A stretch of 64,000 nt of DNA from Opitutia bacterium ISCC 52 (GTDB lineage Bacteria; Verrucomicrobiota; Verrucomicrobiia; Opitutales; UBA2995), in NCBI GenBank assembly GCA_014529675.2, contig CP076040.1, positions 4,049,894-4,113,893 on the forward strand, read 5' to 3'. A program made the translations under genes and the position numbers. Positions 1 through 64,000 of the stretch are shown here, one piece after another. The first letter of the stretch is position 1; each line of letters opens with the position of its first letter. The notes under the pieces are model-generated. The model did not search any database, was not told where the DNA came from, and was given only the letters and a program-made list of their open reading frames with translations.

Positions 1-96
1 GAAAAATAAAATTGGGTTGAATCCCGGCATGGCTGGTGGCCGAATTCGTAACTTCAAAGCTTGGTCCGTAAAAAACTAGGACATAGATACTTTCAT

Positions 97-1626
97 ATGA
101 GGAAATTGAGACATCGACTATTACTAATTGCCCATTGTTTGATTGCCGCAACTGGTATCCATGGGGCAGAACAACCCAACGTAATACTCATAGTAGCCGA
201 CGACATCGGCTTTGCTGACTTGGGCAGCTATGGATCTGAAATCCAAACTCCTAACCTCGACAAACTCGCCTACGGAGGGCTGCGATTCACAAATTTCTAC
301 AATATGTCCAAGTGTGAGACGACTCGCAGTGCACTCCACACGGGTCGCTTTTTGGAGGGGAAGAATATCCAAAACGCAGTCCCATTTTCCACGCTCATGG
401 CGGACGCCGGCTATTACACCGCTATGGTCGGGAAGGAGCACTTTCGGACTTGGGTGCCTGCTCGCTGTTTTGCTGTTAATGCCTTCGAAGACTCATTCGT
501 TTTCTGGAAGATTAATTCCTTCTTTGTTCGGCCTGAAACCGGAAAGTTCGAGTATCCGTTCAGACTAAACGGTATTCCCATTGCCCCTGAAGATATGGAT
601 GTTCGTCAACAGCCGCTCTTCAAAACCGATGTCATGACTAACTACGCTTTGAGTTTCATCGATAAAGCTTACGACCAAAAGAAACCGTTCCTTTTATATC
701 TACCCTACCACGTTGCTCACTATCCACTACAGGCACGCCCAGAAGACATCGCCAAATACCGAGGCAAGTATAAGGTTGGTTGGGACCAAATTCGCGAACA
801 ACGATTTCAACGCCAAAAGGAACTCGGAGTTATTCCCCCAGATGCAACGCTCAGCCCGCCAGAAGGAAACATTAACAAGTTTCGCGGACCCTACCGGGAC
901 AATATCTACAAGTACCGTCCCTGGGACACGCTCGACGAAGCAGAACAGGACGAGCTCGACTTGGAACAAGCCGTTTTTGCTGCCATGATCGATCGCATGG
1001 ACCAAAACATAGGTCGCATTCTTGATAAACTGGATGACCTCAAACAACGGGACAATACACTCATCATGTTCTTCACCGACAATGGTTCCTGTCCCTATGA
1101 TTCAAATGCCGATTTTAGCATCCCTCCGGGTCCGGCCGAAGGCTATCGCACGTTGTCCGCCGCGTGGGCCCTGGTTGGCGACACGCCCTTTCGTTATTAT
1201 AAACAATACGGCCACGAAGGTGGAGCCCACACTCACTTCATCGCCAATTGGCCTGACACCATTGAACCCGGACTCAACCATAACGTCGCCCATCTGACTG
1301 ACATTTATCCTACAATGCTGGAGCTCGCCGGTACCGAATACCCGGACTCATTCGAAGACAACCCTACTCCAATACTCGATGGAGAATCGTTGATACCTCT
1401 TTTCCAAGGAGAATCCAGGGAGGAACCTGACATCATCATTTCCGGCTTTGGTGACCTATTTCGAATGGTTCGCGTAGGCGATTGGAAGATCGTCAAAGCT
1501 AATGGAGAGGCCTGGGAACTTTATAACCTGAAGGACGATCCCACAGAGTTAAATAACCTGGCCGCCACACAACCTGCAAAGCTCTTGGAACTCGTTAAGG
1601 CCTACGAAGACTACAGGGAGAAGTAA
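97..1626 (+). CDS. Secreted sulfatase (formylglycine type), variant active-site motif
   Basis: Sulfatase of the alkaline phosphatase superfamily, expected to hydrolyse sulfate esters, probably of polysaccharides, in the periplasm. The open frame extends to a TTG at 61, but the ATG at 97 starts directly with a signal peptide (MRKLRHRLLLIAHCLIAATG), so 97 is preferred. Metal-binding residues are seen in VADDIG (about residues 33-38) and FFTDNGS (about 326-332), and a GKEH lysine near 113. The residue to be converted to formylglycine is Cys73 in CETTR; the usual motif is C-x-P/A-x-R, so Thr at the third place is unusual. About 509 residues, normal for the family. It converges on a second sulfatase. 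The specific substrate cannot be told from sequence by eye. Confidence 0.9.
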   Translation: MRKLRHRLLLIAHCLIAATGIHGAEQPNVILIVADDIGFADLGSYGSEIQTPNLDKLAYGGLRFTNFYNMSKCETTRSALHTGRFLEGKNIQNAVPFSTLMADAGYYTAMVGKEHFRTWVPARCFAVNAFEDSFVFWKINSFFVRPETGKFEYPFRLNGIPIAPEDMDVRQQPLFKTDVMTNYALSFIDKAYDQKKPFLLYLPYHVAHYPLQARPEDIAKYRGKYKVGWDQIREQRFQRQKELGVIPPDATLSPPEGNINKFRGPYRDNIYKYRPWDTLDEAEQDELDLEQAVFAAMIDRMDQNIGRILDKLDDLKQRDNTLIMFFTDNGSCPYDSNADFSIPPGPAEGYRTLSAAWALVGDTPFRYYKQYGHEGGAHTHFIANWPDTIEPGLNHNVAHLTDIYPTMLELAGTEYPDSFEDNPTPILDGESLIPLFQGESREEPDIIISGFGDLFRMVRVGDWKIVKANGEAWELYNLKDDPTELNNLAATQPAKLLELVKAYEDYREK

Positions 1627-1667
1627 TCTCGGCTTACCAAACTTCCCCGACCAAGGAGTGGATTCCC

Positions 1668-3128
1668 TTACCGCGAACGATTATTCGAAATCAGCTGTAA
1701 ACCTTCCAACTCAAGCTGAGTTGCCTTGTCCGGGTTTTTAGAAGCGAGATCGTTCGTTTCACCAAGATCATCCTTGAGATTGAACAATGCCCAGGGCCGT
1801 TCGAAGCGTTTTCCACTCGGTTTCTCACGGCCACCTGATCCGTTACCAAGGATCAGTTTCCAGTCTCCATCGCGTATAGCGAACATGGCTCCTCCAGAAT
1901 GATGAATCACCGGAGCCCGCTTGAATTGTTTATCGTTCCCCAGCATCAGTGGAAGAAAGCTAAAACTATCCTGGGCCGCTTCTTTGGGATCGGGCAGTTC
2001 CGCACCAACCACATCAGCTACCGTGGCGAACAAGTCCGTATGCGTAATGGTTCGTCCGGTTTCGGATCCAGCTTTAACTTTGCCAGGCCAACGAACAAAA
2101 AACGGAACGCGATGGCCGGCTTCCCAGATATCGGCCTTGGTTCCACGCAGCGCTCCGTTGGCAGTGTGATTTCCTTCGTAGTAGGCCTGTATCGTCGCAT
2201 CGGATACGTGATCGGCATCATTCGGATCTCTTTGGCGATACATAAAGGATCCATTGTCACTGGTATACATCACAATCGTATCTTCAAAGATGCCGGCCTC
2301 ATCCACCGCATTTAAAATTTGGCCCACTGTCCAATCGACCTGTACGACAAAGTCTCCATAAGGGCCGAGCTTGGTAATGCCATGAAAGCGGGGATGCGGG
2401 AGTACAGGTTTGTGAGGTGCTGTGAGTGGGAAGTAGAGAAAAAATGGGTCATCCGTTTTTGCCTGTTCGTGGATGTACTCTGCAGCTCGCTCGGTCAATT
2501 CGTCGAGGCAATCGACAGGTGAGAAATCAGAACCGAGCTCACCTGCACGAAGAAAAACCGGGAACTTGGATCCTGGGTGGTTGCGATTGGGGATACCCGT
2601 TATTTCATGATTTTCCACATAGACATACGGAGGAAAATCGAGCGAGGCCGTGATAACCAAGCTGTAGTCGAAGCCAACATCGTTAGGAGAATAATCAACC
2701 GGTTTGGTCCAGTCCCATTCTCCATCAGTCTTTTGAAATCCAAGGCCCAAATGCCACTTACCCACGATGCCGGTTTCGTACCCATTTCCTTGTAGAAACG
2801 AGGCTACCGTTTGACGGTCCGTTTCGATGATGGGTCGACCGTAACCATTGAGCACCCCTCGTGTGAGTGGGCTGCGCCAGCAGTAACGCCCAGTCATGAC
2901 TCCATAGCGTGTAGGCGTGCAAACTGCAGAGGGCGAGTGGGCATTGGAGAACGTCATGCCTTCATTCGCCAGGCGATTGAGATGGGGTGTGGAGATAGTT
3001 GAATTCTCGTTGAGTGCCTGGACGTCACCATAGCCCATATCGTCGGCCATAATGAAGATGATGTTCGGTTTCGAAGCGAAGAGCTGCGATGAGATGAAAA
3101 AGGAGAAAAGAATGAAGACGTGTTTCAT
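1668..3128 (-). CDS. Secreted arylsulfatase
   Basis: Second formylglycine sulfatase, 486 residues, with a clear signal peptide (MKHVFILFSFFISSQLFA) followed by the conserved start of the fold, KPNIIFIMADDMGYGD. The canonical active-site motif is present as CTPTRYGVMTGR with Cys70 the likely formylglycine precursor. YTSDNGS and the KADIWEAGHRVPFFVRWPG segment are typical of arylsulfatase A-like enzymes of polysaccharide-degrading bacteria. It converges tail to tail with the sulfatase at 97-1626, 41 bp apart, and is followed upstream on the same strand by a DUF1080 protein, so the two may be cotranscribed. It probably acts in the periplasm on sulfated glycans; the exact specificity is unknown. 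Confidence 0.92.
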   Translation of the reverse strand: MKHVFILFSFFISSQLFASKPNIIFIMADDMGYGDVQALNENSTISTPHLNRLANEGMTFSNAHSPSAVCTPTRYGVMTGRYCWRSPLTRGVLNGYGRPIIETDRQTVASFLQGNGYETGIVGKWHLGLGFQKTDGEWDWTKPVDYSPNDVGFDYSLVITASLDFPPYVYVENHEITGIPNRNHPGSKFPVFLRAGELGSDFSPVDCLDELTERAAEYIHEQAKTDDPFFLYFPLTAPHKPVLPHPRFHGITKLGPYGDFVVQVDWTVGQILNAVDEAGIFEDTIVMYTSDNGSFMYRQRDPNDADHVSDATIQAYYEGNHTANGALRGTKADIWEAGHRVPFFVRWPGKVKAGSETGRTITHTDLFATVADVVGAELPDPKEAAQDSFSFLPLMLGNDKQFKRAPVIHHSGGAMFAIRDGDWKLILGNGSGGREKPSGKRFERPWALFNLKDDLGETNDLASKNPDKATQLELEGLQLISNNRSR

Positions 3129-3179
3129 TGGGTGAAGAAGTATCTGAAAATGAAGGAAATCAAGTAAGAGGCCAGAATT

Positions 3180-3788
3180 CTATAGCTCCTCAATCATGAT
3201 ATCTTTGTACCAGGCTTCAGTAGGAGGACCGCTATGGATCTGAACGGCAATGATTCCTTCGGCTGAGATTTCGTTATCAGGCTCATTCCAATCAACCGTC
3301 TTGATACCATTGAGCCAAAGCTGAACGTGGCGACCTTCGCAACGAATGACATAGGTATTCCACCCATCGAAGTTGATGTGTTCGGACAACTTGTCCATGT
3401 CCGGTCCCGTGAGAATCTTGCGCCGGCGGGACTCATCGTAAAGAGCTCCCCAGTACTTACCACCCATGTCAGCCTGGTATCCGATCACTTCATGGTGATT
3501 GGGGATTCGTTCGGTACGAAACTGAACACCGGCATTGGCTTTCTCTCCGACTAGCTTGAATTTCAGCCGCAGTTCAAAGTCACCATAGCTCTTTTTAGTG
3601 CTGAGAAACTGGTTCTTAGGAATGGGTGTTTGCAGGTTACCTCCTACAATTGCTCCCTCTTCGATGCGGAACGACTCCATGGGACCTTCCCAACCTTTGA
3701 AGTTCTTTCCGTTAAACAAAGAAACCGGTTTGGCACTGAGTAGTGGTGCAAGGGCGATAATGAGACTTAGGGTAATGAAGAATTTCAT
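3180..3788 (-). CDS. DUF1080 (3-keto-disaccharide hydrolase-like) secreted protein
   Basis: A 202-residue secreted protein of the DUF1080 family, a concanavalin-like beta-sandwich. Members have been shown to hydrolyse 3-keto-glycosides, though many are untested. The frame is open to 3875, but the ATG at 3788 begins a signal peptide (MKFFITLSLIIALAPLLSA), so that start is chosen. Family hallmarks are SLFNGKNFKGWEG near the mature N-terminus, NAGVQFRTER, GYQADMGG, WNTYVIRCEGRHVQLWLNG and the terminal WYKDIMIEEL. It lies directly upstream of the sulfatase at 1668-3128 on the same strand, and is divergent from the hydrolase at 3870. A second, longer DUF1080 paralogue lies at 11432-12202. Confidence 0.88.
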   Translation of the reverse strand: MKFFITLSLIIALAPLLSAKPVSLFNGKNFKGWEGPMESFRIEEGAIVGGNLQTPIPKNQFLSTKKSYGDFELRLKFKLVGEKANAGVQFRTERIPNHHEVIGYQADMGGKYWGALYDESRRRKILTGPDMDKLSEHINFDGWNTYVIRCEGRHVQLWLNGIKTVDWNEPDNEISAEGIIAVQIHSGPPTEAWYKDIMIEEL

Positions 3789-3869
3789 ACCGCAGCCTAG
3801 GACGATTGATTCATGATTGCCCAGCCCAGAGTGTATCGATTTTCTCAAAAAGAAATTAGATAAGGTCCC

Positions 3870-4715
3870 ATGCATAAGAAACTAGCCCTACTCATACTTC
3901 TGATTCTTCCAATCGCACAGGCTCAGGCTTTTGAAGAGAAAAATGTCCAAGTGACCAAAGAAGTCCCAGGTAAATTAGTCATGCCGTCCAATAAATCGGC
4001 AGAAGCTGCAGTTCTGATTTTTCATGGATTCAACGACCACATGGATGGTGTGGGAAACTTGCAGGAGCAACTGGCCCACGCATTGGCCAAAGAAGGCATC
4101 GCCAGCCTGCGCATCAATTTTCGTGGTGAAGGTGAGAGGAACAACAATATCATTACCGCCACTCGAGAGTCGCGTGTTGAAGACGCAACCAACGCTTTCC
4201 ATTACCTAAAAAAGGCTTATCCATATGCGAAGATAGGCGTCACCGGATGGAGTCTTGGCGGAAGCACCACTATACTCTTGATCGGCGAACACCCAGACTG
4301 GGCACAATCGGTGGTCGTCTGGTCCAGCGGTGGCAGTAACTCGCGCGACCAATTGGGAGCCGCCCGGGACAAAACTAGAAACGAGACCCTCAAGAAAGTT
4401 CTTTCAGAGGGTCGAGCCGAAATGGAAACCTGGACCACCATCACCTATACACGAGAGAACTATATCAGCTGGCTGGGTTTTGAATGGGAAGATTACTTAC
4501 CCAATTACAAAGGGGCCTTCCTGGGGATTCGCGGCTCCGAAGACTTTCTCCCCCTCTATGAACCAGAGTGGGTAAAGGCTCTTTCGGGCAAACCAAGAGC
4601 TTACCATGTACTTGGTGGGGCCGATCACATTTTCAACGTACTCGATCCAGCAAACAGTCAAGGTGATGAAGTCGTCGCCCTGACTGTCGACTGGTTCAAG
4701 AAAACCTTGAAGTAG
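3870..4715 (+). CDS. Secreted alpha/beta hydrolase
   Basis: A 281-residue alpha/beta hydrolase with an N-terminal signal peptide (MHKKLALLILLILPIAQAQA). The catalytic triad can be read: Ser128 in the nucleophile elbow GWSLGG, Asp225 in GSEDFLPLY and His253 in GGADHIFN. The HGFNDH segment near residue 50 supplies the oxyanion hole. Layout resembles dienelactone hydrolase/acyl esterase or dipeptidyl-peptidase-type serine hydrolases; the natural substrate is unknown. It is divergent from the DUF1080 gene with an 81 bp gap, which must hold both promoters. Next downstream is a DUF3817 membrane protein 49 bp away. Confidence 0.85.
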   Translation: MHKKLALLILLILPIAQAQAFEEKNVQVTKEVPGKLVMPSNKSAEAAVLIFHGFNDHMDGVGNLQEQLAHALAKEGIASLRINFRGEGERNNNIITATRESRVEDATNAFHYLKKAYPYAKIGVTGWSLGGSTTILLIGEHPDWAQSVVVWSSGGSNSRDQLGAARDKTRNETLKKVLSEGRAEMETWTTITYTRENYISWLGFEWEDYLPNYKGAFLGIRGSEDFLPLYEPEWVKALSGKPRAYHVLGGADHIFNVLDPANSQGDEVVALTVDWFKKTLK

Positions 4716-4764
4716 AAGCCCCCCGACTCATTAATGCACCTACAACTCCGCACCACTTTCCACC

Positions 4765-5097
4765 ATGTCTGACAATAACAAGGCACTAAACCGATTTCGA
4801 AAAACCGCATTCTGGGAAGGGGTGTCCTTTCTGCTACTACTCGGGATCGCAATGCCAATCAAATATGGCTTGGGAAATCCTTACCCCGTGAAGGTTATCG
4901 GAATGGCCCACGGAGTTCTCTTCATCGCCTACGTTATATTCCTCATAATGGCCGCTATGGAATACGATTGGCCTCTTAAGAAGTCAGTCATCGCCTTCTT
5001 AGCATCCTTGGTTCCATTCGGACCCTTCATATTCGACAAGCGACTGGAGCGGGAGTCCGCCGAGGGGGCACTAACGGACGCCCCAGTCGAAAACTAA
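4765..5097 (+). CDS. DUF3817 small membrane protein
   Basis: A 110-residue membrane protein with three hydrophobic segments, about residues 17-32, 45-68 and 77-94. The pattern FRKTAFWEGVSFLLLL, the MAHGVLFIAYV segment and the C-terminal PFGPFIFDKRL are characteristic of the DUF3817 (YdzA-like) family of integral membrane proteins. Function is unknown for the family. It sits about 130 bp upstream of another small membrane protein and then the ebo cluster, on the same strand, so it could belong to that transcription unit, but nothing in the sequence proves this. Confidence 0.85.
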   Translation: MSDNNKALNRFRKTAFWEGVSFLLLLGIAMPIKYGLGNPYPVKVIGMAHGVLFIAYVIFLIMAAMEYDWPLKKSVIAFLASLVPFGPFIFDKRLERESAEGALTDAPVEN

Positions 5098-5226
5098 TAT
5101 TCAATTAGTCAAAATCCAGGGTAGCTCATGTCATAGGCAGACGGAGGCTCCCTTACCTGATAGGTGGTTTGCAGATAGGTGACCAGGTCGATTGAAATGA
5201 TCTGCGAATTGAACACACTCACGGGT

Positions 5227-5454
5227 ATGATAGAACAAAAGGAAGAAAATCCACCAAGTTGGACGGATGGACTTAAAGCTCATCCCTGGATCACCGGCAT
5301 CTTCATATTTTGCGTCTTTCTTTGGACCGGGCTTGCCTTCATTTTCCTGCCAGAAGACTGGTCGAACATCCGAAAGATCGCCGCCGGAATCATCTGGGGC
5401 CTATTTTGCGCAGGCATCGTCACCGCCACGCGTACCGTGGGGAATTCTGATTAG
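5227..5454 (+). CDS. Small two-TM membrane protein, unknown function
   Basis: A 75-residue protein that I do not recognise as a named family. It has an acidic N-terminus (MIEQKEENPPSWTDG) and two transmembrane stretches, GIFIFCVFLWTGLAFIF and IAAGIIWGLFCAGIV. The frame is open from a GTG at 5179, with a further ATG at 5197; the ATG at 5227 is chosen because the shorter protein has a cleaner hydrophilic start, but this is uncertain. Lies 111 bp before the small ebo-linked gene on the same strand. Confidence 0.6.
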   Translation: MIEQKEENPPSWTDGLKAHPWITGIFIFCVFLWTGLAFIFLPEDWSNIRKIAAGIIWGLFCAGIVTATRTVGNSD

Positions 5455-5565
5455 AGGCCATCGCCTCCAGATCAAAGGTCTCCATTGGTTTCCGCAATTG
5501 GATATGGATTTTGGCTCGCATCCGCTTTCAAGGCCTCCACACTGAAAACCCTATCAGTATTCCCC

Positions 5566-5841
5566 ATGTTAACTCCCAAGGAAAAACAGAATTCGGTTGA
5601 GCTCTATTTTATGGAGTCTCGAGCTAAACTTATCGATATCGCGGCATTCATGGATCGTGTCGAACGCGATGGCTTAACCGACGACTTTCGATATCAGGCC
5701 TTTTTAGACGCCCTGAAAGAACTTCACTCGGAAAAGCGAGCTGAGAGCGTACTGCTCTCTCTAAGCGATCCCACCGAAGAACCAATCCCTGCAGCTACTA
5801 CCAAGGCCGCCTGCGGCGCATGGCCTGAAAAACCACAATGA
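5566..5841 (+). CDS. Small conserved protein at the eboA position of the ebo cluster
   Basis: A 91-residue soluble, probably helical protein. The frame is open from a TTG at 5485, but the ATG at 5566 (MLTPKEKQ) is preferred because the upstream part is hydrophobic and lacks the style of the rest. Distinctive segments are LYFMESRAKLIDIAAFMDR and the C-terminal SDPTEEPIPAATTKAACGAWP, which look like a conserved family. Its stop overlaps the eboB start by 4 bp (ATGA), implying translational coupling. It occupies the place where eboA is found in other ebo clusters but is far shorter than the EboA proteins known from cyanobacteria (over 200 residues), so I do not call it eboA. Function unknown. 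Confidence 0.7.
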   Translation: MLTPKEKQNSVELYFMESRAKLIDIAAFMDRVERDGLTDDFRYQAFLDALKELHSEKRAESVLLSLSDPTEEPIPAATTKAACGAWPEKPQ

Positions 5842-6644
5842 GATATATAGAACCTCATGCTCACATGGTGAGCCGGACCACAGATGACTACCAGGCCATG
5901 GTTGTGGCCGGATGCAAAGCAGTCTGCGAGCCAGCCTTCTGGGCTGGATTCGATCGAAGCTCAGTCAATGGTTTCTACGACTACTTTTGTCAGCTCACCG
6001 ATTACGAACCCAAACGCGCCGCCAAATTCGGCCTGCCTCACTTTTCTTGGCTCTGCATTAATCCCAAGGAAGCCGAGGATCTGGTGCTTGCTCGTGAAGT
6101 GATCGCTATGATTCCCGAATTTCTGGGCCGCGAAAACGTTCTCGGCATTGGAGAAATCGGTTTAAATAAGAATAGCCGGAACGAGCACACCATTTTAGAA
6201 GAACACGTTAATCTGGCTGCCGAAAACAACCAGTTGATTCTGGTTCACACTCCGCATTTGGAGGACAAGCACAAGGGCACCAAGCTTATCGTAGATCTCA
6301 TCAAAAATGATTCGCGCATCGATCCAGGCCGCGTGCTGATAGACCACGTGGAAGAACACACGGTGAAGTACGTGATAGATGCCGGCATGTGGGGAGGACT
6401 CACACTTTATCCAGAGTCCAAATGCACCTCTCCGAGGGCCATCGATATTTTAGAAGCCTATGGCGCTGATCGCCTATGGATGAACTCGGCCTGTGACTGG
6501 GGCGTAAGTGTGCCCCTCGCTGTTCCCTATGCGGCTCAGGAAATGCGCCGCCGTGGATATGATGACGATACGCTAGACAAGGTATTCTTCCAAAATCCCG
6601 TGAAGTTCCTCAGCCAGTGTGAAAAGTTCACGGTGCGTGGTTGA
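5838..6644 (+). CDS. eboB: EboB, TatD-like metal-dependent hydrolase
   Basis: A 268-residue amidohydrolase-fold protein of the TatD type. Metal ligands are visible: His7 and His9 in EPHAHM, Glu106 in GIGEIGLN, the histidines in LVHTPH and DHVEEH, and the aspartate in NSACDWGVS. Within ebo clusters this gene is eboB; the ebo genes are needed in cyanobacteria for moving a scytonemin precursor to the periplasm, and are found scattered in other bacteria with unknown cargo. The reaction done by EboB itself is unknown. Start overlaps the preceding small gene by 4 bp. The 129 bp gap to eboE carries a REP-like palindrome. Confidence 0.88.
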   Translation: MRYIEPHAHMVSRTTDDYQAMVVAGCKAVCEPAFWAGFDRSSVNGFYDYFCQLTDYEPKRAAKFGLPHFSWLCINPKEAEDLVLAREVIAMIPEFLGRENVLGIGEIGLNKNSRNEHTILEEHVNLAAENNQLILVHTPHLEDKHKGTKLIVDLIKNDSRIDPGRVLIDHVEEHTVKYVIDAGMWGGLTLYPESKCTSPRAIDILEAYGADRLWMNSACDWGVSVPLAVPYAAQEMRRRGYDDDTLDKVFFQNPVKFLSQCEKFTVRG

Positions 6645-6689
6645 CTTATACGACACGGAAACGGCTTGTCCTGAGGTGATAAACGGATT

Positions 6690-6762
6690 TGTAGGAGAGG
6701 AGCTTGCTCCCGAATCGAAACTCCTTGAACCTAAAAAATCGGGAGCAACCTCCTCTCCTACA
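6690..6762. repeat. REPIN-like inverted pair of REP-type palindromes
   Basis: Two 24-base arms, 6690-6713 and 6739-6762, are inverted copies of each other with one mismatch, separated by 25 bases. Each arm starts TGTAGGAGAGGAG and ends TTGCTCCCGA (read inward). The first arm can itself form a hairpin GAGC-TT-GCTC. The form TGTAGGAGnG..GCTTGCTC..CGA is close to REP elements of Pseudomonas and other bacteria, which often occur as inverted doublets. It lies in the gap between eboB and eboE. Confidence 0.8.
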
Positions 6763-6773
6763 TTTCATTAGAT

Positions 6774-7949
6774 ATGCGTTTCGCAAATAATAGTCACCTG
6801 GCCTATTGCACCAACATCCATAGAGGCAGCTCATGGACTGAAACTCATGACACGCTCGAACGCTATACGTTGTCCGTCCGAGATCGTGTGTCGCCGGATT
6901 CCGAATACGCGATCGGACTCAGACTTGGCGCCTCGGCTGCCAATGAACTCAGTGATCCAGCAACCCTACTTGAATTTCAGAAATGGCTGGATAAAAACAA
7001 TTGCTACGTCTTCACCATCAATGGATTTCCTTATGGTGACTTTCATGGCACTCGAGTAAAAGATCAGGTTTACCGTCCCGATTGGACGACCCAGGATCGA
7101 CTCGATTACACCAACCTGCTGTTTGGCCTGATTAGCAAAATTGCTCCCGCGGGCATGGAAGGCAGCGTGAGCACCCTACCCGGATCCTTCAAGCGCTTCA
7201 TTTCCAAGGAGGAGGAAAAGATAGCTATCTTTGATAACCTCCTAGCCAATGCTCAGCACATAGAAGCACTGAGTGAATCCACTGGCCACGACCTTCACCT
7301 GGGCCTTGAACCTGAACCACTGGGTTACTTTGAAACCAGTGAAGAATCGGTTGCCTTTTTCGAGCGCTTCCTGGCCTACGCTCCAGACCAAGAGGACTTA
7401 ATTCTAAGGCGGCTGGGCATCAACTACGACACCTGTCACCTGGCCGTGGAATACGAATCTGCCGAAGAGTCACTGAGTCGACTCATCGAAAACCGTATAC
7501 GAATCAGCAAGATTCACCTCAGCTCCGCATTGAAGGTGGCCGACTTCTCCGACGAAACCCTGCAAACTTTGGGGAGCTATTGCGAAGAAGTATATCTGCA
7601 TCAGGTCATAGCCAAGACGGAGGGTGAACCACTCAAACGTTATGAGGACCTGGACCTGGCATTGGACGCACGAGTGATGGGTGATGACAACGCTGGCGAA
7701 TGGCGTATTCACTTTCACATACCATTACACGCACAACCTACGACCCCGTTGGATTCCACGAGCGATCACATACAGGGAACACTGGATTTTCTGAAGAACC
7801 ATCCGGAAACTTGCCGGCACTTCGAAATGGAGACCTACACCTGGGAGGTCCTGCCAGATGAACTGGGCAAGACCGATGTAGTTGAACAGCTGGTAAAAGA
7901 ATACGACTGGACATTCAAGGAACTCGGGTCGCGAGGCTTAAGAAGCTAG
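6774..7949 (+). CDS. eboE: EboE, TIM-barrel metabolite-traffic protein
   Basis: A 391-residue protein with the look of a xylose-isomerase-like TIM barrel, matching the ebo cluster member EboE. Recognisable parts are the N-terminal SHLAYCTNIHRGSSW, FTINGFPYGDFHG near residue 85, STLPGSFK near 138, LGLEPEPLGYFE near 180, GINYDTCHLAVEYE near 220 and HFHIPLH near 320. The Glu, Asp and His residues in these strands could bind a metal, as in sugar phosphate isomerases. The substrate is not known. The start ATG at 6774 is 11 bp after the REP-like element and has no Shine-Dalgarno sequence. Followed by a 58 bp gap containing another REP-like hairpin, then eboC. Confidence 0.88.
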   Translation: MRFANNSHLAYCTNIHRGSSWTETHDTLERYTLSVRDRVSPDSEYAIGLRLGASAANELSDPATLLEFQKWLDKNNCYVFTINGFPYGDFHGTRVKDQVYRPDWTTQDRLDYTNLLFGLISKIAPAGMEGSVSTLPGSFKRFISKEEEKIAIFDNLLANAQHIEALSESTGHDLHLGLEPEPLGYFETSEESVAFFERFLAYAPDQEDLILRRLGINYDTCHLAVEYESAEESLSRLIENRIRISKIHLSSALKVADFSDETLQTLGSYCEEVYLHQVIAKTEGEPLKRYEDLDLALDARVMGDDNAGEWRIHFHIPLHAQPTTPLDSTSDHIQGTLDFLKNHPETCRHFEMETYTWEVLPDELGKTDVVEQLVKEYDWTFKELGSRGLRS

Positions 7950-7971
7950 AGGTTCGGTATTGCCCTCTCCA

Positions 7972-7990
7972 GTAGGACTGTAAACAGTCG
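7972..7990 (+). repeat. Single REP-like hairpin (GTAGGA plus stem-loop)
   Basis: The sequence GTAGGACTGTAAACAGTCG holds a perfect 6 bp stem, GACTGT and ACAGTC, with an AA loop, preceded by GTAG. The same arrangement, GTAGGA leading into a short hairpin, is seen at 6690-6762 and 35526-35606. It lies between eboE and eboC. Confidence 0.6.
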
Positions 7991-8007
7991 CAATGCTCTA
8001 TTAACCT

Positions 8008-8868
8008 ATGTCTGATTTTCGATCCTGGCTTATCCTCGGACGTGTTTCGAACCTAACTACTGTTTGGGCAAATGCTTTGTGCGCCTGGATCTTGGGGGGT
8101 GGCGGAAGCTATCAAGATCTGCTTATCCTAATAGCTGGCCTCAGCCTGATTTATGTCGGTGGCATGTATCTTAACGACTATTGTGATGTAAAATTTGATC
8201 ATCAATACCGACCGGAACGCCCGATTCCATCGGGAAAGGTCAAACGAAACACCGTCTTTGCTGCGACCGCTCTATTTTTCATTTCAGGCACGGTACTCAT
8301 ACTCTGGATCAGCAATGATAGCCTCATCTATACGCTGATTCTCCTCGCACTCATCATTGGCTACAATCTGATCCACAAACATACGGTGGTCGGCGTCCCC
8401 CTGATGGCCGCCTGCAGAACGGCCGTCTATCTGGTAGTGGGAGCTGCATCCCTGAATGGGATCAACCCATCCATCTGGGGAGCGGGCACCTTAATGTTCT
8501 TCTATGTCTTAGGCATCACCGCATTGGCCAGGAACGAATCCACTTCCCTGAAAGCTTCGGCCGTTGGTTATGCCTTTCTCATCGTTCCCATGATTGGAGC
8601 CCTCTATGTAGCCGGACCACCCTACGAAAAACTCTTCCCCATTTCCTTTTGTTTGGCAGCGCTTTGGATCGCCATGACTTTCTCGCGAGCTCGCAAAACG
8701 GGCACCTTTATTGTTGGAAAAACGATTGGCCCCCTCTTGGCAGGAATCTGCCTTATCGACTTGGCAATCCTCAACAGTATGCATCTAGTAAGCTTTTTGA
8801 CTTTGGGACTCTTCCTGGGATTCTTTGCTTTCGCGCTATTGGCCCAGCTATATATCCCCGCTACCTAA
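8008..8868 (+). CDS. eboC: EboC, UbiA-family prenyltransferase
   Basis: A 286-residue integral membrane protein of the UbiA family, with about eight hydrophobic helices. The first magnesium/diphosphate-binding motif is complete: NDYCDVKFD with Asn56, Asp57, Asp60 and Asp64, followed by RPERPIPSGKV, which is typical of UbiA enzymes. The second aspartate-rich motif expected later in the protein is not evident, and the corresponding region reads LARNESTSLKASAVG. In ebo clusters this gene is eboC. It is predicted to attach a polyprenyl chain to the ebo substrate at the cytoplasmic membrane, but the acceptor is unknown. EboD starts 10 bp after its stop, so the two are cotranscribed. Confidence 0.88.
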   Translation: MSDFRSWLILGRVSNLTTVWANALCAWILGGGGSYQDLLILIAGLSLIYVGGMYLNDYCDVKFDHQYRPERPIPSGKVKRNTVFAATALFFISGTVLILWISNDSLIYTLILLALIIGYNLIHKHTVVGVPLMAACRTAVYLVVGAASLNGINPSIWGAGTLMFFYVLGITALARNESTSLKASAVGYAFLIVPMIGALYVAGPPYEKLFPISFCLAALWIAMTFSRARKTGTFIVGKTIGPLLAGICLIDLAILNSMHLVSFLTLGLFLGFFAFALLAQLYIPAT

Positions 8869-8878
8869 CCGCATTGAG

Positions 8879-10039
8879 ATGTCAGATTTTCTCCCCATAG
8901 AATACCCGATTCAAATACCCTACCAGTTGCGGGTGTATTTCACCAAACGAGTGTTTGATAGTGCGAATCCGCTGTTCCGTGACCTGGCTTGCTCCCGGGA
9001 GAGTGGTAATCGTCGGAAGACACTCATCTATATCGACGAAGCCGTTAGTCAGGCCAATCCAGGGCTAACCGAGGAAATCGAAACCTATTTCAAACACCAC
9101 GAAAACGACCTCATACTGAAGGGCATTCATCTTCTTCCAGGAGGTGAGGTCATTAAGAATGATTCGAAAGTGGTTAAACGTATTTTCTCGGACATCGAAG
9201 AGGACGGCATTTGCCGCCATAGCTACATAGTGGCCATAGGCGGAGGAGCGATACTGGACACGGTCGGGTTTGCCGCAGCGACCGCTCACCGTGGCATTCG
9301 ACATTTTCGCTTACCCACCACCACTTTGGGCCAGGCTGATGCCGGTGTGGGGGTGAAGAACGGCGTAAATTTCCAGGAGAAGAAGAATTTCGTGGGCACC
9401 TTTGCACCGCCGTTTGCAGTGATCAACGATCTCCAGCTCCTGGCGACCTTACCTGACATTCACATGCGCAATGGCTACATTGAAGCCATCAAGGTAGCAC
9501 TCATCCGTGACTCTGGATTTTTTCATTGGATTGAGGACCATGTAAGCGAACTCAATAGCTTTGAACCGTCTGCCTTGGAAGAGCTGGTCTACCGCTGTGC
9601 CAAACACCACGTCGCATACATAGCCACTTCGGGCGATCCATTTGAAATGGGATCGGTGCGGCCCCTTGACTTCGGGCACTGGGCCGCCCATAAGCTGGAG
9701 CAACTTTCAAAGTTTGAGCTCAGCCACGGAGAAGCGGTAGCCATTGGGATTGCGATTGATACACTCTATTCGGAAGAGATGGGCTTTCTCGACTCAACCA
9801 GCGCACAGCGAATTCTCGCCTTGTTGAGACAGTTGAAGTTTGAAACCTACTCCGATTACCTGGAAAAAAAGAATGGGGGTCGCTTCCCTTACATTTTGGA
9901 GGGGCTAGAAGAATTCCGCGAGCATTTGGGAGGCCTCCTCACCATCACTCTGCTCAAGAATATTGGTTCACGATTTGAAGTCCACGAAATGGATACAGAT
10001 GTGGTCCTCCGTTCGATAGAGCGTTTGAAAACGCTATGA
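8879..10039 (+). CDS. eboD: EboD, 3-dehydroquinate synthase-like enzyme
   Basis: A 386-residue member of the dehydroquinate synthase superfamily, belonging to the ebo branch. The NAD-binding motif GGGAILDTVG begins near residue 121. Probable zinc ligands are Glu202 in YIEAIKVALIRD, His267 in DFGHWAAHKLE and His283 in LSHGEAVAIG. LPTTTLGQADAGVGVKNGVN is characteristic. The open frame extends to a TTG at 8825 inside eboC, but the ATG at 8879 lies just after the eboC stop and gives a normal length. Because it sits in the ebo cluster rather than with aro genes, a role in making a cyclic sugar-derived product is more likely than in the shikimate pathway; this is inference. Overlaps eboF by 4 bp. 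Confidence 0.88.
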   Translation: MSDFLPIEYPIQIPYQLRVYFTKRVFDSANPLFRDLACSRESGNRRKTLIYIDEAVSQANPGLTEEIETYFKHHENDLILKGIHLLPGGEVIKNDSKVVKRIFSDIEEDGICRHSYIVAIGGGAILDTVGFAAATAHRGIRHFRLPTTTLGQADAGVGVKNGVNFQEKKNFVGTFAPPFAVINDLQLLATLPDIHMRNGYIEAIKVALIRDSGFFHWIEDHVSELNSFEPSALEELVYRCAKHHVAYIATSGDPFEMGSVRPLDFGHWAAHKLEQLSKFELSHGEAVAIGIAIDTLYSEEMGFLDSTSAQRILALLRQLKFETYSDYLEKKNGGRFPYILEGLEEFREHLGGLLTITLLKNIGSRFEVHEMDTDVVLRSIERLKTL

Positions 10040-11412
10040 AACGTACGGCGGTCATCAACGTTGTCGGACTGACATCCGGATTAATCGGCGACCGCACTCC
10101 GAACATTCAAGCGTTCGTCGAGCGCAAACAGCTAAGCAAAGTCAAACCGGCTTTCCCTGCGGTCACCTGCACCGCACAAAGTGACATGCTTAGCGGAAAG
10201 CCACCGGCCCAACATGGCGCTGTCGCGAATGGGTGGTACAACCGCGATTACAGCGAAGTTCATTTCTGGAAGCAATCGAACCACTTGGTGCAAGGACCCA
10301 AGCTGTGGGATGACCTCAAACAGCGGGACCCCAATTTCACCTGCGCCAAGCTTTTCTGGTGGCACAACATGTATTCATCGGCCGACTACAGTATCACACC
10401 ACGGCCCATGTATCCGGCCGACGGCAGCAAAGTATTCGATGTCTACTCACACCCGATGGGGATGAAAGAGGAGATAAAAGCGGAGCTAGGCGACTTTCCC
10501 TTTCATACTTTCTGGGGTCCAAAAGCTGGGATCGAATGCTCGAAGTGGATTGCTGAATCTGCCAAGTGGGTTGAGACCAAGCACCAGCCAACGCTCAATC
10601 TAATTTACCTGCCTCACCTGGATTACAATCTACAACGCCTGGGGCCAGAAGACCCGGCGATCGGAAAAGACCTTCGCAAGGTGGATCGTGTCGTGGGTGA
10701 CCTGATTCAATTTTTCGAAAGCAAAGACATTCATGTGGTACTCTTATCGGAATACGGGATCACTGCCGTAGATCGCCCCGTCCACATCAACCGTGTCCTT
10801 CGGCAAAAGTGCTGGATCACGATCAAAAAAGAGTTAGGGCTCGAGCAACTTGACTATGGAGCCAGCCAGGCCTTTGCAGTCGCCGATCATCAGGTGGCCC
10901 ACGTCTATGTGAAAGACCGAGACTTACTTCCCGCAGTCAAGGAAAGCCTGGAGCATATCGAAGGCGTAGAACGCGTGCTGGATTATGAAGGCAAACGGGA
11001 GCTGGGGATTAATCATGAAAGAGCCGGGGATCTCATTGCCATCTCTGATAACCACAGTTGGTTTACCTATTATTACTGGATGGACGATGCAGTCGCCCCC
11101 GACTTCGCGCGCTGTGTGGATATTCACCGCAAGCCGGGTTATGACCCGGTTGAGTTATTTGTTGATCCGGACATTAAGGCCAAAGCTTTAAAAATCGGAT
11201 GGTTCCTACTAAAAAAGAAACTCGGTTTCAGAGCCTTGCTGGATGTTATCCCACTCGATGCGTCACTCGTGAAAGGCTCCCACGGTCGCATACCCGAAGA
11301 CGATGAAGATTGGCCGGTATTTATTGCTGACGGATTGGAAAGTCATCCGGCGAATTCAACGGACGTATATCAGTCGCTGCATTCCTTGATCAGTGGAAGC
11401 TCACTCGATTGA
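10036..11412 (+). CDS. eboF: EboF, alkaline phosphatase-superfamily phosphodiesterase
   Basis: A 458-residue protein of the nucleotide pyrophosphatase/phosphodiesterase branch of the alkaline phosphatase superfamily. The likely nucleophile is Thr44 in FPAVTCTAQSDMLSG, followed by QHGAVANGWYNRD, both typical of the branch. Later metal-ligand regions are LLSEYGI, VADHQVAHVY and VKGSHG. The first aspartate ligand expected in the opening strand is replaced by asparagine/valine (VINVVGL), which may change metal binding. No signal peptide is seen, so it is cytoplasmic. Its start overlaps eboD by 4 bp (ATGA). It is the last gene of the ebo cluster and converges on a DUF1080 gene 19 bp downstream. 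Confidence 0.87.
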   Translation: MKRTAVINVVGLTSGLIGDRTPNIQAFVERKQLSKVKPAFPAVTCTAQSDMLSGKPPAQHGAVANGWYNRDYSEVHFWKQSNHLVQGPKLWDDLKQRDPNFTCAKLFWWHNMYSSADYSITPRPMYPADGSKVFDVYSHPMGMKEEIKAELGDFPFHTFWGPKAGIECSKWIAESAKWVETKHQPTLNLIYLPHLDYNLQRLGPEDPAIGKDLRKVDRVVGDLIQFFESKDIHVVLLSEYGITAVDRPVHINRVLRQKCWITIKKELGLEQLDYGASQAFAVADHQVAHVYVKDRDLLPAVKESLEHIEGVERVLDYEGKRELGINHERAGDLIAISDNHSWFTYYYWMDDAVAPDFARCVDIHRKPGYDPVELFVDPDIKAKALKIGWFLLKKKLGFRALLDVIPLDASLVKGSHGRIPEDDEDWPVFIADGLESHPANSTDVYQSLHSLISGSSLD

Positions 11413-11431
11413 GTGACCCCAATATCGAGCA

Positions 11432-12202
11432 CTAAAGCTCTCGGATAAATATATCTTTGAACTTGAGGTGCAGTTCGTCCTTTTGGTGCAACTGCAAAGC
11501 AATCTGACCATTCATGCCGACACCACGTTTTTGGTGATCAGGGCTGTCCAAAATACCAGTCCCATCGAAATCACTAATAGGTACCCGGTTGACCGTGACC
11601 TGAATCTTGGTCCCTTCGCAGCGAATCACTAAATCGTTCCAGGGGTTGGCATCATTCGCATAATTAAAAAGCCACTCTTGAGGTCCTTGCTCTTCGGAAA
11701 TTTTCCAACTTCCCATGCTGGGGCTAATCCACCGTCGTGACTCCCAGGTCTCGTCATAAATCAGCCCGGTTCTCCAGGGTAAGGGGGGATGGATATCAAT
11801 CTGCGGACCTTCCATACGGCCTCCCTGTGCTTCCGTCGAATCTGCATCCCAGCGACTGCGAATCTGGACGCCACTGTTTCCAGGAGAGTCACGGAAAGCT
11901 TGGAACTTGAGCTTCAATTCAAAATCGTCGATGGGCAACTTGTGCTGCAAAAAAACAGCACCATGGTTTTTGTCTCCAATGGAATTACAGACGATCGCCC
12001 CCTCAACTACATGCCAATAGTCTTTCTCCTGATCATCAGGGGCGGCTTTGAGTTCCCAACCATCCAAAGTCTCTCCATCAAATAAAGAATACCAAACAGG
12101 ATCTCGGCTGATTCCATGATAGACGCCAATGATAGCCCCTACTGAGAGCAGAATGGTCCCAACAACGATACGGGTGATAATGGATTTTGCGGACAGATTC
12201 AT
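11432..12202 (-). CDS. DUF1080 protein, membrane-anchored
   Basis: A 256-residue DUF1080 (3-keto-glycoside hydrolase-like) protein. The N-terminus has a transmembrane anchor or uncleaved signal (IVVGTILLSVGAIIGVYHG). The domain begins at YSLFDGETLDGWELKA and includes NSGVQIRSRWD, GPQIDIHPP, WNDLVIRCEGTKIQVTVN and the terminal LHLKFKDIFIREL. Longer inserts than in the paralogue at 3180-3788 lie around residues 115-175. It converges on eboF and is separated from the short-chain dehydrogenase at 12336 by a 133 bp divergent gap. A role in sugar catabolism is likely from the family; the substrate is unknown. Confidence 0.87.
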   Translation of the reverse strand: MNLSAKSIITRIVVGTILLSVGAIIGVYHGISRDPVWYSLFDGETLDGWELKAAPDDQEKDYWHVVEGAIVCNSIGDKNHGAVFLQHKLPIDDFELKLKFQAFRDSPGNSGVQIRSRWDADSTEAQGGRMEGPQIDIHPPLPWRTGLIYDETWESRRWISPSMGSWKISEEQGPQEWLFNYANDANPWNDLVIRCEGTKIQVTVNRVPISDFDGTGILDSPDHQKRGVGMNGQIALQLHQKDELHLKFKDIFIREL

Positions 12203-12335
12203 ATGAAAGAAACCGTGAAGTAAGTCATAGTTTCAGGAGAAAGCTAGCCAGGGATTAGTGGTTTGCAAGACTAGGACAATTCGATCTGGATAACAATGTC
12301 TCCAATCCTTTTCCAACCCTGTTCTTAGCTAATAA

Positions 12336-13088
12336 ATGAGTGATTCCAATAACATCGAAAAAAAAGTCATCGTCATTACAGGCGCCTCCAGCGGCATTGG
12401 TTGCGCCACTTCAAAACACCTGGCCGGATTGGGAGCCAAAGTTGTGCTGGGAGCACGCCGTGCTGAAAATCTGCAATCGATCGTCGAGGAAATCACCTCC
12501 GCAGGCGGCCAAGCGACCTGGAAAGTGACCGATGTCACAGACCAGCAGGGCTTTCAGGCCCTGGTCGATCATGGACGTGAGACCTATGGGCCCATTGACG
12601 TACTCATAAACAATGCAGGCATAAATACTCTGGGAAAGTATGAAGATTTGCAGGTTGGATCCTGGGACCAGATGATTGATGTAAATGTAAAGGGCCCCTT
12701 GTACGGCATTGCTGCTGTCCTACCCGAGATGAAGGAACGAGGCTCCGGACACATCATTTCCACCTCCTCCATTGCAGCCCATACGATTCTACCCCACATG
12801 GGTGTTTACAATGGCACGAAGTTTGCCGTTCGCTCGATGATGGAGGGTCTAAGACAAGAAGTTACCGGTTACGGGATTCGCGTGACCACCATTTCGCCAG
12901 GCGCTGCCTACACCGAAATTGGAACGGATGATGCACAAGCTTCGGTCGATTTTCTCATGAAAGAGTTTGAAGGCCTCGATTTGTTAGACCCTATGGATCT
13001 GGCACGCGGATATGCTTATGCGATCAATCAACCCACCAGTGTCGATATCAATGATGTAGTGATTCGACCCACGGGGCAACAGATGTAA
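12336..13088 (+). CDS. Short-chain dehydrogenase/reductase (classical SDR)
   Basis: A 250-residue classical SDR oxidoreductase. The cofactor motif TGASSGIG is at residues 15-22, NNAG near 88-91, the catalytic serine in STSSIAAH near 140 and YNGTKFAV with catalytic Tyr and Lys near 152-156. GARRAEN after the second strand has an arginine pair that favours NADP(H). The closest well-known type is the YdfG/serine-3-dehydrogenase-like group, but the substrate cannot be assigned. The gene stands alone between a divergent DUF1080 gene and the LplT-PlsC fusion. Confidence 0.9.
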   Translation: MSDSNNIEKKVIVITGASSGIGCATSKHLAGLGAKVVLGARRAENLQSIVEEITSAGGQATWKVTDVTDQQGFQALVDHGRETYGPIDVLINNAGINTLGKYEDLQVGSWDQMIDVNVKGPLYGIAAVLPEMKERGSGHIISTSSIAAHTILPHMGVYNGTKFAVRSMMEGLRQEVTGYGIRVTTISPGAAYTEIGTDDAQASVDFLMKEFEGLDLLDPMDLARGYAYAINQPTSVDINDVVIRPTGQQM

Positions 13089-13170
13089 GGCGGCCCATTT
13101 CCTTGTTTGAAAGTAGCCCCAATTCTTTTATAGTCCTGGATCTCCATTGTTAATTCAAGCTATCTGACCA

Positions 13171-15009
13171 TTGGAACCTCAAAGCGCTTCAACACATCCA
13201 AATTGGAAGAAGGGGTTTTGGAGTCTCTTTGCCACACAATGCCAAGGCGCATTCTCAGATAACGTTTTCAAATTCGTCGTCATCTACACGGCCATGAGTC
13301 AGTTCACGAGTGAAGCGGAGCAAGATGGTTTCGTCTCTCTAGTCGGAGCTCTCTTCGCGGTGCCATTTATAATCTTCACCATGGCTGGTGGATACTGCGC
13401 CGTTCATTACAGCAAACGTTCAATGGCGATGTACATAAAAACCGCCGAAATCGGAATTATGATATTGGGTGCCATTGGGCTCTATCTAGGCTATGTCCCA
13501 TTCCTTCTTGGGGTGATCGTTCTTATGAGCACTCAGAGTGCTTTCTTCGGACCGGTGAAATATGGGCTGATCCCAGAGCTGTTGGAAGAGAAGCGTTTGT
13601 CTTGGGGAAATGGATACATCGGGTTGGGAACCTTCCTAACCATTATCCTGGGAACGATTGCTGGCGGCTATTTTTTCGACTGGTTTGACAACCAATGGAT
13701 CACCGGAGTCATCCTGATTGCTTTGGCCTTGTGCGGCTACCTGGCCAGCCGGAGCATCACTCCCCTACCCGCCGCCAATCCGGAGAAGCAATTCAAACTC
13801 AACTTCTTCTCCGAGTTCTGGGAGCAATTCCAATACACCAGAAAGGACCGAGTCCTGTCCCTTTCCGTTTTGGGCAGCACCTACTTCTGGTTCCTGGGAG
13901 CGATGGTTCAACAGGCAATGATGATCTATGGTCGCAATGTGCTCGAACTCAGTTTTCGCCACACCAGTGTTTTATTTGCCATGATGGCCTTGGGGATCGG
14001 TGCTGGAAGTTTTGTCGCCGGTTACGTTTCGGCTCGCAAGGTCGAGTATGGGCTCATTCCACTGGGAGCCGTCGGCATATCCATCTTCAGCCTTTGCCTG
14101 GGTCAAGACGGACTCACAGCCACAAATTTTGCGATCTTTCTCGCCTTACTGGGCTTTTTTGGAGGCTTCTACATCATTCCCATAAATGCCTTGGTCCAAC
14201 AGAGACCGGACTACAAACGGAAAGGTTCGATTATCGCGATGCAGGCATGGCTGTCCTGGGTGGGAATTGTATTCGCCGCTGGGGTCTACTTCTTTCTCAA
14301 ACGCATTGGACTCAGCACAGGGGAGATCTTCATTTTCACGGGTATTGTAACGTTCATAGGCACGATCTACGTGGTATGGCTGCTACCCGACTCTCTGCTT
14401 CGCCTCCTACTCGTGTTCGTGACGCACACTATTTATCGCATCAAGGTGAATGACCGAGAAAAGCTGCCAAGCAAGGGTGGTCTACTTCTGGTATCCAATC
14501 ATATGTCCTACGTGGATGCCTTACTGTTGTTTGCATCTGTAGATCGACCGATTCGCTTTATAATGGCGAAGGAGATCTACGACCTATGGTATTTTAAACC
14601 AGGAGCAAAAGTCCTGGGTGTTATTCCAATTCCAACTACAGTTCGCCCCAAGGAAACGGTGCTCGCACTGAGACATGCTCGGGATCAAATCCTCGCTGGC
14701 GAAGTGGTGTGTATCTTCGCTGAAGGACGCATCTCAAGAACCGGGGAACTCCTCGAATTCCGCAAAGGCTTCGAACGAATCATGAAAGGATTGGAGGAGC
14801 CTATTGTCCCTGTGAATCTCAATGGAGTCTGGGGCAGCATCTTCAGTTTCAAGGATGGAAAGGTATTTACCAAGTGGCCCAAGAAAGTTCCGTATCCAGT
14901 AACCGTAAGCTTCGGGGATCCCTTGCCACCCAATTCGAATCCCGACGATGTCCGGGAATCGGTCAAAGCACTATCCATTGACTCGGATAAAAAAGAGCCA
15001 GCAGATTAA
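13171..15009 (+). CDS. Fused lysophospholipid transporter-like MFS protein and PlsC acyltransferase
   Basis: A 612-residue two-domain protein. Residues 1-410 form a 12-helix MFS domain like LplT (FWSLFATQCQGAFSDNVFKF at the start is typical). Residues 425-600 are a 1-acylglycerol-phosphate acyltransferase domain with the H-x4-D motif as SNHMSYVDALLL and the FAEGRIS motif. Proteins with this order resemble the first two thirds of MFS-PlsC-AMP ligase (Aas-like) fusions, but the acyl-ACP synthetase part is absent. It probably flips lysophospholipids inward across the inner membrane and re-acylates them. The start is a TTG; no in-frame ATG occurs before residue 43. It overlaps the convergent TraB-like gene by 4 bp. 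Confidence 0.88.
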   Translation: MEPQSASTHPNWKKGFWSLFATQCQGAFSDNVFKFVVIYTAMSQFTSEAEQDGFVSLVGALFAVPFIIFTMAGGYCAVHYSKRSMAMYIKTAEIGIMILGAIGLYLGYVPFLLGVIVLMSTQSAFFGPVKYGLIPELLEEKRLSWGNGYIGLGTFLTIILGTIAGGYFFDWFDNQWITGVILIALALCGYLASRSITPLPAANPEKQFKLNFFSEFWEQFQYTRKDRVLSLSVLGSTYFWFLGAMVQQAMMIYGRNVLELSFRHTSVLFAMMALGIGAGSFVAGYVSARKVEYGLIPLGAVGISIFSLCLGQDGLTATNFAIFLALLGFFGGFYIIPINALVQQRPDYKRKGSIIAMQAWLSWVGIVFAAGVYFFLKRIGLSTGEIFIFTGIVTFIGTIYVVWLLPDSLLRLLLVFVTHTIYRIKVNDREKLPSKGGLLLVSNHMSYVDALLLFASVDRPIRFIMAKEIYDLWYFKPGAKVLGVIPIPTTVRPKETVLALRHARDQILAGEVVCIFAEGRISRTGELLEFRKGFERIMKGLEEPIVPVNLNGVWGSIFSFKDGKVFTKWPKKVPYPVTVSFGDPLPPNSNPDDVRESVKALSIDSDKKEPAD

Positions 15010-15863
15010 AGCTGCTCTACTTTACGCCCGAGCTTTTCCAATTGGGTAAGCAAGCCTTCCTCACCGACCAAGTGGGCTGCACCGACGAGCACGAATTCTT
15101 TTTCTTCTGAATCAAACAATGTTTGGATGAGCGGCATCCAATTATTGTTCCGATCAACAAGCAGCGACTTATAAAGATCGGGGTATTCCTTCTTCATGGC
15201 GATATTGGTGTGCTCATTTAGCCCTTCACGATCACCGCTTTTCCACAAGCCGACCATTTGCTCTAGCTCGCTTTTTGCCTGATCTAAATCACCTAAAGAC
15301 TTGGAAACAAATTCATCCTCGTTGCCTTCGCCCATGGCACAGATGAAGTCGATCTGTTCCTCCACGTCTTCCAAGAAGAAAATGCCTTTACCGTCCTCCT
15401 TAACTCGCTTGTAGAAATGCATGTCGACGCCTTCCTGTGTGAGTCCAATTTTCTGCATCTCGCCTACTGCTACGGTGACTATCACGATGGAAGGTTTGAA
15501 TCCCGCTAGGGCGTCAATGGGTATACCGGCATTGGCGCAGGCCTCGGACAAGGCTTGGTAGGTCTCGGCAGATAACACATCGGTCAGTGTCTTTCCCTGA
15601 AGCATACCTTTGCTCATGATCATTTGCTGTGCGCTCGGATCTTGCATCATCCCGATATCCGTCTCGAAAACCAGATTCGTAGAATCCTGGTAGGCTTCAT
15701 CAAATTCCTCGGGCAGCGGAAAATCACTGGCCCTCAATAGATGAAAGGTTCCACCCAAGTAGATTTCAGAATCACCTAAACTGACTTTCCAAACGGATGT
15801 TTCTGCGGAGGCAACCAAGCCAGTACATAGACAAGTTAGGTAGAGGGATAATTTCTTAAGCAT
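15006..15863 (-). CDS. TraB/GumN family protein
   Basis: A 285-residue secreted protein of the TraB/GumN (Tiki-like) family. A signal peptide (MLKKLSLYLTCLCTGLVASA) is followed by SVWKVSLGDSEIYLGGTFHLL. The family has GTFHLL near the N-terminus and a GxxH motif near the C-terminus, here FVLVGAAHLVGEEGLL. These conserved His and Glu residues are proposed metal ligands of a protease-like active site, but the bacterial role is unknown. It converges on the LplT-PlsC fusion, sharing 4 bp at the stops, and a 210 bp gap lies upstream before mtnK, in which I see nothing specific. Confidence 0.88.
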   Translation of the reverse strand: MLKKLSLYLTCLCTGLVASAETSVWKVSLGDSEIYLGGTFHLLRASDFPLPEEFDEAYQDSTNLVFETDIGMMQDPSAQQMIMSKGMLQGKTLTDVLSAETYQALSEACANAGIPIDALAGFKPSIVIVTVAVGEMQKIGLTQEGVDMHFYKRVKEDGKGIFFLEDVEEQIDFICAMGEGNEDEFVSKSLGDLDQAKSELEQMVGLWKSGDREGLNEHTNIAMKKEYPDLYKSLLVDRNNNWMPLIQTLFDSEEKEFVLVGAAHLVGEEGLLTQLEKLGRKVEQL

Positions 15864-16073
15864 GACAATATTGGATATTATGGATTGGAAGGTATTGCGG
15901 ACTCACGGGAGGGTTGAGGGATCCCACAATTTTGCCGATACGCTGATAGTGCTTCTAAGAACCATCAAGCCTCAAAATCGCGTCGTTCAATGTTGGCCAG
16001 TCCGTTGACAGCAAAGCTCAGGAGTCCTTAGCCTGACTGAAATAACTCAATCGTTTGATACTCCCACTACTTT

Positions 16074-17327
16074 ATGGCTTATGAAATTCTGACCGCAGAT
16101 TCGATTCCAGAATACCTGCAATCATTGGAAAGCATGCTGTCGGTCTTTTCCAATTTCGATTCGCTGGAAATTGAAGAGGTGGGAGATGGAAATTTAAATT
16201 ACGTTTTCCTCATCTCAAATCGAGAGAAGCCCGACGAAACCGTGGCTCTAAAACAAGCAGTGCCTTACCTGCGCGTCGTTGGAGAATCCTACCCGCTATG
16301 TCGCGAGCGGATGCGCTTTGAAATCCAGGCTCTCGTAAAACAAAAAGAACTTTGTCCACAGCTGGTTCCAACCATCTATTACTCCAGTGTCGAGATGTCT
16401 GTGGTGATCATGCAGAATCTTAAAGCGCATCAAATTCTGCGCGGCCAGATCATTGAAGGTAGAACCTTTCCCTATCTGGCAGATCACATGTCTACTTTCC
16501 TCGCTCAAACCTTGTTCCACACATCCGACTGGTATCTAAGTTCGGCCGATAAAAAAGAAGCGGTCGCCAATTTTATAAACAAGGATCTCTGTAAACTCAC
16601 GGAAGAATTTGTCTTCACATACGCCTTCGAGAGGCACAAGACAAACGATTATAACGAGGCTTTGACGGAAGAGGATATCCACTTCATCCAGCATGATGGG
16701 GAGCTCAAGGTAGCCCTTGCTGAAATGAAGTACAAGTTCATGAACAACGCGGAAGCCATGCTGCATGGAGACCTTCACATCGGCAGTATTATGGCCAATG
16801 AAAATGAGACCTATGTCATCGATCCAGAGTTTTCATTTTATGGCCCCATGGGATTCGATCTTGGTGCCTTCATCGGAAACCTTTTCATGTCCTATTTCTC
16901 TCACCAACATCGACAACAGCTTCCGGGGAATAAGCCTCGAGACTACCGTACTTGGATTCTCGATACTATCGCCGATACCTGGAATCAATTCGCGGAAAAG
17001 TTCGACGCCTTATGGAAGGATCAACAGCAGAAGAACGACCCTCTTTATTTCGATTACCCGAATGGCTCAACGCATGCAGACCAACAACGCGCTCGATTCC
17101 TACAACAGGTCTTGAGTGATACTCTGGGGTTTGCCGCCTGCAAGATGCTGCGTCGTATATTTGGTCTAGCCAAAGTCGCCGACATCGCAGATATTGAAGA
17201 TCTAGAGGAGCGTGCACGCATCGAACGAATGACCCTTCGATTAGGCAAAACACTTGCTACACAAAGGGATCAATTTAATTCTATCGAGGAAGTCGTGGAG
17301 CTCGCCAAAACCATATCACCTCTTTAA
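16074..17327 (+). CDS. mtnK: S-methyl-5-thioribose kinase
   Basis: A 417-residue kinase of the choline kinase-like fold that phosphorylates 5-methylthioribose at C1 (and may act on 5-deoxyribose). GDGNLNYVFLI near residue 37 is the glycine-rich segment, VALKQAVPYLRVVGESYPL includes the ATP-binding lysine, HGDLHIGSIM with His231 and Asp233 is the catalytic loop, and DPEFSFYGPMGFDLG with Asp250 and Glu252 is the metal-binding segment typical of MtnK. Length matches the family (about 400). It is followed 27 bp later by mtnA and then by an aldolase/dehydrogenase fusion, making a salvage cluster. The genes mtnB-E of the classical methionine salvage are not in the window. Confidence 0.92.
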   Translation: MAYEILTADSIPEYLQSLESMLSVFSNFDSLEIEEVGDGNLNYVFLISNREKPDETVALKQAVPYLRVVGESYPLCRERMRFEIQALVKQKELCPQLVPTIYYSSVEMSVVIMQNLKAHQILRGQIIEGRTFPYLADHMSTFLAQTLFHTSDWYLSSADKKEAVANFINKDLCKLTEEFVFTYAFERHKTNDYNEALTEEDIHFIQHDGELKVALAEMKYKFMNNAEAMLHGDLHIGSIMANENETYVIDPEFSFYGPMGFDLGAFIGNLFMSYFSHQHRQQLPGNKPRDYRTWILDTIADTWNQFAEKFDALWKDQQQKNDPLYFDYPNGSTHADQQRARFLQQVLSDTLGFAACKMLRRIFGLAKVADIADIEDLEERARIERMTLRLGKTLATQRDQFNSIEEVVELAKTISPL

Positions 17328-17354
17328 CGTCCATCTAACCTTTCAGCATTTATT

Positions 17355-18437
17355 ATGTCAGACAGCGCCATCCGAAAAAACAGCCTTAATTTGCCAGAAA
17401 CCATTTGGTGGGAAAACGAAGAGCTTTATCTCCTCGACCAAACGCTACTGCCACTCACGGTCATCGGCGAAAAGCAAGAGACCATCGAGCAAGTCTCAGA
17501 ATCCATCAAAGCACTCAAGGTGCGAGGCGCACCTGCTATTGGGGTAGCCGGAGCCTACGGATTATTGGTCGGGACAAAGGCAGACCGGAACCTCCCAGTG
17601 GAGGACTTTATGGCACGCGTAGAAAGCCAGGCCGCCTGGCTAGGTGAAGCGCGACCCACAGCGGTAAACTTGAAATGGGGCCTCAAACGCATGGTTGAAT
17701 TTGCAAAACAACAAACCGCAGCCAATAGCCGGGAGCTCTGGGACCTCATGCTCGGCGAGGCAACCAACATCCATGAAGAAGATCGCGAACTCTGTCGCAT
17801 GATTGGCGTTCATGGAGCGGAGCTGATTACGCCTGGCTGTGGAATACTAACCCATTGCAACGCAGGTTCGCTCGCCACCTCAGAATATGGGACTGCCACA
17901 TCCCCCATGTATGTCGCTCACAGAAACGAGGTCCCATTCCGCGTCTATGCCGACGAAACGCGCCCCCTTCTACAAGGAGCCCGTCTAACGAGCTGGGAAC
18001 TTCAACAAGCGGGAATCGATGTCACGCTCATTACAGACAATATGGCGGCCCATATCATGTCTCAGGGGCTTATCGATATCGTCATCACTGGCACCGACCG
18101 GACGGCGGCTAATGGCGATGTTGCGAATAAGATTGGGACTCTAGGTGTAGCCATTCTGGCCAAACATTTCGGCATTCCCTTCTATGTGGCCCTTCCCTAC
18201 TCAACCATTGATTTCGACATGCCGGAAGGTGGCGGAATCCCGATTGAAGAAAGGGATCCCGAAGAAGTCACTAATTTCGGTGCACGCAGAACCGCTCCCG
18301 AGGGTATACAGGTGCGCAGCCCAGCCTTTGATGTGACACCCAACGAGCTGGTCGCCGGCCTGATTACCGAGCGCGGAATCATTCGCCCACCCTTGAAAGA
18401 AAATCTGCTGACAGAATACGCCTCCTTGGGGGCTTAA
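17355..18437 (+). CDS. mtnA: S-methyl-5-thioribose-1-phosphate isomerase
   Basis: A 360-residue MtnA, which converts methylthioribose 1-phosphate to methylthioribulose 1-phosphate; relatives also isomerise 5-deoxyribose 1-phosphate. Conserved motifs are RGAPAIGVAGAYGL near residue 57, the catalytic cysteine Cys168 in ILTHCNAGSLAT, and the catalytic Asp248 in GTDRTAANGDVANKIGT. FYVALPYSTIDFDM and GIPIEERDP near the C-terminus are also characteristic. It is related in fold to eIF2B subunits but the motifs place it with the isomerases. Cotranscribed with mtnK and probably with the downstream aldolase gene 99 bp away. Confidence 0.93.
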   Translation: MSDSAIRKNSLNLPETIWWENEELYLLDQTLLPLTVIGEKQETIEQVSESIKALKVRGAPAIGVAGAYGLLVGTKADRNLPVEDFMARVESQAAWLGEARPTAVNLKWGLKRMVEFAKQQTAANSRELWDLMLGEATNIHEEDRELCRMIGVHGAELITPGCGILTHCNAGSLATSEYGTATSPMYVAHRNEVPFRVYADETRPLLQGARLTSWELQQAGIDVTLITDNMAAHIMSQGLIDIVITGTDRTAANGDVANKIGTLGVAILAKHFGIPFYVALPYSTIDFDMPEGGGIPIEERDPEEVTNFGARRTAPEGIQVRSPAFDVTPNELVAGLITERGIIRPPLKENLLTEYASLGA

Positions 18438-18536
18438 CTCTCTTCAAATTTTTCTCCATTCTGGTGCCGTCTTCGTTGACAGCCAGCATGGCGCCCGTTT
18501 GGCTCGGAAGCCACTTTTCCCCCAGTACAGTACACT

Positions 18537-20510
18537 ATGAATAGTTTATGGAACGACGCGGAAGCTGAGGCTTTCACAAATGATCCCAAAGGCTTAAGAG
18601 CCTACACCTCCCGTCTCCTCGGGAAAGACCCCGATTTGGTTTTGCACGGAGGTGGAAACACCTCGGTCAAACTGAAGGAAAAGGACTTCTTCGGAGAGGA
18701 AGAGGACGTGCTATTTTGCAAAGGAAGTGGCTGGGACCTGGCAGTGATTGAGGAAGCCGGATTCGCCCCGTTGCGAATGAAAGTGCTGCTGAAACTGGCC
18801 GAACTCGACACCCTTTCCGATACCGACATGGTAGCTCAACAACGGGTAGCCATGCTCAACCCAGCGGCACCCAACGCGTCGGTTGAAGCGATCCTGCACG
18901 CCGTCATACCTCATCGGTTTGTAGACCACACGCATGCGGATGCGATCATCGCTCTTACCAATACGGAAGGCGGGGAAGACAAAATCCGCGAAGTGTTTGG
19001 AGAACGCATAATAATAGTGCCCTACGTGATGCCTGGATTCGTGCTGGCCAAAAAGGTCTATGAAATAACCAAGGACATCGATTGGAATGACTACGACGGC
19101 ATGGTGTTGCTCAACCACGGATTGTTCACCTTTGATGACGACGCTAAAACATCCTACGAGAATACGATTGATTTGGTTTCAAAGGCAGAAGCCTATCTGG
19201 AAGCCAACAATGCAACCTCACTCGCCCAACCCAAAGGATCCAACGATCCTGATTTGATGAAACTGGCCGAACTGCGCAAAGCAGTATCTGCTGCCCGTGG
19301 TGTTCCCGTCTTAGCCAAATGGGATTCGAGAGAAGAACAAGTCGGCTACTCAGAACTGGAAAACATCGCCGACATCGGAACTCGCGGGCCTGTTACGCCC
19401 GACCATTCCATTTTAACCAAACGAATTCCCTTAGTAGTCGGAGGCGACGTTGAGGAAGCCGTGGCAAACTACGGTGAGGCCTACCAACGCTACTTCGACG
19501 AAAATAAAGAAGACGGAATGACCCGACTGGACAAAGCGCCTCGTTGGGCGATCTGGCCAGGACAAGGCACCGTTTCTTTTGGGGCGACCTACAGCGAAGC
19601 TGGAAAAATCAGTGATATCGCTGAGCACACTGCAAAAGTCGTACAACACGGTGAAGCACTCGGAGGTTGGAAAGCTCTCTCAGCCAAAGACGTATTCGAT
19701 GTAGAGTATTGGGAACTCGAGCAGGCAAAATTGAAGACCAAGAAAACAGCACCTCCTCTTCAAGGAAAAGTCGCCTTGGTCACTGGAGCTGCCAGCGGCA
19801 TTGGAAAAGCCTGTGCCGAAAAACTTCAAGCGGCAGGCGCAGCAGTTGTCGCTATCGATCTCAATCCAGAGATCGTCAATATGTTCAATACCGAGACCTT
19901 CATCGGTCAGGTGTGTGATGTGACCGATCGGGACGCACTTAAAAATTCCGTTGAGACGGCCGTTTCAACCTTCGGCGGACTGGACATCGTGGTGAGCAAT
20001 GCCGGGATCTTTCCACAAGGCCAATACATCGACCAGATTGACGACAAGCCATGGGACATGAGCTTGGCCTTGAACCTCACACAGCACAAAAACCTGATGC
20101 AATACAGCATCCCGTTTCAAAAACTGGGTATCGATCCGTCATTTATTTTTATAGGCACCAAGAACATTCCTGCCCCAGGCCCCGGAGCTTCGGCTTATTC
20201 AGTAAGCAAGGCTGGCTTGAACCAGCTCATGCGGGTAGCCGCACTGGAATTGGGTGAATACAATGTGCGAGTAAACATCGTGCATCCCGATTGCGTCTTC
20301 GACACAGCTATCTGGGCAGGAGGCGTACTAGAAGCACGTGCAGAAAAATACGGTCTCACTGTCGATGAGTACATGTCGCGTAATGTGATGAAGACCCCGG
20401 TAAAATCAGTCGAGGTGGCCGATGCAGTCACAACCTTGGCTGGAGATACTTTTCTTAAAACAACAGGCGCTCAATTCACCGTCGATGGTGGGAATGAACG
20501 CATTATCTAA
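18537..20510 (+). CDS. Bifunctional class II aldolase / short-chain dehydrogenase
   Basis: A 657-residue fusion. Residues about 15-390 are a class II aldolase domain of the RhaD/YuxG type: LHGGGNTSVKLK near 38, CKGSGWDLA near 61, zinc histidines in FVDHTHADAI near 128-130 and NHGLFTF near 197. Residues about 408-655 are an SDR domain: KVALVTGAASGIG, NAGIFPQG and YSVSKAGLN. The family is usually named rhamnulose-1-phosphate aldolase/lactaldehyde dehydrogenase. No rhamnose genes are nearby; the mtnK and mtnA neighbours suggest the substrate is methylthioribulose 1-phosphate or 5-deoxyribulose 1-phosphate, giving DHAP plus an aldehyde that the SDR domain then converts. That assignment is inference from context. 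Confidence 0.87.
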   Translation: MNSLWNDAEAEAFTNDPKGLRAYTSRLLGKDPDLVLHGGGNTSVKLKEKDFFGEEEDVLFCKGSGWDLAVIEEAGFAPLRMKVLLKLAELDTLSDTDMVAQQRVAMLNPAAPNASVEAILHAVIPHRFVDHTHADAIIALTNTEGGEDKIREVFGERIIIVPYVMPGFVLAKKVYEITKDIDWNDYDGMVLLNHGLFTFDDDAKTSYENTIDLVSKAEAYLEANNATSLAQPKGSNDPDLMKLAELRKAVSAARGVPVLAKWDSREEQVGYSELENIADIGTRGPVTPDHSILTKRIPLVVGGDVEEAVANYGEAYQRYFDENKEDGMTRLDKAPRWAIWPGQGTVSFGATYSEAGKISDIAEHTAKVVQHGEALGGWKALSAKDVFDVEYWELEQAKLKTKKTAPPLQGKVALVTGAASGIGKACAEKLQAAGAAVVAIDLNPEIVNMFNTETFIGQVCDVTDRDALKNSVETAVSTFGGLDIVVSNAGIFPQGQYIDQIDDKPWDMSLALNLTQHKNLMQYSIPFQKLGIDPSFIFIGTKNIPAPGPGASAYSVSKAGLNQLMRVAALELGEYNVRVNIVHPDCVFDTAIWAGGVLEARAEKYGLTVDEYMSRNVMKTPVKSVEVADAVTTLAGDTFLKTTGAQFTVDGGNERII

Positions 20511-20545
20511 TAGGTTCTAACTCCACCCTAAGAAAGGAATACCCC

Positions 20546-21964
20546 ATGGCAAAAGTAGCAATCATCGGTGCAGGCAGCCTCGTCTTCTGCAAAACTCTCA
20601 TGAATGACTTTCTGGCTACGCCAGCACTTGAGGGAAGTGAATACTCTCTCATGGCGTTGACCAATACCCGTTTGGACAAAATGCACTCTTTTGTCCAACG
20701 CATGATCGACGACAACAACATCAATGCCACGGTTACTAAAACCACTGACCGGCGAGAAACTCTGCGCGATGCCGATTATGTGGTGGTGATGATTCAGGTG
20801 GGCGGCGTAGATGCCTTCAAGGTGGACTACGAAGTCCCGTTGAAATACGGCGTCGACCAATGTATCGGAGATACGCTTGGACCAGGGGGTGTATTCAGAG
20901 CGTCACGACACATTTGGGCATTGATGGAGATCGCCGAGGACATGCGCGAGCTTTGCCCGAATGCTTTGCTCCTCAACTATGCCAACCCGATGGCCATGTG
21001 CTGCTGGGCACTGGGTACCGTTGAAGGACTCCGCTTTGTCGGCCTCTGTCATGGCGTTCAAACCACCATGGACCTGATCGCTTCTTACACCGATCGGCCC
21101 AAAGATGAGATCGATTTTATTTCCGCAGGCATCAACCACATGGGCTGGTTCACCAAGCTCGAGCACAAAGGCGAAGACCTGTATCCTATTCTAAAAGCGA
21201 ACTTTGAGAAACCGGAGTACTACGTTCATGAAAAAGTACGTGGTGAAGTCATGCGCCATTTCGGGTATTTCATGACCGAAAGCACTGGGCATCTCTCCGA
21301 GTACTTACCCTACTTCCGGAAGAACCAGGAAGCGCTCGATACCTACTGCGACGAACCATCGTTCGGTGGGGAAACCGGCGCTTACTACAAATACTGTGCG
21401 GATCTGGCAGAGAAGTTTTCCGTGATGGATCCGCTATCGATCGAGTCGACCGAATTGCAACCCCGGAGCGCCGAGTATGCGTCACACATCCTGGAAGCAC
21501 ACGAGACAGGCGTGCCTTTCCGCTTCAGTGCAAATCTGCGGAACGACGGGTATATAACCAACCTGCCTGACGGATGCTGCGCAGAAGTACCCACTTACGT
21601 CGACCGATTGGGACTCCACCCCACCACGGTCGGTGACTTGCCGCCTCAGTGCGCGGCGTTGAACATGACCAACGTCAACGTGCAAGGACTCGCTGTGAAA
21701 GCTGGCCTGGAAGGTGACCCGGAAGCCCTGGTCCAAGCCATCGCAATAGACCCACTCACTGCGTCGGTCCTCACACTCAGGGAAATCCGAGAAATGGTGA
21801 GCGAAATGCTGGAAGCTCAACGGCAATGGCTTCCGCAGTACGAGGGTAAATCAGTCAGACCGACTCCGAAAATTGATAACCCAGTTGATGTTTCTCCGGT
21901 TGAAGTACCTCTCGATCCGGCACTAGCCATTGCTCACCGTTTCGGGAAGCTGGCAGAGGCATGA
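20546..21964 (+). CDS. GH4 family NAD-dependent glycosidase (alpha-galactosidase/galacturonidase-like)
   Basis: A 472-residue glycoside hydrolase family 4 protein. These enzymes need NAD and Mn2+ and act through a transient 3-keto sugar. The dinucleotide fold starts VAIIGAGSLVF at residue 3. Metal-site motifs are NYANPMAMCCWA near 146, GLCHGVQ near 168 with the Cys and His ligands, and GINHMGWF near 194. It is closest in look to MelA/LplD members. Unlike almost all other genes here, it has a Shine-Dalgarno-like AAAGGAA 8 bp before the ATG. It lies 35 bp after the aldolase/dehydrogenase gene, so it is probably in the same operon, although its link to methylthioribose salvage is unclear. Confidence 0.9.
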   Translation: MAKVAIIGAGSLVFCKTLMNDFLATPALEGSEYSLMALTNTRLDKMHSFVQRMIDDNNINATVTKTTDRRETLRDADYVVVMIQVGGVDAFKVDYEVPLKYGVDQCIGDTLGPGGVFRASRHIWALMEIAEDMRELCPNALLLNYANPMAMCCWALGTVEGLRFVGLCHGVQTTMDLIASYTDRPKDEIDFISAGINHMGWFTKLEHKGEDLYPILKANFEKPEYYVHEKVRGEVMRHFGYFMTESTGHLSEYLPYFRKNQEALDTYCDEPSFGGETGAYYKYCADLAEKFSVMDPLSIESTELQPRSAEYASHILEAHETGVPFRFSANLRNDGYITNLPDGCCAEVPTYVDRLGLHPTTVGDLPPQCAALNMTNVNVQGLAVKAGLEGDPEALVQAIAIDPLTASVLTLREIREMVSEMLEAQRQWLPQYEGKSVRPTPKIDNPVDVSPVEVPLDPALAIAHRFGKLAEA

Positions 21965-21974
21965 GTAGAAGGCT

Positions 21975-21988
21975 GCGTCACTCGACGC
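21975..21988. terminator. Small GC hairpin between convergent genes, possible terminator
   Basis: GCGTC-ACTC-GACGC forms a perfect 5 bp stem in the 37 bp gap between the GH4 gene and the convergent EF-hand gene. No T-run follows on either strand, so terminator function is only a guess. Confidence 0.3.
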
Positions 21989-22001
21989 CGGCTAAAAAGG
22001 C

Positions 22002-22445
22002 TTAAATACGATCGCGACCACCAGGTGGTTGTGCACGGCGCTGCTGGCCGTTACCCGGACCTCCTCGAAACCGACTCGCCATCGCTTCGATTTCCTCTTC
22101 GTCGACCACGCCATCGCCATTTTGATCCATCCGATCAAATCGCTGCTGCATCTGGGCCGGCATTTCGTCTTTGGTGATTTGACCATCTCCGTTGCTATCC
22201 ATGTTCCTCAGCTGGTCGGCCGGATTAGCTCGGCCAGCCTGACCTTGTCTAGGACCGCGTTGCCTTCCGGGCCGTGCCCGGGAAGTAAAGTCATCGATTT
22301 CTGCTTCATCTAAAAACCCGTCACTATTCTGATCCACCCGGGCGAATTGATTCACCATTTGCTGGGGAGCCTCCGACTCAGAAATTTTTCCATCCCCATC
22401 CGCATCGGATTGCATGATCCGCTCCTTCAATTGAGAAGCGTTCAT
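22002..22445 (-). CDS. EF-hand protein, apparently lacking its N-terminal signal
   Basis: A 147-residue protein with four EF-hand-like calcium loops: DADGDGKISESE, DQNSDGFLDEAE, DSNGDGQITKDE and DQNGDGVVDEEE. The linker is rich in Gly, Arg and Gln (RARPGRQRGPRQGQAGR), as in secreted EF-hand proteins of Planctomycetes and Verrucomicrobia. Those normally begin with a signal peptide, absent here. In the same frame, reading upstream, 22 further sense codons with the same Gly/Arg/Gln style run to the stop codon of the methyltransferase gene at 22512, with no start codon among them. So the gene may be N-terminally truncated, or expressed from the internal ATG. Function: predicted calcium binding only. 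Confidence 0.65.
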   Translation of the reverse strand: MNASQLKERIMQSDADGDGKISESEAPQQMVNQFARVDQNSDGFLDEAEIDDFTSRARPGRQRGPRQGQAGRANPADQLRNMDSNGDGQITKDEMPAQMQQRFDRMDQNGDGVVDEEEIEAMASRFRGGPGNGQQRRAQPPGGRDRI

Positions 22446-22511
22446 GGGCTGACGACCACCGGGAGCCCGACCTTGTCCCCGATCTGCCTGGTTGTTTTCG
22501 ACGAGCTTTAG

Positions 22512-23474
22512 TCACTTCCGAGCCAACGCCATCAACCCACCCCACCATTGGGTAGCATTGGTTTCGTTCCGGCTTATACGGTAGAGCTCAATATTTGAAA
22601 ACCATTTGGAAAGAAAGGCCTCCAAACTGGCTGGATTGAAGAAGTTGACATGAGTACTTTCGAGCAAATGCCAGGGGACCACTCCATTTTTATGATTCAG
22701 CGGAATCCCGCTTAAATCCGGAACGGTCACAAGTATCTGCTTTTTGCATACGCGAGCCAACTCTCCCATAACAGGCTCAGGTTCCTCAAGATGCTCGAGC
22801 ACTTCTGAAAGGATCACTGACTCGAAGGAATTATCCTCGTATGGCAACGGCAATGATCCGTCATACAGATCAACGAACGTCTCTCTTTCTTTGGGCAAGG
22901 CTTGGCGTATCTCGATACGGTCAATCTCGAGCCCCCTGGCCTCTGTGCCATTCTGCTGCAAGGCAGCTGCAACCACCCCAGTGCCACATCCGAAATCAAG
23001 CACGGGTCCCGGCAATGTTTTAGCCAGCGAAAGAACCTCTTCATTTAAATAATCGACCGGCAATCCCGAGCAGTAGATCCAGTCTCGATGAAAGACACGC
23101 TCATCATTGATAAGGTATGGATAGGAGGGCGATTGGATGGCTAGATCTTCCTCGACTGAGGATACGCATTCAGAATCCCAATACACATCCCAGGTTCGCT
23201 TTTTCGGAGCCTCATCTGGAATGAGGAATTCAAATACTACACCATGAAACGGGACTTCCGATTCCAATGCCGCATTTACATCAGCTCTGCTCACGCGGAA
23301 ATGATTGATCGATTTCAGCTCCCCCACTCCACCTAACCTTATAGTAGGTGTGGACGATCTATTCTCAATAAAGTCATGATACCATCCATGAATCCTCACG
23401 ATGCCACTGGCATCCACCTCCAAATAGTCTATGGCTCCTTCTGGGCTTTGGTATTCAATGGAGTGGCGACTCAT
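22512..23474 (-). CDS. SAM-dependent methyltransferase (class I) with extra N-terminal domain
   Basis: A 320-residue protein. Residues about 140-320 are a class I methyltransferase: motif I VLDFGCGTGVVAAAL, the acidic residue in GLEIDRIE, LPYEDNSFESVILSEVLEHL and the VTVPD strand. This layout resembles Methyltransf_11/23 family enzymes acting on small molecules or sugars. Residues 1-130 form a separate domain with pieces such as DYLEVDASGIVRIHGWYHD and FHGVVFEFLIPDE, which I do not recognise; they look like a beta-sandwich. Its TGA stop is in frame with the following EF-hand sequence. Confidence 0.82.
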   Translation of the reverse strand: MSRHSIEYQSPEGAIDYLEVDASGIVRIHGWYHDFIENRSSTPTIRLGGVGELKSINHFRVSRADVNAALESEVPFHGVVFEFLIPDEAPKKRTWDVYWDSECVSSVEEDLAIQSPSYPYLINDERVFHRDWIYCSGLPVDYLNEEVLSLAKTLPGPVLDFGCGTGVVAAALQQNGTEARGLEIDRIEIRQALPKERETFVDLYDGSLPLPYEDNSFESVILSEVLEHLEEPEPVMGELARVCKKQILVTVPDLSGIPLNHKNGVVPWHLLESTHVNFFNPASLEAFLSKWFSNIELYRISRNETNATQWWGGLMALARK

Positions 23475-23618
23475 AGAACACAGTCTCGGCAGGACCGTTC
23501 ATAGGTAAACGATAAAGTTTCCTGCTCGAACTAAACTATATGCAGCGATAGAAATAAGTCTCGCGAGTCATGGTTGCCTTACTTTTATTCATTCACTTTA
23601 TTCTATTCCTCAAAGCAA

Positions 23619-23915
23619 ATGGCACTTTCCGAACTCACCGAATCTGTAGCATCCAACAGCACACCCGATTCATCTCTGTCACTCCCGCTCCAAGCACTCT
23701 GGTGGGATGCAAAAGGAGACTGGCATCAAGCGCATGACGTTTGCCAAAGCGCTGGTTCAGTGGATGGCGATTGGGTTCACGCCTACCTCCATCGCAAAGA
23801 GGGCGACTTGGGTAACGCGTCTTACTGGTATAACCGAGCACGACAACCGGTTTTCCAAGGCACTCTAGAAGAAGAATGGGATTCCCTGGTTCAAGGATTC
23901 TTGGACGCTGAATAG
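23619..23915 (+). CDS. Small conserved protein, unknown function
   Basis: A 98-residue soluble protein starting MALSELTESV. A longer frame opens at a TTG at 23574, but its extra residues are unlike the rest. The segments ALWWDAKGDWHQAHDVCQ, WVHAYLHRKEGDLGNASYWYNRA and the acidic C-terminus follow a pattern I recall from many uncharacterised bacterial proteins that are helical and TPR-like; no function is known. The stop is 2 bp before the start of the DUF1294 gene, so the two are cotranscribed. Confidence 0.75.
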   Translation: MALSELTESVASNSTPDSSLSLPLQALWWDAKGDWHQAHDVCQSAGSVDGDWVHAYLHRKEGDLGNASYWYNRARQPVFQGTLEEEWDSLVQGFLDAE

Positions 23916-23917
23916 AG

Positions 23918-24196
23918 ATGTGGCGCCTACTCTGGAAAGTTTACCTGTATGTAGGCATACTTACATTCCTACTCTATGGTATCGATAAGTTCTTAGCCAA
24001 AGCAGGATGGAAACGAATTCCAGAGCGCTGGTTCCATACCCTCACTATTCTGGGAGGATTCGGAGGAGCGCTCATTGGAATGCACATGTTTAACCATAAA
24101 AAGAGAAAACACGCTTTTCGCTGGGTCATCCTAGCAGCCTTCATTCTTCACGGGGCAGCCATGATCATAGTGATGGCCCGCCTGGCCTGGTTCTAG
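23918..24196 (+). CDS. DUF1294 small membrane protein
   Basis: A 92-residue membrane protein of the DUF1294 family. The pattern LLYGIDKFLAKAGWKRIPERWFHTLTILGGFGGALIGMH, split here by its hydrophobic stretches, then NHKKRKHAFRWV, is diagnostic for the family; three transmembrane helices are predicted at about 10-22, 42-56 and 68-90. Function is unknown; some relatives are fused to cold-shock domains. Cotranscribed with the preceding small gene and convergent with the SlyD-like gene 12 bp away. Confidence 0.87.
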   Translation: MWRLLWKVYLYVGILTFLLYGIDKFLAKAGWKRIPERWFHTLTILGGFGGALIGMHMFNHKKRKHAFRWVILAAFILHGAAMIIVMARLAWF

Positions 24197-24208
24197 AGCT
24201 GCGCGTAA

Positions 24209-24715
24209 TTAATCGTGGTGATGACCGTGATCATGACCGCATCCGTCCCCATGATGCACATGCTTGTGACTGATCTCCTCTGGCGTGGCAGGTCGCACGG
24301 AAACGACTCTTACCTCAAAGTTCAGGACCTTCCCTGCTAGCTCGTGATTGGCATCAATCGTTACCTTGTCGCCCTCAACCCCATTGACGGTAAACATACG
24401 AATACCGCCCGCTACTTCTCCCTGGAATCGCAAACCGGGCCTTAGCTCCATGTCTTGTGGAAACTGACTACGAGCCACTTCGCCAATCAATTCAGGACTT
24501 CTTTCACCATAAGCATGTTCAGGTTGCAGCGTTACGGTGAACTCATCTCCTTCTGATTTCCCAGTCAAGGTGCGCTCCAGGCCTTTCACAATCGCCTCCA
24601 CACCCATCAAGAAAACAAACGGATCTTCCTCCGTGCTCTTATCGAGTACTTCTCCTACATCTCCTTTTAAAGTGTAGGCAATACCTACCACCGACTTGGA
24701 ATCTATTAATTGCAT
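24209..24715 (-). CDS. FKBP-type peptidyl-prolyl isomerase, SlyD-like
   Basis: A 168-residue SlyD-type prolyl isomerase and chaperone. The ATG at 24715 (MQLIDSKSVVGIAYTLKG) is chosen; the longer frame to 24970 runs through the regulatory region and is not coding. Typical parts are GVEAIVKGLERTLTGKSEGDEF, here split around Leu-Glu, PEHAYGERSPELI, the IF-domain region and VDANHELAGKVLNFEVRVV. The C-terminus HKHVHHGDGCGHDHGHHHD is rich in His and Cys and likely binds nickel or zinc, as in SlyD. It is divergent from a TetR-family regulator, with two palindromic operators between, so it is probably controlled by that regulator. Confidence 0.9.
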   Translation of the reverse strand: MQLIDSKSVVGIAYTLKGDVGEVLDKSTEEDPFVFLMGVEAIVKGLERTLTGKSEGDEFTVTLQPEHAYGERSPELIGEVARSQFPQDMELRPGLRFQGEVAGGIRMFTVNGVEGDKVTIDANHELAGKVLNFEVRVVSVRPATPEEISHKHVHHGDGCGHDHGHHHD

Positions 24716-24785
24716 CGGCTTATCCTTCGAAGAAAGGCCCAAAATACGACACTTTTCTGTTGATAAGTTAATCTCGTGGCCTAAT

Positions 24786-24826
24786 ATTAACACTGTTAAC
24801 ATAAACATATTGTTAACAGTGTTAAT
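24786..24826. promoter_or_regulatory. Tandem palindromic operators between slyD-like and tetR genes
   Basis: Two 13 bp perfect palindromes, TTAACACTGTTAA at 24787-24799 and TTAACAGTGTTAA at 24813-24825, lie with centres 26 bp apart. Together they form a larger perfect inverted repeat with 16-base arms (24786-24801 and 24811-24826) around a 9-base spacer. They sit in the 234 bp gap between the SlyD-like gene and the divergent TetR regulator and are the best candidates for the binding sites of that regulator. Confidence 0.75.
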
Positions 24827-24949
24827 TTTATATCTCGACAATCCTTCGTGTCGCTCGTTCCCTAAGATTGTCCAGAAGGGCAATGCATTGAAACGACCTG
24901 ACTCAAAAACAATTGGAGCCAGTTTGAGTTTTGAATCCATTCGATAAAC

Positions 24950-25579
24950 ATGCGCGCAAAATTTCATCATGGAGATTTAAGAAACGCTCTCATACAGAGT
25001 GGCTTACAGATCCTCGCTCAAGAAAGCATTCAAGGCCTCTCTCTGCGCAAAGTAGCCAAGTCGGCCGGTGTTAGCGAAGCCGCACCTTATCGTCATTTTA
25101 AAGACAAAGAAGCCCTATTAGCAGCCATCGCAGAACAAGGCTTTATCCGACTGTCTGAGCGTCTGGAAACAGCGGAAGAGCAATTCTCGGATCAAGCGGC
25201 TAAGCTTTTCTACCTATCATGTAGAACCTACATTGATTTCGCATTGGAGAATCCGCACTCCATGCGGATGATGTTTAGGTTCCGATCCTCTGAAGGTTTA
25301 TCGGACTATCCTGACCTGCAAGATGCAGCCGACGAGTCATTCAGCTACTTAATCGATATGGTTGAGTACTGCCAGCAGGAAGGCCTGGCACGATCGGGAC
25401 ATCCCCTACCCCTTGCCTTGGCCGCATGGTCAACGATTCATGGACTTTCCATGCTTCTCATTGAAGGGTGCATTTCCCCTGATGTATTTCATGAAAACAG
25501 TCAGGAAAGCATGATCAGAGCAACGCTTGATACCATCCTCGCCGGCTGGCAACACCGTCCCCTTATACCCAATGCATAG
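24950..25579 (+). CDS. TetR/AcrR family transcriptional regulator
   Basis: A 209-residue TetR-family repressor. The N-terminal helix-turn-helix reads FHHGDLRNALIQSGLQILAQ, then LSLRKVAKSAGVSEAAPYRHF and KDKEALLAAIAEQGF. The HHGDLR opening and AAPYRHF recognition helix are typical of the TetR group with the C-terminal WHG domain; here the C-terminal part has AWSTIHGLSMLLIEG, which carries a WxxxHG signature. The ligand is unknown. The tandem palindromes upstream of its start suggest autoregulation and control of the divergent SlyD-like gene. Confidence 0.9.
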   Translation: MRAKFHHGDLRNALIQSGLQILAQESIQGLSLRKVAKSAGVSEAAPYRHFKDKEALLAAIAEQGFIRLSERLETAEEQFSDQAAKLFYLSCRTYIDFALENPHSMRMMFRFRSSEGLSDYPDLQDAADESFSYLIDMVEYCQQEGLARSGHPLPLALAAWSTIHGLSMLLIEGCISPDVFHENSQESMIRATLDTILAGWQHRPLIPNA

Positions 25580-25683
25580 GTGAATCTGAGTGCCCTTTAT
25601 TTACGGCAACGCAGCAAGCGATGGAATTCGAAGGGTTTAAGAGACGGCTGCTCTATAGTCAGCGAACACCTACGCTAATTGTC

Positions 25684-26415
25684 CTAGTCCTTCTTCTTTC
25701 CCTTGATCTGCATGTAAAAACCGCCGATCGAGAGGCCAATTACGCCCATCCAAAAATACCAGGGACGATGGAGCACATCATGGATTGAGCCGCCGCCATA
25801 TTTGTCCAAGAGCATTTCCCAGGGAAAAAGGAAAGGAGGCGGTATTTTCAACAAAAAGAAAAGACTTTGAACCGCATGCCAGGCGCCAACCACTGAGGTA
25901 GCAATTTTCATCATCCATGACTCCAGCTTCAAGGCCGCAAATCCACCCACCAATATGACGACCACTAGAAGGCCAATAGCCGCGAGATCCTGCATGGACT
26001 GCAGGAAGGGTAAGAAAATAACTCCTCCCAGATAGGCACCCAAGGTGAAGACCCCGGCCTTATAGAAGAAATTCATCAGAATCCCCAAGGCAAAACCTAG
26101 AACTCCGGCCGTTATCCAAACCAAGTTTGGCTGTTCCGGAAACAATAACGGTGAGTAAAGTAGCCCGGCATAGGCACCACTTGTCAGGCCCAACAAGAAA
26201 AGCACTACCTTCAGGATTTTGTACCCATGGAGACAAGTTAGAAGTCCAAACAAAAGCACCAACACACCTGGGGCCCACCAGGGAAGATTGTCTAAAGGAA
26301 GAGTTGTAAGGTCAGTTTCCACTTTTTCAGTTGTGCCTACCCAAATTACTGTAATCTGACAAGGATTAGAACCCCTGCAAAATAGACTCGCCCTTTCCCA
26401 AGTGATTCTTTCCAT
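25684..26415 (-). CDS. DUF4203-like multi-span membrane protein
   Basis: A membrane protein with about seven hydrophobic helices, including WWAPGVLVLLFGLLTCLHGY, VVLFLLGLTSGAYAGLLY, LVWITAGVLGFALGILM, AGVFTLGAYLGGVIFLPF and IGLLVVVILVGGFAAL. The glycine-rich helix pattern is that of the DUF4203/TMEM198-like family; function unknown. The C-terminus is basic (KGKKKD). The start is uncertain: ATG at 26415 is given, but the N-terminal region up to a GTG at 26322 is not hydrophobic and may be non-coding, so the true protein may be about 212 residues. Divergent from transketolase. Confidence 0.75.
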   Translation of the reverse strand: MERITWERASLFCRGSNPCQITVIWVGTTEKVETDLTTLPLDNLPWWAPGVLVLLFGLLTCLHGYKILKVVLFLLGLTSGAYAGLLYSPLLFPEQPNLVWITAGVLGFALGILMNFFYKAGVFTLGAYLGGVIFLPFLQSMQDLAAIGLLVVVILVGGFAALKLESWMMKIATSVVGAWHAVQSLFFLLKIPPPFLFPWEMLLDKYGGGSIHDVLHRPWYFWMGVIGLSIGGFYMQIKGKKKD

Positions 26416-26476
26416 GTTGGAGCCCTGAATGAACAGAATTATTGGCCATCGGGCCAAGTAAGCGCATCAGAAGACC

Positions 26477-28462
26477 ATGAACAAAGACGTATTATCAGAA
26501 GCAGCAACTATCGCTCGCGGACTGGCGATCGACGCTATTACCGCTTGCAAATCAGGCCACTTGGGACTCCCTCTCGGAGCAGCAGAAGTAGGCGCCGTTC
26601 TTTTTGGAGATTCGCTCTCCATGAATCCTCGGAATCCCAACTGGATCAACCGCGACCGTTTCATCCTATCTGCCGGGCATGGAAGCATGTTCCTTTACAG
26701 CTGGCTTCACCTCTCAGGCTATGACGTAAGCCTGGACGATGTTAAAAACTTTCGTGCGCTCCACAGCAAGACTCCTGGGCATCCAGAGTTTGGAGAAACA
26801 CCAGGCGTAGAATGCACCACAGGCCCATTGGGACAAGGTATTGGAAACGCAGTCGGAATGGCCGTTGCAACCAAGATGGCCGCCGCCAAATTCAACACTG
26901 AGGATCATACCATCATTGATAACCACATCGTCTGCCTGGCAGGCGACGGTTGTTTCCAAGAAGGCATCGCAGCTGAAGCTAGCTCATTTGCCGGTCATTT
27001 TAGATTGGATAACCTCATCCTCATTTATGACTCCAACGACGTGACGCTCGATGCGGCAGCAGATGCCACGCAAAGCGAAGACACTGCCAAACGCTACGAA
27101 GCCTATAATTGGGACGTAGAGACCGTAGATGGCCACGATATGGATGCCATTCAGGCAGCAATGACCAAAGCTAAAGGCAACCGTAACGGAAAGCCGAAGC
27201 TCATCATCGCCCGCACTCTGATTGGTAAAGGCATCGACCAAGTCGCAGGAACCGCCGCTGCTCACGGAGAGGGAGGAATCAAGTTTTCAGTAGAATCCCG
27301 CGCTGGACTCGGTCTACCCGAAGAAACTTTCTTTGTATCCGAAAAGGTTAAATCCTTCTTTGCCGAACGTAAGCAGGCGCTCGCCTCCAGATACAACGAT
27401 TGGCTCGATACTTATAATGCGTGGAAGACTGCGAACTCCGACCTGGCTGCCCAGCTGGAAGGAGCCCAAGCCGACACACCTGCGGATGTGGAAGCACTGA
27501 TGGCTGCCATTCCCGAAGCAGATCCTGAGAAATCTGTAGCTACACGCGTAGCAGGTGGCCATGTGATCAACGCACTTGCACCGAAGGTACCTCTACTCAT
27601 CACGGGTAGTGCTGACCTATTCGGTTCAACCAAGAATTACATCAACGACGTCGGAGATTTCACTCGCGACAACCCAACCGGTCGCAATATCCGCTTCGGC
27701 ATCCGCGAGCATGCCATGGGAGCGATTGTAAACGGGATTGCCTATCATGGTATCTTCACCGCCTCTGGAGCCACCTTCGCCACATTCGCGGACTACATGC
27801 GCCCCTCGCTCCGATTGGCTGCCTTGTCAAAGCTCCACAATTTCCAGATCTTCACCCACGACTCGGTGGCTGTTGGACAAGACGGTCCGACCCACCAACC
27901 CGTAGAAGTTGTCAGTGCTGTTCGCCTGATCCCTGGCATGGACGTCATTCGCCCCGCAGATCCTGAAGAAACAGCCGGTGCCTTTGTGGCCGCCCTCGAA
28001 AGACAGGACGGTCCAACTTCACTGGCACTCTCACGCCAAGGCGTGCCAACCCTCAACCACATTCCCGTCGAAGTCCGTCGTCAGGGTGTTCTGAAAGGTG
28101 CTTATATTGCCCGCAAGGAGATCGGTGAGCTCAACATGATCCTGATGAGTAATGGAGCTGAATTACAACACGCCCTGGCCGCAGCAGAAGAGCTCGGCAT
28201 CGGCGTACGTGTAGTATCCATGCCTTGTTTCGAACGTTTCGAACGCCAGAGTGCCGAGTATCGCGAATCCATCCTTCCGGCTGCTTGCAGAAAGCGTGTA
28301 GCTATTGAAGCCGGAGTGAGCGACGTGTGGCACAAATACGTAGGCCTCGATGGAAAGATCGTGGGGATTGACCGCTTTGGCCTCTCGGCAGATGGCGGAA
28401 TCGTCCTCAAAGAGTTGGGAATCAGCGCCGAAAGCGTGATTGCAGCCGCCCAATCTTTGTAG
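26477..28462 (+). CDS. tkt: Transketolase
   Basis: A 661-residue thiamine-diphosphate enzyme moving two-carbon ketol units in the pentose phosphate pathway. Motifs: [18 protein letters not shown] near residue 26, [18 protein letters not shown], the GDG...N thiamine motif as [10 protein letters not shown] with [23 protein letters not shown] with the catalytic Glu, and [17 protein letters not shown] with the substrate histidines. Length is normal. It stands alone with a strong terminator following. Confidence 0.94.
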
Positions 28463-28481
28463 TCTAGATCATATTTATCGG

Positions 28482-28511
28482 AACCCGGTCTTCCGAGGCC
28501 GGGTTTTTTTA
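28482..28511 (+). terminator. Rho-independent terminator of transketolase gene
   Basis: AACCCGGTC and GGCCGGGTT form a 9 bp stem (one G-T pair) with loop TTCCGA, followed by a run of T. It lies 20 bp after the transketolase stop codon. Confidence 0.85.
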
Positions 28512-28529
28512 TACCCAACTTGTTAGCCA

Positions 28530-30221
28530 GTGAAATCGTTTACCCTATTTGTTCTCCTGGCGCTTAGCCTGTGCACCACGCAGGCAAAAACGCTATTGAT
28601 CGGAACAATCCAGGGAACTGATCATCATTCCTCCTACGCAGGAAAAACTGTCACGACAGAGGGAATCGTTACCAGGGTCTACAACAACGGATTTATTATC
28701 GAATCCAAGTCTCCGGACAATAGCCCTGAAACCTCAGAAGCCATCTATATTTACCAGAAGGACACCGAGGTATCAGTCGGGAACGAGCTCGAAGTCACCG
28801 GGAAGGTAGAGGAATACATTCCGGGAGGCGAAGAAAGCTATAACCTTTCGCTGACACAGATTCGTCTCGATAAATTGAGACGACTCAATGCCCAAGCGAC
28901 TCTTCCAAAACCAGTAGTCCTGAATTACCTACTCGCGGCGTTTCCTCAAACGATTAAGAACCCCGGCTCCCATTTTGATACCTCCCTCAATGCGATGGAT
29001 CTTTGGGAAAGCGTGGAGCACATGCGAGTCGTAGTGATGGATGCATCCGTCATCGGACCGAAAACCAAATACGGAGAAATCACGGTACGTGTTCCGCAAA
29101 GTGATATTGAACCTTCTACTCCAAGAGGAGGTGTAAAACTCACGGGCTATGATGCAAACGTGGCTCGTATCCCACTGATCCTGACACAAGAAAACCTGCA
29201 GGATTACAATACCGGTGATCTGATTCCTGAAACCATCCACGGTAATGTAACTTACTCGTATGGAAATTATAAGGTGGGCGTCTCCAAAGCTCTCTCGGCA
29301 CCCAAACCAGGCGAACAAACGCAATCGCCCAAGCACACGAAACTACCCGATACCGCTTTCAATTTCGCTTCCTTCAACGTGGAGAACCTTTACCTGGATT
29401 TACCCGACGAAAAGTTTGAAGGCTTGGCCAAAATCATTGTCGAGTCTCTACACGCGCCAAAGATGCTTGGACTACAGGAAGTGCAAGACAACTCCGGTCC
29501 CACCAACGATAAGACCGTGGATGCCTCCAAAGTGTTGAAGAAGCTGATTCGATTCATCGAGAAAGCGGGAGGCCCCAAGTATAACTTCCTACAGATCAGC
29601 CCAGAGAACAACGCCGATGGTGGTTGGCCCGGAGCGAACATCCGAAACGCATACCTTTATCAGGAGGACGTTACCCTCGGTCAAAGCTACTACTTACAAC
29701 ACCCAGGCTTTGACAAGAGTGATGAGACCGGATTCAGCGGAACTCGTAAACCGTTGGTCGCTTTTACGACCTATGAGGATGAGAAATTCATCTTCATAAA
29801 TTGCCACCTGAAAAGTAAAGGGGGAGACAGTTCGACTTACGGCTCTCTCCGCCCGGCCTTACGCTTTTCCGAAGCACAGAGAATCGTACAGACCAGAGCT
29901 ATCAGAAAACATGTCGATCAACTGCAGAAGAATCATACGGAAGCCAGCATTCTAGTCTTGGGCGACATGAACGACTTTGAGTTTTCACCAGCCCTTCAGA
30001 TTCTGACTGAAAACCAAGGCCTGACCAATCTGATTGATCAAGCACCCTTGAACCAACGGTATACTTACATTTTCCAAGGCTACTCCCAGGTCCTCGACCA
30101 CATTCTGGTTTCACCTAGCTTGGCACCTCGGCTGGAAGTAGAGATAATACACGTCAATTCCGACCTTAGCGAAGGCCTTCGCTCCAGCGATCACGATCCG
30201 GTGTTGGCATGGATCAAATAG
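28530..30221 (+). CDS. Secreted endonuclease/exonuclease/phosphatase family protein
   Basis: A 563-residue secreted protein starting at a GTG (28530) with a signal peptide (MKSFTLFVLLALSLCTTQA). Residues about 25-260 include an OB-fold-like region (TVTTEGIVTRVYNNGFIIES) like those of extracellular nucleases. Residues about 275-563 are the EEP domain: FNFASFNVENLYLD, LGLQEVQDNSGP with the metal-binding Glu, FINCHLKSKGGD, LVLGDMNDFEFSPAL and the terminal RSSDHDPVLAWI with the catalytic His and Asp. It resembles secreted nucleases such as NucH/ExeM, so extracellular DNA or phosphodiester breakdown is likely. Confidence 0.88.
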   Translation: MKSFTLFVLLALSLCTTQAKTLLIGTIQGTDHHSSYAGKTVTTEGIVTRVYNNGFIIESKSPDNSPETSEAIYIYQKDTEVSVGNELEVTGKVEEYIPGGEESYNLSLTQIRLDKLRRLNAQATLPKPVVLNYLLAAFPQTIKNPGSHFDTSLNAMDLWESVEHMRVVVMDASVIGPKTKYGEITVRVPQSDIEPSTPRGGVKLTGYDANVARIPLILTQENLQDYNTGDLIPETIHGNVTYSYGNYKVGVSKALSAPKPGEQTQSPKHTKLPDTAFNFASFNVENLYLDLPDEKFEGLAKIIVESLHAPKMLGLQEVQDNSGPTNDKTVDASKVLKKLIRFIEKAGGPKYNFLQISPENNADGGWPGANIRNAYLYQEDVTLGQSYYLQHPGFDKSDETGFSGTRKPLVAFTTYEDEKFIFINCHLKSKGGDSSTYGSLRPALRFSEAQRIVQTRAIRKHVDQLQKNHTEASILVLGDMNDFEFSPALQILTENQGLTNLIDQAPLNQRYTYIFQGYSQVLDHILVSPSLAPRLEVEIIHVNSDLSEGLRSSDHDPVLAWIK

Positions 30222-30336
30222 TTCCAAACTGAAGGGATAATTTCCTTGTCGCAGGCGATTTCGTTCCTTGGAATTTCATTCCTTGGTTTATACCCACCGC
30301 CAAGATCCCAAATCCTATTTATCCTTTTATTCTAAC

Positions 30337-30354
30337 GATACCGCGCTTGGTATC
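30337..30354. promoter_or_regulatory. Hairpin/palindrome just upstream of parE
   Basis: GATACC-GCGCTT-GGTATC is a perfect 6 bp inverted repeat ending 9 bp before the parE start codon. It could be a repressor site or an RNA hairpin near the start; no terminator T-run follows. Confidence 0.4.
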
Positions 30355-30363
30355 ATTTAGCTA

Positions 30364-32244
30364 ATGGCTGAACCCGTTTACGACGAAAAGTCGATTAAGT
30401 CGCTGGATTGGCGAGAGCATATTCGCCTTCGTCCCGGTATGTATATCGGAAATGTTTCCGGTAAAGGCACATCAGCAGACGAAGGGCTGTACGTCCTCAT
30501 CAAAGAAGTCGCCGACAATTGCCTCGACGAATACATGATGGGCTATGGCAAGCGCATTGAGATCAAACTCAAAAACGATGTGGTCCGGATTCGTGATTAC
30601 GGTCGTGGAATTCCGCTCGGAAAAGTGGTTGAGTGCGTGAGCAAAATCAACACCGGTGGTAAGTATGATTCGGATGCGTTCCAAAAATCCATTGGCTTAA
30701 ACGGCGTTGGTACCAAGGCCGTCAATGCGCTGTCTGAGACTTTCAAGGTGGAATCGTTTCGCGACGGAAAAACGGTCAGCGCCGAGTTCGAACAAGGAAA
30801 CCTGGTTAAACAGGACAAGAAGCCAAAAGCTAGCGGAGAAAAGCCAGGCACCCTGGTCACCTTTGTTCCTGACAAAGAGATCTTCGGTGAATTCACCTTC
30901 CGCAAAGAGTATATTGAAAAGCTGCTTTGGAACTATGCCTATCTGAATACCGGCCTGACTCTGGTTTTCAATGGCGAGCGGTATCACTCGAAGAATGGAC
31001 TCCATGATCTCTTGACGGAAAACCTCGAGTCGGATCCCAACTACCCGATCATCCATTTCAAGGAAGAGGATATCGAAATCGCCTTCACCCACACCAACCA
31101 GTATGGTGAAGAATATTTTTCGTTCGTAAATGGTCAGCACACCACACTGGGCGGCACACACGAGGCGGCTTTCAGACAAGCTCTGGTGGAAACCCTTCGA
31201 GGCTTTTTCAAAAAGGATTTCCACGTATCCGACATTCGAAGTGGCATCGTAGGCGCAGTAGCCGTCCGGGTGCAGGAACCTACTTTTGAAAGTCAGACCA
31301 AGGTCAAATTGGGCAGTGACAGCTTCGGCCCCAAGGGGCCAAGTATCCGCCAAGGGCTCACCAATTTCCTGAAGAAAGAGCTGGATAATTTTCTCCACAA
31401 AAATCCGAAGGCTGCTGAGGCGATTAAGAAACGTATTCTCCAAGCTGAGCGGGAACGAACTGAGCTCAGGGGAATCCAAAAGATTGCCAAGGAACGCGCC
31501 AAGAAGGCGAAGGTGGTTAACAAGAAGCTCCGTGACTGTAAGTTGCACTTCAACACCAAGCACAAGGATGCCGGGAAAAGCTCTGTCTTCGTTACCGAAG
31601 GTGATTCAGCGTCTGGATCTATTACCAAGTCCCGCGATCCATTGACCCAAGCGGTATTTTCGTTGCGTGGAAAGCCACTCAACACCTATGGCATGCGCCG
31701 TAAGGTCATCTATGAGAATGAAGAATTTTATTTGCTGCAGAACGCATTGGATATTGAGGACGGTCTCGACAACCTGCGTTACAACAAAATCATACTCGCG
31801 ACGGATGCCGATGTAGACGGATTCCATATCCGGATTTTGTTGATGTGCTACTTCCTCCAGTTTTTTCCAGAACTCGTTCGACGTGGTCATCTCTACATTT
31901 TGCAGACGCCCTTGTTCCGCGTGCGAAACAAAAAGGCTACCGTCTACTGCTACTCCGATGAAGAGAAGCAACAGGCCATGGAAACCTTAACTGGTAAAGT
32001 GGAAATCACTCGTTTCAAGGGATTGGGTGAAATTTCTCCCAATGAATTTAAACAATTTATCAGCGAACACATGCGCCTCGAGCCTGTGCTAATTGGCAAG
32101 AACTCTCACCTGGCAGATATGCTCAAGTTCTACATGGGCAAGAACACTCCCGAGAGAAAAGACTTTATTGTCAAAAACTTGGTCATAGAAGAGCCCATCA
32201 ATGAGAGCGCAACCGACGAAAAGACAGAAGCGCTGACCGCCTAA
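30364..32244 (+). CDS. parE: DNA topoisomerase IV subunit B (GyrB/ParE family)
   Basis: A 626-residue type IIA topoisomerase ATPase subunit. The GHKL ATPase has [20 protein letters not shown] with the catalytic Glu and Asn, RDYGRGIP and [14 protein letters not shown]. The Toprim domain has [10 protein letters not shown] and [27 protein letters not shown] near the C-terminus is typical. The 626-residue length lacks the insert of gyrase B of gammaproteobacteria and fits ParE. It is followed 6 bp later by the A subunit. Overall style resembles the topoisomerase IV of Bacteroidetes rather than that of Escherichia. Confidence 0.9.
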
Positions 32245-32250
32245 CAAGCC

Positions 32251-34275
32251 ATGGCTCAAGATTCTACATCGAACGCGGACCTGGAGAAGGTCTCCGACCT
32301 CTATAAAAAATACTACCTCGAATACGCCTCCTACGTCATTCTTGACCGGGCAGTGCCGTCTATACTCGATGGTCTCAAACCAGTGCAACGTCGCATCTTG
32401 ACGACCATGTTCAAGATGAATGATGGGCGCTTTCACAAGGTAGCCAGCATTGTGGGTGAGACGATGAAACTGCACCCTCACGGCGATTCTGCAATTACGG
32501 ATGCACTGGTGCAAATCGCGCAACGTGATCTGCTCATCGAAATGCAAGGGAACTTTGGAGATCCCGTAACCGGTGACCGGGCAGCTGCCAGTCGCTACAT
32601 TGAAGCACGCCTCTCTAAGTTTGCCCTGGAAGTACTTTTCAATCCGAAGACGACAGAATTTCAGGATTCTTATGACGGTCGGGCAAAAGAGCCCATCGTG
32701 TTACCTGCCAAATTTCCATTGGCTCTGTCTTCTGGCATTGAAGGGATCGCAGTTGGGCTCGCCTGTAAGATACTTCCACATAATTTCATCGAGCTGATTG
32801 ACGCCTCAATCGCCGCACTCAAGAAACAAGGCTTCGAATTGTATCCAGATTTCCCTACAGGCGGAATTGCAGACGTCTCGGAATACAACGATGGCCTCCG
32901 AGGAGGAAGAATTAAAGTACGGGCAAAGTTTGAAATCCTGAAACGCCGGCAAATAGCGATTCGGGAAATCCCCTTTGGGACGACGACCGCCTCACTCATT
33001 GATTCCATTGTTAATGCACGCGATAAGGGGAAAATCAAATTTGATCGGATCGAAGATCACACAGCAGAGAATGTGGAGATACTCATCTCTCTGTCTTCCG
33101 GTATTAAGCCAGAGAACATGATCAATGCGCTCTACGCGTTTACTGACTGTGAAAACTCCCTCGCTCCAAATTCCAGTATCATTGAAAACCAACGGCCTGA
33201 GTTCCTTCCAGTCACCGAACTCTTAAGACGATCAGCCAAACGCACCCGAGCTCTTCTCAAACTTGAGCTCGAAATCGAGTTAGCTGAACTGGAAGAAAAA
33301 TGGCACTTTAGCAGCCTGGAAAAAATCTTTATTGAGAACCGCATCTACCGCGACATCGAGAAATGCACGACCTGGGAAAGCATTATCGAAACCATTCACA
33401 AAGGCTTAAAGCCTTACCTGCACTTGTTGCGCAGAGAAGTGACTGACGATGACGTTGCACGCTTGACTGAAATTAAGATCAAGCGAATCTCGCGCTTCGA
33501 CGCCTTCCGTGCCGACGAGTATATCAAAGGTTTGGAAGATCGCATGAAAGAGGTTAAAAAGAACCTCCGCTATCTCACCAAATTCACGGTTAAGTTTTAC
33601 GAAGATCTCAAAAAGAAATACGGTGAAGGTCGTGAACGCAAAACAGAGCTGGCGAGCTTTGAAAAGGTGGTCGCTACCAAGGTCGCTGTCGCCAGTGAGA
33701 CCCTGTATGTGAATCGTAAAGACGGCTTCATCGGCACCAGCATGAAAAAAGATGAGTCGCTCTTTAAGTGCTCTAGTCTAGATGACATCATCGTCTTCAC
33801 TCGCGATGGAAACATGAAAGTAGTAAAGGTAGCTGACAAAGTATTTGTGGGCAAGGACGTCATCCACGCCGCCGTGTTCAGCAAGGAAGATAAGTCGATC
33901 TACTCCATGATGTATCGCGACGGGAAACGAGGAAACGTCTACGCCAAACGCTTCCGTATTGGTGGAGTCACTCGCGACAAAGACTATCCACTCACGAAAG
34001 GTAGTGCTGGTTCTCGTGTGTTCTTTTTCTCCGTCGACAAAACCGAAGAAGAAAGCCCCTTTGTCAAAGTGTATCACAAACCAATTCCACGCCTACGCAA
34101 GCTGGAGATCCCTTTCAACTTTGCCGAGTTCGCCATTAAGAGCCGTGGCAGCCAAGGAAATATCATAACCAAAAACATCGTGCAGCGTGTCGCCCGTGCG
34201 ACCACCGACGAGGAAGAGGCCGAAGAGTCCTTTGATCCAGAGGCAGAACAAAAGACCTTGGACCTTGGTGGCTAA
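32251..34275 (+). CDS. parC: DNA topoisomerase IV subunit A (GyrA/ParC family)
   Basis: A 674-residue breakage-reunion subunit. YVILDRAVPSILDGLKPVQRRIL at the N-terminus (seen in parts), the quinolone-determining region HPHGDSAITDALVQIA with Ser and Asp at the usual positions, and the active-site tyrosine in AASRYIEARL are all present. The C-terminal DNA-wrapping domain is short: KDGFIGTSMKKDE, FTRDGNMKVVKV and KRFRIGGVTRDKDYPLTKG are recognisable blades. It lacks a full GyrA-box array, consistent with ParC and not GyrA. Acidic tail. Operon with parE. Confidence 0.9.
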   Translation: MAQDSTSNADLEKVSDLYKKYYLEYASYVILDRAVPSILDGLKPVQRRILTTMFKMNDGRFHKVASIVGETMKLHPHGDSAITDALVQIAQRDLLIEMQGNFGDPVTGDRAAASRYIEARLSKFALEVLFNPKTTEFQDSYDGRAKEPIVLPAKFPLALSSGIEGIAVGLACKILPHNFIELIDASIAALKKQGFELYPDFPTGGIADVSEYNDGLRGGRIKVRAKFEILKRRQIAIREIPFGTTTASLIDSIVNARDKGKIKFDRIEDHTAENVEILISLSSGIKPENMINALYAFTDCENSLAPNSSIIENQRPEFLPVTELLRRSAKRTRALLKLELEIELAELEEKWHFSSLEKIFIENRIYRDIEKCTTWESIIETIHKGLKPYLHLLRREVTDDDVARLTEIKIKRISRFDAFRADEYIKGLEDRMKEVKKNLRYLTKFTVKFYEDLKKKYGEGRERKTELASFEKVVATKVAVASETLYVNRKDGFIGTSMKKDESLFKCSSLDDIIVFTRDGNMKVVKVADKVFVGKDVIHAAVFSKEDKSIYSMMYRDGKRGNVYAKRFRIGGVTRDKDYPLTKGSAGSRVFFFSVDKTEEESPFVKVYHKPIPRLRKLEIPFNFAEFAIKSRGSQGNIITKNIVQRVARATTDEEEAEESFDPEAEQKTLDLGG

Positions 34276-34405
34276 GAATAGCGTTTAGATCTTTTGAAAC
34301 ACCAGTTTCGCGAAGTAACTTAGTCTAGAAGAGTAAACCGTCCAGGACGACTAGGGAATTGGTTCAAGTCTATTCATCCCGATCAAGCTAAGCCTGGCAC
34401 AGCCG

Positions 34406-35419
34406 CTAACTTGTTTTGCGAATGATAATCTCTGGAAGGATCCACTCCTTAACTGGATCTTGAGACGAAGGAGATTGGATTTGCTGGATCAAGGTCGCTA
34501 CCGCTTCGCGGAAAATCTTAGGGATCACGTGGTCGACCGTGGTGAGAGGAGGATCGAACCAGGGGCTGATATCCAAATTGTCGAAACCAACCACTGCGAT
34601 ATCGTCGGGAACTTGAATGCCTTGCTCGCGCAGATAAGTCATTGCGCCAATGGCCAAGCGATCATTCATCGCTACCCAAGCAGTCGCTTTGTCGCCATTG
34701 GCTAAAATTGATTTAGCTAATGAATAACCATAGCCATAGTCTTGGAGCCCGAATCCATCTTCGGTGTAGCTGGTCACGCAATCCCCATAAGAAGAACCAT
34801 GCTTCTCCACTCCCCGACGTATGCCTTCGGTGCGGTGTTGCCCAAGCACAAGGTCGCTTTCAATGCCGAGTAGCGCAAATTGTCTATGTTCCCGATCCCA
34901 AAGATGATCGATCAACTTTTCCATGATTCCCGTCCGATCCAAATGAATGGATGGGAAAGGCAATTCATGTATCGGATCCACCAATACGGTTGGGATTTTT
35001 GCTTCGGTTAAATAATTGATAGTCGGGTTATCCGACTTCAACGTGGATGCTACGAGAATGATAGCGTCCGATTTCAAGGACAGGAAGTGACGCAAAACAG
35101 ATTCCTCTAAATTGGGATCACCATCAGTCAATTCGATCATCCCCTGAAAACCCATTGCCCTGAGCTGTTGCTGTAGAAAAGCAGTCTTCTTGGCTAAAGC
35201 GGGAGACTCAATTTCCTGAAAGCATACTCCGACCAACCCTGTAGACCCCCCGCGTAATCCTCGAGCCATTGCATTGGGAGAGAAGCCTAATTCCCGCGCT
35301 GCTTCCAATACACGTCGCCGGGTTTCCTCTTTCACTTCCGGATGACCATTCAAAACACGAGAGACCGTCCAGCGGGATAAGCCGAGGTGCTCAGCGAGGT
35401 CTTTGGTAGAGGTGATCAT
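34406..35419 (-). CDS. LacI family transcriptional regulator
   Basis: A 337-residue LacI/GalR regulator. Residues 1-55 are the helix-turn-helix and hinge: STKDLAEHLGLSRWTVSRVLNG (split around Leu-Ser) then PEVKEETRRRVLEAA and GFSPNAMARGLRGG. The remainder is a periplasmic-binding-protein-like effector domain with VVGFDNLDISPWFDPPLTTV near residue 280. The ligand, probably a sugar, is unknown. A palindrome-like site 40 bp upstream of its start matches a site between two Gfo/Idh/MocA genes at 49.9 kb, so it may control itself and those genes. No sugar genes are adjacent. Confidence 0.92.
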   Translation of the reverse strand: MITSTKDLAEHLGLSRWTVSRVLNGHPEVKEETRRRVLEAARELGFSPNAMARGLRGGSTGLVGVCFQEIESPALAKKTAFLQQQLRAMGFQGMIELTDGDPNLEESVLRHFLSLKSDAIILVASTLKSDNPTINYLTEAKIPTVLVDPIHELPFPSIHLDRTGIMEKLIDHLWDREHRQFALLGIESDLVLGQHRTEGIRRGVEKHGSSYGDCVTSYTEDGFGLQDYGYGYSLAKSILANGDKATAWVAMNDRLAIGAMTYLREQGIQVPDDIAVVGFDNLDISPWFDPPLTTVDHVIPKIFREAVATLIQQIQSPSSQDPVKEWILPEIIIRKTS

Positions 35420-35456
35420 AGATTACAAGGTGTGGGCACAACGATTTTCCAGTAAA

Positions 35457-35470
35457 CCAACACGCGTTAG
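35457..35470. promoter_or_regulatory. Candidate LacI-type operator upstream of lacI-like gene
   Basis: CCAACACGCGTTAG lies 38 bp upstream of the start codon of the LacI regulator. Its core AACACGCGTT is near-palindromic. Thirteen of 14 bases match CCAACACGTGTTAG at 49882-49895, in the gap between divergent Gfo/Idh/MocA genes. LacI-family operators are short central-CG palindromes of this kind. Confidence 0.5.
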
Positions 35471-35525
35471 AAAGCCTCGCAAGATCTAATTCCCCGGGCA
35501 ACGAATCGATCCGCAAATTGAGTTA

Positions 35526-35606
35526 TGTAGGACTCGATGCTGGCATCGAAGCCGGTCATAGAGATGGCGTACCGGATAAGGCCAAGCTGTAAGCAACTGG
35601 CCCTAC
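35526..35606. repeat. REPIN-like element upstream of pyrE
   Basis: An 81 bp element with inverted ends, TGTAGGACT at the left and GGCCCTAC at the right. The left half contains the hairpin CGATGC-TG-GCATCG, the right half a looser hairpin GGCCA...TGGCC. The outline, GTAGG at each end pointing inward followed by hairpins, matches the element at 6690-6762, though the stem sequences differ. Confidence 0.6.
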
Positions 35607-35675
35607 GATCAATTAATGAAGCCTGATAAGAAAATGTCATTGGAATCGAAAACTGCTTTGCCCAGATTGTTTGCT

Positions 35676-36245
35676 ATGGACGATAAGCAACAGGAAATCC
35701 TCACAATCTTTGAAGAATCGAAAGCGCTCTTGCGTGGTCACTTTATTCTGCGGTCAGGCCTTCGCAGTAGCCATTTTTTTCAGTGCGCTCGTGTCTGTGA
35801 ATACATGGACAAAGTGGAGCGGCTCGCTGAAATAATGCTCGAGAAACTCGAAGACACTGAATTCACAACCGTTCTTGCGCCGGCCATGGGTGGACTGGTT
35901 TTCGGTCAGGAAGTAGCTCGCCAGGCCAAGGTCCGATACATTTTTGCTGAAAAGCAGGATGACAAACTGGTTCTTCGTCGTGGATTCAAAATAGAACCCG
36001 CAGAAAAAGTCCTGATCGTAGAAGACGTAATCACTCGAGGCGGCCGAGCTCAGGAAGCTATTGATATTGTACGCGGACTAGAGGGTGATGTAACCGGACT
36101 GGCATTGCTAGCAGACCGCAGTGCAGGGAATGCTTCATTTGACGTCCCGGTGATCTCATTGGCGGAATTTAACTTCCCCACCTACAATCCCGAAAGTCTA
36201 CCTCCTGAATTGGAAGGAATTCCGGCGGTAAAACCGGGCTCTTAG
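35676..36245 (+). CDS. pyrE: Orotate phosphoribosyltransferase
   Basis: Converts orotate and PRPP to orotidine monophosphate in pyrimidine synthesis. The frame is open from an ATG at 35616 (209 residues), but the ATG at 35676 (MDDKQQEILTIFEESKALLR) gives 189 residues, the size of the short Thermus-type PyrE, and is preferred. The PRPP-binding motif is VLIVEDVITRGGRAQEA, and the dimer-loop lysines are in FAEKQDDKLVLRRGF. RGHFILRSGLRSSHFFQC is typical of the N-terminus. The REPIN-like element ends 69 bp upstream. Its stop overlaps the convergent protease gene by 4 bp. Confidence 0.9.
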   Translation: MDDKQQEILTIFEESKALLRGHFILRSGLRSSHFFQCARVCEYMDKVERLAEIMLEKLEDTEFTTVLAPAMGGLVFGQEVARQAKVRYIFAEKQDDKLVLRRGFKIEPAEKVLIVEDVITRGGRAQEAIDIVRGLEGDVTGLALLADRSAGNASFDVPVISLAEFNFPTYNPESLPPELEGIPAVKPGS

Positions 36246-37693
36246 TCTTTCTTAACAACAAGGGAGTTTTCCTTCCCTTCGAAGTAGATGTGGAGAAGGT
36301 TCCTCCCATCGGTGATATGTTCGAAGGCTTCACCCATGGTTTTAATTTTCGTTCGGTTGATAGCCATGATAACCATGCCGGCCTTAAGATCTCCCGCATA
36401 AGGAGAGTTCTCACCGACCTCGGTGACTAGAAGTCCTTGCACTGATTGTCCGACCAAGAATTCATCCCGTAATTCTGGACTCAGCTCAGACAGCGAGACT
36501 CCGGTAAGAAGTACGACGGTTTCGGTGGTTGTATCTTCCGATACAAGCGCATCGTTTAAATTGCCAAGAACCACGGGCAGCACGATTTCCTTCCCGTCTC
36601 GTATGACAGTCATCATCGCTTCCACACCGGGTGTAATCTGTGAAACCTTTAGCCTTAGGTCAGGCTGAGAAACTACCGGTCGACCATCGATCGCAATAAT
36701 CACGTCATAAGTGAGTAATCCAGCCTCATCTGCAGGAGTATCTGGAAACACCTGAGTTATCACAGCACCTTGCGCATTCACGACTCCAAATTCCTCAGCC
36801 ATATCTGAATTCAAATCACCAATACCGACTCCAAGGTATCCTCTACGGACTTCTCCAGTTTGGATCAGATCCATCATGACATTCTTGGCAAGATTACTGG
36901 GAATTGCGAATCCTATGCCGATACTGCCTCCAGACTGAGAGAGTATCGCGGTGTTTATACCTAACACCCTTCCTTCTGCATCGACCAAAGCACCTCCTGA
37001 GTTACCGGGATTGATCGAAGCATCTGTCTGGAGAAAATTTTCATAGGCATCACCATCGATCAAACTAAGAGAGTTACGATTGGTGGCCGAAACGATTCCT
37101 TGAGTTACGGTCTGCCCGACTCTCAATGGATTCCCTACAGCAAATACAATATCACCCACTCGTGCCTGGTCACTGTCAGCCATGATGAGAAAGGGAAGCC
37201 CCCCCTCATTGACCTTCAAGACTGCAACATCAGTCTTTGCATCGACCCCAATAATCTCCGCTTCAAGCTCTCGTCCGTCAACAAGCCGTACACTCACTCC
37301 ATCCACATTTTCAATAACATGGTTGTTGGTGAGCACGTATCCGTCACTGCTGATAATGACACCAGAACCCAGACCTTCTGATTTGGGTTTATCATCTTCC
37401 TCATCGCGCTCGCCGAAGAACTTTTTAAGAAACGGATCGTCTTGAAATTGCTCAGGCAGTTGATAGCGCTGCCCTTCGAGTAGTTTAGAAGTCGCAACGC
37501 TGACCACGGCAGGTGTTACGTTGTCCAACATATCAGCATAACTGGCCATCCTTCCCCGATTCGACCGATCCAAAGGCGTGTCGTCCCACACAATATCGGG
37601 AAGTTCACGCGTCTCAATGTTGGTGACTGCGTGAGAATGGCCCAAAACAAGGGCCCAAGAGGTGAAAATCGAAACTAGGTAACGCAATTTCAT
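36242..37693 (-). CDS. Periplasmic serine protease of the DegP/HtrA family
   Basis: A 483-residue HtrA protease and chaperone, with a signal peptide (MKLRYLVSIFTSWALVLGHS). The catalytic triad is His125 in LTNNHVIEN, Asp155 in KTDVAVLK and Ser232 in INPGNSGGALV. A first PDZ domain follows around residues 285-370 (RRGYLGVGIGDL, VFPDTPADEAGLLTYDVI). The C-terminal part, about 390-483, is a second, weaker PDZ-like domain (GENSPYAGDLKAGMVIMAIN). It degrades or refolds misfolded envelope proteins. Overlaps pyrE by 4 bp tail to tail. Located near bamA, skp and lpxD, all envelope functions. Confidence 0.93.
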   Translation of the reverse strand: MKLRYLVSIFTSWALVLGHSHAVTNIETRELPDIVWDDTPLDRSNRGRMASYADMLDNVTPAVVSVATSKLLEGQRYQLPEQFQDDPFLKKFFGERDEEDDKPKSEGLGSGVIISSDGYVLTNNHVIENVDGVSVRLVDGRELEAEIIGVDAKTDVAVLKVNEGGLPFLIMADSDQARVGDIVFAVGNPLRVGQTVTQGIVSATNRNSLSLIDGDAYENFLQTDASINPGNSGGALVDAEGRVLGINTAILSQSGGSIGIGFAIPSNLAKNVMMDLIQTGEVRRGYLGVGIGDLNSDMAEEFGVVNAQGAVITQVFPDTPADEAGLLTYDVIIAIDGRPVVSQPDLRLKVSQITPGVEAMMTVIRDGKEIVLPVVLGNLNDALVSEDTTTETVVLLTGVSLSELSPELRDEFLVGQSVQGLLVTEVGENSPYAGDLKAGMVIMAINRTKIKTMGEAFEHITDGRNLLHIYFEGKENSLVVKKD

Positions 37694-37789
37694 GAATCCA
37701 AAACGACAAGAGCGAGAAACGAAGGTTTCTAGCTAAATTAGACTGATAGTCATAGCATCAGTTGAAGCTCTTGGGAATTCCTTTCGGAA

Positions 37790-38791
37790 TCAGCCAGCGT
37801 TGCTCTCAGAACCGTCCTTCGTTTTCAGGCGAAAAAGACTGGATACACTTTCACTCAGGTGAGTTCGCATAATAGCTTTCCCCATCAGCTCGGCGATACT
37901 GATGACTGTGACAGGCACCCCCGTATCGCCCGCATCGACAGGAGTAGAGTTTGTGGTAATGAGTTCATCTAAAGGGCCATCCTTGAGACGCTTGTGCGCA
38001 TATTCGTTGAGCACGCCGTGGCTCACACAAGCTCGCACCTTGGTAGCACCATGCGCACGTACGATCTCCGCTGCAGCGGTCAAAGTTCCAGCTGTTTCAG
38101 TAATGTCGTCTACAATAAGCACTTCCTTACCTTCCACATCGCCCACTACGCTTTCTGCCTCTACATTGGCGGCATCAATGCGCTTCTTGGCGACGACACC
38201 AAAGGGACACCCAAGGATATTGGCATAAGCAGCGGCCATTTTCATACTGCCAACATCAGGGGAGATAACGACAGTGTTTTCCGTGTCAGTATGGGTAAGT
38301 AGGTATTCATAAAATACCGGAGACGCGTAAAGGTGATCCACTGGCACATCGAAGAAACCCACAATTTGCTGTGCGTGCAGATCCATAGTAAGGATACGAT
38401 TGGCCCCAGCGCAGACCAAAAGATTGGCTACTAGCTTTGATGTGATGGGCACACGTGGCTGATCCTTTCTATCCTGGCGGGCATAACCAAAGAAGGGAAT
38501 GACTGCGGTAATCCGACTGGCAGAAGCACGTCGAGCTGCATCGATAAAGATGAGCAGCTCCATGAGGTGCTGATTAGGTGGATAACAAATAGACTGAATA
38601 ATAAAAACATCTCGGCCGCGGATATTCTCATTAATTTTGGCAAAGCTTTCCCCATTGGGGAACTTGGTAACCTCGGCTGCACCGAGCGGGATACCGAGGT
38701 AGTCACAAATCTCCTCTGCAAGCGGGATATTGGAATTACAGCTGAATACTTTTAGTTTATTAGGGGTGATGAGAGCTTCCTCTTCAGTCAT
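37790..38791 (-). CDS. prs: Ribose-phosphate pyrophosphokinase
   Basis: A 333-residue PRPP synthetase. Motifs: KVFSCNSNIPLAEEICDYLG at the start, FPNGESFAKINENIRG, the ATP-binding IPFFGYARQDRKD, MDLHAQQIVGFFDVPVDHL, and the PRPP-binding loop VLIVDDITETAGTL. A C-terminal tail of about 15 residues beyond the usual end (KTKDGSESNAG) is extra. Supplies PRPP for purine, pyrimidine, His and Trp synthesis. Its start overlaps the end of lpxD by 4 bp, so the two are translated from the same message; a weak inverted repeat downstream at about 37770-37785 may end it. Confidence 0.94.
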   Translation of the reverse strand: MTEEEALITPNKLKVFSCNSNIPLAEEICDYLGIPLGAAEVTKFPNGESFAKINENIRGRDVFIIQSICYPPNQHLMELLIFIDAARRASASRITAVIPFFGYARQDRKDQPRVPITSKLVANLLVCAGANRILTMDLHAQQIVGFFDVPVDHLYASPVFYEYLLTHTDTENTVVISPDVGSMKMAAAYANILGCPFGVVAKKRIDAANVEAESVVGDVEGKEVLIVDDITETAGTLTAAAEIVRAHGATKVRACVSHGVLNEYAHKRLKDGPLDELITTNSTPVDAGDTGVPVTVISIAELMGKAIMRTHLSESVSSLFRLKTKDGSESNAG

Positions 38792-39831
38792 GGATCGGAT
38801 GTCGGATGGGTTTCGAGCTTGTCGACTCTACGGAATAGGTCGGGAAGTTTTTTGCGGAGCACATTGAACTTTTGTGCTTGGAAATATGGCATTGCTGGAT
38901 CGCCAGACACAAAGCTTTTAGCAGGTAAATTTGAATAGACGTTGGTCGATCCGCCAATTTGACAGAAGTCACCGATAGATAAGTGACCAGAAACTCCGGA
39001 CTTACCGCCTAGTAAAACAAAATCGCCAATCGAAGTACTTCCTGCCACTCCCACTTGAGCGGCCAGAAAGCACCCTTTCCCAATCGTTACGTTGTGTGCG
39101 ATCTGGACCTGATTATCGATCTTCGTCCCCTGCCCGATTCGGGTTTCGTCAAAACGTGCACGATCGATGGTGGTATTGGAGCCCACATCGACATGATCTT
39201 CGAGCACAACAATGCCCACCTGTGGAGAGCGGAGGTGTTGACCATCCACGGTCTCATAACCAAAACCTTCAGAGCCAATTACTGCTCCGGAATGCACGAT
39301 GCAGTCGGATCCAAGCTTGCAGTAATCCATGATCGTCGCACGAGGCTTCAAAACACAATCGTCCCCAAGTTCAGCAAAAGGTCCCACATAAGCATGCGCA
39401 TGGATCTCACTATTTTCGCCTACCTTTGCACCCTCTTCAATTACAGCAAAAGGCCCCACAAAAACAGAATCAGCCAGCTGTACAGAATCATGAATGCTCG
39501 CGGTATCATGAACACCTGACTCCCGCTTGGGGCTGAGCTGGTGCTGGATGTTTTCGCAAATGAGATCTATTGCCCGCGAAGGATTTCCGTGCAGCAGGTA
39601 TATTTGCTCCTTCGAAGGATCACACTCGTAGTCTTCCGGAAGAATGAGCACGCTGGCTTTACAATCTGGAACCGCCTTGCGGTACTTCTTCCCGGATAAG
39701 AAAGAGAGATCTCCCGCCTGCGCAGAATCAAGAGATGCGATGCCATTGATTTCACCTTCCCACGATCCCTTGATGGATATGGGAGAAGTCAAATTTAGAA
39801 CCAGTTCAAGATTCAGTTCAAAGCATGGCAT
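38788..39831 (-). CDS. lpxD: UDP-3-O-acylglucosamine N-acyltransferase
   Basis: A 347-residue LpxD, the third step of lipid A synthesis. The N-terminal UDP-binding domain holds GIASLDSAQAGDLSFLSGKKY. The middle is a left-handed beta-helix of hexapeptide repeats, with catalytic His in QIAHNVTIG and SEGFGYETVDG. The chain ends FRRVDKLETH. Start: the frame begins at a TTG (39837), but ATG at 39831 (MPCFELNLEL) fits the family. A terminator hairpin ends just 5 bases before this ATG, leaving no leader or Shine-Dalgarno, so the message may be leaderless or the terminator read through. Overlaps prs by 4 bp. Confidence 0.93.
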   Translation of the reverse strand: MPCFELNLELVLNLTSPISIKGSWEGEINGIASLDSAQAGDLSFLSGKKYRKAVPDCKASVLILPEDYECDPSKEQIYLLHGNPSRAIDLICENIQHQLSPKRESGVHDTASIHDSVQLADSVFVGPFAVIEEGAKVGENSEIHAHAYVGPFAELGDDCVLKPRATIMDYCKLGSDCIVHSGAVIGSEGFGYETVDGQHLRSPQVGIVVLEDHVDVGSNTTIDRARFDETRIGQGTKIDNQVQIAHNVTIGKGCFLAAQVGVAGSTSIGDFVLLGGKSGVSGHLSIGDFCQIGGSTNVYSNLPAKSFVSGDPAMPYFQAQKFNVLRKKLPDLFRRVDKLETHPTSDP

Positions 39832-39835
39832 CGAC

Positions 39836-39868
39836 AAAAAAAACCCTGCTTCTAAACGAAACAGGGTT
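39836..39868 (-). terminator. Rho-independent terminator after skp, abutting the lpxD start
   Basis: On the minus strand AACCCTG and CAGGGTT form a 7 bp stem with a 13-base loop, followed by a run of eight T. It lies about 110 bp after the skp stop codon and 5 bases before the lpxD ATG, so it should end the rplY-to-skp transcript. Confidence 0.75.
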
Positions 39869-39974
39869 CAATTGGAAAAGTGTTAAATTTGCGGAGCGAC
39901 TTGAGAATTTCAGTTGCACGTTGGTGGCAGGAGTTTCCCCCTCCATCTGGGTAGGCTTCAAAAAATCTAAAACT

Positions 39975-40574
39975 CTAGTTTGCTGGCTCATCTACCGGAG
40001 CAACAGGTGCATCTGCATTGAGAACGTCGAGCACTTCGTCCGTCGTATCCCATGCCGGGTTGGCATAGATCACAGATGGAAGTCCGATGTTTGTTCCGGT
40101 TGAAATGTCGAAGACTAAGTCAGCACCTTTCTGCTGAGCTACCTCAAGGATCACCGTCTTAATCTCCTCGAGCATGAACTGGCGTTGCGTAGCCTGCTGT
40201 TGGCTGAGCTGGCTATTGGTGCTTTGGCGAAACATTTGAACTTCCTGCTGCATGCTGCGGATCTTCTCCATTTGGAGGTCGGCATCCTTCTCAGCTTCAA
40301 TACGAGCTTCGTCTGAGAGTGCAGGGTTCTGAGCCTGTTCGATCATGGTCTTATAGGCTTCCACTTCTGTTTCCCCGGAAGCGATCATTTCATCGAGCTG
40401 AGCCTTAGCGGTATCAAATCGACCCTGGATTTTATCACCAGCTTCCTTGGTTTTGTAATAGTTGTCATACAAGGTGGCGACATCGATCGTCATGATTGAA
40501 TGCTCCGCTACCGCTTGTTGGACCAAAGCGAAAGGAAGCGCCACAAGAGCGACACTGAGTAAGAACGTTTTCAT
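39975..40574 (-). CDS. skp: OmpH/Skp-like periplasmic chaperone
   Basis: A 199-residue secreted protein. The ATG at 40574 begins a signal peptide (MKTFLLSVALVALPFALVQQ); the longer frame starts at a TTG 5 codons before. The mature part opens HSIMTIDVATLYDNYYKTKEA, as in the OmpH family, then forms a long charged coiled coil (about residues 45-130) of the tentacle type. The C-terminal VAQQKGADLVFDISTGTN is also typical of the family. It carries unfolded outer-membrane proteins to the BAM complex. Directly downstream of bamA with 27 bp between, as in many Gram-negative bacteria, followed by lpxD. Confidence 0.88.
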   Translation of the reverse strand: MKTFLLSVALVALPFALVQQAVAEHSIMTIDVATLYDNYYKTKEAGDKIQGRFDTAKAQLDEMIASGETEVEAYKTMIEQAQNPALSDEARIEAEKDADLQMEKIRSMQQEVQMFRQSTNSQLSQQQATQRQFMLEEIKTVILEVAQQKGADLVFDISTGTNIGLPSVIYANPAWDTTDEVLDVLNADAPVAPVDEPAN

Positions 40575-40601
40575 GGGCTTAAGAATCAAGTTAAATTTTG
40601 T

Positions 40602-43079
40602 TTAGAAGCGAGTACCAAAATTGAAGTTAAATTGGGCTCCTTCATCATTGGTGTAAATGAGTTCACCGAACTCGTCTTTGATGGTGGTAGAGTTCATCGG
40701 AATTGCATAATCAAGGCGAAGAGGAGTTCCCATAACCATGAGCGTAATACCTACACCCACGTTATCACTCCACCAATCCATTCCAAAATCAACAAATCCC
40801 CGATTCACGAGACCCCCATCGTAAAAAGCTGAAATACGCACCTGCTCAGAGATACTGTAGAAATACTCCGCAGTAAACATGGCGTACGTCTGACCTCCCT
40901 TTGGTTCGAAAGTCGGAAACGAACGATATCGAGGATTCCCATTTTCATCCCGAAAAATTCCTCCAAAGGGATCTCGTAATGGCTCCCCCATATCGACCGG
41001 TCCAACCATACGATAATCATACCCACGGACCGTATTTGGGCCACCTAGAAAGTATTGCTCTGCGAAAGGAAGACGTTTCGTGTCATCATAGCCAAAACCA
41101 ACTCCAGCTCTCATATCGAGCAGGATACCCTGCCCTAACTCAAACGTAGGTATCCAGGTAGCTCCTAGAAATTCGACCTTCCCGAAATCTTGAGTACCTC
41201 CCAAGGGGCCCCCAGCAACGGTGTTGATCAACTGCAACCGCATTCCCTTGGTAGTGAAAAGAAGCTTGTCCCGCGTATCGCGTGCGAGGGCTACAGACAC
41301 CCGGGAAACGGTACTATTGATCTCGTTCCGTCTTAAATCCAATTCCTCTTCCTTGAAAAAATTTCGGAATGCGAACGGAATCTGGCTAAAGAAGTCCAGA
41401 GTCACGTCTTCCAACCCGTAACCGATGCGTCCTTCGATCAGTCCAAAGAGGCGTTTTCTTACAAATACCTCAAACCCAGCTCGGGTTTCCTGATAGAGGG
41501 TACTTAAGAAGTCGGACTCCTGGTTGTAGATTTGGAAACCAAACGCTAACTGGTAAAAATAGTTATCCAGAAAATAAGGCTCTTCAAAATAGATACTCAT
41601 TTGAGAGGACCGTGAACCCGCTTCTAAACGGATACGCAGCTTTTGCCCATCTCCTTGAAAGAAGGACCTGAAATTAAAGAGGTCAAAATTTCCCTGAGTA
41701 ATTTCGATAAATCCAACCGCTCTTTGGATAGAAGAAAAACCAGCTCCAAAGGTGAAGTTACCCGTACGTCCTTCTTTCACAGTAACTTTGAAGTTCCGCC
41801 GTTGTGGGATATTGGTTGGCTCATCTGTTACTTCAACTCCACCGGCATCATCAAACCAACGCGTATTTTCTAGGCGCTGCTTACTGACCTTCATGCGAAC
41901 CAAATCAAAGGGCATTCCAGGAGCCAGGGATAACTCCCGCAGGATCACCACACTCTTCGTCTTGGTGTTACCTTCAATAACAATGGATTCTACGCGAAAG
42001 CGCTCTCCTTCAGTAACCGCAAACTCAAGGTCAATAGCCCCCGTTTCCAAGTTAGGGATCCGTTGAACATTGATTCGGCAATCTAGATACCCGACCGACC
42101 CGTAAAAGTCGGAGAGTGCTTCATTCGCTTCGTCAATTTCTTCAGGGGCAAATACATCCCCTTCTTTAATTTCAATGCCCTGTACGAGTAGATCAGATGG
42201 GAAAAGTTCATTTCCGGTAACAGAAATTCTGCCGATATGATACTGCTTCCCTTCGGTAAATGGGATGTTTATGACCAAGCGACCTTCTCGGCTATAGTCA
42301 TACTCGATTTGATCCTCAGCAATATCTGCATCCAGAAAACCTTCCTCTCGGGCATATGCAAGAGCTTCAATTAAATCTTCTTCGAACTGCGTCTCATCTA
42401 ACTTGCCAGAACCCGTGAGCCAGGAAATCCAATTCCAGGGCCGAGTCTTCATCTGCTTTATCAGCTTCTTGTTTTTGATTTCCTGAGCACCGACAAAATT
42501 GATCTCACTAACACGAACTTTTGGACCTTCATCGATGGTAAAGGTGATTTCTCCGAAACCAGTGTCTGGATCGCGATCAATCGAATAATCGATAGATGCC
42601 TGCGTGAATCCACGTTTTTGGTAGAATTCGAAAAGCTTTTGAGAATCCTCCTTAACCAATCGCTCATTCAGGGACGCATTGGCTCGAGTAGAGATTTCTT
42701 TTCTCAGGCGCTTTTCTTTAATCCGATAATTTCCGTCATAGTAGATGGCCAACACCCGATATTTTGACTTCACCCGAAAGATTAGATCCTTTGTGTCAGC
42801 ATCCACCTCTCTCTGTTTTACGTCAATATACTCGAACAGACCGGTACTGTACAGTGAACGTAATGAATCATCAACGATCGCTTCACTATAAGGCATGCCG
42901 GAACGAACCTGCATGTTTGAACGGAGCACTGCTTCGTTAACATTCTGTACACCAATAAACTCGATTTCAACCTTCCCAATAGTCACATCCCTTTGCGGGA
43001 GTTGTGCAGCTAGGTAGGTTGCTCCGAGTAGCGGTATGGCCAGGATAAGTGCCTGAGTCAGTCTAGTAACCAGACTCAT
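40602..43079 (-). CDS. bamA: Outer membrane protein assembly factor BamA
   Basis: An 825-residue Omp85 protein that inserts beta-barrels in the outer membrane. The ATG at 43079 (MSLVTRLTQALILAIPLLGA) opens a signal peptide; a start at 43106 would add nine residues. Five POTRA domains fill about residues 30-425, with the first being VTIGKVEIEFIGVQNVNEAV. The barrel includes the conserved FLGGPNTVRGYDYRMVGP (the RGY/lid-lock region) and ends in aromatic FNFNFGTRF, the C-terminal signature for barrel recognition. The start overlaps the end of dnaB by 17 bp. The partner Skp and LpxD genes follow. Confidence 0.94.
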   Translation of the reverse strand: MSLVTRLTQALILAIPLLGATYLAAQLPQRDVTIGKVEIEFIGVQNVNEAVLRSNMQVRSGMPYSEAIVDDSLRSLYSTGLFEYIDVKQREVDADTKDLIFRVKSKYRVLAIYYDGNYRIKEKRLRKEISTRANASLNERLVKEDSQKLFEFYQKRGFTQASIDYSIDRDPDTGFGEITFTIDEGPKVRVSEINFVGAQEIKNKKLIKQMKTRPWNWISWLTGSGKLDETQFEEDLIEALAYAREEGFLDADIAEDQIEYDYSREGRLVINIPFTEGKQYHIGRISVTGNELFPSDLLVQGIEIKEGDVFAPEEIDEANEALSDFYGSVGYLDCRINVQRIPNLETGAIDLEFAVTEGERFRVESIVIEGNTKTKSVVILRELSLAPGMPFDLVRMKVSKQRLENTRWFDDAGGVEVTDEPTNIPQRRNFKVTVKEGRTGNFTFGAGFSSIQRAVGFIEITQGNFDLFNFRSFFQGDGQKLRIRLEAGSRSSQMSIYFEEPYFLDNYFYQLAFGFQIYNQESDFLSTLYQETRAGFEVFVRKRLFGLIEGRIGYGLEDVTLDFFSQIPFAFRNFFKEEELDLRRNEINSTVSRVSVALARDTRDKLLFTTKGMRLQLINTVAGGPLGGTQDFGKVEFLGATWIPTFELGQGILLDMRAGVGFGYDDTKRLPFAEQYFLGGPNTVRGYDYRMVGPVDMGEPLRDPFGGIFRDENGNPRYRSFPTFEPKGGQTYAMFTAEYFYSISEQVRISAFYDGGLVNRGFVDFGMDWWSDNVGVGITLMVMGTPLRLDYAIPMNSTTIKDEFGELIYTNDEGAQFNFNFGTRF

Positions 43080-44529
43080 GATCAGATTGCGGCGAATAAT
43101 TCTCAAAGCGGGTGTATTCCTTACGAAAGGTTAATTTCAGTTCTCCTACTGGTCCATTGCGCTGCTTGGCAACGATTAAATCGGCGACGTTTCCAATTGT
43201 CTGAAACTCGTCTTCTGAGTCCTTTGGTTTGGAGAGTAAAAGTACGACATCAGCATCCTGTTCAATTGATCCTGATTCTCTCAAATCAGACAGTCTGGGC
43301 TTTCTTTTTTCTTTCTCCATATCACGGTTCAGCTGACTCAAGACAATCACCGGAACTTCAAGTTCCTTCGCCAAGCCCTTTATCCCACGAGAGATTTCAG
43401 ATATTTGCTGTTCACGACCCACAGAGGGGTTTGTCCCAGCTAAAAGTTGTAGATAATCGACTACCACAAGCCCTACAGAACGTCCGTATTTGTTTTGAAT
43501 CCTGGAGGCAATCCGGCGCGATTTGGCCCGAAGTTCCATAATGGTTATATTACTGGAATCATCGATAACAATGGGAGCTTTCTTCAGCTCAATCGCAGCC
43601 TCGGCCAGCAACTGTTTTTCCTCAGCAGAGCAAAACCCATCCTGCAATCGACTCATCGATACCCGAGCCCGTGCGCATAGAAGACGCATACCAAGGTCTT
43701 GGTGACTCATTTCCAAACTGAAAATGATCGTGGGAGATCCTTCTTCGCCTTTGGCTGTGGCCACTGATTCAGCAATGTTCATCGCCAAGCTGGTTTTACC
43801 CATGGATGGCCGCGCTGCGAGAACGATCATGTTACTCTTCTGCATACCAAGGGTCAGAGCATCCAGATCTTTAAGCCCGGTAGAAACACCCCGCATAGAT
43901 CCCTTCCCCTCGAGGAAGGAATGGACCATGGCTACTGCAGCATCAATGGTAGTAGAAATATCACGGGATGCGTCTTCCGACTTATCCATCCCAATTTCAA
44001 AGATCTCAGTTTCTACGGCCTGCAAAAACTCGGCGAGATTCTCCTGCTCTTCAAAGCAACGTTCCACGGTGTGAGTGGAGGAACGAATCAATCGACGGAG
44101 AAGGTATTTGGTCCGAACAATATCGAGAAAGTGATTGGCGTGGGCCGTGGTCTCGATCCGGTCCATGATTTGGTTGATCCCCGGAATACCACCCACCATT
44201 TCCAGTTGGTTCTTATTGGCGAGTTCCTCAGCCAGGAGGATTTCGTCTACAGCGGTCTTTTTCTCATAGAGAGAAACAATCGATTCGTAGATGATTTGGT
44301 GAGTGGCCACATAGAAACCTTCGGCAGGAAGATTTCGCTCCAAGCAGAGCGGCAACACTTCGCTACTGTCGAGGATACAAGATGCCAATAACCCCTGCTC
44401 TGCCTCAACATTGTGGGGCATGGTCCGACCTACGAGGCCTCCGCTAGAGTCAGAGTCTCTCTTCGACCTGCCAGCACGATTAGCGTACTGGCTGCCCGAT
44501 GCTTGTGAGGAACGAGAAGAGGTTGCCAT
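43063..44529 (-). CDS. dnaB: Replicative DNA helicase
   Basis: A 488-residue DnaB hexameric helicase. The first 35 residues are a Ser/Arg/Gly-rich extension (SSRSSQASGSQYANRAGRS). The N-terminal domain starts PHNVEAEQGLLASCIL. The RecA-like domain has Walker A ARPSMGKTSLAMN, the TIIFSLEMSHQDLG segment, VVDYLQLLAG (Walker B) and ISRGIKGLAKELEVPVIVLSQL, then LSDLRESGSIEQDADVV and RNGPVGELKLTF. No intein is seen. It is downstream of ribosomal genes rpsF and rplI with ssb, the common bacterial arrangement, and overlaps bamA. Confidence 0.95.
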   Translation of the reverse strand: MATSSRSSQASGSQYANRAGRSKRDSDSSGGLVGRTMPHNVEAEQGLLASCILDSSEVLPLCLERNLPAEGFYVATHQIIYESIVSLYEKKTAVDEILLAEELANKNQLEMVGGIPGINQIMDRIETTAHANHFLDIVRTKYLLRRLIRSSTHTVERCFEEQENLAEFLQAVETEIFEIGMDKSEDASRDISTTIDAAVAMVHSFLEGKGSMRGVSTGLKDLDALTLGMQKSNMIVLAARPSMGKTSLAMNIAESVATAKGEEGSPTIIFSLEMSHQDLGMRLLCARARVSMSRLQDGFCSAEEKQLLAEAAIELKKAPIVIDDSSNITIMELRAKSRRIASRIQNKYGRSVGLVVVDYLQLLAGTNPSVGREQQISEISRGIKGLAKELEVPVIVLSQLNRDMEKEKRKPRLSDLRESGSIEQDADVVLLLSKPKDSEDEFQTIGNVADLIVAKQRNGPVGELKLTFRKEYTRFENYSPQSDHESGY

Positions 44530-44561
44530 CAGATGAGTAAATTTGGGCTAGAAACTAGCCT

Positions 44562-45029
44562 CTATTCCTCATCTTCGTGCAGAGGTACTACTTCAAACTC
44601 GAAGTCTACCACTACTTCAGGATGCAACTTGATCTCGATTGTGTGTTTACCCAACTCCTTGATCGGAGTTTTTAGCTGAATCTGTTTCCGATCCAGCTCA
44701 ATACCAGCTTCGGTGATGTGCTCGAGTAAATCCTTAGCAGTAACCGCACCGAACATCTTGCCTTCTTCACCAGCACGTACTTGCACGGCAATGTGAATGC
44801 CTTCGATCCGGCCCTTTAAGGCCTCGGCTTCTTGAATATCTTTTGCTTCGCGTGAAGCACGCGCCACTTTAAGTGATTCGATTTGCTTACGGTTAGAGGC
44901 AGTCAAAGGAACTGCGATCTTCTGCGGAATTAGGTAATTCCGGGCAAAACCGGCCTTTACTTTTGCTTCGTCCCCTTCGGCACCAAGGCCTTCTACGGGT
45001 TTGAGTAATAAAACATCTGCTGTCGCCAT
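44562..45029 (-). CDS. rplI: 50S ribosomal protein L9
   Basis: A 155-residue L9. The N-terminal domain reads VLLLKPVEGLGAEGDEAKV then KAGFARNYLIPQKIAVP, matching the signature of L9, then a long connecting helix and a C-terminal domain (MFGAVTAKDLLEHI). Ends in an acidic tail. It lies between ssb and dnaB with 19 and 32 bp spacings, so is cotranscribed with them. No Shine-Dalgarno is seen; an AT-rich stretch precedes the ATG. Confidence 0.95.
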   Translation of the reverse strand: MATADVLLLKPVEGLGAEGDEAKVKAGFARNYLIPQKIAVPLTASNRKQIESLKVARASREAKDIQEAEALKGRIEGIHIAVQVRAGEEGKMFGAVTAKDLLEHITEAGIELDRKQIQLKTPIKELGKHTIEIKLHPEVVVDFEFEVVPLHEDEE

Positions 45030-45048
45030 GATTAATTAAATTATAGGT

Positions 45049-45501
45049 TCAAAATGGTACGTCGTCTTCTTCAATATCGTCGGCCGGAGCTTTCGGTTCG
45101 GCAACTCTTGGCGGAGGGCTATTGCGCTCAACATGAGAACCACCTTCGTTGGAATCACCTCCGGAGCCGCCGCGGTCACCGGTAAACTGGAAGTTCTCCA
45201 GGACTACACCGAGCTTGCTTCTTTTTTCCCCTTGGGGCGTTTCCCAGCTATCCAGTTTCAACCGTCCTTCTACCAAGAGAGCACGGCCTTTGGACATATA
45301 TTTGGAAATCGTTTCAGCCTGACGACCAAAGGCATCAATATCCACATAAGTTACTTCTTCTTTCCGTTCGCCGTCCTTGGTTTGATAGACGCGATTGGTA
45401 GCCATGGAGAGTTTGCAAATACTCAATCCGCTAGCAGTAACCCTGAGTTCAGGGTCACGGGTAAGATTGCCCATGAGAATAACTTTGTTAAAGGATGCCA
45501 T
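45049..45501 (-). CDS. ssb: Single-stranded DNA-binding protein
   Basis: A 150-residue SSB. The OB-fold covers residues 1-108 (FNKVILMGNLTRDPELRVT, RALLVEGRLKLDSWE). A Gly/Ser-rich linker follows (GDRGGSGGDSNEGGS), and the C-terminus DDIEEDDVPF is the acidic tip that binds partner proteins. Sits between rpsF and rplI. Confidence 0.95.
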   Translation of the reverse strand: MASFNKVILMGNLTRDPELRVTASGLSICKLSMATNRVYQTKDGERKEEVTYVDIDAFGRQAETISKYMSKGRALLVEGRLKLDSWETPQGEKRSKLGVVLENFQFTGDRGGSGGDSNEGGSHVERNSPPPRVAEPKAPADDIEEDDVPF

Positions 45502-45524
45502 TGAATCGGAGGTTGAGTTGAAAA

Positions 45525-45818
45525 TCAGGATTGAACAATGATCCGATAGACAACTTTATCCAAGCGGAATTTTGTCTGAACATCGTCAGCAAATGACCCT
45601 GGAGCTTCAACAGTGAGTTCGAAGTAGTGACCGGCGGTAAAATGACGATCCGTCACACGAACAAATTCGCGACGCCCAAGGTCGTTTTCCTTGGTCACGG
45701 TGGCGTCAATAGTCGCTAGTTTTTCCTTCACATCCTCAAGTAATTCGGGAACGGACTTCTCCTGTTCGCGTGTGTCGAGAATGATGGTAGTCTTATAGGT
45801 TGATTTAATGAGCGTCAT
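45525..45818 (-). CDS. rpsF: 30S ribosomal protein S6
   Basis: A 97-residue S6, with the beginning KSTYKTTIILDTREQE and the end FRLDKVVYRIIVQS, and a hydrophobic/charged alternation as in the S6 fold. Shorter than some S6 proteins because it lacks a C-terminal tail. Its start region overlaps the end of pth by 14 bp, so translation is likely coupled. Confidence 0.9.
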   Translation of the reverse strand: MTLIKSTYKTTIILDTREQEKSVPELLEDVKEKLATIDATVTKENDLGRREFVRVTDRHFTAGHYFELTVEAPGSFADDVQTKFRLDKVVYRIIVQS

Positions 45819-46398
45819 GCTTTGCTTTTCTTTTATTGAATTGATTCATGGCAATGGTCACTCCCCGATGGAGAAGTAAGTCCAGTGCCTGATGGTAATG
45901 GTCCATCTGATGTTTGATCACGTCTGTCTCTGATTTTGAAAATTTTCCCAGTACAAAATCCGCCAAGTCAACTTCAGGCGGGTATTTGCCACCAAGGCCG
46001 ACACGAAAACGGATGAACCGGCGGCCCACTTTGTTGAAAAGATCCTCGATACCGTTGTGCCCTCCGGCTCCCCCATCCTGATTTATTTTCAAGCGGCCCA
46101 GATCGAGGTTAATGTCATCGTAAACGACTACGAGTTCCTCAAGAGGGATCTTGAAATAGTTCAAAAGCTTGGAGAGGGCATCTCCACTCAGATTCATAAA
46201 AGTCTGAGGTTTGATGAAGTGCACCTTTCGGGGGCCTCGCTTCCAGGTATATATATTACTGAGAAACTTGGCTTCCTCTTTCCAGGATCCGCCCAACTTC
46301 TCAACATAGGCATCAACAACCTGGAAACCCACATTGTGGCGGGTGTCCTGGTAGGATTTCCCCGGATTGCCGAGACCGGCAATTACGGAGACAGACAT
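45805..46398 (-). CDS. pth: Peptidyl-tRNA hydrolase
   Basis: A 197-residue Pth, which frees tRNAs from stalled peptidyl-tRNA. The ATG at 46398 is used; the longer frame starts at a TTG. Motifs: VIAGLGNPGKSYQDTRHNVG with the catalytic His, PQTFMNLSGDAL and VYDDINLDLGRLKI with the essential Asp, and GGAGGHNGIEDL. Between rplY and rpsF, with which it forms a translation-related group. Confidence 0.95.
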   Translation of the reverse strand: MSVSVIAGLGNPGKSYQDTRHNVGFQVVDAYVEKLGGSWKEEAKFLSNIYTWKRGPRKVHFIKPQTFMNLSGDALSKLLNYFKIPLEELVVVYDDINLDLGRLKINQDGGAGGHNGIEDLFNKVGRRFIRFRVGLGGKYPPEVDLADFVLGKFSKSETDVIKHQMDHYHQALDLLLHRGVTIAMNQFNKRKAKHDAH

Positions 46399-46425
46399 TT
46401 TCAAAGAACAGAATTAAAAAACGGA

Positions 46426-47082
46426 TTAAGACTCCCCTTCTTCGGAAGCGTCTTCATCAGTTTTTTCTTGAGCTCCAGAGTCTCCTTCTGCCGCAGCTTC
46501 TGCTACTTCGGCTTCTGGTTCTTCTTCGCGCATCGCACCGGCCACACTTGCAATCAGCGTGTCCTCATGCGTAATAAAAGTAACTCCCTCAATGGCAGGA
46601 AGATCACTGACATGAAGGGAGTCGCCAACATTAAGGCCGGATACATCCACTTCGATAAAATTAGGAATATCACTCGGACGAGAACGAACTTCGACCTCGT
46701 GAAGCTGCGTTTCGAGTGTTCCGCCGTCATTTTTCACGCCAGCAGGTTCACCGAGATAGTGTAATGAGGCTTGAGCAGTAATCTCCTCACCACGGGTGAC
46801 TTCATGAAAGTCCACATGGATATAATAATCCTTAATCGGATGACGCTGAACCTCCTGGACTAGAGCCATCACTTCCTCCTTGCCTTCCATAAGTGTCACC
46901 AGTGGAGTAATCCCCAACAAGTCTTTCTGGAGTTTCGCAAACTCTTTGCTATCAAGAGATACGGAGCGTGATTCGCCTTTGCTATAGATTACGCCCGGGA
47001 ATCTTCCGGTGTTGCGGAGGCGGCGGTTTGCACCGCGGCCTATATCCTGGCGAGCGTCGACTGAAATACTTAGTTCTGACAT
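46426..47082 (-). CDS. rplY: 50S ribosomal protein L25/general stress protein Ctc
   Basis: A 218-residue long-form L25 (Ctc type). The 5S rRNA-binding domain is residues 1-95 (GRGANRRLRNTGRFPGVIY); the beta-rich TL5-type C-terminal domain follows (VEVRSRPSDIPNFIEVDVSG), and the chain ends in a Glu/Ala-rich acidic tail. The ATG at 47082 (MSELSISVDAR) is chosen over an upstream start at 47109. It is the first gene of the minus-strand run ending at skp, with pth 27 bp after it. Confidence 0.92.
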   Translation of the reverse strand: MSELSISVDARQDIGRGANRRLRNTGRFPGVIYSKGESRSVSLDSKEFAKLQKDLLGITPLVTLMEGKEEVMALVQEVQRHPIKDYYIHVDFHEVTRGEEITAQASLHYLGEPAGVKNDGGTLETQLHEVEVRSRPSDIPNFIEVDVSGLNVGDSLHVSDLPAIEGVTFITHEDTLIASVAGAMREEEPEAEVAEAAAEGDSGAQEKTDEDASEEGES

Positions 47083-47231
47083 GGTTTTGAAAATCTTGAT
47101 ATCCGGCATTTAGACAGACCGGGACTAAGGAAAAAGCGTGTGACAGTACCAGTTGGCTTTTAGAAATCAACTAAAAGATCGAAAAAAATAGAGGGGGCCA
47201 AAACTTTTTTTCAAGATGTCAGAAGCAAAGG

Positions 47232-47260
47232 TTGACATTTAGATCCAAAATCCAAATCTC
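47232..47260 (+). promoter_or_regulatory. Possible promoter of tRNA-Asn
   Basis: A consensus -35 box TTGACA at 47232-47237 lies 42 bp before the tRNA, at the right distance, but the -10 region (AATCTC at 47255-47260) is a poor match. Confidence 0.35.
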
Positions 47261-47278
47261 ACCCGTTCTTTCTAATGC

Positions 47279-47353
<75 letters not shown>

Positions 47354-47676
47354 TTTTTTTGTACGCAACGCGTGCACAATTTGGCTGGTGTCCCGGGGTG
47401 GATGAAACGCAGTTCGTACCGAGGAGCAAAGCGACGACAGATGCGCAGCATCCATCCAGCCCGCGGTGGTTGAGTTCCGAGACCGCAGGTCGACAAGGCC
47501 GGTGCCTCGAGAACCAAAACCGTTTTGATTTAAGAACAAAGGATAGCCCCAATTGCCCTTATTATGATAGATTGCCTTAAGTAGTGCCTGTGGATATGGA
47601 TAAGGAACATTTTGTTGAAGCAGCCTTCATGGGAAAAAGAAGGAAAATCCCCTAAACCGAGCGTGTTAAAGTCGTC
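47354..47676. other. Gene-free tail after tRNA-Asn
   Basis: A 323 bp stretch with no convincing gene. The GC-rich part, about 47380-47520, differs from the AT-rich flanks. Frames that look open here read through the tRNA and are not genes. It may be a degraded element next to the tRNA, but I find no integrase, terminal repeat or clear attachment site. Confidence 0.5.
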
Positions 47677-48564
47677 ATGATCTCCCTAAGTAATTTATTG
47701 AGCTTGGTATTACTTCTTTTCCTGCTCTCACTGCAATTAAACGGAGAAAACAGAGTAGTAGTCAGAGCGCAAGCTACTAAGAAATTCATTCAAGCCCGCA
47801 GCTTAAACGAGGGAAAAAAGATCCAGACTTATCAATTCATGCAAGGTCAGTATTTTCCAGGAAATGTAAGGCGAGATACCATGGAAGAAATTCCATTTAT
47901 GAGCCTTCTAGAGAATGTTGCTGAGCACCTGCAAATACAGAGCTTTTATCCAAACCCAGAATTCGGTGAGGGGGATCTGGTCATTGTAGTTCATTATGGC
48001 GCAACGGATGTGGGATCATCCTTCCAAGAAGCCTTTGGTCAAACGAGTCTTTCTGATTTCGGATATGATGGCGTGCGCAGTGCTAGCTCAGAGTAAAACC
48101 GTATGGAAGCCTTCAGAAATGTTGGGTTTAACATCGCTTCAAGCAATTGGATGCAAGAAAGCAGTAAGCTTTCGGGAGCACCCAGGGAATATTTAATAGG
48201 AATAGAAGATGAATGGGCAAAAGAGATGGATTCGAAGGTGGTGAGTTCGATGGCAGCAGGTTTGAGGAGCAAGTTTGAGGACCTCGGTCTTCAATACCTG
48301 ATGGAGGAACCTCGTTATTTTATTGTTCTTATGGCTTGGGATCTACCTCTTGCCAAAATGGGGGAATTCAAACTGCATTGGATGACTCGCTACAGCATAC
48401 GAACCACCGGTCAATCCTATGACAATGCGCTAAACCAAATGAACATGGTTGCTTCCAACTACTTTGGTGAAAACTTTGAGAACCTTAAAAAAGGAAGAGC
48501 ATCGGACGACGCCCAGGTCATCATAGGTGAAATAGAAGTGACGGACGAAGTCGTCGAAGAGTAA
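47677..48564 (+). pseudogene. Secreted protein of unknown function, split by an in-frame TAA
   Basis: Two open frames, 47677-48096 and 48103-48564, are in the same frame and separated only by TAA-AAC-CGT. The first half has a signal peptide (MISLSNLLSLVLLLFLLSLQ) and FGEGDLVIVVHYGATDVG; the second half has RYFIVLMAWDLPL, TRYSIRTTGQSYDNALNQMN and ASNYFGENFENLKKG. Together they look like one full-length protein of a family I have seen in Verrucomicrobiota genomes, about 295 residues, secreted, with no known function. The simplest reading is a recent nonsense mutation at 48094-48096. The second half could still be made from the ATG at 48103, but would have no signal peptide. Confidence 0.75.
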
Positions 48565-48623
48565 GTTGCTGGGAGCCTTCAAACTCAGAGAAACAGATGA
48601 CCGTCCAGGACCAAAAATTTCCC

Positions 48624-49784
48624 CTACTTCTTCTGAAACGAAGCACTCATGTTCGTCTCCACCTTGCTCTCCACTACTTTCTTCACGTGGGTGGACTCCT
48701 CGATCAGCTTGTTGAGGCAGGCTTCGTATTCAGCGCTATCCAATGGCAATTTGATGGGTTCATGCTTCAAACCTGAGTAAAGAATGGCGTTGGCCAACTC
48801 GACGGAGTGGATCCCTTCGTCGGCGGGGCAGAATAACTCGGCACCATTGAGAATAGCTTGGGTGAAATTTTTGAAGACTCCCATGTGTTGCTCGCCGTTT
48901 CCGTCCACGGGGATTTCCACATTCCAGGAATCGGGTTTGGCGAAGCCCTGATCGCTTTCTTGGGAAAAGGCTGAAGATTCGACCTCGTTGCGCGTCCACT
49001 GGATTTCGTTATTTTCAAAAACCACCAACCCACGCTCACAGGCAATCTCCAGACGATTCACACCAGGAGACTCGCCCGTGGTGGAAATAAACACACCGGT
49101 GGTGCCATTGTCGTATCGCATGAGAGCTGTAACGGCATCCTCGACCTCAATGTCATGGAAACGACCCAAGTCACATTGAGAATAAATTTCGGAAGGCATG
49201 CCAAACAGCCACTGCCAGAGGTCCAACTGGTGAGGGCATTGATTGAGAAGCACGCCGCCCCCCTCGCCTTTCCAAGTGGCGCGCCAGGCACCAGATCCGT
49301 AGTAAGCTTCTGTGCGGAACCAATCCGTGACGGTCCATTGGATGCGCCGAATCTCCCCGAGCTCTCCATTATCAATGAGGCTCTTGAGTTTTAGATAATG
49401 TGGATCTGTCCTTTGGTTAAACATGCCACAGAAAACAAGATCTTTATTGGTGTGGGCAGCATTCAAACGTTCACAGTCGGCTTTGTGAACCGATACAGGC
49501 TTGTCTACGAGCACATGCAAGCCTGCCTCGAGAGCGGCAATACCCAAGGTGGTATGAAAGTAATGGGGAGTTGCGATATGGACCGCGTCGACGACACCAG
49601 ATTTTAAAAGTTCATCGGTATCTGTGAATGGCTGGACACCCTCAAAAGCCGAAACCCGATCTTTATCCATATCGCATACAGCTGTCAGCTTCAATCCGGG
49701 GACCTCGCCGTCCAAGATGGCCTTAGCATAAAACTGCCCCATATTTCCTAGTCCAATAATTCCAAGTCGTACTTCTTTTTCCAT
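48624..49784 (-). CDS. Gfo/Idh/MocA family oxidoreductase
   Basis: A 386-residue NAD(P)-dependent sugar oxidoreductase. The Rossmann motif is GIIGLGNMGQFYAKAIL, and the catalytic Lys lies in HVLVDKPVSV (D-K-P in place of E-K-P). The C-terminal domain has WKGEGGGVLLNQCPHQLDLW, with the His and Asp that usually take part in catalysis. Acts on a sugar or inositol-like substrate, not identifiable here. It is divergent from two further Gfo/Idh/MocA genes, with a 180 bp gap that holds a candidate LacI-type operator. Confidence 0.9.
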   Translation of the reverse strand: MEKEVRLGIIGLGNMGQFYAKAILDGEVPGLKLTAVCDMDKDRVSAFEGVQPFTDTDELLKSGVVDAVHIATPHYFHTTLGIAALEAGLHVLVDKPVSVHKADCERLNAAHTNKDLVFCGMFNQRTDPHYLKLKSLIDNGELGEIRRIQWTVTDWFRTEAYYGSGAWRATWKGEGGGVLLNQCPHQLDLWQWLFGMPSEIYSQCDLGRFHDIEVEDAVTALMRYDNGTTGVFISTTGESPGVNRLEIACERGLVVFENNEIQWTRNEVESSAFSQESDQGFAKPDSWNVEIPVDGNGEQHMGVFKNFTQAILNGAELFCPADEGIHSVELANAILYSGLKHEPIKLPLDSAEYEACLNKLIEESTHVKKVVESKVETNMSASFQKK

Positions 49785-49881
49785 GATGTAGTTAAATTCG
49801 CTGTTGGTAAGATTTGTTCCGATTTTTGCTGTAACTGATTTTCCGCGCTTGAATTGAGCAGAAGGAGTGATTCAACTCAAC

Positions 49882-49895
49882 CCAACACGTGTTAG
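49882..49895. promoter_or_regulatory. Candidate LacI-type operator between divergent oxidoreductase genes
   Basis: CCAACACGTGTTAG contains the perfect 10 bp palindrome AACACGTGTT and matches 13 of 14 bases of the site upstream of the LacI regulator at 35457-35470. A second palindrome, AGTCTAGACT, follows at 49894-49903. Both are in the gap between divergent Gfo/Idh/MocA genes. Confidence 0.5.
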
Positions 49896-49964
49896 TCTAG
49901 ACTGAATTTTTTCATAACTAACATAGTCATCCCACTCTCAGCCCAAAAACACATAGATTAGCAG

Positions 49965-51011
49965 ATGAAATTCGGAATTTACGGCGGAAGTATGATCGCA
50001 CGGTTTCATGCCCAAGCGATTAAAGCGATGGAGGGCTCTGAACTCATCGCGGTTTTTGCTCGTCGTCAGGAGTCAGCCGACGCCCTGGCAGAAGAGTTCA
50101 GCTGCAAAGCTTATTCGGACGAAGGTCGGTTTTTCAATGAGAGTGGAATTGAGATTGTGACCATTGCCACTCCCTCAGGCGCACATTTAGAACCTGCGCA
50201 ACAGGCAGTATCTGCTGGAGTACATACCATTTGCGAAAAACCGCTGGAAGTCTCCCTCGAACGGGTGGACCAAATGATAGAAGCGGCAGATCAAGCCGGC
50301 GTAACCCTAGCCGGGATTTTCAACCGACGTTTTAATCCAGCAACCCAGGCGTTTAAAGCAGCTGTCGACAACAAGCGCTTCGGGAATGTCGCCCTGGCCG
50401 GGGCCTCTATTCGCTGGTATCGCGAACCTGACTACTACAAAACAAGCAATTGGAAAGGGACGTGGCGCTGGGATGGTGGAGGCGCTCTGAAAAACCAAGG
50501 GATCCATGCGATTGATCTCCTACTCTACCTTGCTGGCCCGGTTAAACGAGTCTCCGCAAGCACCACTCGCGCACTGCATAAAGGCATCGAAGTAGAAGAC
50601 ACTGCGGTAGCTACTCTCGAGTTTGAAAGCGGAGCCCGAGGAATCATTGAAGGCTCAACTGCCTGCTGGTCTGAAAATGGGAATCCAGCCGAAGTCTACA
50701 TCAATGGTGATCATGGGTCGGTGGTCCTTTCGGATGACAAGTTTAGACAATGGAGTTTTCGCGAAGCGGAACCGAACGACAAAGACATCCTCGAAGAATA
50801 CCTGATCGACCCACAAGTCACGGCTATCGGTGCCAACGATCCATCCGCGATCACTCCGGATAGTCATAGGTATAATTTTCAAGACGTCGTATCAGCGATT
50901 GAAGAGAATCGTATACCCTTCGTGGATGGTCATGAGGCCAGGAAGGCAATCGCTCTCATCTCTGCAATTTACGAAAGCGCAAAGAACAACGGACAACCTA
51001 TAAATTTATAA
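49965..51011 (+). CDS. Gfo/Idh/MocA family oxidoreductase
   Basis: A 348-residue member of the same family as the divergent gene. The Rossmann motif is FGIYGGSMIARFHAQAI with a less usual GGSM turn, the catalytic lysine is in HTICEKPLEV (E-K-P), and WRWDGGGALKNQGIHAIDLL carries the conserved His and Asp. Substrate unknown, probably a sugar. Followed 4 bp later by a third family member, so the two are cotranscribed and probably act on related steps. Confidence 0.9.
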   Translation: MKFGIYGGSMIARFHAQAIKAMEGSELIAVFARRQESADALAEEFSCKAYSDEGRFFNESGIEIVTIATPSGAHLEPAQQAVSAGVHTICEKPLEVSLERVDQMIEAADQAGVTLAGIFNRRFNPATQAFKAAVDNKRFGNVALAGASIRWYREPDYYKTSNWKGTWRWDGGGALKNQGIHAIDLLLYLAGPVKRVSASTTRALHKGIEVEDTAVATLEFESGARGIIEGSTACWSENGNPAEVYINGDHGSVVLSDDKFRQWSFREAEPNDKDILEEYLIDPQVTAIGANDPSAITPDSHRYNFQDVVSAIEENRIPFVDGHEARKAIALISAIYESAKNNGQPINL

Positions 51012-51015
51012 GATT

Positions 51016-52095
51016 ATGAGTCAGGCTTCAGACGGAATGTCATATGACCCGCAAGGGCAGTCAAAACCAGTAGTCGAACCCGGCGAATTCCCCTTCGCCG
51101 TAGCTCACTTGGACCACATGCACATCAACGGCATGACCGGGGCTTTGCAGAAAGCAGGAGGCGATCTTCGATACGTCTTCGACACAGACGCTGAACGGGT
51201 AACAAGCTGGCAGAAACAGTTTCCACAAGCGGAGATCGTGGATGACATCCGCCGTATTCTAGATGATCCGGAAATTAAACTGGTTGCCTCCGCAGCCATT
51301 CCAAATGAGCGATGCAAAGTGGGACTGGAAGTGATGGATGCCGGGAAGGATTACTTTACCGATAAAGCGCCCTTCACGACCTTGGACCAATTGGCTTCGG
51401 CTCGAGCGAAAGTTGAAGAAACCAATCAAAAATACATGGTCTATTTCAGTGAACGCTTGCACAACGCTCCCACCTTCCATGCGGGTGAACTCGTCCGTCA
51501 AGGTGCCATTGGAAAGCTTCTTCAAGTAATAGTCGCCGCACCACATCGGCTCAGTAAGGACAACCGACCGGATTGGTTTTTCGACAAGTCACGCTACGGA
51601 GGTATCCTCACTGATATTGGGAGTCATCAATTCGAGCAATTCCTCTACTTTGGAAATACGACCCAGGGCAAAGTGAACTTTGCTCGAGTTGAGAATTTCA
51701 ATAATCCCGACAAGCCAGAACTCGATGACTTTGGTGAAGCCTCATTAACCCTGGACAATGGAACATCGTGCTATTGTCGCATTGATTGGTTCACACCAGA
51801 TGCAGCACGTGCATGGGGAGACGGACGATTATTCGCTCTGGGAACCGACGGATATATTGAAGTCCGAAAGTACTTAGATGTGGGGCGGCCTGACAATCCT
51901 CCATCCGTTCTCCTGGTTAATCAGGAAGAGGAACGAGAATTCACATTCGAAGGGGCTCAACATTTCCCCTTCTTTGGGGATCTAATACTGGATTGTATCC
52001 ATCGAACTGAAAATGCAATGACTCAGGAGCACGCATTCAATTCGGCTGAATTGTCTCTACTCGCCCAAAAATACGCTGAAGAAAAAAGAGACTAA
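51016..52095 (+). CDS. Gfo/Idh/MocA family oxidoreductase, divergent
   Basis: A 359-residue protein of the Gfo/Idh/MocA fold, but more divergent than its neighbours. The N-terminal glycine motif is degenerate (VAHLDHMHINGMTGALQKAG), the lysine motif is YFTDKAPFTTL, and the later region is SRYGGILTDIGSHQFEQFLYF with His. The first 25 residues are an extra polar stretch. It may be an oxidoreductase with altered cofactor use. It converges on the GspE-like ATPase gene, overlapping by 4 bp. Confidence 0.85.
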   Translation: MSQASDGMSYDPQGQSKPVVEPGEFPFAVAHLDHMHINGMTGALQKAGGDLRYVFDTDAERVTSWQKQFPQAEIVDDIRRILDDPEIKLVASAAIPNERCKVGLEVMDAGKDYFTDKAPFTTLDQLASARAKVEETNQKYMVYFSERLHNAPTFHAGELVRQGAIGKLLQVIVAAPHRLSKDNRPDWFFDKSRYGGILTDIGSHQFEQFLYFGNTTQGKVNFARVENFNNPDKPELDDFGEASLTLDNGTSCYCRIDWFTPDAARAWGDGRLFALGTDGYIEVRKYLDVGRPDNPPSVLLVNQEEEREFTFEGAQHFPFFGDLILDCIHRTENAMTQEHAFNSAELSLLAQKYAEEKRD

Positions 52096-53735
52096 CAACG
52101 CCATTCTTGTGGCGTATTGCGATCGACTTCTTCGAGAGAAGTAAGACCCAGCAAGGCTTTCTTCAGTGCGTCGTAACGCAGAGTACGATACCCGACTTTT
52201 TCAGCTGCACGTGTCAGAGCCTGCACACCCGCTCGGTCAGAGATCAACGCCCGGATTTCGTCAGAAATAGTTACCATTTCATGGATCGCAACTCGCCCTT
52301 TATAGGCCAGAGGTGTTCCAGCTACATTTGCAGTAGGTCGGAACATCAACAAATCATAGATATCCAGCACATCTTCAAAGAAGGGCGCCAACATTTCGCG
52401 AGAAGGACGATAGGCTTCCTTATTGTCGTCATCAAGACGTGCACATAGGCGTTGAGCCAATACAGCGCTAATGGAAGGAGCGACCATATAAGGCTCAATT
52501 CCGATTTCCAATAGACGGGTCACCGCTTGCGGCGCATTATTGGTGTGCAAAGTAGCAAATACCAAGTGACCTGTTAGTGCAGCTTCTAATACAATCTTGG
52601 CCGTTTCCAAGTCACGAATTTCTCCAACCAGAATGATATCCGGATCTTGGCGAAGCAGAGATCTCAGGAGATCTGGGAAACCCAATTCGATAGAGTGATT
52701 AACCTGTGATTGAGTTAAGCCCTCCAAGGTAATTTCAATAGGACCCTCAATAGTTGAAATATTTACTTCCGGTGTATTCAACTCCTGCAAAGAAGCATAT
52801 AGAGTCGTTGTTTTTCCACTACCGGTAGGTCCTGTTACAAAAACAATACCATTCGGATTACGAATAATCTTTCTCCAAGGTTTTAGGATGTTGTGTGACA
52901 CAAGCATGTCATCCAGAGACATGGCTCCTTTACGTCCTGTTGAACCTAGAATACGAATAACGATCTTGGATCCATAACTTGCTGGAATAAACGAAACCCG
53001 AAACTCAGCTTTATTCATGCCCAGTGCCATTTCATAACGGCCATCCTGAGGAAAACGCTTTTCTGCGATGTCCAACTTACACAAGACCTTCACACGTGAA
53101 GCGAGAGCAGGTAGGAGAGATTTGTGGATACTTAAAATTTCACGTAAGCGACCATCGATACGAAAGCGAACGCGGCACTTGGTCTCCATCGGTTCAATGT
53201 GGATATCAGATGCGTTTTCCTTGATGCCAAAGTGCACGATCGAATCGAGGATATTCGCCAAGGTCTCCGACTCAGCAAGTGAATCCAACTCAAGCTCATC
53301 GAGGTCATCCAGGATGCCTTTATTTTGCTCCTGAAAGCGCTTGATAACTGAACTTACATCTTCCTCGGAAGAGTAGTGGATATCGATCGCATCTCTGATC
53401 TCAGAAGGAAATCCAAAGATCGGACTGATGTCATGTCCGCTAATAAATTTTAAGCGTCTAAGCTGTTCCTCGTCCAGGGGCACAGAGGTAGATACCGTGA
53501 GGACGTTATTTAGAAAGTATAGAGGTAGCACCTGCGCCTTACGCGCAATTTCCTCAGGGATGAGGCTCAATGCTTCGTCAGTAATGATGCGATGCTCTTC
53601 GGGAATGATCGGATCAACGATATTGATAAGTTCATCAAATGTCTTCTTCTCTTTCTTCTTAGCTCCTTTTTTCTCCAGCTTATTGCGGAACATCTGTTCG
53701 ATTTCCAAACGGTCAATCCGTTCTTTACCGATCAC
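52092..53735 (-). CDS. GspE/PilB-family secretion ATPase without zinc motif
   Basis: A 547-residue type II secretion/type IV pilus assembly ATPase, starting at GTG 53735. An N-terminal GspE_N-type domain (residues about 35-130) is followed by the ATPase: Walker A GPTGSGKTTTLYASLQELN, the Asp box, RQDPDIILVGEIRDLETA (Walker B) and TGHLVFATLHTNNAPQAV with the His box. The tetracysteine zinc motif usual in GspE/PilB and present in the paralogue at 57026 is missing; the region reads LCARLDDDNKEAYRPS. Upstream lies a response regulator. An in-frame 25-codon open frame ending in TAG precedes the GTG. Confidence 0.88.
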   Translation of the reverse strand: MIGKERIDRLEIEQMFRNKLEKKGAKKKEKKTFDELINIVDPIIPEEHRIITDEALSLIPEEIARKAQVLPLYFLNNVLTVSTSVPLDEEQLRRLKFISGHDISPIFGFPSEIRDAIDIHYSSEEDVSSVIKRFQEQNKGILDDLDELELDSLAESETLANILDSIVHFGIKENASDIHIEPMETKCRVRFRIDGRLREILSIHKSLLPALASRVKVLCKLDIAEKRFPQDGRYEMALGMNKAEFRVSFIPASYGSKIVIRILGSTGRKGAMSLDDMLVSHNILKPWRKIIRNPNGIVFVTGPTGSGKTTTLYASLQELNTPEVNISTIEGPIEITLEGLTQSQVNHSIELGFPDLLRSLLRQDPDIILVGEIRDLETAKIVLEAALTGHLVFATLHTNNAPQAVTRLLEIGIEPYMVAPSISAVLAQRLCARLDDDNKEAYRPSREMLAPFFEDVLDIYDLLMFRPTANVAGTPLAYKGRVAIHEMVTISDEIRALISDRAGVQALTRAAEKVGYRTLRYDALKKALLGLTSLEEVDRNTPQEWRC

Positions 53736-53747
53736 ATTATTTTCGCG

Positions 53748-53825
53748 CTAATACTGAGCACTTTCCATGAGTTCTTTGAGATTGCACCGAATGATCTGCG
53801 GTTCGTCTGTTTTCTTGATAGGCAT
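53748..53825 (-). CDS. Possible 25-residue upstream frame, or lost N-terminus of the ATPase
   Basis: ATG at 53825 opens a 25-codon frame, MPIKKTDEPQIIRCNLKELM and five more codons, ending in TAG at 53748, 12 bp before and in the same frame as the GTG start of the secretion ATPase. It may be a leader peptide, or the former N-terminus of the ATPase cut off by a nonsense change, or chance. Nothing further supports it. Confidence 0.25.
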   Translation of the reverse strand: MPIKKTDEPQIIRCNLKELMESAQY

Positions 53826-53859
53826 TGGACTAAGCGGCTGGAGAGTTGGAGGAGAAAAT

Positions 53860-54246
53860 CTAGCTGGTAGCAAACACTCTTTCGAACACCTCAGTGAGTG
53901 TGGCCTGCATTTCGGTAATAGGAGTATCTTTCCGGATAAAGTAGGTCGCTCCGGCTTTAAGGCTGGTATCAACCACATTGCGAGTACTTATGGAAGTGAG
54001 CATTACAACCGTGGCATCTGGATCGGCCTTCAGGATTCGCTCCATGGCATCCAGTCCGTTCATTTCAGGCATATTGATGTCCATCATCACCACGTCAGTG
54101 GGATCGGAACCATACATGTTACAGGCTTCTAATCCATTCTTAGCTTCCCGTATGTCGGGAATACCCATGAGTTCGAAAACTTTTCGAAACATCAAACGGA
54201 TGTGAGCTTCGTCTTCTACAAGAAGCACAGAGTCGGGCATATTCAT
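53860..54246 (-). CDS. Single-domain response regulator (CheY-like)
   Basis: A 128-residue receiver-only protein. The acidic pair is in LLVEDEAH, the phosphorylation site is Asp56 in VVMMDINMPEMNG, and the conserved Thr and Lys are in VVMLTSIS and FIRKDTP. No output domain. It lies just upstream of the GspE-like ATPase on the same strand, so it may control the pilus or secretion machine by protein contact, as CheY-like proteins do. No sensor kinase is in the window. Confidence 0.9.
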   Translation of the reverse strand: MNMPDSVLLVEDEAHIRLMFRKVFELMGIPDIREAKNGLEACNMYGSDPTDVVMMDINMPEMNGLDAMERILKADPDATVVMLTSISTRNVVDTSLKAGATYFIRKDTPITEMQATLTEVFERVFATS

Positions 54247-54471
54247 GGCAGTCAGTTATTGATAAGATACTTGTGGCTTCCAACAGACAGGATGAGAGCG
54301 TCTGCTAGAGGTGAGTGGTAAGATGCCTCCTTTTCTAAAAGGGCATCGTTACCTGTCCCATCAAAACGGCTGAGTCTCCCCTTTTATCAATCTTTTCACA
54401 GAAACCCACAGGCCTATGCAGAATTCTTTTACAAACGGTCTCGCTTACAAGGTAGGTGTACCTAGCCCGAT

Positions 54472-55677
54472 CTACTTCAATGCTTTGGCTGCATAGGTAA
54501 TTGCGGCCTCTAATCGATCAAGGTCATCATCGGAAAAACTCGCGGACATCGCTGTTCTCACCAGCTCTTTGCCAGGTGGAACACCGGGAGGAATGATGAT
54601 ATTTGCATAAACGCCCTTTTCTTTGAGACGTTCTGAAAAGAAATAGGCGCGTTCCTTGGATCCGGCGACGATAGGAGTAGCAGGAGTTTCACTTTCCCAA
54701 AAATCAAGGCCAATACCCTTTAGAAATGTATGATACCTACGGGTATTGCTCCAGAGGCGTTCCAGATGCTCTGGTTCTTCCAAATGAATTTCCAATGCCT
54801 TGCTGGCGATTGCGGCTTGGGTAGGATTGATGGCTGCTGAAAAGATAGTCTGCTTGGAGTAGGTCCGTAAGTAATCGATCACTTCTTTGTCTCCGGCTAT
54901 GAACCCACCTGTACTTGCAAGGGATTTGGAAAAGCTACCAGAAATCACATCTACGGAATCGGTAACACCGAAATGATCGGACGTACCTCTCCCCTGGTTG
55001 CCCAAGACTCCAAACCCGTGAGCATCATCAACGACAATGAAGCAATCATGACGCTGTCCAATCTCCACAAACTGATCCAAGGGAGCAACGTGACCTTCCA
55101 TAGAATAAACACCTTCAGCCACCAGCATCTTCTTTCGATCAGCACTCACAAAGGATAGCTCTTCTTCCAAACTGGCTGGATTATTGTGACGAAACTTTTC
55201 GATCGTAGCCATCGAAAGCTTCAATCCTTCCCACAAACTCGAGTGTACATTGCGGTCCACCAATGCGACATCCCCCTTGCTTACGAAGCAGGATACGGAG
55301 GCTACACAGGAAAGATATCCGGCTGAATGCACGTGACATGACTCCTTTCCCAGGAAGTCCGCTAATTGCTCTTCCAACTCCTTATGATAATTCCGACTGC
55401 CATTGGCGAAACGGGAGCCAGTAGGACTAGTACCCCAAATATCTAAAGCTTCTTTGGCAGCTTCTTTGACGCGCAGGTCAAAGCCCAGGCCAAGGTAGTC
55501 ATTGCTTGAAAGCATGAGGTACTTCTTCCCATCTAGCCACACCTTGTTGCGCTCCTGTTTTTCAAACGCTTGGTACCAGAGGTCGTGTTTCACGCGCAGC
55601 TTCGTCAACTCATCCTTAAGGATTCGTTGCTTAATGGAGCTAATGAAAGCCGGCTTCTTTTTCTTAAACGGTAGCAT
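54472..55677 (-). CDS. Alpha-oxoamine synthase (BioF/KBL/SPT-like, PLP-dependent)
   Basis: A 401-residue PLP enzyme of fold type I that condenses an amino acid with an acyl-CoA. Motifs: YLMLSSNDYLGLGF, GSRFANGSRNYHKELE, DDAHGFGVLGNQGRG with Asp217/His220, and the PLP lysine Lys251 in SGSFSKSLASTGGF. This could be 8-amino-7-oxononanoate synthase, 2-amino-3-ketobutyrate ligase, serine palmitoyltransferase or a signal-molecule synthase; no bio genes are near, so it is not called bioF. The N-terminal extension MLPFKKKKPAFISSIKQ is basic. It sits inside the secretion locus between the response regulator and GspF. Confidence 0.85.
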   Translation of the reverse strand: MLPFKKKKPAFISSIKQRILKDELTKLRVKHDLWYQAFEKQERNKVWLDGKKYLMLSSNDYLGLGFDLRVKEAAKEALDIWGTSPTGSRFANGSRNYHKELEEQLADFLGKESCHVHSAGYLSCVASVSCFVSKGDVALVDRNVHSSLWEGLKLSMATIEKFRHNNPASLEEELSFVSADRKKMLVAEGVYSMEGHVAPLDQFVEIGQRHDCFIVVDDAHGFGVLGNQGRGTSDHFGVTDSVDVISGSFSKSLASTGGFIAGDKEVIDYLRTYSKQTIFSAAINPTQAAIASKALEIHLEEPEHLERLWSNTRRYHTFLKGIGLDFWESETPATPIVAGSKERAYFFSERLKEKGVYANIIIPPGVPPGKELVRTAMSASFSDDDLDRLEAAITYAAKALK

Positions 55678-55767
55678 GAAGCATTCCCACCATGTTCATA
55701 TCGTGGACCCGATCAAGGTAAGTTTTCGTTGGGTAAAGAGCATCGAATTTCATTTAAGAGTTCGGCT

Positions 55768-57033
55768 CTAATGGCTCAAACTCGAACTCACACTGAAGAT
55801 CGCAGATACGATTCCGAATGCAATCAGAGCTACAAAGGCAAAGGCGAAGAGCAAGGCGCCTAACGAGATCACACCTGTTAAGAGTGAAAGAATCTGGCCG
55901 AGTCGCTCCTGGAAGATTCGAGTTACTTCATAAAAACTGGGCACAAGGTTTCCAGTATTTTCACCCACGGATATCAAATCGATCATAATGTCGGGCATCA
56001 CTCCCATTCCTTCGAGTGCTTTGGATACGGCAATACCTTCAGTTACCTTTTGACGGGCATCACGAAATTCCTGAGCGATGAAACGATTACCAATAGTGCG
56101 TTCTGTAAGCTTAAATGCCTCTACGGTAGTGACCCCATTTTCTAACAACAGCCCAAGTGTCTGGGTGATCTGAGTCGTCTCCGAATAAATGACCATACTT
56201 CCGACCAATGGCAATCGGAGAAGGAATCGATCCACAATAAGCCCACCTCGCTCGGTCTTATGCCAACGCCAGAGTGCCGTAGAGAGGAAAAATAGCCCCC
56301 CAAGAATAAAAGGCCCTAGATAGAGAAGGAAATCGGAAAGACCCAAAAGCATGCGAGTCGCAAACGGCAACTCGCCTCCCAAAGAATCAAAGAGGCTTTG
56401 CATCTTCGGCATCAGCACGAAGAGAAACAAAGCAACTACAATGATAGCTGCTATAAGAATGACGCAGGGATACACCATGGAGGTGATCACTTTGTTGCGC
56501 ATCTCCTTCCGATTCACCATGTATTCGATAAGTCGATCCAGCACCTCGTGCAAATTACCGGTCGTCTCACCCGCACCGATCAAATTAATCGCCCCGGAAT
56601 CAAACACCTTACCCATGTCAGCCAGGGAATCAGAAAAGGATTTTCCTTCCTGAATATTACGGAGTAACCCTTTGTTAATGGTTTGCTGAGCCGGGTCTTT
56701 TATCCGGCCACTCAATATCCGCAATGCTTCAGCAATAGGGAGCCCACTCTTGTGTAGTTCGTAGAAATTCTTGAGAAAGGGCAGCACGTGCTTGCGCCCC
56801 ACTTTGACGGGTTTGGAAGACTTCCGGGTTAAGACAGACCCGTTTTTCTTTGTTTCCTTCTGTTTGGCCTTAATCGGCTTGACCGACACAGATCCTCCAC
56901 CCGAAGCAACCTTTATGGGGGTCAATCCTCGACTCCGAATCTTCCTGAGGGCTTCTTTCCGATCGGCTGCCTGCAGATTACTGCTGATCAATTTGCCAGC
57001 CGTGTCGCGCGCTGAATATGCAAAATCAGCCAT
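55768..57033 (-). CDS. Type II secretion/type IV pilus inner-membrane protein (GspF/PilC)
   Basis: A 421-residue platform protein with two GspF domains and three transmembrane segments. The ATG at 57033 (MADFAYSARDTAGKLISS) is preferred over 57054, as it overlaps the upstream gspE by 8 bp. Recognisable are KRxFLPFLKNFYELHKSGLPI-type entry (read HVLPFLKNFYELHKSGLPI), GAGETTGNLHEVLDRL, VGSMVIYSETTQITQTLGLL and SVGENTGNLVPSFYEV. A linker of about 50 polar residues (about 35-80) is longer than usual. Works with the ATPase GspE to assemble pseudopilus fibres. Confidence 0.9.
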   Translation of the reverse strand: MADFAYSARDTAGKLISSNLQAADRKEALRKIRSRGLTPIKVASGGGSVSVKPIKAKQKETKKNGSVLTRKSSKPVKVGRKHVLPFLKNFYELHKSGLPIAEALRILSGRIKDPAQQTINKGLLRNIQEGKSFSDSLADMGKVFDSGAINLIGAGETTGNLHEVLDRLIEYMVNRKEMRNKVITSMVYPCVILIAAIIVVALFLFVLMPKMQSLFDSLGGELPFATRMLLGLSDFLLYLGPFILGGLFFLSTALWRWHKTERGGLIVDRFLLRLPLVGSMVIYSETTQITQTLGLLLENGVTTVEAFKLTERTIGNRFIAQEFRDARQKVTEGIAVSKALEGMGVMPDIMIDLISVGENTGNLVPSFYEVTRIFQERLGQILSLLTGVISLGALLFAFAFVALIAFGIVSAIFSVSSSLSH

Positions 57034-58729
57034 CAGCAGGGAGGGTTTCGACATCGTCGGTGGACGAATCCATCTCGATCACCCTATATATTTCTTCCAA
57101 AGAGGAGACTCCTTGTTTGACCAGATTCCAGCCCGATTCTTCGAGCGGTCTCATACCGTACTGTAATGCTTTCTTCCGCACTTCACGGGAGGAAGCTCGC
57201 TCAACAATCAAATCATGCAAATGGTCATCCACACGCAGGATTTCGTATAACCCTACCCGTCCGGAATACCCAGTATTACGACATTGACTGCAACCCACCG
57301 GACGCTGGATCGTCGTGACTCCTCTTCCCTTACTGGGGTCTAAGCGGAGGGCCTTCATGGTTTCCAACATTTCTTCCTCTGGGAAAGGAACGGTTTCGGA
57401 GCATTGCCGACAAAGGCGACGCACCAGTCGTTGGGCGATGACCATTTCAATAGCTGAAGCAATAAGGAATGGCTCGATGCCCATGTCGATCAATCGAGTC
57501 AAAGCCCCAGGAGCATCGTTCGTGTGGAGAGTGCTGAATACCAGGTGACCTGTAAGTGAAGCCTGAATACCGATCTCGGCTGTTTCCGCATCACGCATTT
57601 CCCCGACCATAATGATATCAGGATCCTGCCGAAGAACATGTCGAAGTGCCTGAGCAAACCCAAAATCAATCTCATTGTTGACTTGAATCTGGTTTACACC
57701 TTCCACTTCATATTCGACCGGATCTTCGATAGTGATAACACGTTTGTCCGAGGAATTGACTTCGCGGATGAATGCATTCAATGAGGTTGATTTACCAGCA
57801 CCCGTGGGTCCCGTTACCAGAACAATACCGTGTGGAAGAGCAAGTACCTCATCAATGGTTCCCCGATCTTCCTCAGGTAACCCCAACTGCACAAAACTCA
57901 AGGGCTTCGATTTCTTGTTCAAGAGACGCAAACTTACACTCTCTCCATACAAAGTCGGAACGGTGGACAAGCGAATGTCTATCTCGCTATCAGCGCTCTT
58001 ATAATTGATACGTCCATCCTGAGGACGACGACGTTCGGAAATATTTAGTTTCGACATGATCTTCATGCGCGAAATTACAGCGTCTTGATAACGCCTCAAA
58101 TTGTCCGGGACAGGAATGGACACCAATCCTCCATCTACCCGATAACGAATCCTAAGCTCTTCAGCCTGCGGTTCGATATGAATGTCTGTAGCTTTATCTT
58201 CCACCGCTTGATGAATGATCTCATTCACGAATCGGATGATCGCCGCGTCCTGATCTTCATCATCCACCTCTAGGGCAGTCTCCTCTAGATCTTCTTCTTC
58301 GTCCTCAAAACTCTCAGACCCGACTCCAAAGAATTCAGTTACAAAACGGTTCACCAATTCGGGATGTACCAATTTCCAGGACACATGCTTCCCAGTAGTT
58401 GCAAACATCCAATCGTCCATCAAAGAATCCGGTGGCCAAACCGTTCCAAAAAGATCCTCTCCAGCTTCGTTTTTAAGAGGCAGGCAATGGTAAGCATGAA
58501 CAAACCGTGAAGGCATTTCCCTCACTTTTTCTGAATCAAACTCGGGATTGGCATCGATCTCCATACGGGATTCCCGGGATACCATTCCCATCAATTCTTC
58601 CAACGGCTGACCGGAATACTCGGAGAGCACTTTTAAGCGCTCTTTGGGGTGCGATTCCCTGACTTCGAGCTGCTCTTCTTCAGAGAGCCGGTCAAGCATC
58701 GGAATCTTATCGAAACTCAATGAAACCAT
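57026..58729 (-). CDS. GspE/PilB-family secretion ATPase with zinc motif
   Basis: A 567-residue ATPase of the type II secretion/type IV pilus machinery. It contains GPTGAGKSTSLNAFIREVN (Walker A), RQDPDIIMVGEMRDAETA (Walker B), LVFSTLHTNDAPGAL (His box), and a tetracysteine zinc motif with CRQC and CSQC near residues 440 and 475, as in typical GspE/PilB. The first 135 residues are a divergent N-terminal domain. It directly precedes GspF, with an 8 bp overlap, so this is probably the main ATPase of the locus. Confidence 0.92.
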   Translation of the reverse strand: MVSLSFDKIPMLDRLSEEEQLEVRESHPKERLKVLSEYSGQPLEELMGMVSRESRMEIDANPEFDSEKVREMPSRFVHAYHCLPLKNEAGEDLFGTVWPPDSLMDDWMFATTGKHVSWKLVHPELVNRFVTEFFGVGSESFEDEEEDLEETALEVDDEDQDAAIIRFVNEIIHQAVEDKATDIHIEPQAEELRIRYRVDGGLVSIPVPDNLRRYQDAVISRMKIMSKLNISERRRPQDGRINYKSADSEIDIRLSTVPTLYGESVSLRLLNKKSKPLSFVQLGLPEEDRGTIDEVLALPHGIVLVTGPTGAGKSTSLNAFIREVNSSDKRVITIEDPVEYEVEGVNQIQVNNEIDFGFAQALRHVLRQDPDIIMVGEMRDAETAEIGIQASLTGHLVFSTLHTNDAPGALTRLIDMGIEPFLIASAIEMVIAQRLVRRLCRQCSETVPFPEEEMLETMKALRLDPSKGRGVTTIQRPVGCSQCRNTGYSGRVGLYEILRVDDHLHDLIVERASSREVRKKALQYGMRPLEESGWNLVKQGVSSLEEIYRVIEMDSSTDDVETLPADG

Positions 58730-58740
58730 CTTAACAAAAA

Positions 58741-59370
58741 TTATTGAGAGCCCCCATTAGGCTGATTGGTGCCACCAGGCGTCGGGTTCGTGTCTCCCGG
58801 CTTAGGTTGCTTACGCAACTTCTCCGCCAATTCGGCACGTCTTGCTCGTAGAGTCTCTAAGTTCCTACGGGTAGGACGTTGGACGGTTTGTTGTGTGCGG
58901 GATAATGTTCCGGTGGGAGAAACGGCTTGAGGCGTTGTTCTGTTGGCCGTGCCCGAGCTTGAAGCCTGAGTAGCAGGCCGGGGAGCCGCTCTGATCCCGG
59001 TTGGAGCAGAATAGTCATTCATCTGCATTTGCCGTGAAAGGTTTTCCGCTTCGGAGTGAATGACTACGCTATTCTTCTTCGAGTCGTAACTCTTAATAAC
59101 CAAGCCATCCAACTCCACCCCTTGTGGTAACCATTTGCTCTCTCGTGTATAGGGGTTGTAGACAGAAAAAATATACTCACCGTCTACAGAAGTAATGCCT
59201 CTTAACTGCAACTTGGCTAAAGATGCGGGACCCTCAGGAGCTGCCGTTGTGGTGGATTGAGAACTTCCAGGAGGTGCGAAAGGCCAGTTATCCAATAATG
59301 GTATACCTGTCTGTGCATCTGAAAAAGCAGCCGTACCAAGGAACAACAAAACTAACGCAGTAGATTTCAT
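58741..59370 (-). CDS. GspC/PilP-like periplasmic protein
   Basis: A 209-residue secreted protein: signal peptide (MKSTALVLLFLGTAAFSDAQ), a short beta domain (SLAKLQLRGITSVDGEYIFS, SKWLPQGVELDGLVIKSY) resembling the homology region of GspC/PilP, and a low-complexity Thr/Pro/Arg-rich tail. The assignment rests mainly on this one domain and the neighbour secretin, with which it overlaps by 4 bp; GspC and PilP contact the secretin in the periplasm. I am not certain of the family. Confidence 0.6.
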   Translation of the reverse strand: MKSTALVLLFLGTAAFSDAQTGIPLLDNWPFAPPGSSQSTTTAAPEGPASLAKLQLRGITSVDGEYIFSVYNPYTRESKWLPQGVELDGLVIKSYDSKKNSVVIHSEAENLSRQMQMNDYSAPTGIRAAPRPATQASSSGTANRTTPQAVSPTGTLSRTQQTVQRPTRRNLETLRARRAELAEKLRKQPKPGDTNPTPGGTNQPNGGSQ

Positions 59371-61424
59371 TTGTTGAATCCTTTTCTAACGGGTTCAGCA
59401 CTCGCCGGTTTTACATCTGCATCGGTTGAAACGCGAATGTCACCTGACAAGGCTCTTGAAATAAGCTCTGGGTCGGAAAAACGATTAGCTGAATCAAGCG
59501 CATCCTGGTTTGCATCTGAGGAGGTCCTCAGAATCTTTGGACGGATGAAGAAAATAAGTTCTGTATCTCGAACGTCTAGTGACTTAGGGCTGAAGAGGAG
59601 ATTTATGATGGGGATTTCACCCAGTATACTCACTTTGCTATTAGTGTTCTCAGTGAAGGCTTCCTGGAATCCCGCCAATGTTATCAGCTCACCATCGGAA
59701 ACAGTAAGAAAGGATGATGCCCGCCGGGTAGTGATAATCGGTTGTTCATTCCCATCAATTTCAATAGTGCCACCTAAATTGTCTACGACCTGCTCAATCT
59801 CGATCTGAATAGACCCATCTGCTCCAATCAAGGGTGTGACCGTTAACTCAATTCCAATATCTCTATATTGGACCGAACTGGAAAGTGCGCCACTTACTCC
59901 ACTCGTTTGTGTACCCGTTACCACGGGTCGGGCTTCACCCACCACTATATTTGCTTCCTGGTTGTGAGTTGCGACAATCGTCGGGACATTAATCAAACGA
60001 ATATTGCTTTTGGCCTCAGCTATACCGAATACCATGTCAAAGGTCAATGAAGATGGGGAAATTCCTTCTGCCCCCTCTTTTGGAGTTACATTGAAACCGT
60101 CTCCCCATTCAAATCCGTCAAAGGTACTGGAATCCCAAGTTCCATTATAATTAAATCCGAACTGCTTGATACCGGATGCATCTCTATCCGTCAGACTCAC
60201 TTCGGCGATCACCACATCGATGCGAACCTGTGGCAACAGAACATCAATCTTTTCAATCAATTGCTTGGCTTGCTCAATGTCGCGCTTGGTTCCGGTTACG
60301 ATTAGGGCATTGCTCCTCTCATCCGCAACAATGGTTAGAAGCTCACTAAACTGTAGACCATATTCGCCGGAGCCCTCTCCCCTGGTTCCTCGAACCGTCA
60401 CCGATGGAGTTGGTTGAGGGGCTTGTGCAGCTTGACCGGCTGCAGGCGTCGGGCGTGTTTGTGGTTGACGATTGTTTTGCCCGGTGGAATTGGGATCTGC
60501 CTGCCCAGAAACAATCTCATTCAAAATACCGGCAATCTCGGCTGCATCCCCATGCCGCAAAGCAATGGCTTCATTAAATACTGACAGTCCTTGGTCCTTA
60601 TCAATCTCGAAGATGAACTGCTCAATGATGGACAAATTGCTCGGATGCGTCACAACGATCACTTGATTGGTGCGCTCATCAGCACGAATCGTGGAATTTG
60701 CATTCAAGTATTTGCCATAACCAGCGGCAATAATGCTATCCACTTGGGCCACTATGTCCGCGGCAAGCGCATGCTCGATGTCGTAAAACTTAACTATGAC
60801 ATTGGGATTCGATGGACGATCTACTTCATCCAGAATTTCCTGCACACGCTGCAGATTCACCATACTGTCAGTGATGAGCATGGCATTCGCTTTTTCATAG
60901 AGAAAAATCTGACCCGTCCCGGGACTCAGGAATGGTTGGATGAGTGGTTGAATCTCGGCGGTCGTTAAATGCTGTAAAGTAAAGAAGCGCGAGTAGATCC
61001 CATCCGTTGCCGAATTATCTGCCAATTCACCCTCGGCAAACTGTGGGGTACGACCCGTAACCGAAGAAGAAGGTACTACCTTTAGGAAAAGTTCTCCCTG
61101 TGGGATCACTGCGATACCATTGAGAGCCAATAAGCTTTCCAAAGCCACAATCCGTTCGGCCACCGTCAATGGTTTCTGACTGGTAAAATTAAATAAGGGT
61201 GCAGGAAGCCCTTGAGGTCGGATAATGGAACGACCCGTAAGTTTCTCAAGCAGGGCTAAGACCGAGTCCACGGAATCCCCACGAAGAATGAGTGGGGCAA
61301 CCGCGCTGTTTTGTGCATGGACCTGCAGCACTGTAACAGGATTTGCCAATGCAAGTATCCACAAGAATAGAAGCCCTTTGATACCGAAGGCGCGGCTAGA
61401 ATGAAATGTCCGTTTAGGAGTCAT
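59367..61424 (-). CDS. gspD: Type II secretion secretin (GspD-like)
   Basis: A 685-residue outer-membrane secretin with an N-terminal signal/hydrophobic region (LLFLWILALANPVTVL). N-domains hold the repeated pattern DNSATDGIYSRFFTLQHLTTAEIQPLIQPFL (read in parts) and VIAAGYGKYLNANS; a Pro/Gln-rich insert (about 300-340) occurs in the last N-domain. The secretin domain has VPTIVATHNQEANIVVGEARPVVTGT, here split, VTPLIGADGSIQIEIEQVVDNL, TLAGFQEAFTEN and LGEIPIINLLFSPKS. Forms the outer-membrane channel. Ends in a Ser/Ala/Lys-rich tail. Upstream of the GspC-like gene. Confidence 0.92.
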   Translation of the reverse strand: MTPKRTFHSSRAFGIKGLLFLWILALANPVTVLQVHAQNSAVAPLILRGDSVDSVLALLEKLTGRSIIRPQGLPAPLFNFTSQKPLTVAERIVALESLLALNGIAVIPQGELFLKVVPSSSVTGRTPQFAEGELADNSATDGIYSRFFTLQHLTTAEIQPLIQPFLSPGTGQIFLYEKANAMLITDSMVNLQRVQEILDEVDRPSNPNVIVKFYDIEHALAADIVAQVDSIIAAGYGKYLNANSTIRADERTNQVIVVTHPSNLSIIEQFIFEIDKDQGLSVFNEAIALRHGDAAEIAGILNEIVSGQADPNSTGQNNRQPQTRPTPAAGQAAQAPQPTPSVTVRGTRGEGSGEYGLQFSELLTIVADERSNALIVTGTKRDIEQAKQLIEKIDVLLPQVRIDVVIAEVSLTDRDASGIKQFGFNYNGTWDSSTFDGFEWGDGFNVTPKEGAEGISPSSLTFDMVFGIAEAKSNIRLINVPTIVATHNQEANIVVGEARPVVTGTQTSGVSGALSSSVQYRDIGIELTVTPLIGADGSIQIEIEQVVDNLGGTIEIDGNEQPIITTRRASSFLTVSDGELITLAGFQEAFTENTNSKVSILGEIPIINLLFSPKSLDVRDTELIFFIRPKILRTSSDANQDALDSANRFSDPELISRALSGDIRVSTDADVKPASAEPVRKGFNK

Positions 61425-61559
61425 AGCTAAAGTCGATGGATGATTCGTTAGACCGGAATCCCAAAATATTGAGTTTGTTGTGCATGATCACTGAGTATCT
61501 ATAATAACAGCCAAGTTCCGGGCTTTGAAAGTCTAACATAGTTTTAACGCTGATAATCA

Positions 61560-62102
61560 TTATGGGGATGCAGACATTTCCAGTGAGGATATAAAGAACT
61601 GCACGTTCATGAGATTGGAGTCGGATCGATCAGAATTCATAGTGATTCGATCCAGGGTAACATAAGGCACCAAGGTCTTGAGTTTTTCAGACAAGCGCAG
61701 CACCTCTTCTTTATCCGCACGATTCACAGACAAACGAATATTGTGGAAGGTAAATAGCGCTCCCGATTCTGTCTGCGGACTATTGATGGTGTAATTTTCA
61801 ATGTCCATCGGCTTGATGAGCTCTGAAATCCGGCCAAGCAACTCAGTACTCGAGAGTGTTTTAGATGAGTCCAACTCGGAGGATTTTTCGATGAGTTGTG
61901 TTTCTACGTAGTCTTTTTGAGAAAGAATCATCTCGTATGCTTCGATCTGGGTTTGTGTCCCAAACAAAAGCTTGAACCCCGTATTGTATCTGGAGAACGA
62001 ATACGACATCCAAACGATCGCAATAGCTCCAATGAAGAGCAGGAGCAGGAACTTCTCCCGAGTGCTGGTCTTCTTGTAGAGTTTTCTTAAGTCGGCAATC
62101 AT
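61560..62102 (-). CDS. GspM-like inner-membrane protein
   Basis: A 180-residue protein with one transmembrane helix near the N-terminus (FLLLLFIGAIAIVWMSYSF) and a periplasmic ferredoxin-like C-terminal domain (RLSVNRADKEEVLRLSEKL, VPYVTLDRITMNSD). This is the layout of GspM/PilO. It overlaps the following GspL-like gene by 4 bp, and lies in the order L-M-D typical for these machines. The family call is by architecture and context. Confidence 0.65.
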   Translation of the reverse strand: MIADLRKLYKKTSTREKFLLLLFIGAIAIVWMSYSFSRYNTGFKLLFGTQTQIEAYEMILSQKDYVETQLIEKSSELDSSKTLSSTELLGRISELIKPMDIENYTINSPQTESGALFTFHNIRLSVNRADKEEVLRLSEKLKTLVPYVTLDRITMNSDRSDSNLMNVQFFISSLEMSASP

Positions 62103-63334
62103 GAGTCGGCCAGGAAGGATTGTGGCTGTAAGCTGCCGGGTTCAAATGTGACGGTCAGACGAAAGGTTCCACGTCCTTTATTGTCCCTAAAATTGCTAAT
62201 TTCGACCAGGGAGAGTATTCCAGTATCTTTGAGTGTTTTCTCAAATCCATCGATTTCCGATGCATTGAGGGTCACTGCTTCGATCTGCAAAGAATTTCCC
62301 CCGGCCGCGGAAATCCGCGTGAAGTAGATATTACTCGGTCGAACCATATTGATCGCATTCAACATCTCAAACGGTAAGAGCTGGTTCGTCGTGATCTGGT
62401 TGATCTTGGCGAGAATGTCCATCTTCTGTTCAACATCTTCTGCCTTAGGTCGTGCTTCGGCAGCGATCGCCAACTCCTTCTGGTACCATTTGTTTAAAGC
62501 AATGATTCCAAACTCAGATATGCCAAGGAGTAGAAATAGAAAGAGCACGATTACACTAGCTCCCCAAAACCAATTGGTCCATCCGTACCGCTTTTCGAGA
62601 AGCTCTTTTTCTTCCGCCTTGCGGATATCCATAGCCCACAAGCTGCTACTGGTTGGGACTTCCACTCGCCAAGGATCCCCTCGCTCATCTCCATAGGGAA
62701 CCAATTCAATGGCAGGTTTACCCTTGGCATCTTCCTGGTCCCAGTTCCTGTGGTAAATAGTTTTGCTTACTTCGACCAAATCGAAATTGCTAACTGGCTC
62801 CGCGAGGTTTGATTCCTCTACTCGGCCCACCTGCGCTCTAATTCGTTGAATAATATGCTCCTTTGTGGTCTCCAAATCTTCGCGAGAGAACTCCACATCC
62901 AGCGTAATTCCAACCACCGCCTGTGGAACAGAATCGTTAGCAGGAAGAAGAATCCCACTGAGCGTCGACTCGTGGATCAGGAAAATCAAGGTCGAGGAGT
63001 CAAATTTCAGGCCGAATGTTTGGGAGAAATCTGGGAAAGCATAGTCAAACAGTTCTGCCTCTGCTAAATCTTTCCGCAACTTCTGGTCAAAGGCGGTATA
63101 GGCGAAGGCACGATGGCTTTCCTCATCAAAATAGTAGCCCCAATTGAGCTGCTCCAGATTGAAAGGAGAGATTTCCTCCACACTCAACTCAGCAAACTCA
63201 TCGATTTCTTTAGCCTTCAGTTCTTCGGGTACGGCAAAGGCCCGCGTCACAAACCAGTTTCCAGGCACGAGTAACGGCTCGATCGATTCTTCCGATCCGG
63301 CGAGTTGTTGGATCCATTGCGGGAGCTTAGGCAT
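62099..63334 (-). CDS. GspL-like protein (PilM/PilN-type fusion)
   Basis: A 411-residue protein with a large cytoplasmic N-terminal part of actin-like style (PilM/GspL cytoplasmic domain), a single transmembrane helix around residues 262-285 (WGASVIVLFLFLLLGISEFG), and a periplasmic part (LPFEMLNAINMVRPSNIYF) of PilN type. This is the organisation of GspL, which anchors the ATPase to the inner membrane. The ATG at 63334 is used; a TTG lies one codon upstream. The sequence is weakly conserved, so the call relies on architecture and position. Confidence 0.65.
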   Translation of the reverse strand: MPKLPQWIQQLAGSEESIEPLLVPGNWFVTRAFAVPEELKAKEIDEFAELSVEEISPFNLEQLNWGYYFDEESHRAFAYTAFDQKLRKDLAEAELFDYAFPDFSQTFGLKFDSSTLIFLIHESTLSGILLPANDSVPQAVVGITLDVEFSREDLETTKEHIIQRIRAQVGRVEESNLAEPVSNFDLVEVSKTIYHRNWDQEDAKGKPAIELVPYGDERGDPWRVEVPTSSSLWAMDIRKAEEKELLEKRYGWTNWFWGASVIVLFLFLLLGISEFGIIALNKWYQKELAIAAEARPKAEDVEQKMDILAKINQITTNQLLPFEMLNAINMVRPSNIYFTRISAAGGNSLQIEAVTLNASEIDGFEKTLKDTGILSLVEISNFRDNKGRGTFRLTVTFEPGSLQPQSFLADS

Positions 63335-63374
63335 CAAAGGATATTAAAGCGAGGCTAAGGGCTTTTGTTGAGGG

Positions 63375-64000
63375 TTAAAGTACAATTTCATTTTCGTATA
63401 TTTGGACGACAGCAAAAGGATACTGCAGGTTTCCAATTTCAGTGCTAAGTTCAGTGTTGTCTTCCACAGAGAATACCTGCTCCTCTCGGTTAAAACGATC
63501 AAAGCTTGTATTTTGGTTACCCGGAAGTGAGCCGCCCATGGAAACAAGGGCCCTGAGCTCAAATACACTCAATCCTTGTTGAGCACGTACAATAATAGTG
63601 AGCCACTGAATTTCGCTGGAAACGGTGACTCCAGGGATACCATCTCGGATCGACACAGGAACCTGACTCGTATCTGTCAGATAGCGATCATCAGCAGTCC
63701 CACGCACTTCGTCTTCTCCAGCGAGGTATTCCCAAAAAGAATCCTGCTCAAAGTTAATGCCTTCTTCACCCAAGGTAAATAAAGACGCATCAGCGCTGTT
63801 AATATTAACATTCCCATCGTTTACCGGCGAAAAAAGAGATTCCAATCTATCGTGTAACTCATTTGGCCGGCCATAGATGTCGAAAAATGTTTCCTGGAAT
63901 CCGCCAATCAGGGCCAATTCCTTCAAGGAGCTGATAGGCGCATTGGCTGGCTCATAGGGGATAGGTGCATCCAGATAATAGTCGTTCTCGGCTCCATCAG
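63375..64000 (-). CDS. gspK: GspK-like minor pseudopilin, cut by the window edge
   Basis: A frame open from the window edge (64000) to the stop at 63375; the N-terminus with its pseudopilin leader lies outside. The visible part has YEPANAPISSLKELALIGGF, DIYGRPNELHD, NVNINSADASLFTLG and VRAQQGLSVFELRALVSM. These match the GspK alpha-domain that caps the pseudopilus tip. Listed as partial. It precedes the GspL-like gene on the same strand. Confidence 0.75.
   Translation of the reverse strand, partial: DGAENDYYLDAPIPYEPANAPISSLKELALIGGFQETFFDIYGRPNELHDRLESLFSPVNDGNVNINSADASLFTLGEEGINFEQDSFWEYLAGEDEVRGTADDRYLTDTSQVPVSIRDGIPGVTVSSEIQWLTIIVRAQQGLSVFELRALVSMGGSLPGNQNTSFDRFNREEQVFSVEDNTELSTEIGNLQYPFAVVQIYENEIVL

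Follow-up and report, generated by a model that had tools for sequence, protein, structure and literature searches.

What role do two palindromes play between a divergently transcribed foldase gene and a TetR-family regulator gene, and which of the two genes do they serve? The arrangement lies in the stretch of 64,000 nucleotides of Opitutia bacterium ISCC 52 that was analyzed here (the window). We consider it probable that the adjacent TetR has its operator in this pair, through which it would repress the divergent tetR and slyD genes until a ligand binds. The features concerned are as follows.

24209-24715, minus strand: slyD-type FKBP peptidyl-prolyl isomerase with a His-rich tail, 168 aa, ATG start at 24715
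24760-24787, plus strand: candidate tetR promoter TTGATA-16-TAATAT, a consensus match; the last base of its second hexamer is the first base of operator 1
24786-24826, no strand: inverted repeat made by operators 1 and 2, 16-base arms, 9-base loop
24787-24799, no strand: predicted operator 1, 13-mer TTAACACTGTTAA, 17-mer form TATTAACACTGTTAACA
24798-24825, minus strand: candidate slyD promoter TTAACA-16-TATGTT, a consensus match; the first hexamer lies in operator 2, the second shares two bases with operator 1
24813-24825, no strand: predicted operator 2, 13-mer TTAACAGTGTTAA, 17-mer form TGTTAACAGTGTTAATT
24950-25579, plus strand: TetR-family regulator, 209 aa, TetR_N and TetR_C_33

The sites and their genes

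The slyD start is preceded by a Shine-Dalgarno-like AAGGAT, and the product carries an FKBP domain (FKBP_C, PF00254; 42.3 bits, cut-off 21.1) and a tail, HKHVHHGDGCGHDHGHHHD, that is His-rich by reading of the sequence. These are also the features of E. coli SlyD (PRK10737), but the window protein scored below the NCBIfam PRK10737 equivalog cut-off (107.9 versus 174 bits), and its naming was therefore kept to "slyD-type." The regulator has the helix-turn-helix domain TetR_N (PF00440; 43.1 bits, cut-off 24) and the C-terminal ligand domain TetR_C_33 (PF13305; 58.4 bits, cut-off 26.8). Among the named NCBIfam TetR types (FabR, AcrR, MtrR, etc.), 20 families matched it and none above its curated cut-off, the best being FabR with 48.2 against 151 bits; the closest solved structure by sequence is 3on2, a "Probable transcriptional regulator." The locus is not an efflux-pump divergon, since the divergent gene encodes FKBP_C and not a transporter. 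Because the neighbor converging on slyD is a DUF1294 gene and that converging on tetR a TM7S3_TM198 gene, both slyD and tetR appear to be monocistronic. An ABM-domain gene (antibiotic biosynthesis monooxygenase) lies downstream of tetR in G005, a genome of the same genus (L011 2440-2766), and none is present between tetR and the TM7S3_TM198 gene in the window.

The first-pass annotation had described two perfect palindromes, 26 bp apart, forming a 16-base-arm inverted repeat between slyD-like and tetR genes, and this description stood with small refinements. Both 13-mers are present and palindromic save for the central base, which is flanked by perfect 6-bp arms; operator 1 is the reverse complement of operator 2, and the arms of the repeat (24786-24801 and 24811-24826) match exactly around the 9-base loop. 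The distance of 26 bp is correct from centre to centre, the gap between the operators being 13 bp. Both lie inside the 234-bp intergenic gap, with slyD (minus) and tetR (plus) diverging on either side. DNA has ~10.5 bp per helical turn, so that centres 26 bp apart are separated by ~2.5 turns, which would place two dimers, which may or may not bind cooperatively as the first-pass annotation suggested, on roughly opposite faces.

Five promoter-like consensus matches were found in 24600-25050, where 0.7 were expected, and both candidate promoters are among them. We favor a layout in which operator 1 would lie at the tetR -10 hexamer and at the edge of the slyD -10 hexamer with the start region, and operator 2 at the slyD -35 hexamer.

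Conservation within the genus and the order

The operator pair was kept at the identical 26-bp spacing in two other genomes of the genus, G007 and G005. Both 13-mers of G007 are identical to those of the window (26/26 positions), compared with 6/13 positions in the spacer, 55/71 in the flank on the slyD side, 72/110 on the tetR side, and 13/14 in the final stretch before tetR. The sites of G005, whose TetR is 63% identical, are TTAACAACGTTAA and TTAACGCTGTTCA. Mismatches of sites 1 and 2 to the wide consensus TGTNNACNNNGTNNACA number one and two in the window, one and three in G007, two and zero in G005, and one and zero in G003; under a rule that allows no more than one mismatch, only one of the two sites would count in the window, in G007, and in G005. 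That palindromic sites near tetR are present and conserved makes them well-supported predicted operators of TetR.

The slyD start is separated from operator 1 by 71, 71, and 70 bp in the window, G007, and G005, and the tetR start from operator 2 by 124, 124, and 19 bp. With the slyD distance near-constant and the tetR distance variable, the sites look tied to slyD, a regularity based on two lineages (G000, the genome of the window, with G007, and G005). The slyD/tetR gap is 234 bp in the window versus 128 bp in G005; the segment that runs from operator 2 to tetR (24826-24949) is 105 bp longer in the window and G007 than in G005. This tetR leader is single-copy in the genome. A small minus-strand frame within it was rejected as a gene, as the differences between G000 and G007 are spread evenly over codon positions (11, 13, 13). 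Separately, three genomes of the genus share an identical TTTTCTGTTGATA (24753-24765), which may be the tetR -35 region or part of the slyD leader.

The tetR gene of G003 has no frame open throughout and has decayed, yet its slyD is open (L013 1400-1640) with two overlapping operator-like sites 9 bp apart, 33 bp from the slyD start; this counts against the operator reading. A search at 1e-15 gave no slyD in G001, G002, G004, and G006, of which G004 is 75% and G006 88% complete; the G006 contig ends inside tetR. Of the 273 genomes of the order, 127 gave a slyD match at 1e-15 and seven a match to this TetR at 1e-12, four of the seven belonging to the genus; the other three (G060, G201, and G247) have the TetR gene on contigs different from those with slyD. 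Among the order genomes examined, the TetR-slyD pairing is found only in this genus. Upstream stretches of slyD were read at 26 loci out of 123 matching non-genus genomes (L142 with only 129 bp), and in 25 of the 26 there was no site with fewer than three mismatches to either search pattern; L145 has a lone site, one mismatch from TTAACNNNGTTAA, upstream of a non-genus slyD.

These data bear on whether slyD is regulated at all, since TetR might bind the sites for self-regulation only, with slyD as a passive neighbor. According to a study of Streptomyces (PMC3511530), divergent TetR regulators with gaps <200 bp repressed the neighbor in all five cases tested, whereas with gaps >200 bp three of four had no action on it and one activated it. 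The window resembles that set in that its regulator is local and faces away from a gene that does not encode a transporter, but its gap of 234 bp exceeds the 200-bp limit and so counts against slyD control; the gap in G005 falls below the limit. A passive slyD would also fit the distribution in the order, where the gene usually manages without this TetR, and its retention in G003 beside a broken tetR. On the other hand, the sites hold their distance to slyD and not to tetR, the candidate slyD promoter overlaps both operators, and the short gap of G005 speaks for control. We therefore regard self-regulation alone as unlikely, and slyD as a likely second target of TetR besides tetR.

The motif elsewhere in the genome and at related tetR genes

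The first-pass annotation had held that many copies of the sites across the genome would speak against a specific target. Exact TTAACANTGTTAA occurs at two places in the 4,815,747-bp single-contig genome, both in the operator pair, and at one mismatch there are six further places. Since these eight places compare with 11 for the reversed control pattern, the motif is without genome-wide enrichment and the pair stands alone. The looser TTAACNNNGTTAA, with up to one mismatch, was likewise not enriched (87 places versus 211 for the control); its two further exact places, L006 and L008, are each within reading frames. As for a wider regulon, 23 other exact or near matches were read in context, comprising six one-mismatch TTAACANTGTTAA, five one-mismatch TTAACNNNGTTAA, and eight and four from other scans, and thus covering a minority of the 87 TTAACNNNGTTAA places. 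On a map of mechanical reading frames none was in promoter position: 21 were within open reading frames and two (L003 and L102) between converging frames, and a regulon was rejected. Exact TTAACNNNGTTAA was found at 30 places in seven other genomes of the family, compared with 70 for the reversed control; of three non-slyD places read, two were within frames and one was intergenic in G005.

The motif recurs at related tetR genes beyond the genus. The 80 loci compared were found with peptide seeds, including YRHFKDKE of the DNA-binding domain, which biases the set towards the same recognition region; homologous loci among them are not independent, and some tetR starts are approximate, set at where the match began. 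L096 and L097 were left out of the comparisons. Because the consensus TGTNNACNNNGTNNACA was read from 47 loci and then counted on all 80, the count is not blind and is controlled by scrambled patterns. Ten loci carry exact TGTNNACNNNGTNNACA ≤300 bp upstream of tetR, with 14 copies in all, and the remaining 589,864 bp contain none. When one mismatch is allowed, 44 copies lie upstream (25 loci) versus 20 elsewhere, a density ratio of 54.8, while the two scrambled controls gave 0 versus 0 for exact copies and 1 versus 20 and 1 versus 22 with up to one mismatch. Exact TTAACANTGTTAA occurred in four of the 80 loci (Clostridia, Eubacterium by title), upstream of tetR in all four. Of 47 upstream regions, 11 held palindromes with the AC-NNN-GT core, where shuffles averaged 0.65 (largest 3), and none held those with three other cores or two other gaps; palindromes of the same gap with any core were not significantly frequent (24/47; shuffle mean 16.25, largest 24).

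Site number clusters on a tree of 50 rows (L059, L061, and most of L063-L094 left out), with none of 200 shuffles as low; the three genus rows were assigned to the two-site group by hand, the rule giving one site for the window and G005 and no score for L015, whose contig starts at tetR. Pairs are frequent, at least two sites being present in 17 of the 47 non-genus rows, which speaks for the operator reading. No site was found in 23; this absence, together with the single site that the rule gives the genus genomes, counts against the operator reading. Eight Gammaproteobacteria loci space their sites at 21-22 bp, two Vibrio loci at 37 bp, six others at 9-43 bp, and one at 203 bp. The Gammaproteobacteria clade (L018, L020, L024, L025, L028, L029, L030, and L031) has two or three sites 21 bp apart (22 and 21 in L031), and the neighbors of its tetR, where read (all of these except L030), are HlyD/RND-type.

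Relatives of this TetR adjoin transporter, membrane, or enzyme genes. By Pfam, the divergent neighbors include HlyD (L018), MMPL (L021), MMPL with LolA_like (L017), FMN_red (L034), ABA4-like (L016), 4HBT (L036), and DUF2867 (L022); two Vibrio neighbors had no Pfam match, and those of L020, L025, L028, and L031 are HlyD-like by reading. The window TetR is 35-41% identical to the regulators that stand opposite HlyD/RND genes in L018, L020, L025, L028, and L031, where operator-like sites of TGTNNACNNNGTNNACA form, counted at no more than one mismatch, are present two or three times. Those loci differ from the window in site spacing (21-22 versus 26 bp) and in the divergent gene (HlyD/RND, assigned by Pfam for L018 and by reading for the others, versus slyD).

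The sites might instead be bound by a regulator encoded elsewhere, an idea to which their retention in G003 despite the broken tetR lends some weight. We judge this very unlikely, because the motif goes with related tetR genes of several phyla, mostly just upstream of them, and none of the genome matches read in context is in promoter position. Least probable of all is an RNA hairpin (terminator or leader): the repeat folds at -20.3 kcal/mol (z -7.6; other strand -19.3) and that of G007 at -18.0 (z -5.1), but it sits between divergent genes, and G005, while retaining a palindrome at both positions and their spacing, has a weaker long hairpin (-9.4, z -1.8). With the pair conserved, the motif present at related tetR genes, and no other full match in the genome, the first-pass view of a specific regulator target is borne out as a predicted target of the neighboring TetR.

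The proposed switch and its signal

A repressor that sits over both sites and shuts both genes is the classical TetR arrangement. In the switch that we propose, one TetR dimer would occupy each site, and bound TetR would block both divergent promoters, repressing slyD as well as tetR itself (autorepression). A small molecule would then bind the TetR_C_33 domain, as its family suggests, and the repressor would leave the DNA, so that the SlyD folding helper would be made along with fresh repressor. While the sites, their uniqueness, conservation, spacing, and distance to slyD, and the motif common to related tetR genes are read from the DNA, we infer the binding, repression, and ligand release.

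The Tn10-type tetR/tetA locus is a divergent operon with two operators between regulator and target. The window has the same divergent plan with two operators between, but its target is a foldase in place of an efflux pump, and operator sequence and spacing differ. As a local switch, the proposed TetR operator pair is of an ordinary type, and what is unusual is the target gene. In Gammaproteobacteria, relatives of this TetR face HlyD/RND-type genes, and in this Opitutales genus one such regulator has apparently ended up next to slyD. It is conceivable, though we advance it tentatively, that a TetR of the pump-facing kind was captured there, with slyD its only target besides itself and a chemical signal inducing the folding helper, and that a broad TetR_C_33 subfamily is marked by tandem TGTNNACNNNGTNNACA, the spacing of which differs by clade (21, 26, and 37 bp).

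The open PMC papers searched gave nothing relevant on TetR with TTAACA or the 13-mers, on a TetR-slyD pairing (including Opitut), or on TGTCAACA with TetR and RND. With this locus, a TetR_C_33 subfamily represented in several phyla gains a specific, testable predicted operator. A prolyl isomerase also seems to be under the control of a TetR repressor here; if true, a small-molecule signal would be tied to protein folding capacity through a compact single-target switch.

Which signal might be sensed? E. coli SlyD is linked to hydrogenase. Unlike that system, the window genome gave no match to PF00374 ([NiFe] hydrogenase), and 26 other SlyD tails of the order are likewise His- or Cys-rich by eye, so that the window tail is not special; the metal signal raised in the first-pass annotation is thus unsupported. 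The toxic compound that it named as the other option is plausible, and the kinship of this TetR to regulators beside transporters suggests that a hydrophobic compound is a likelier ligand than a metal.
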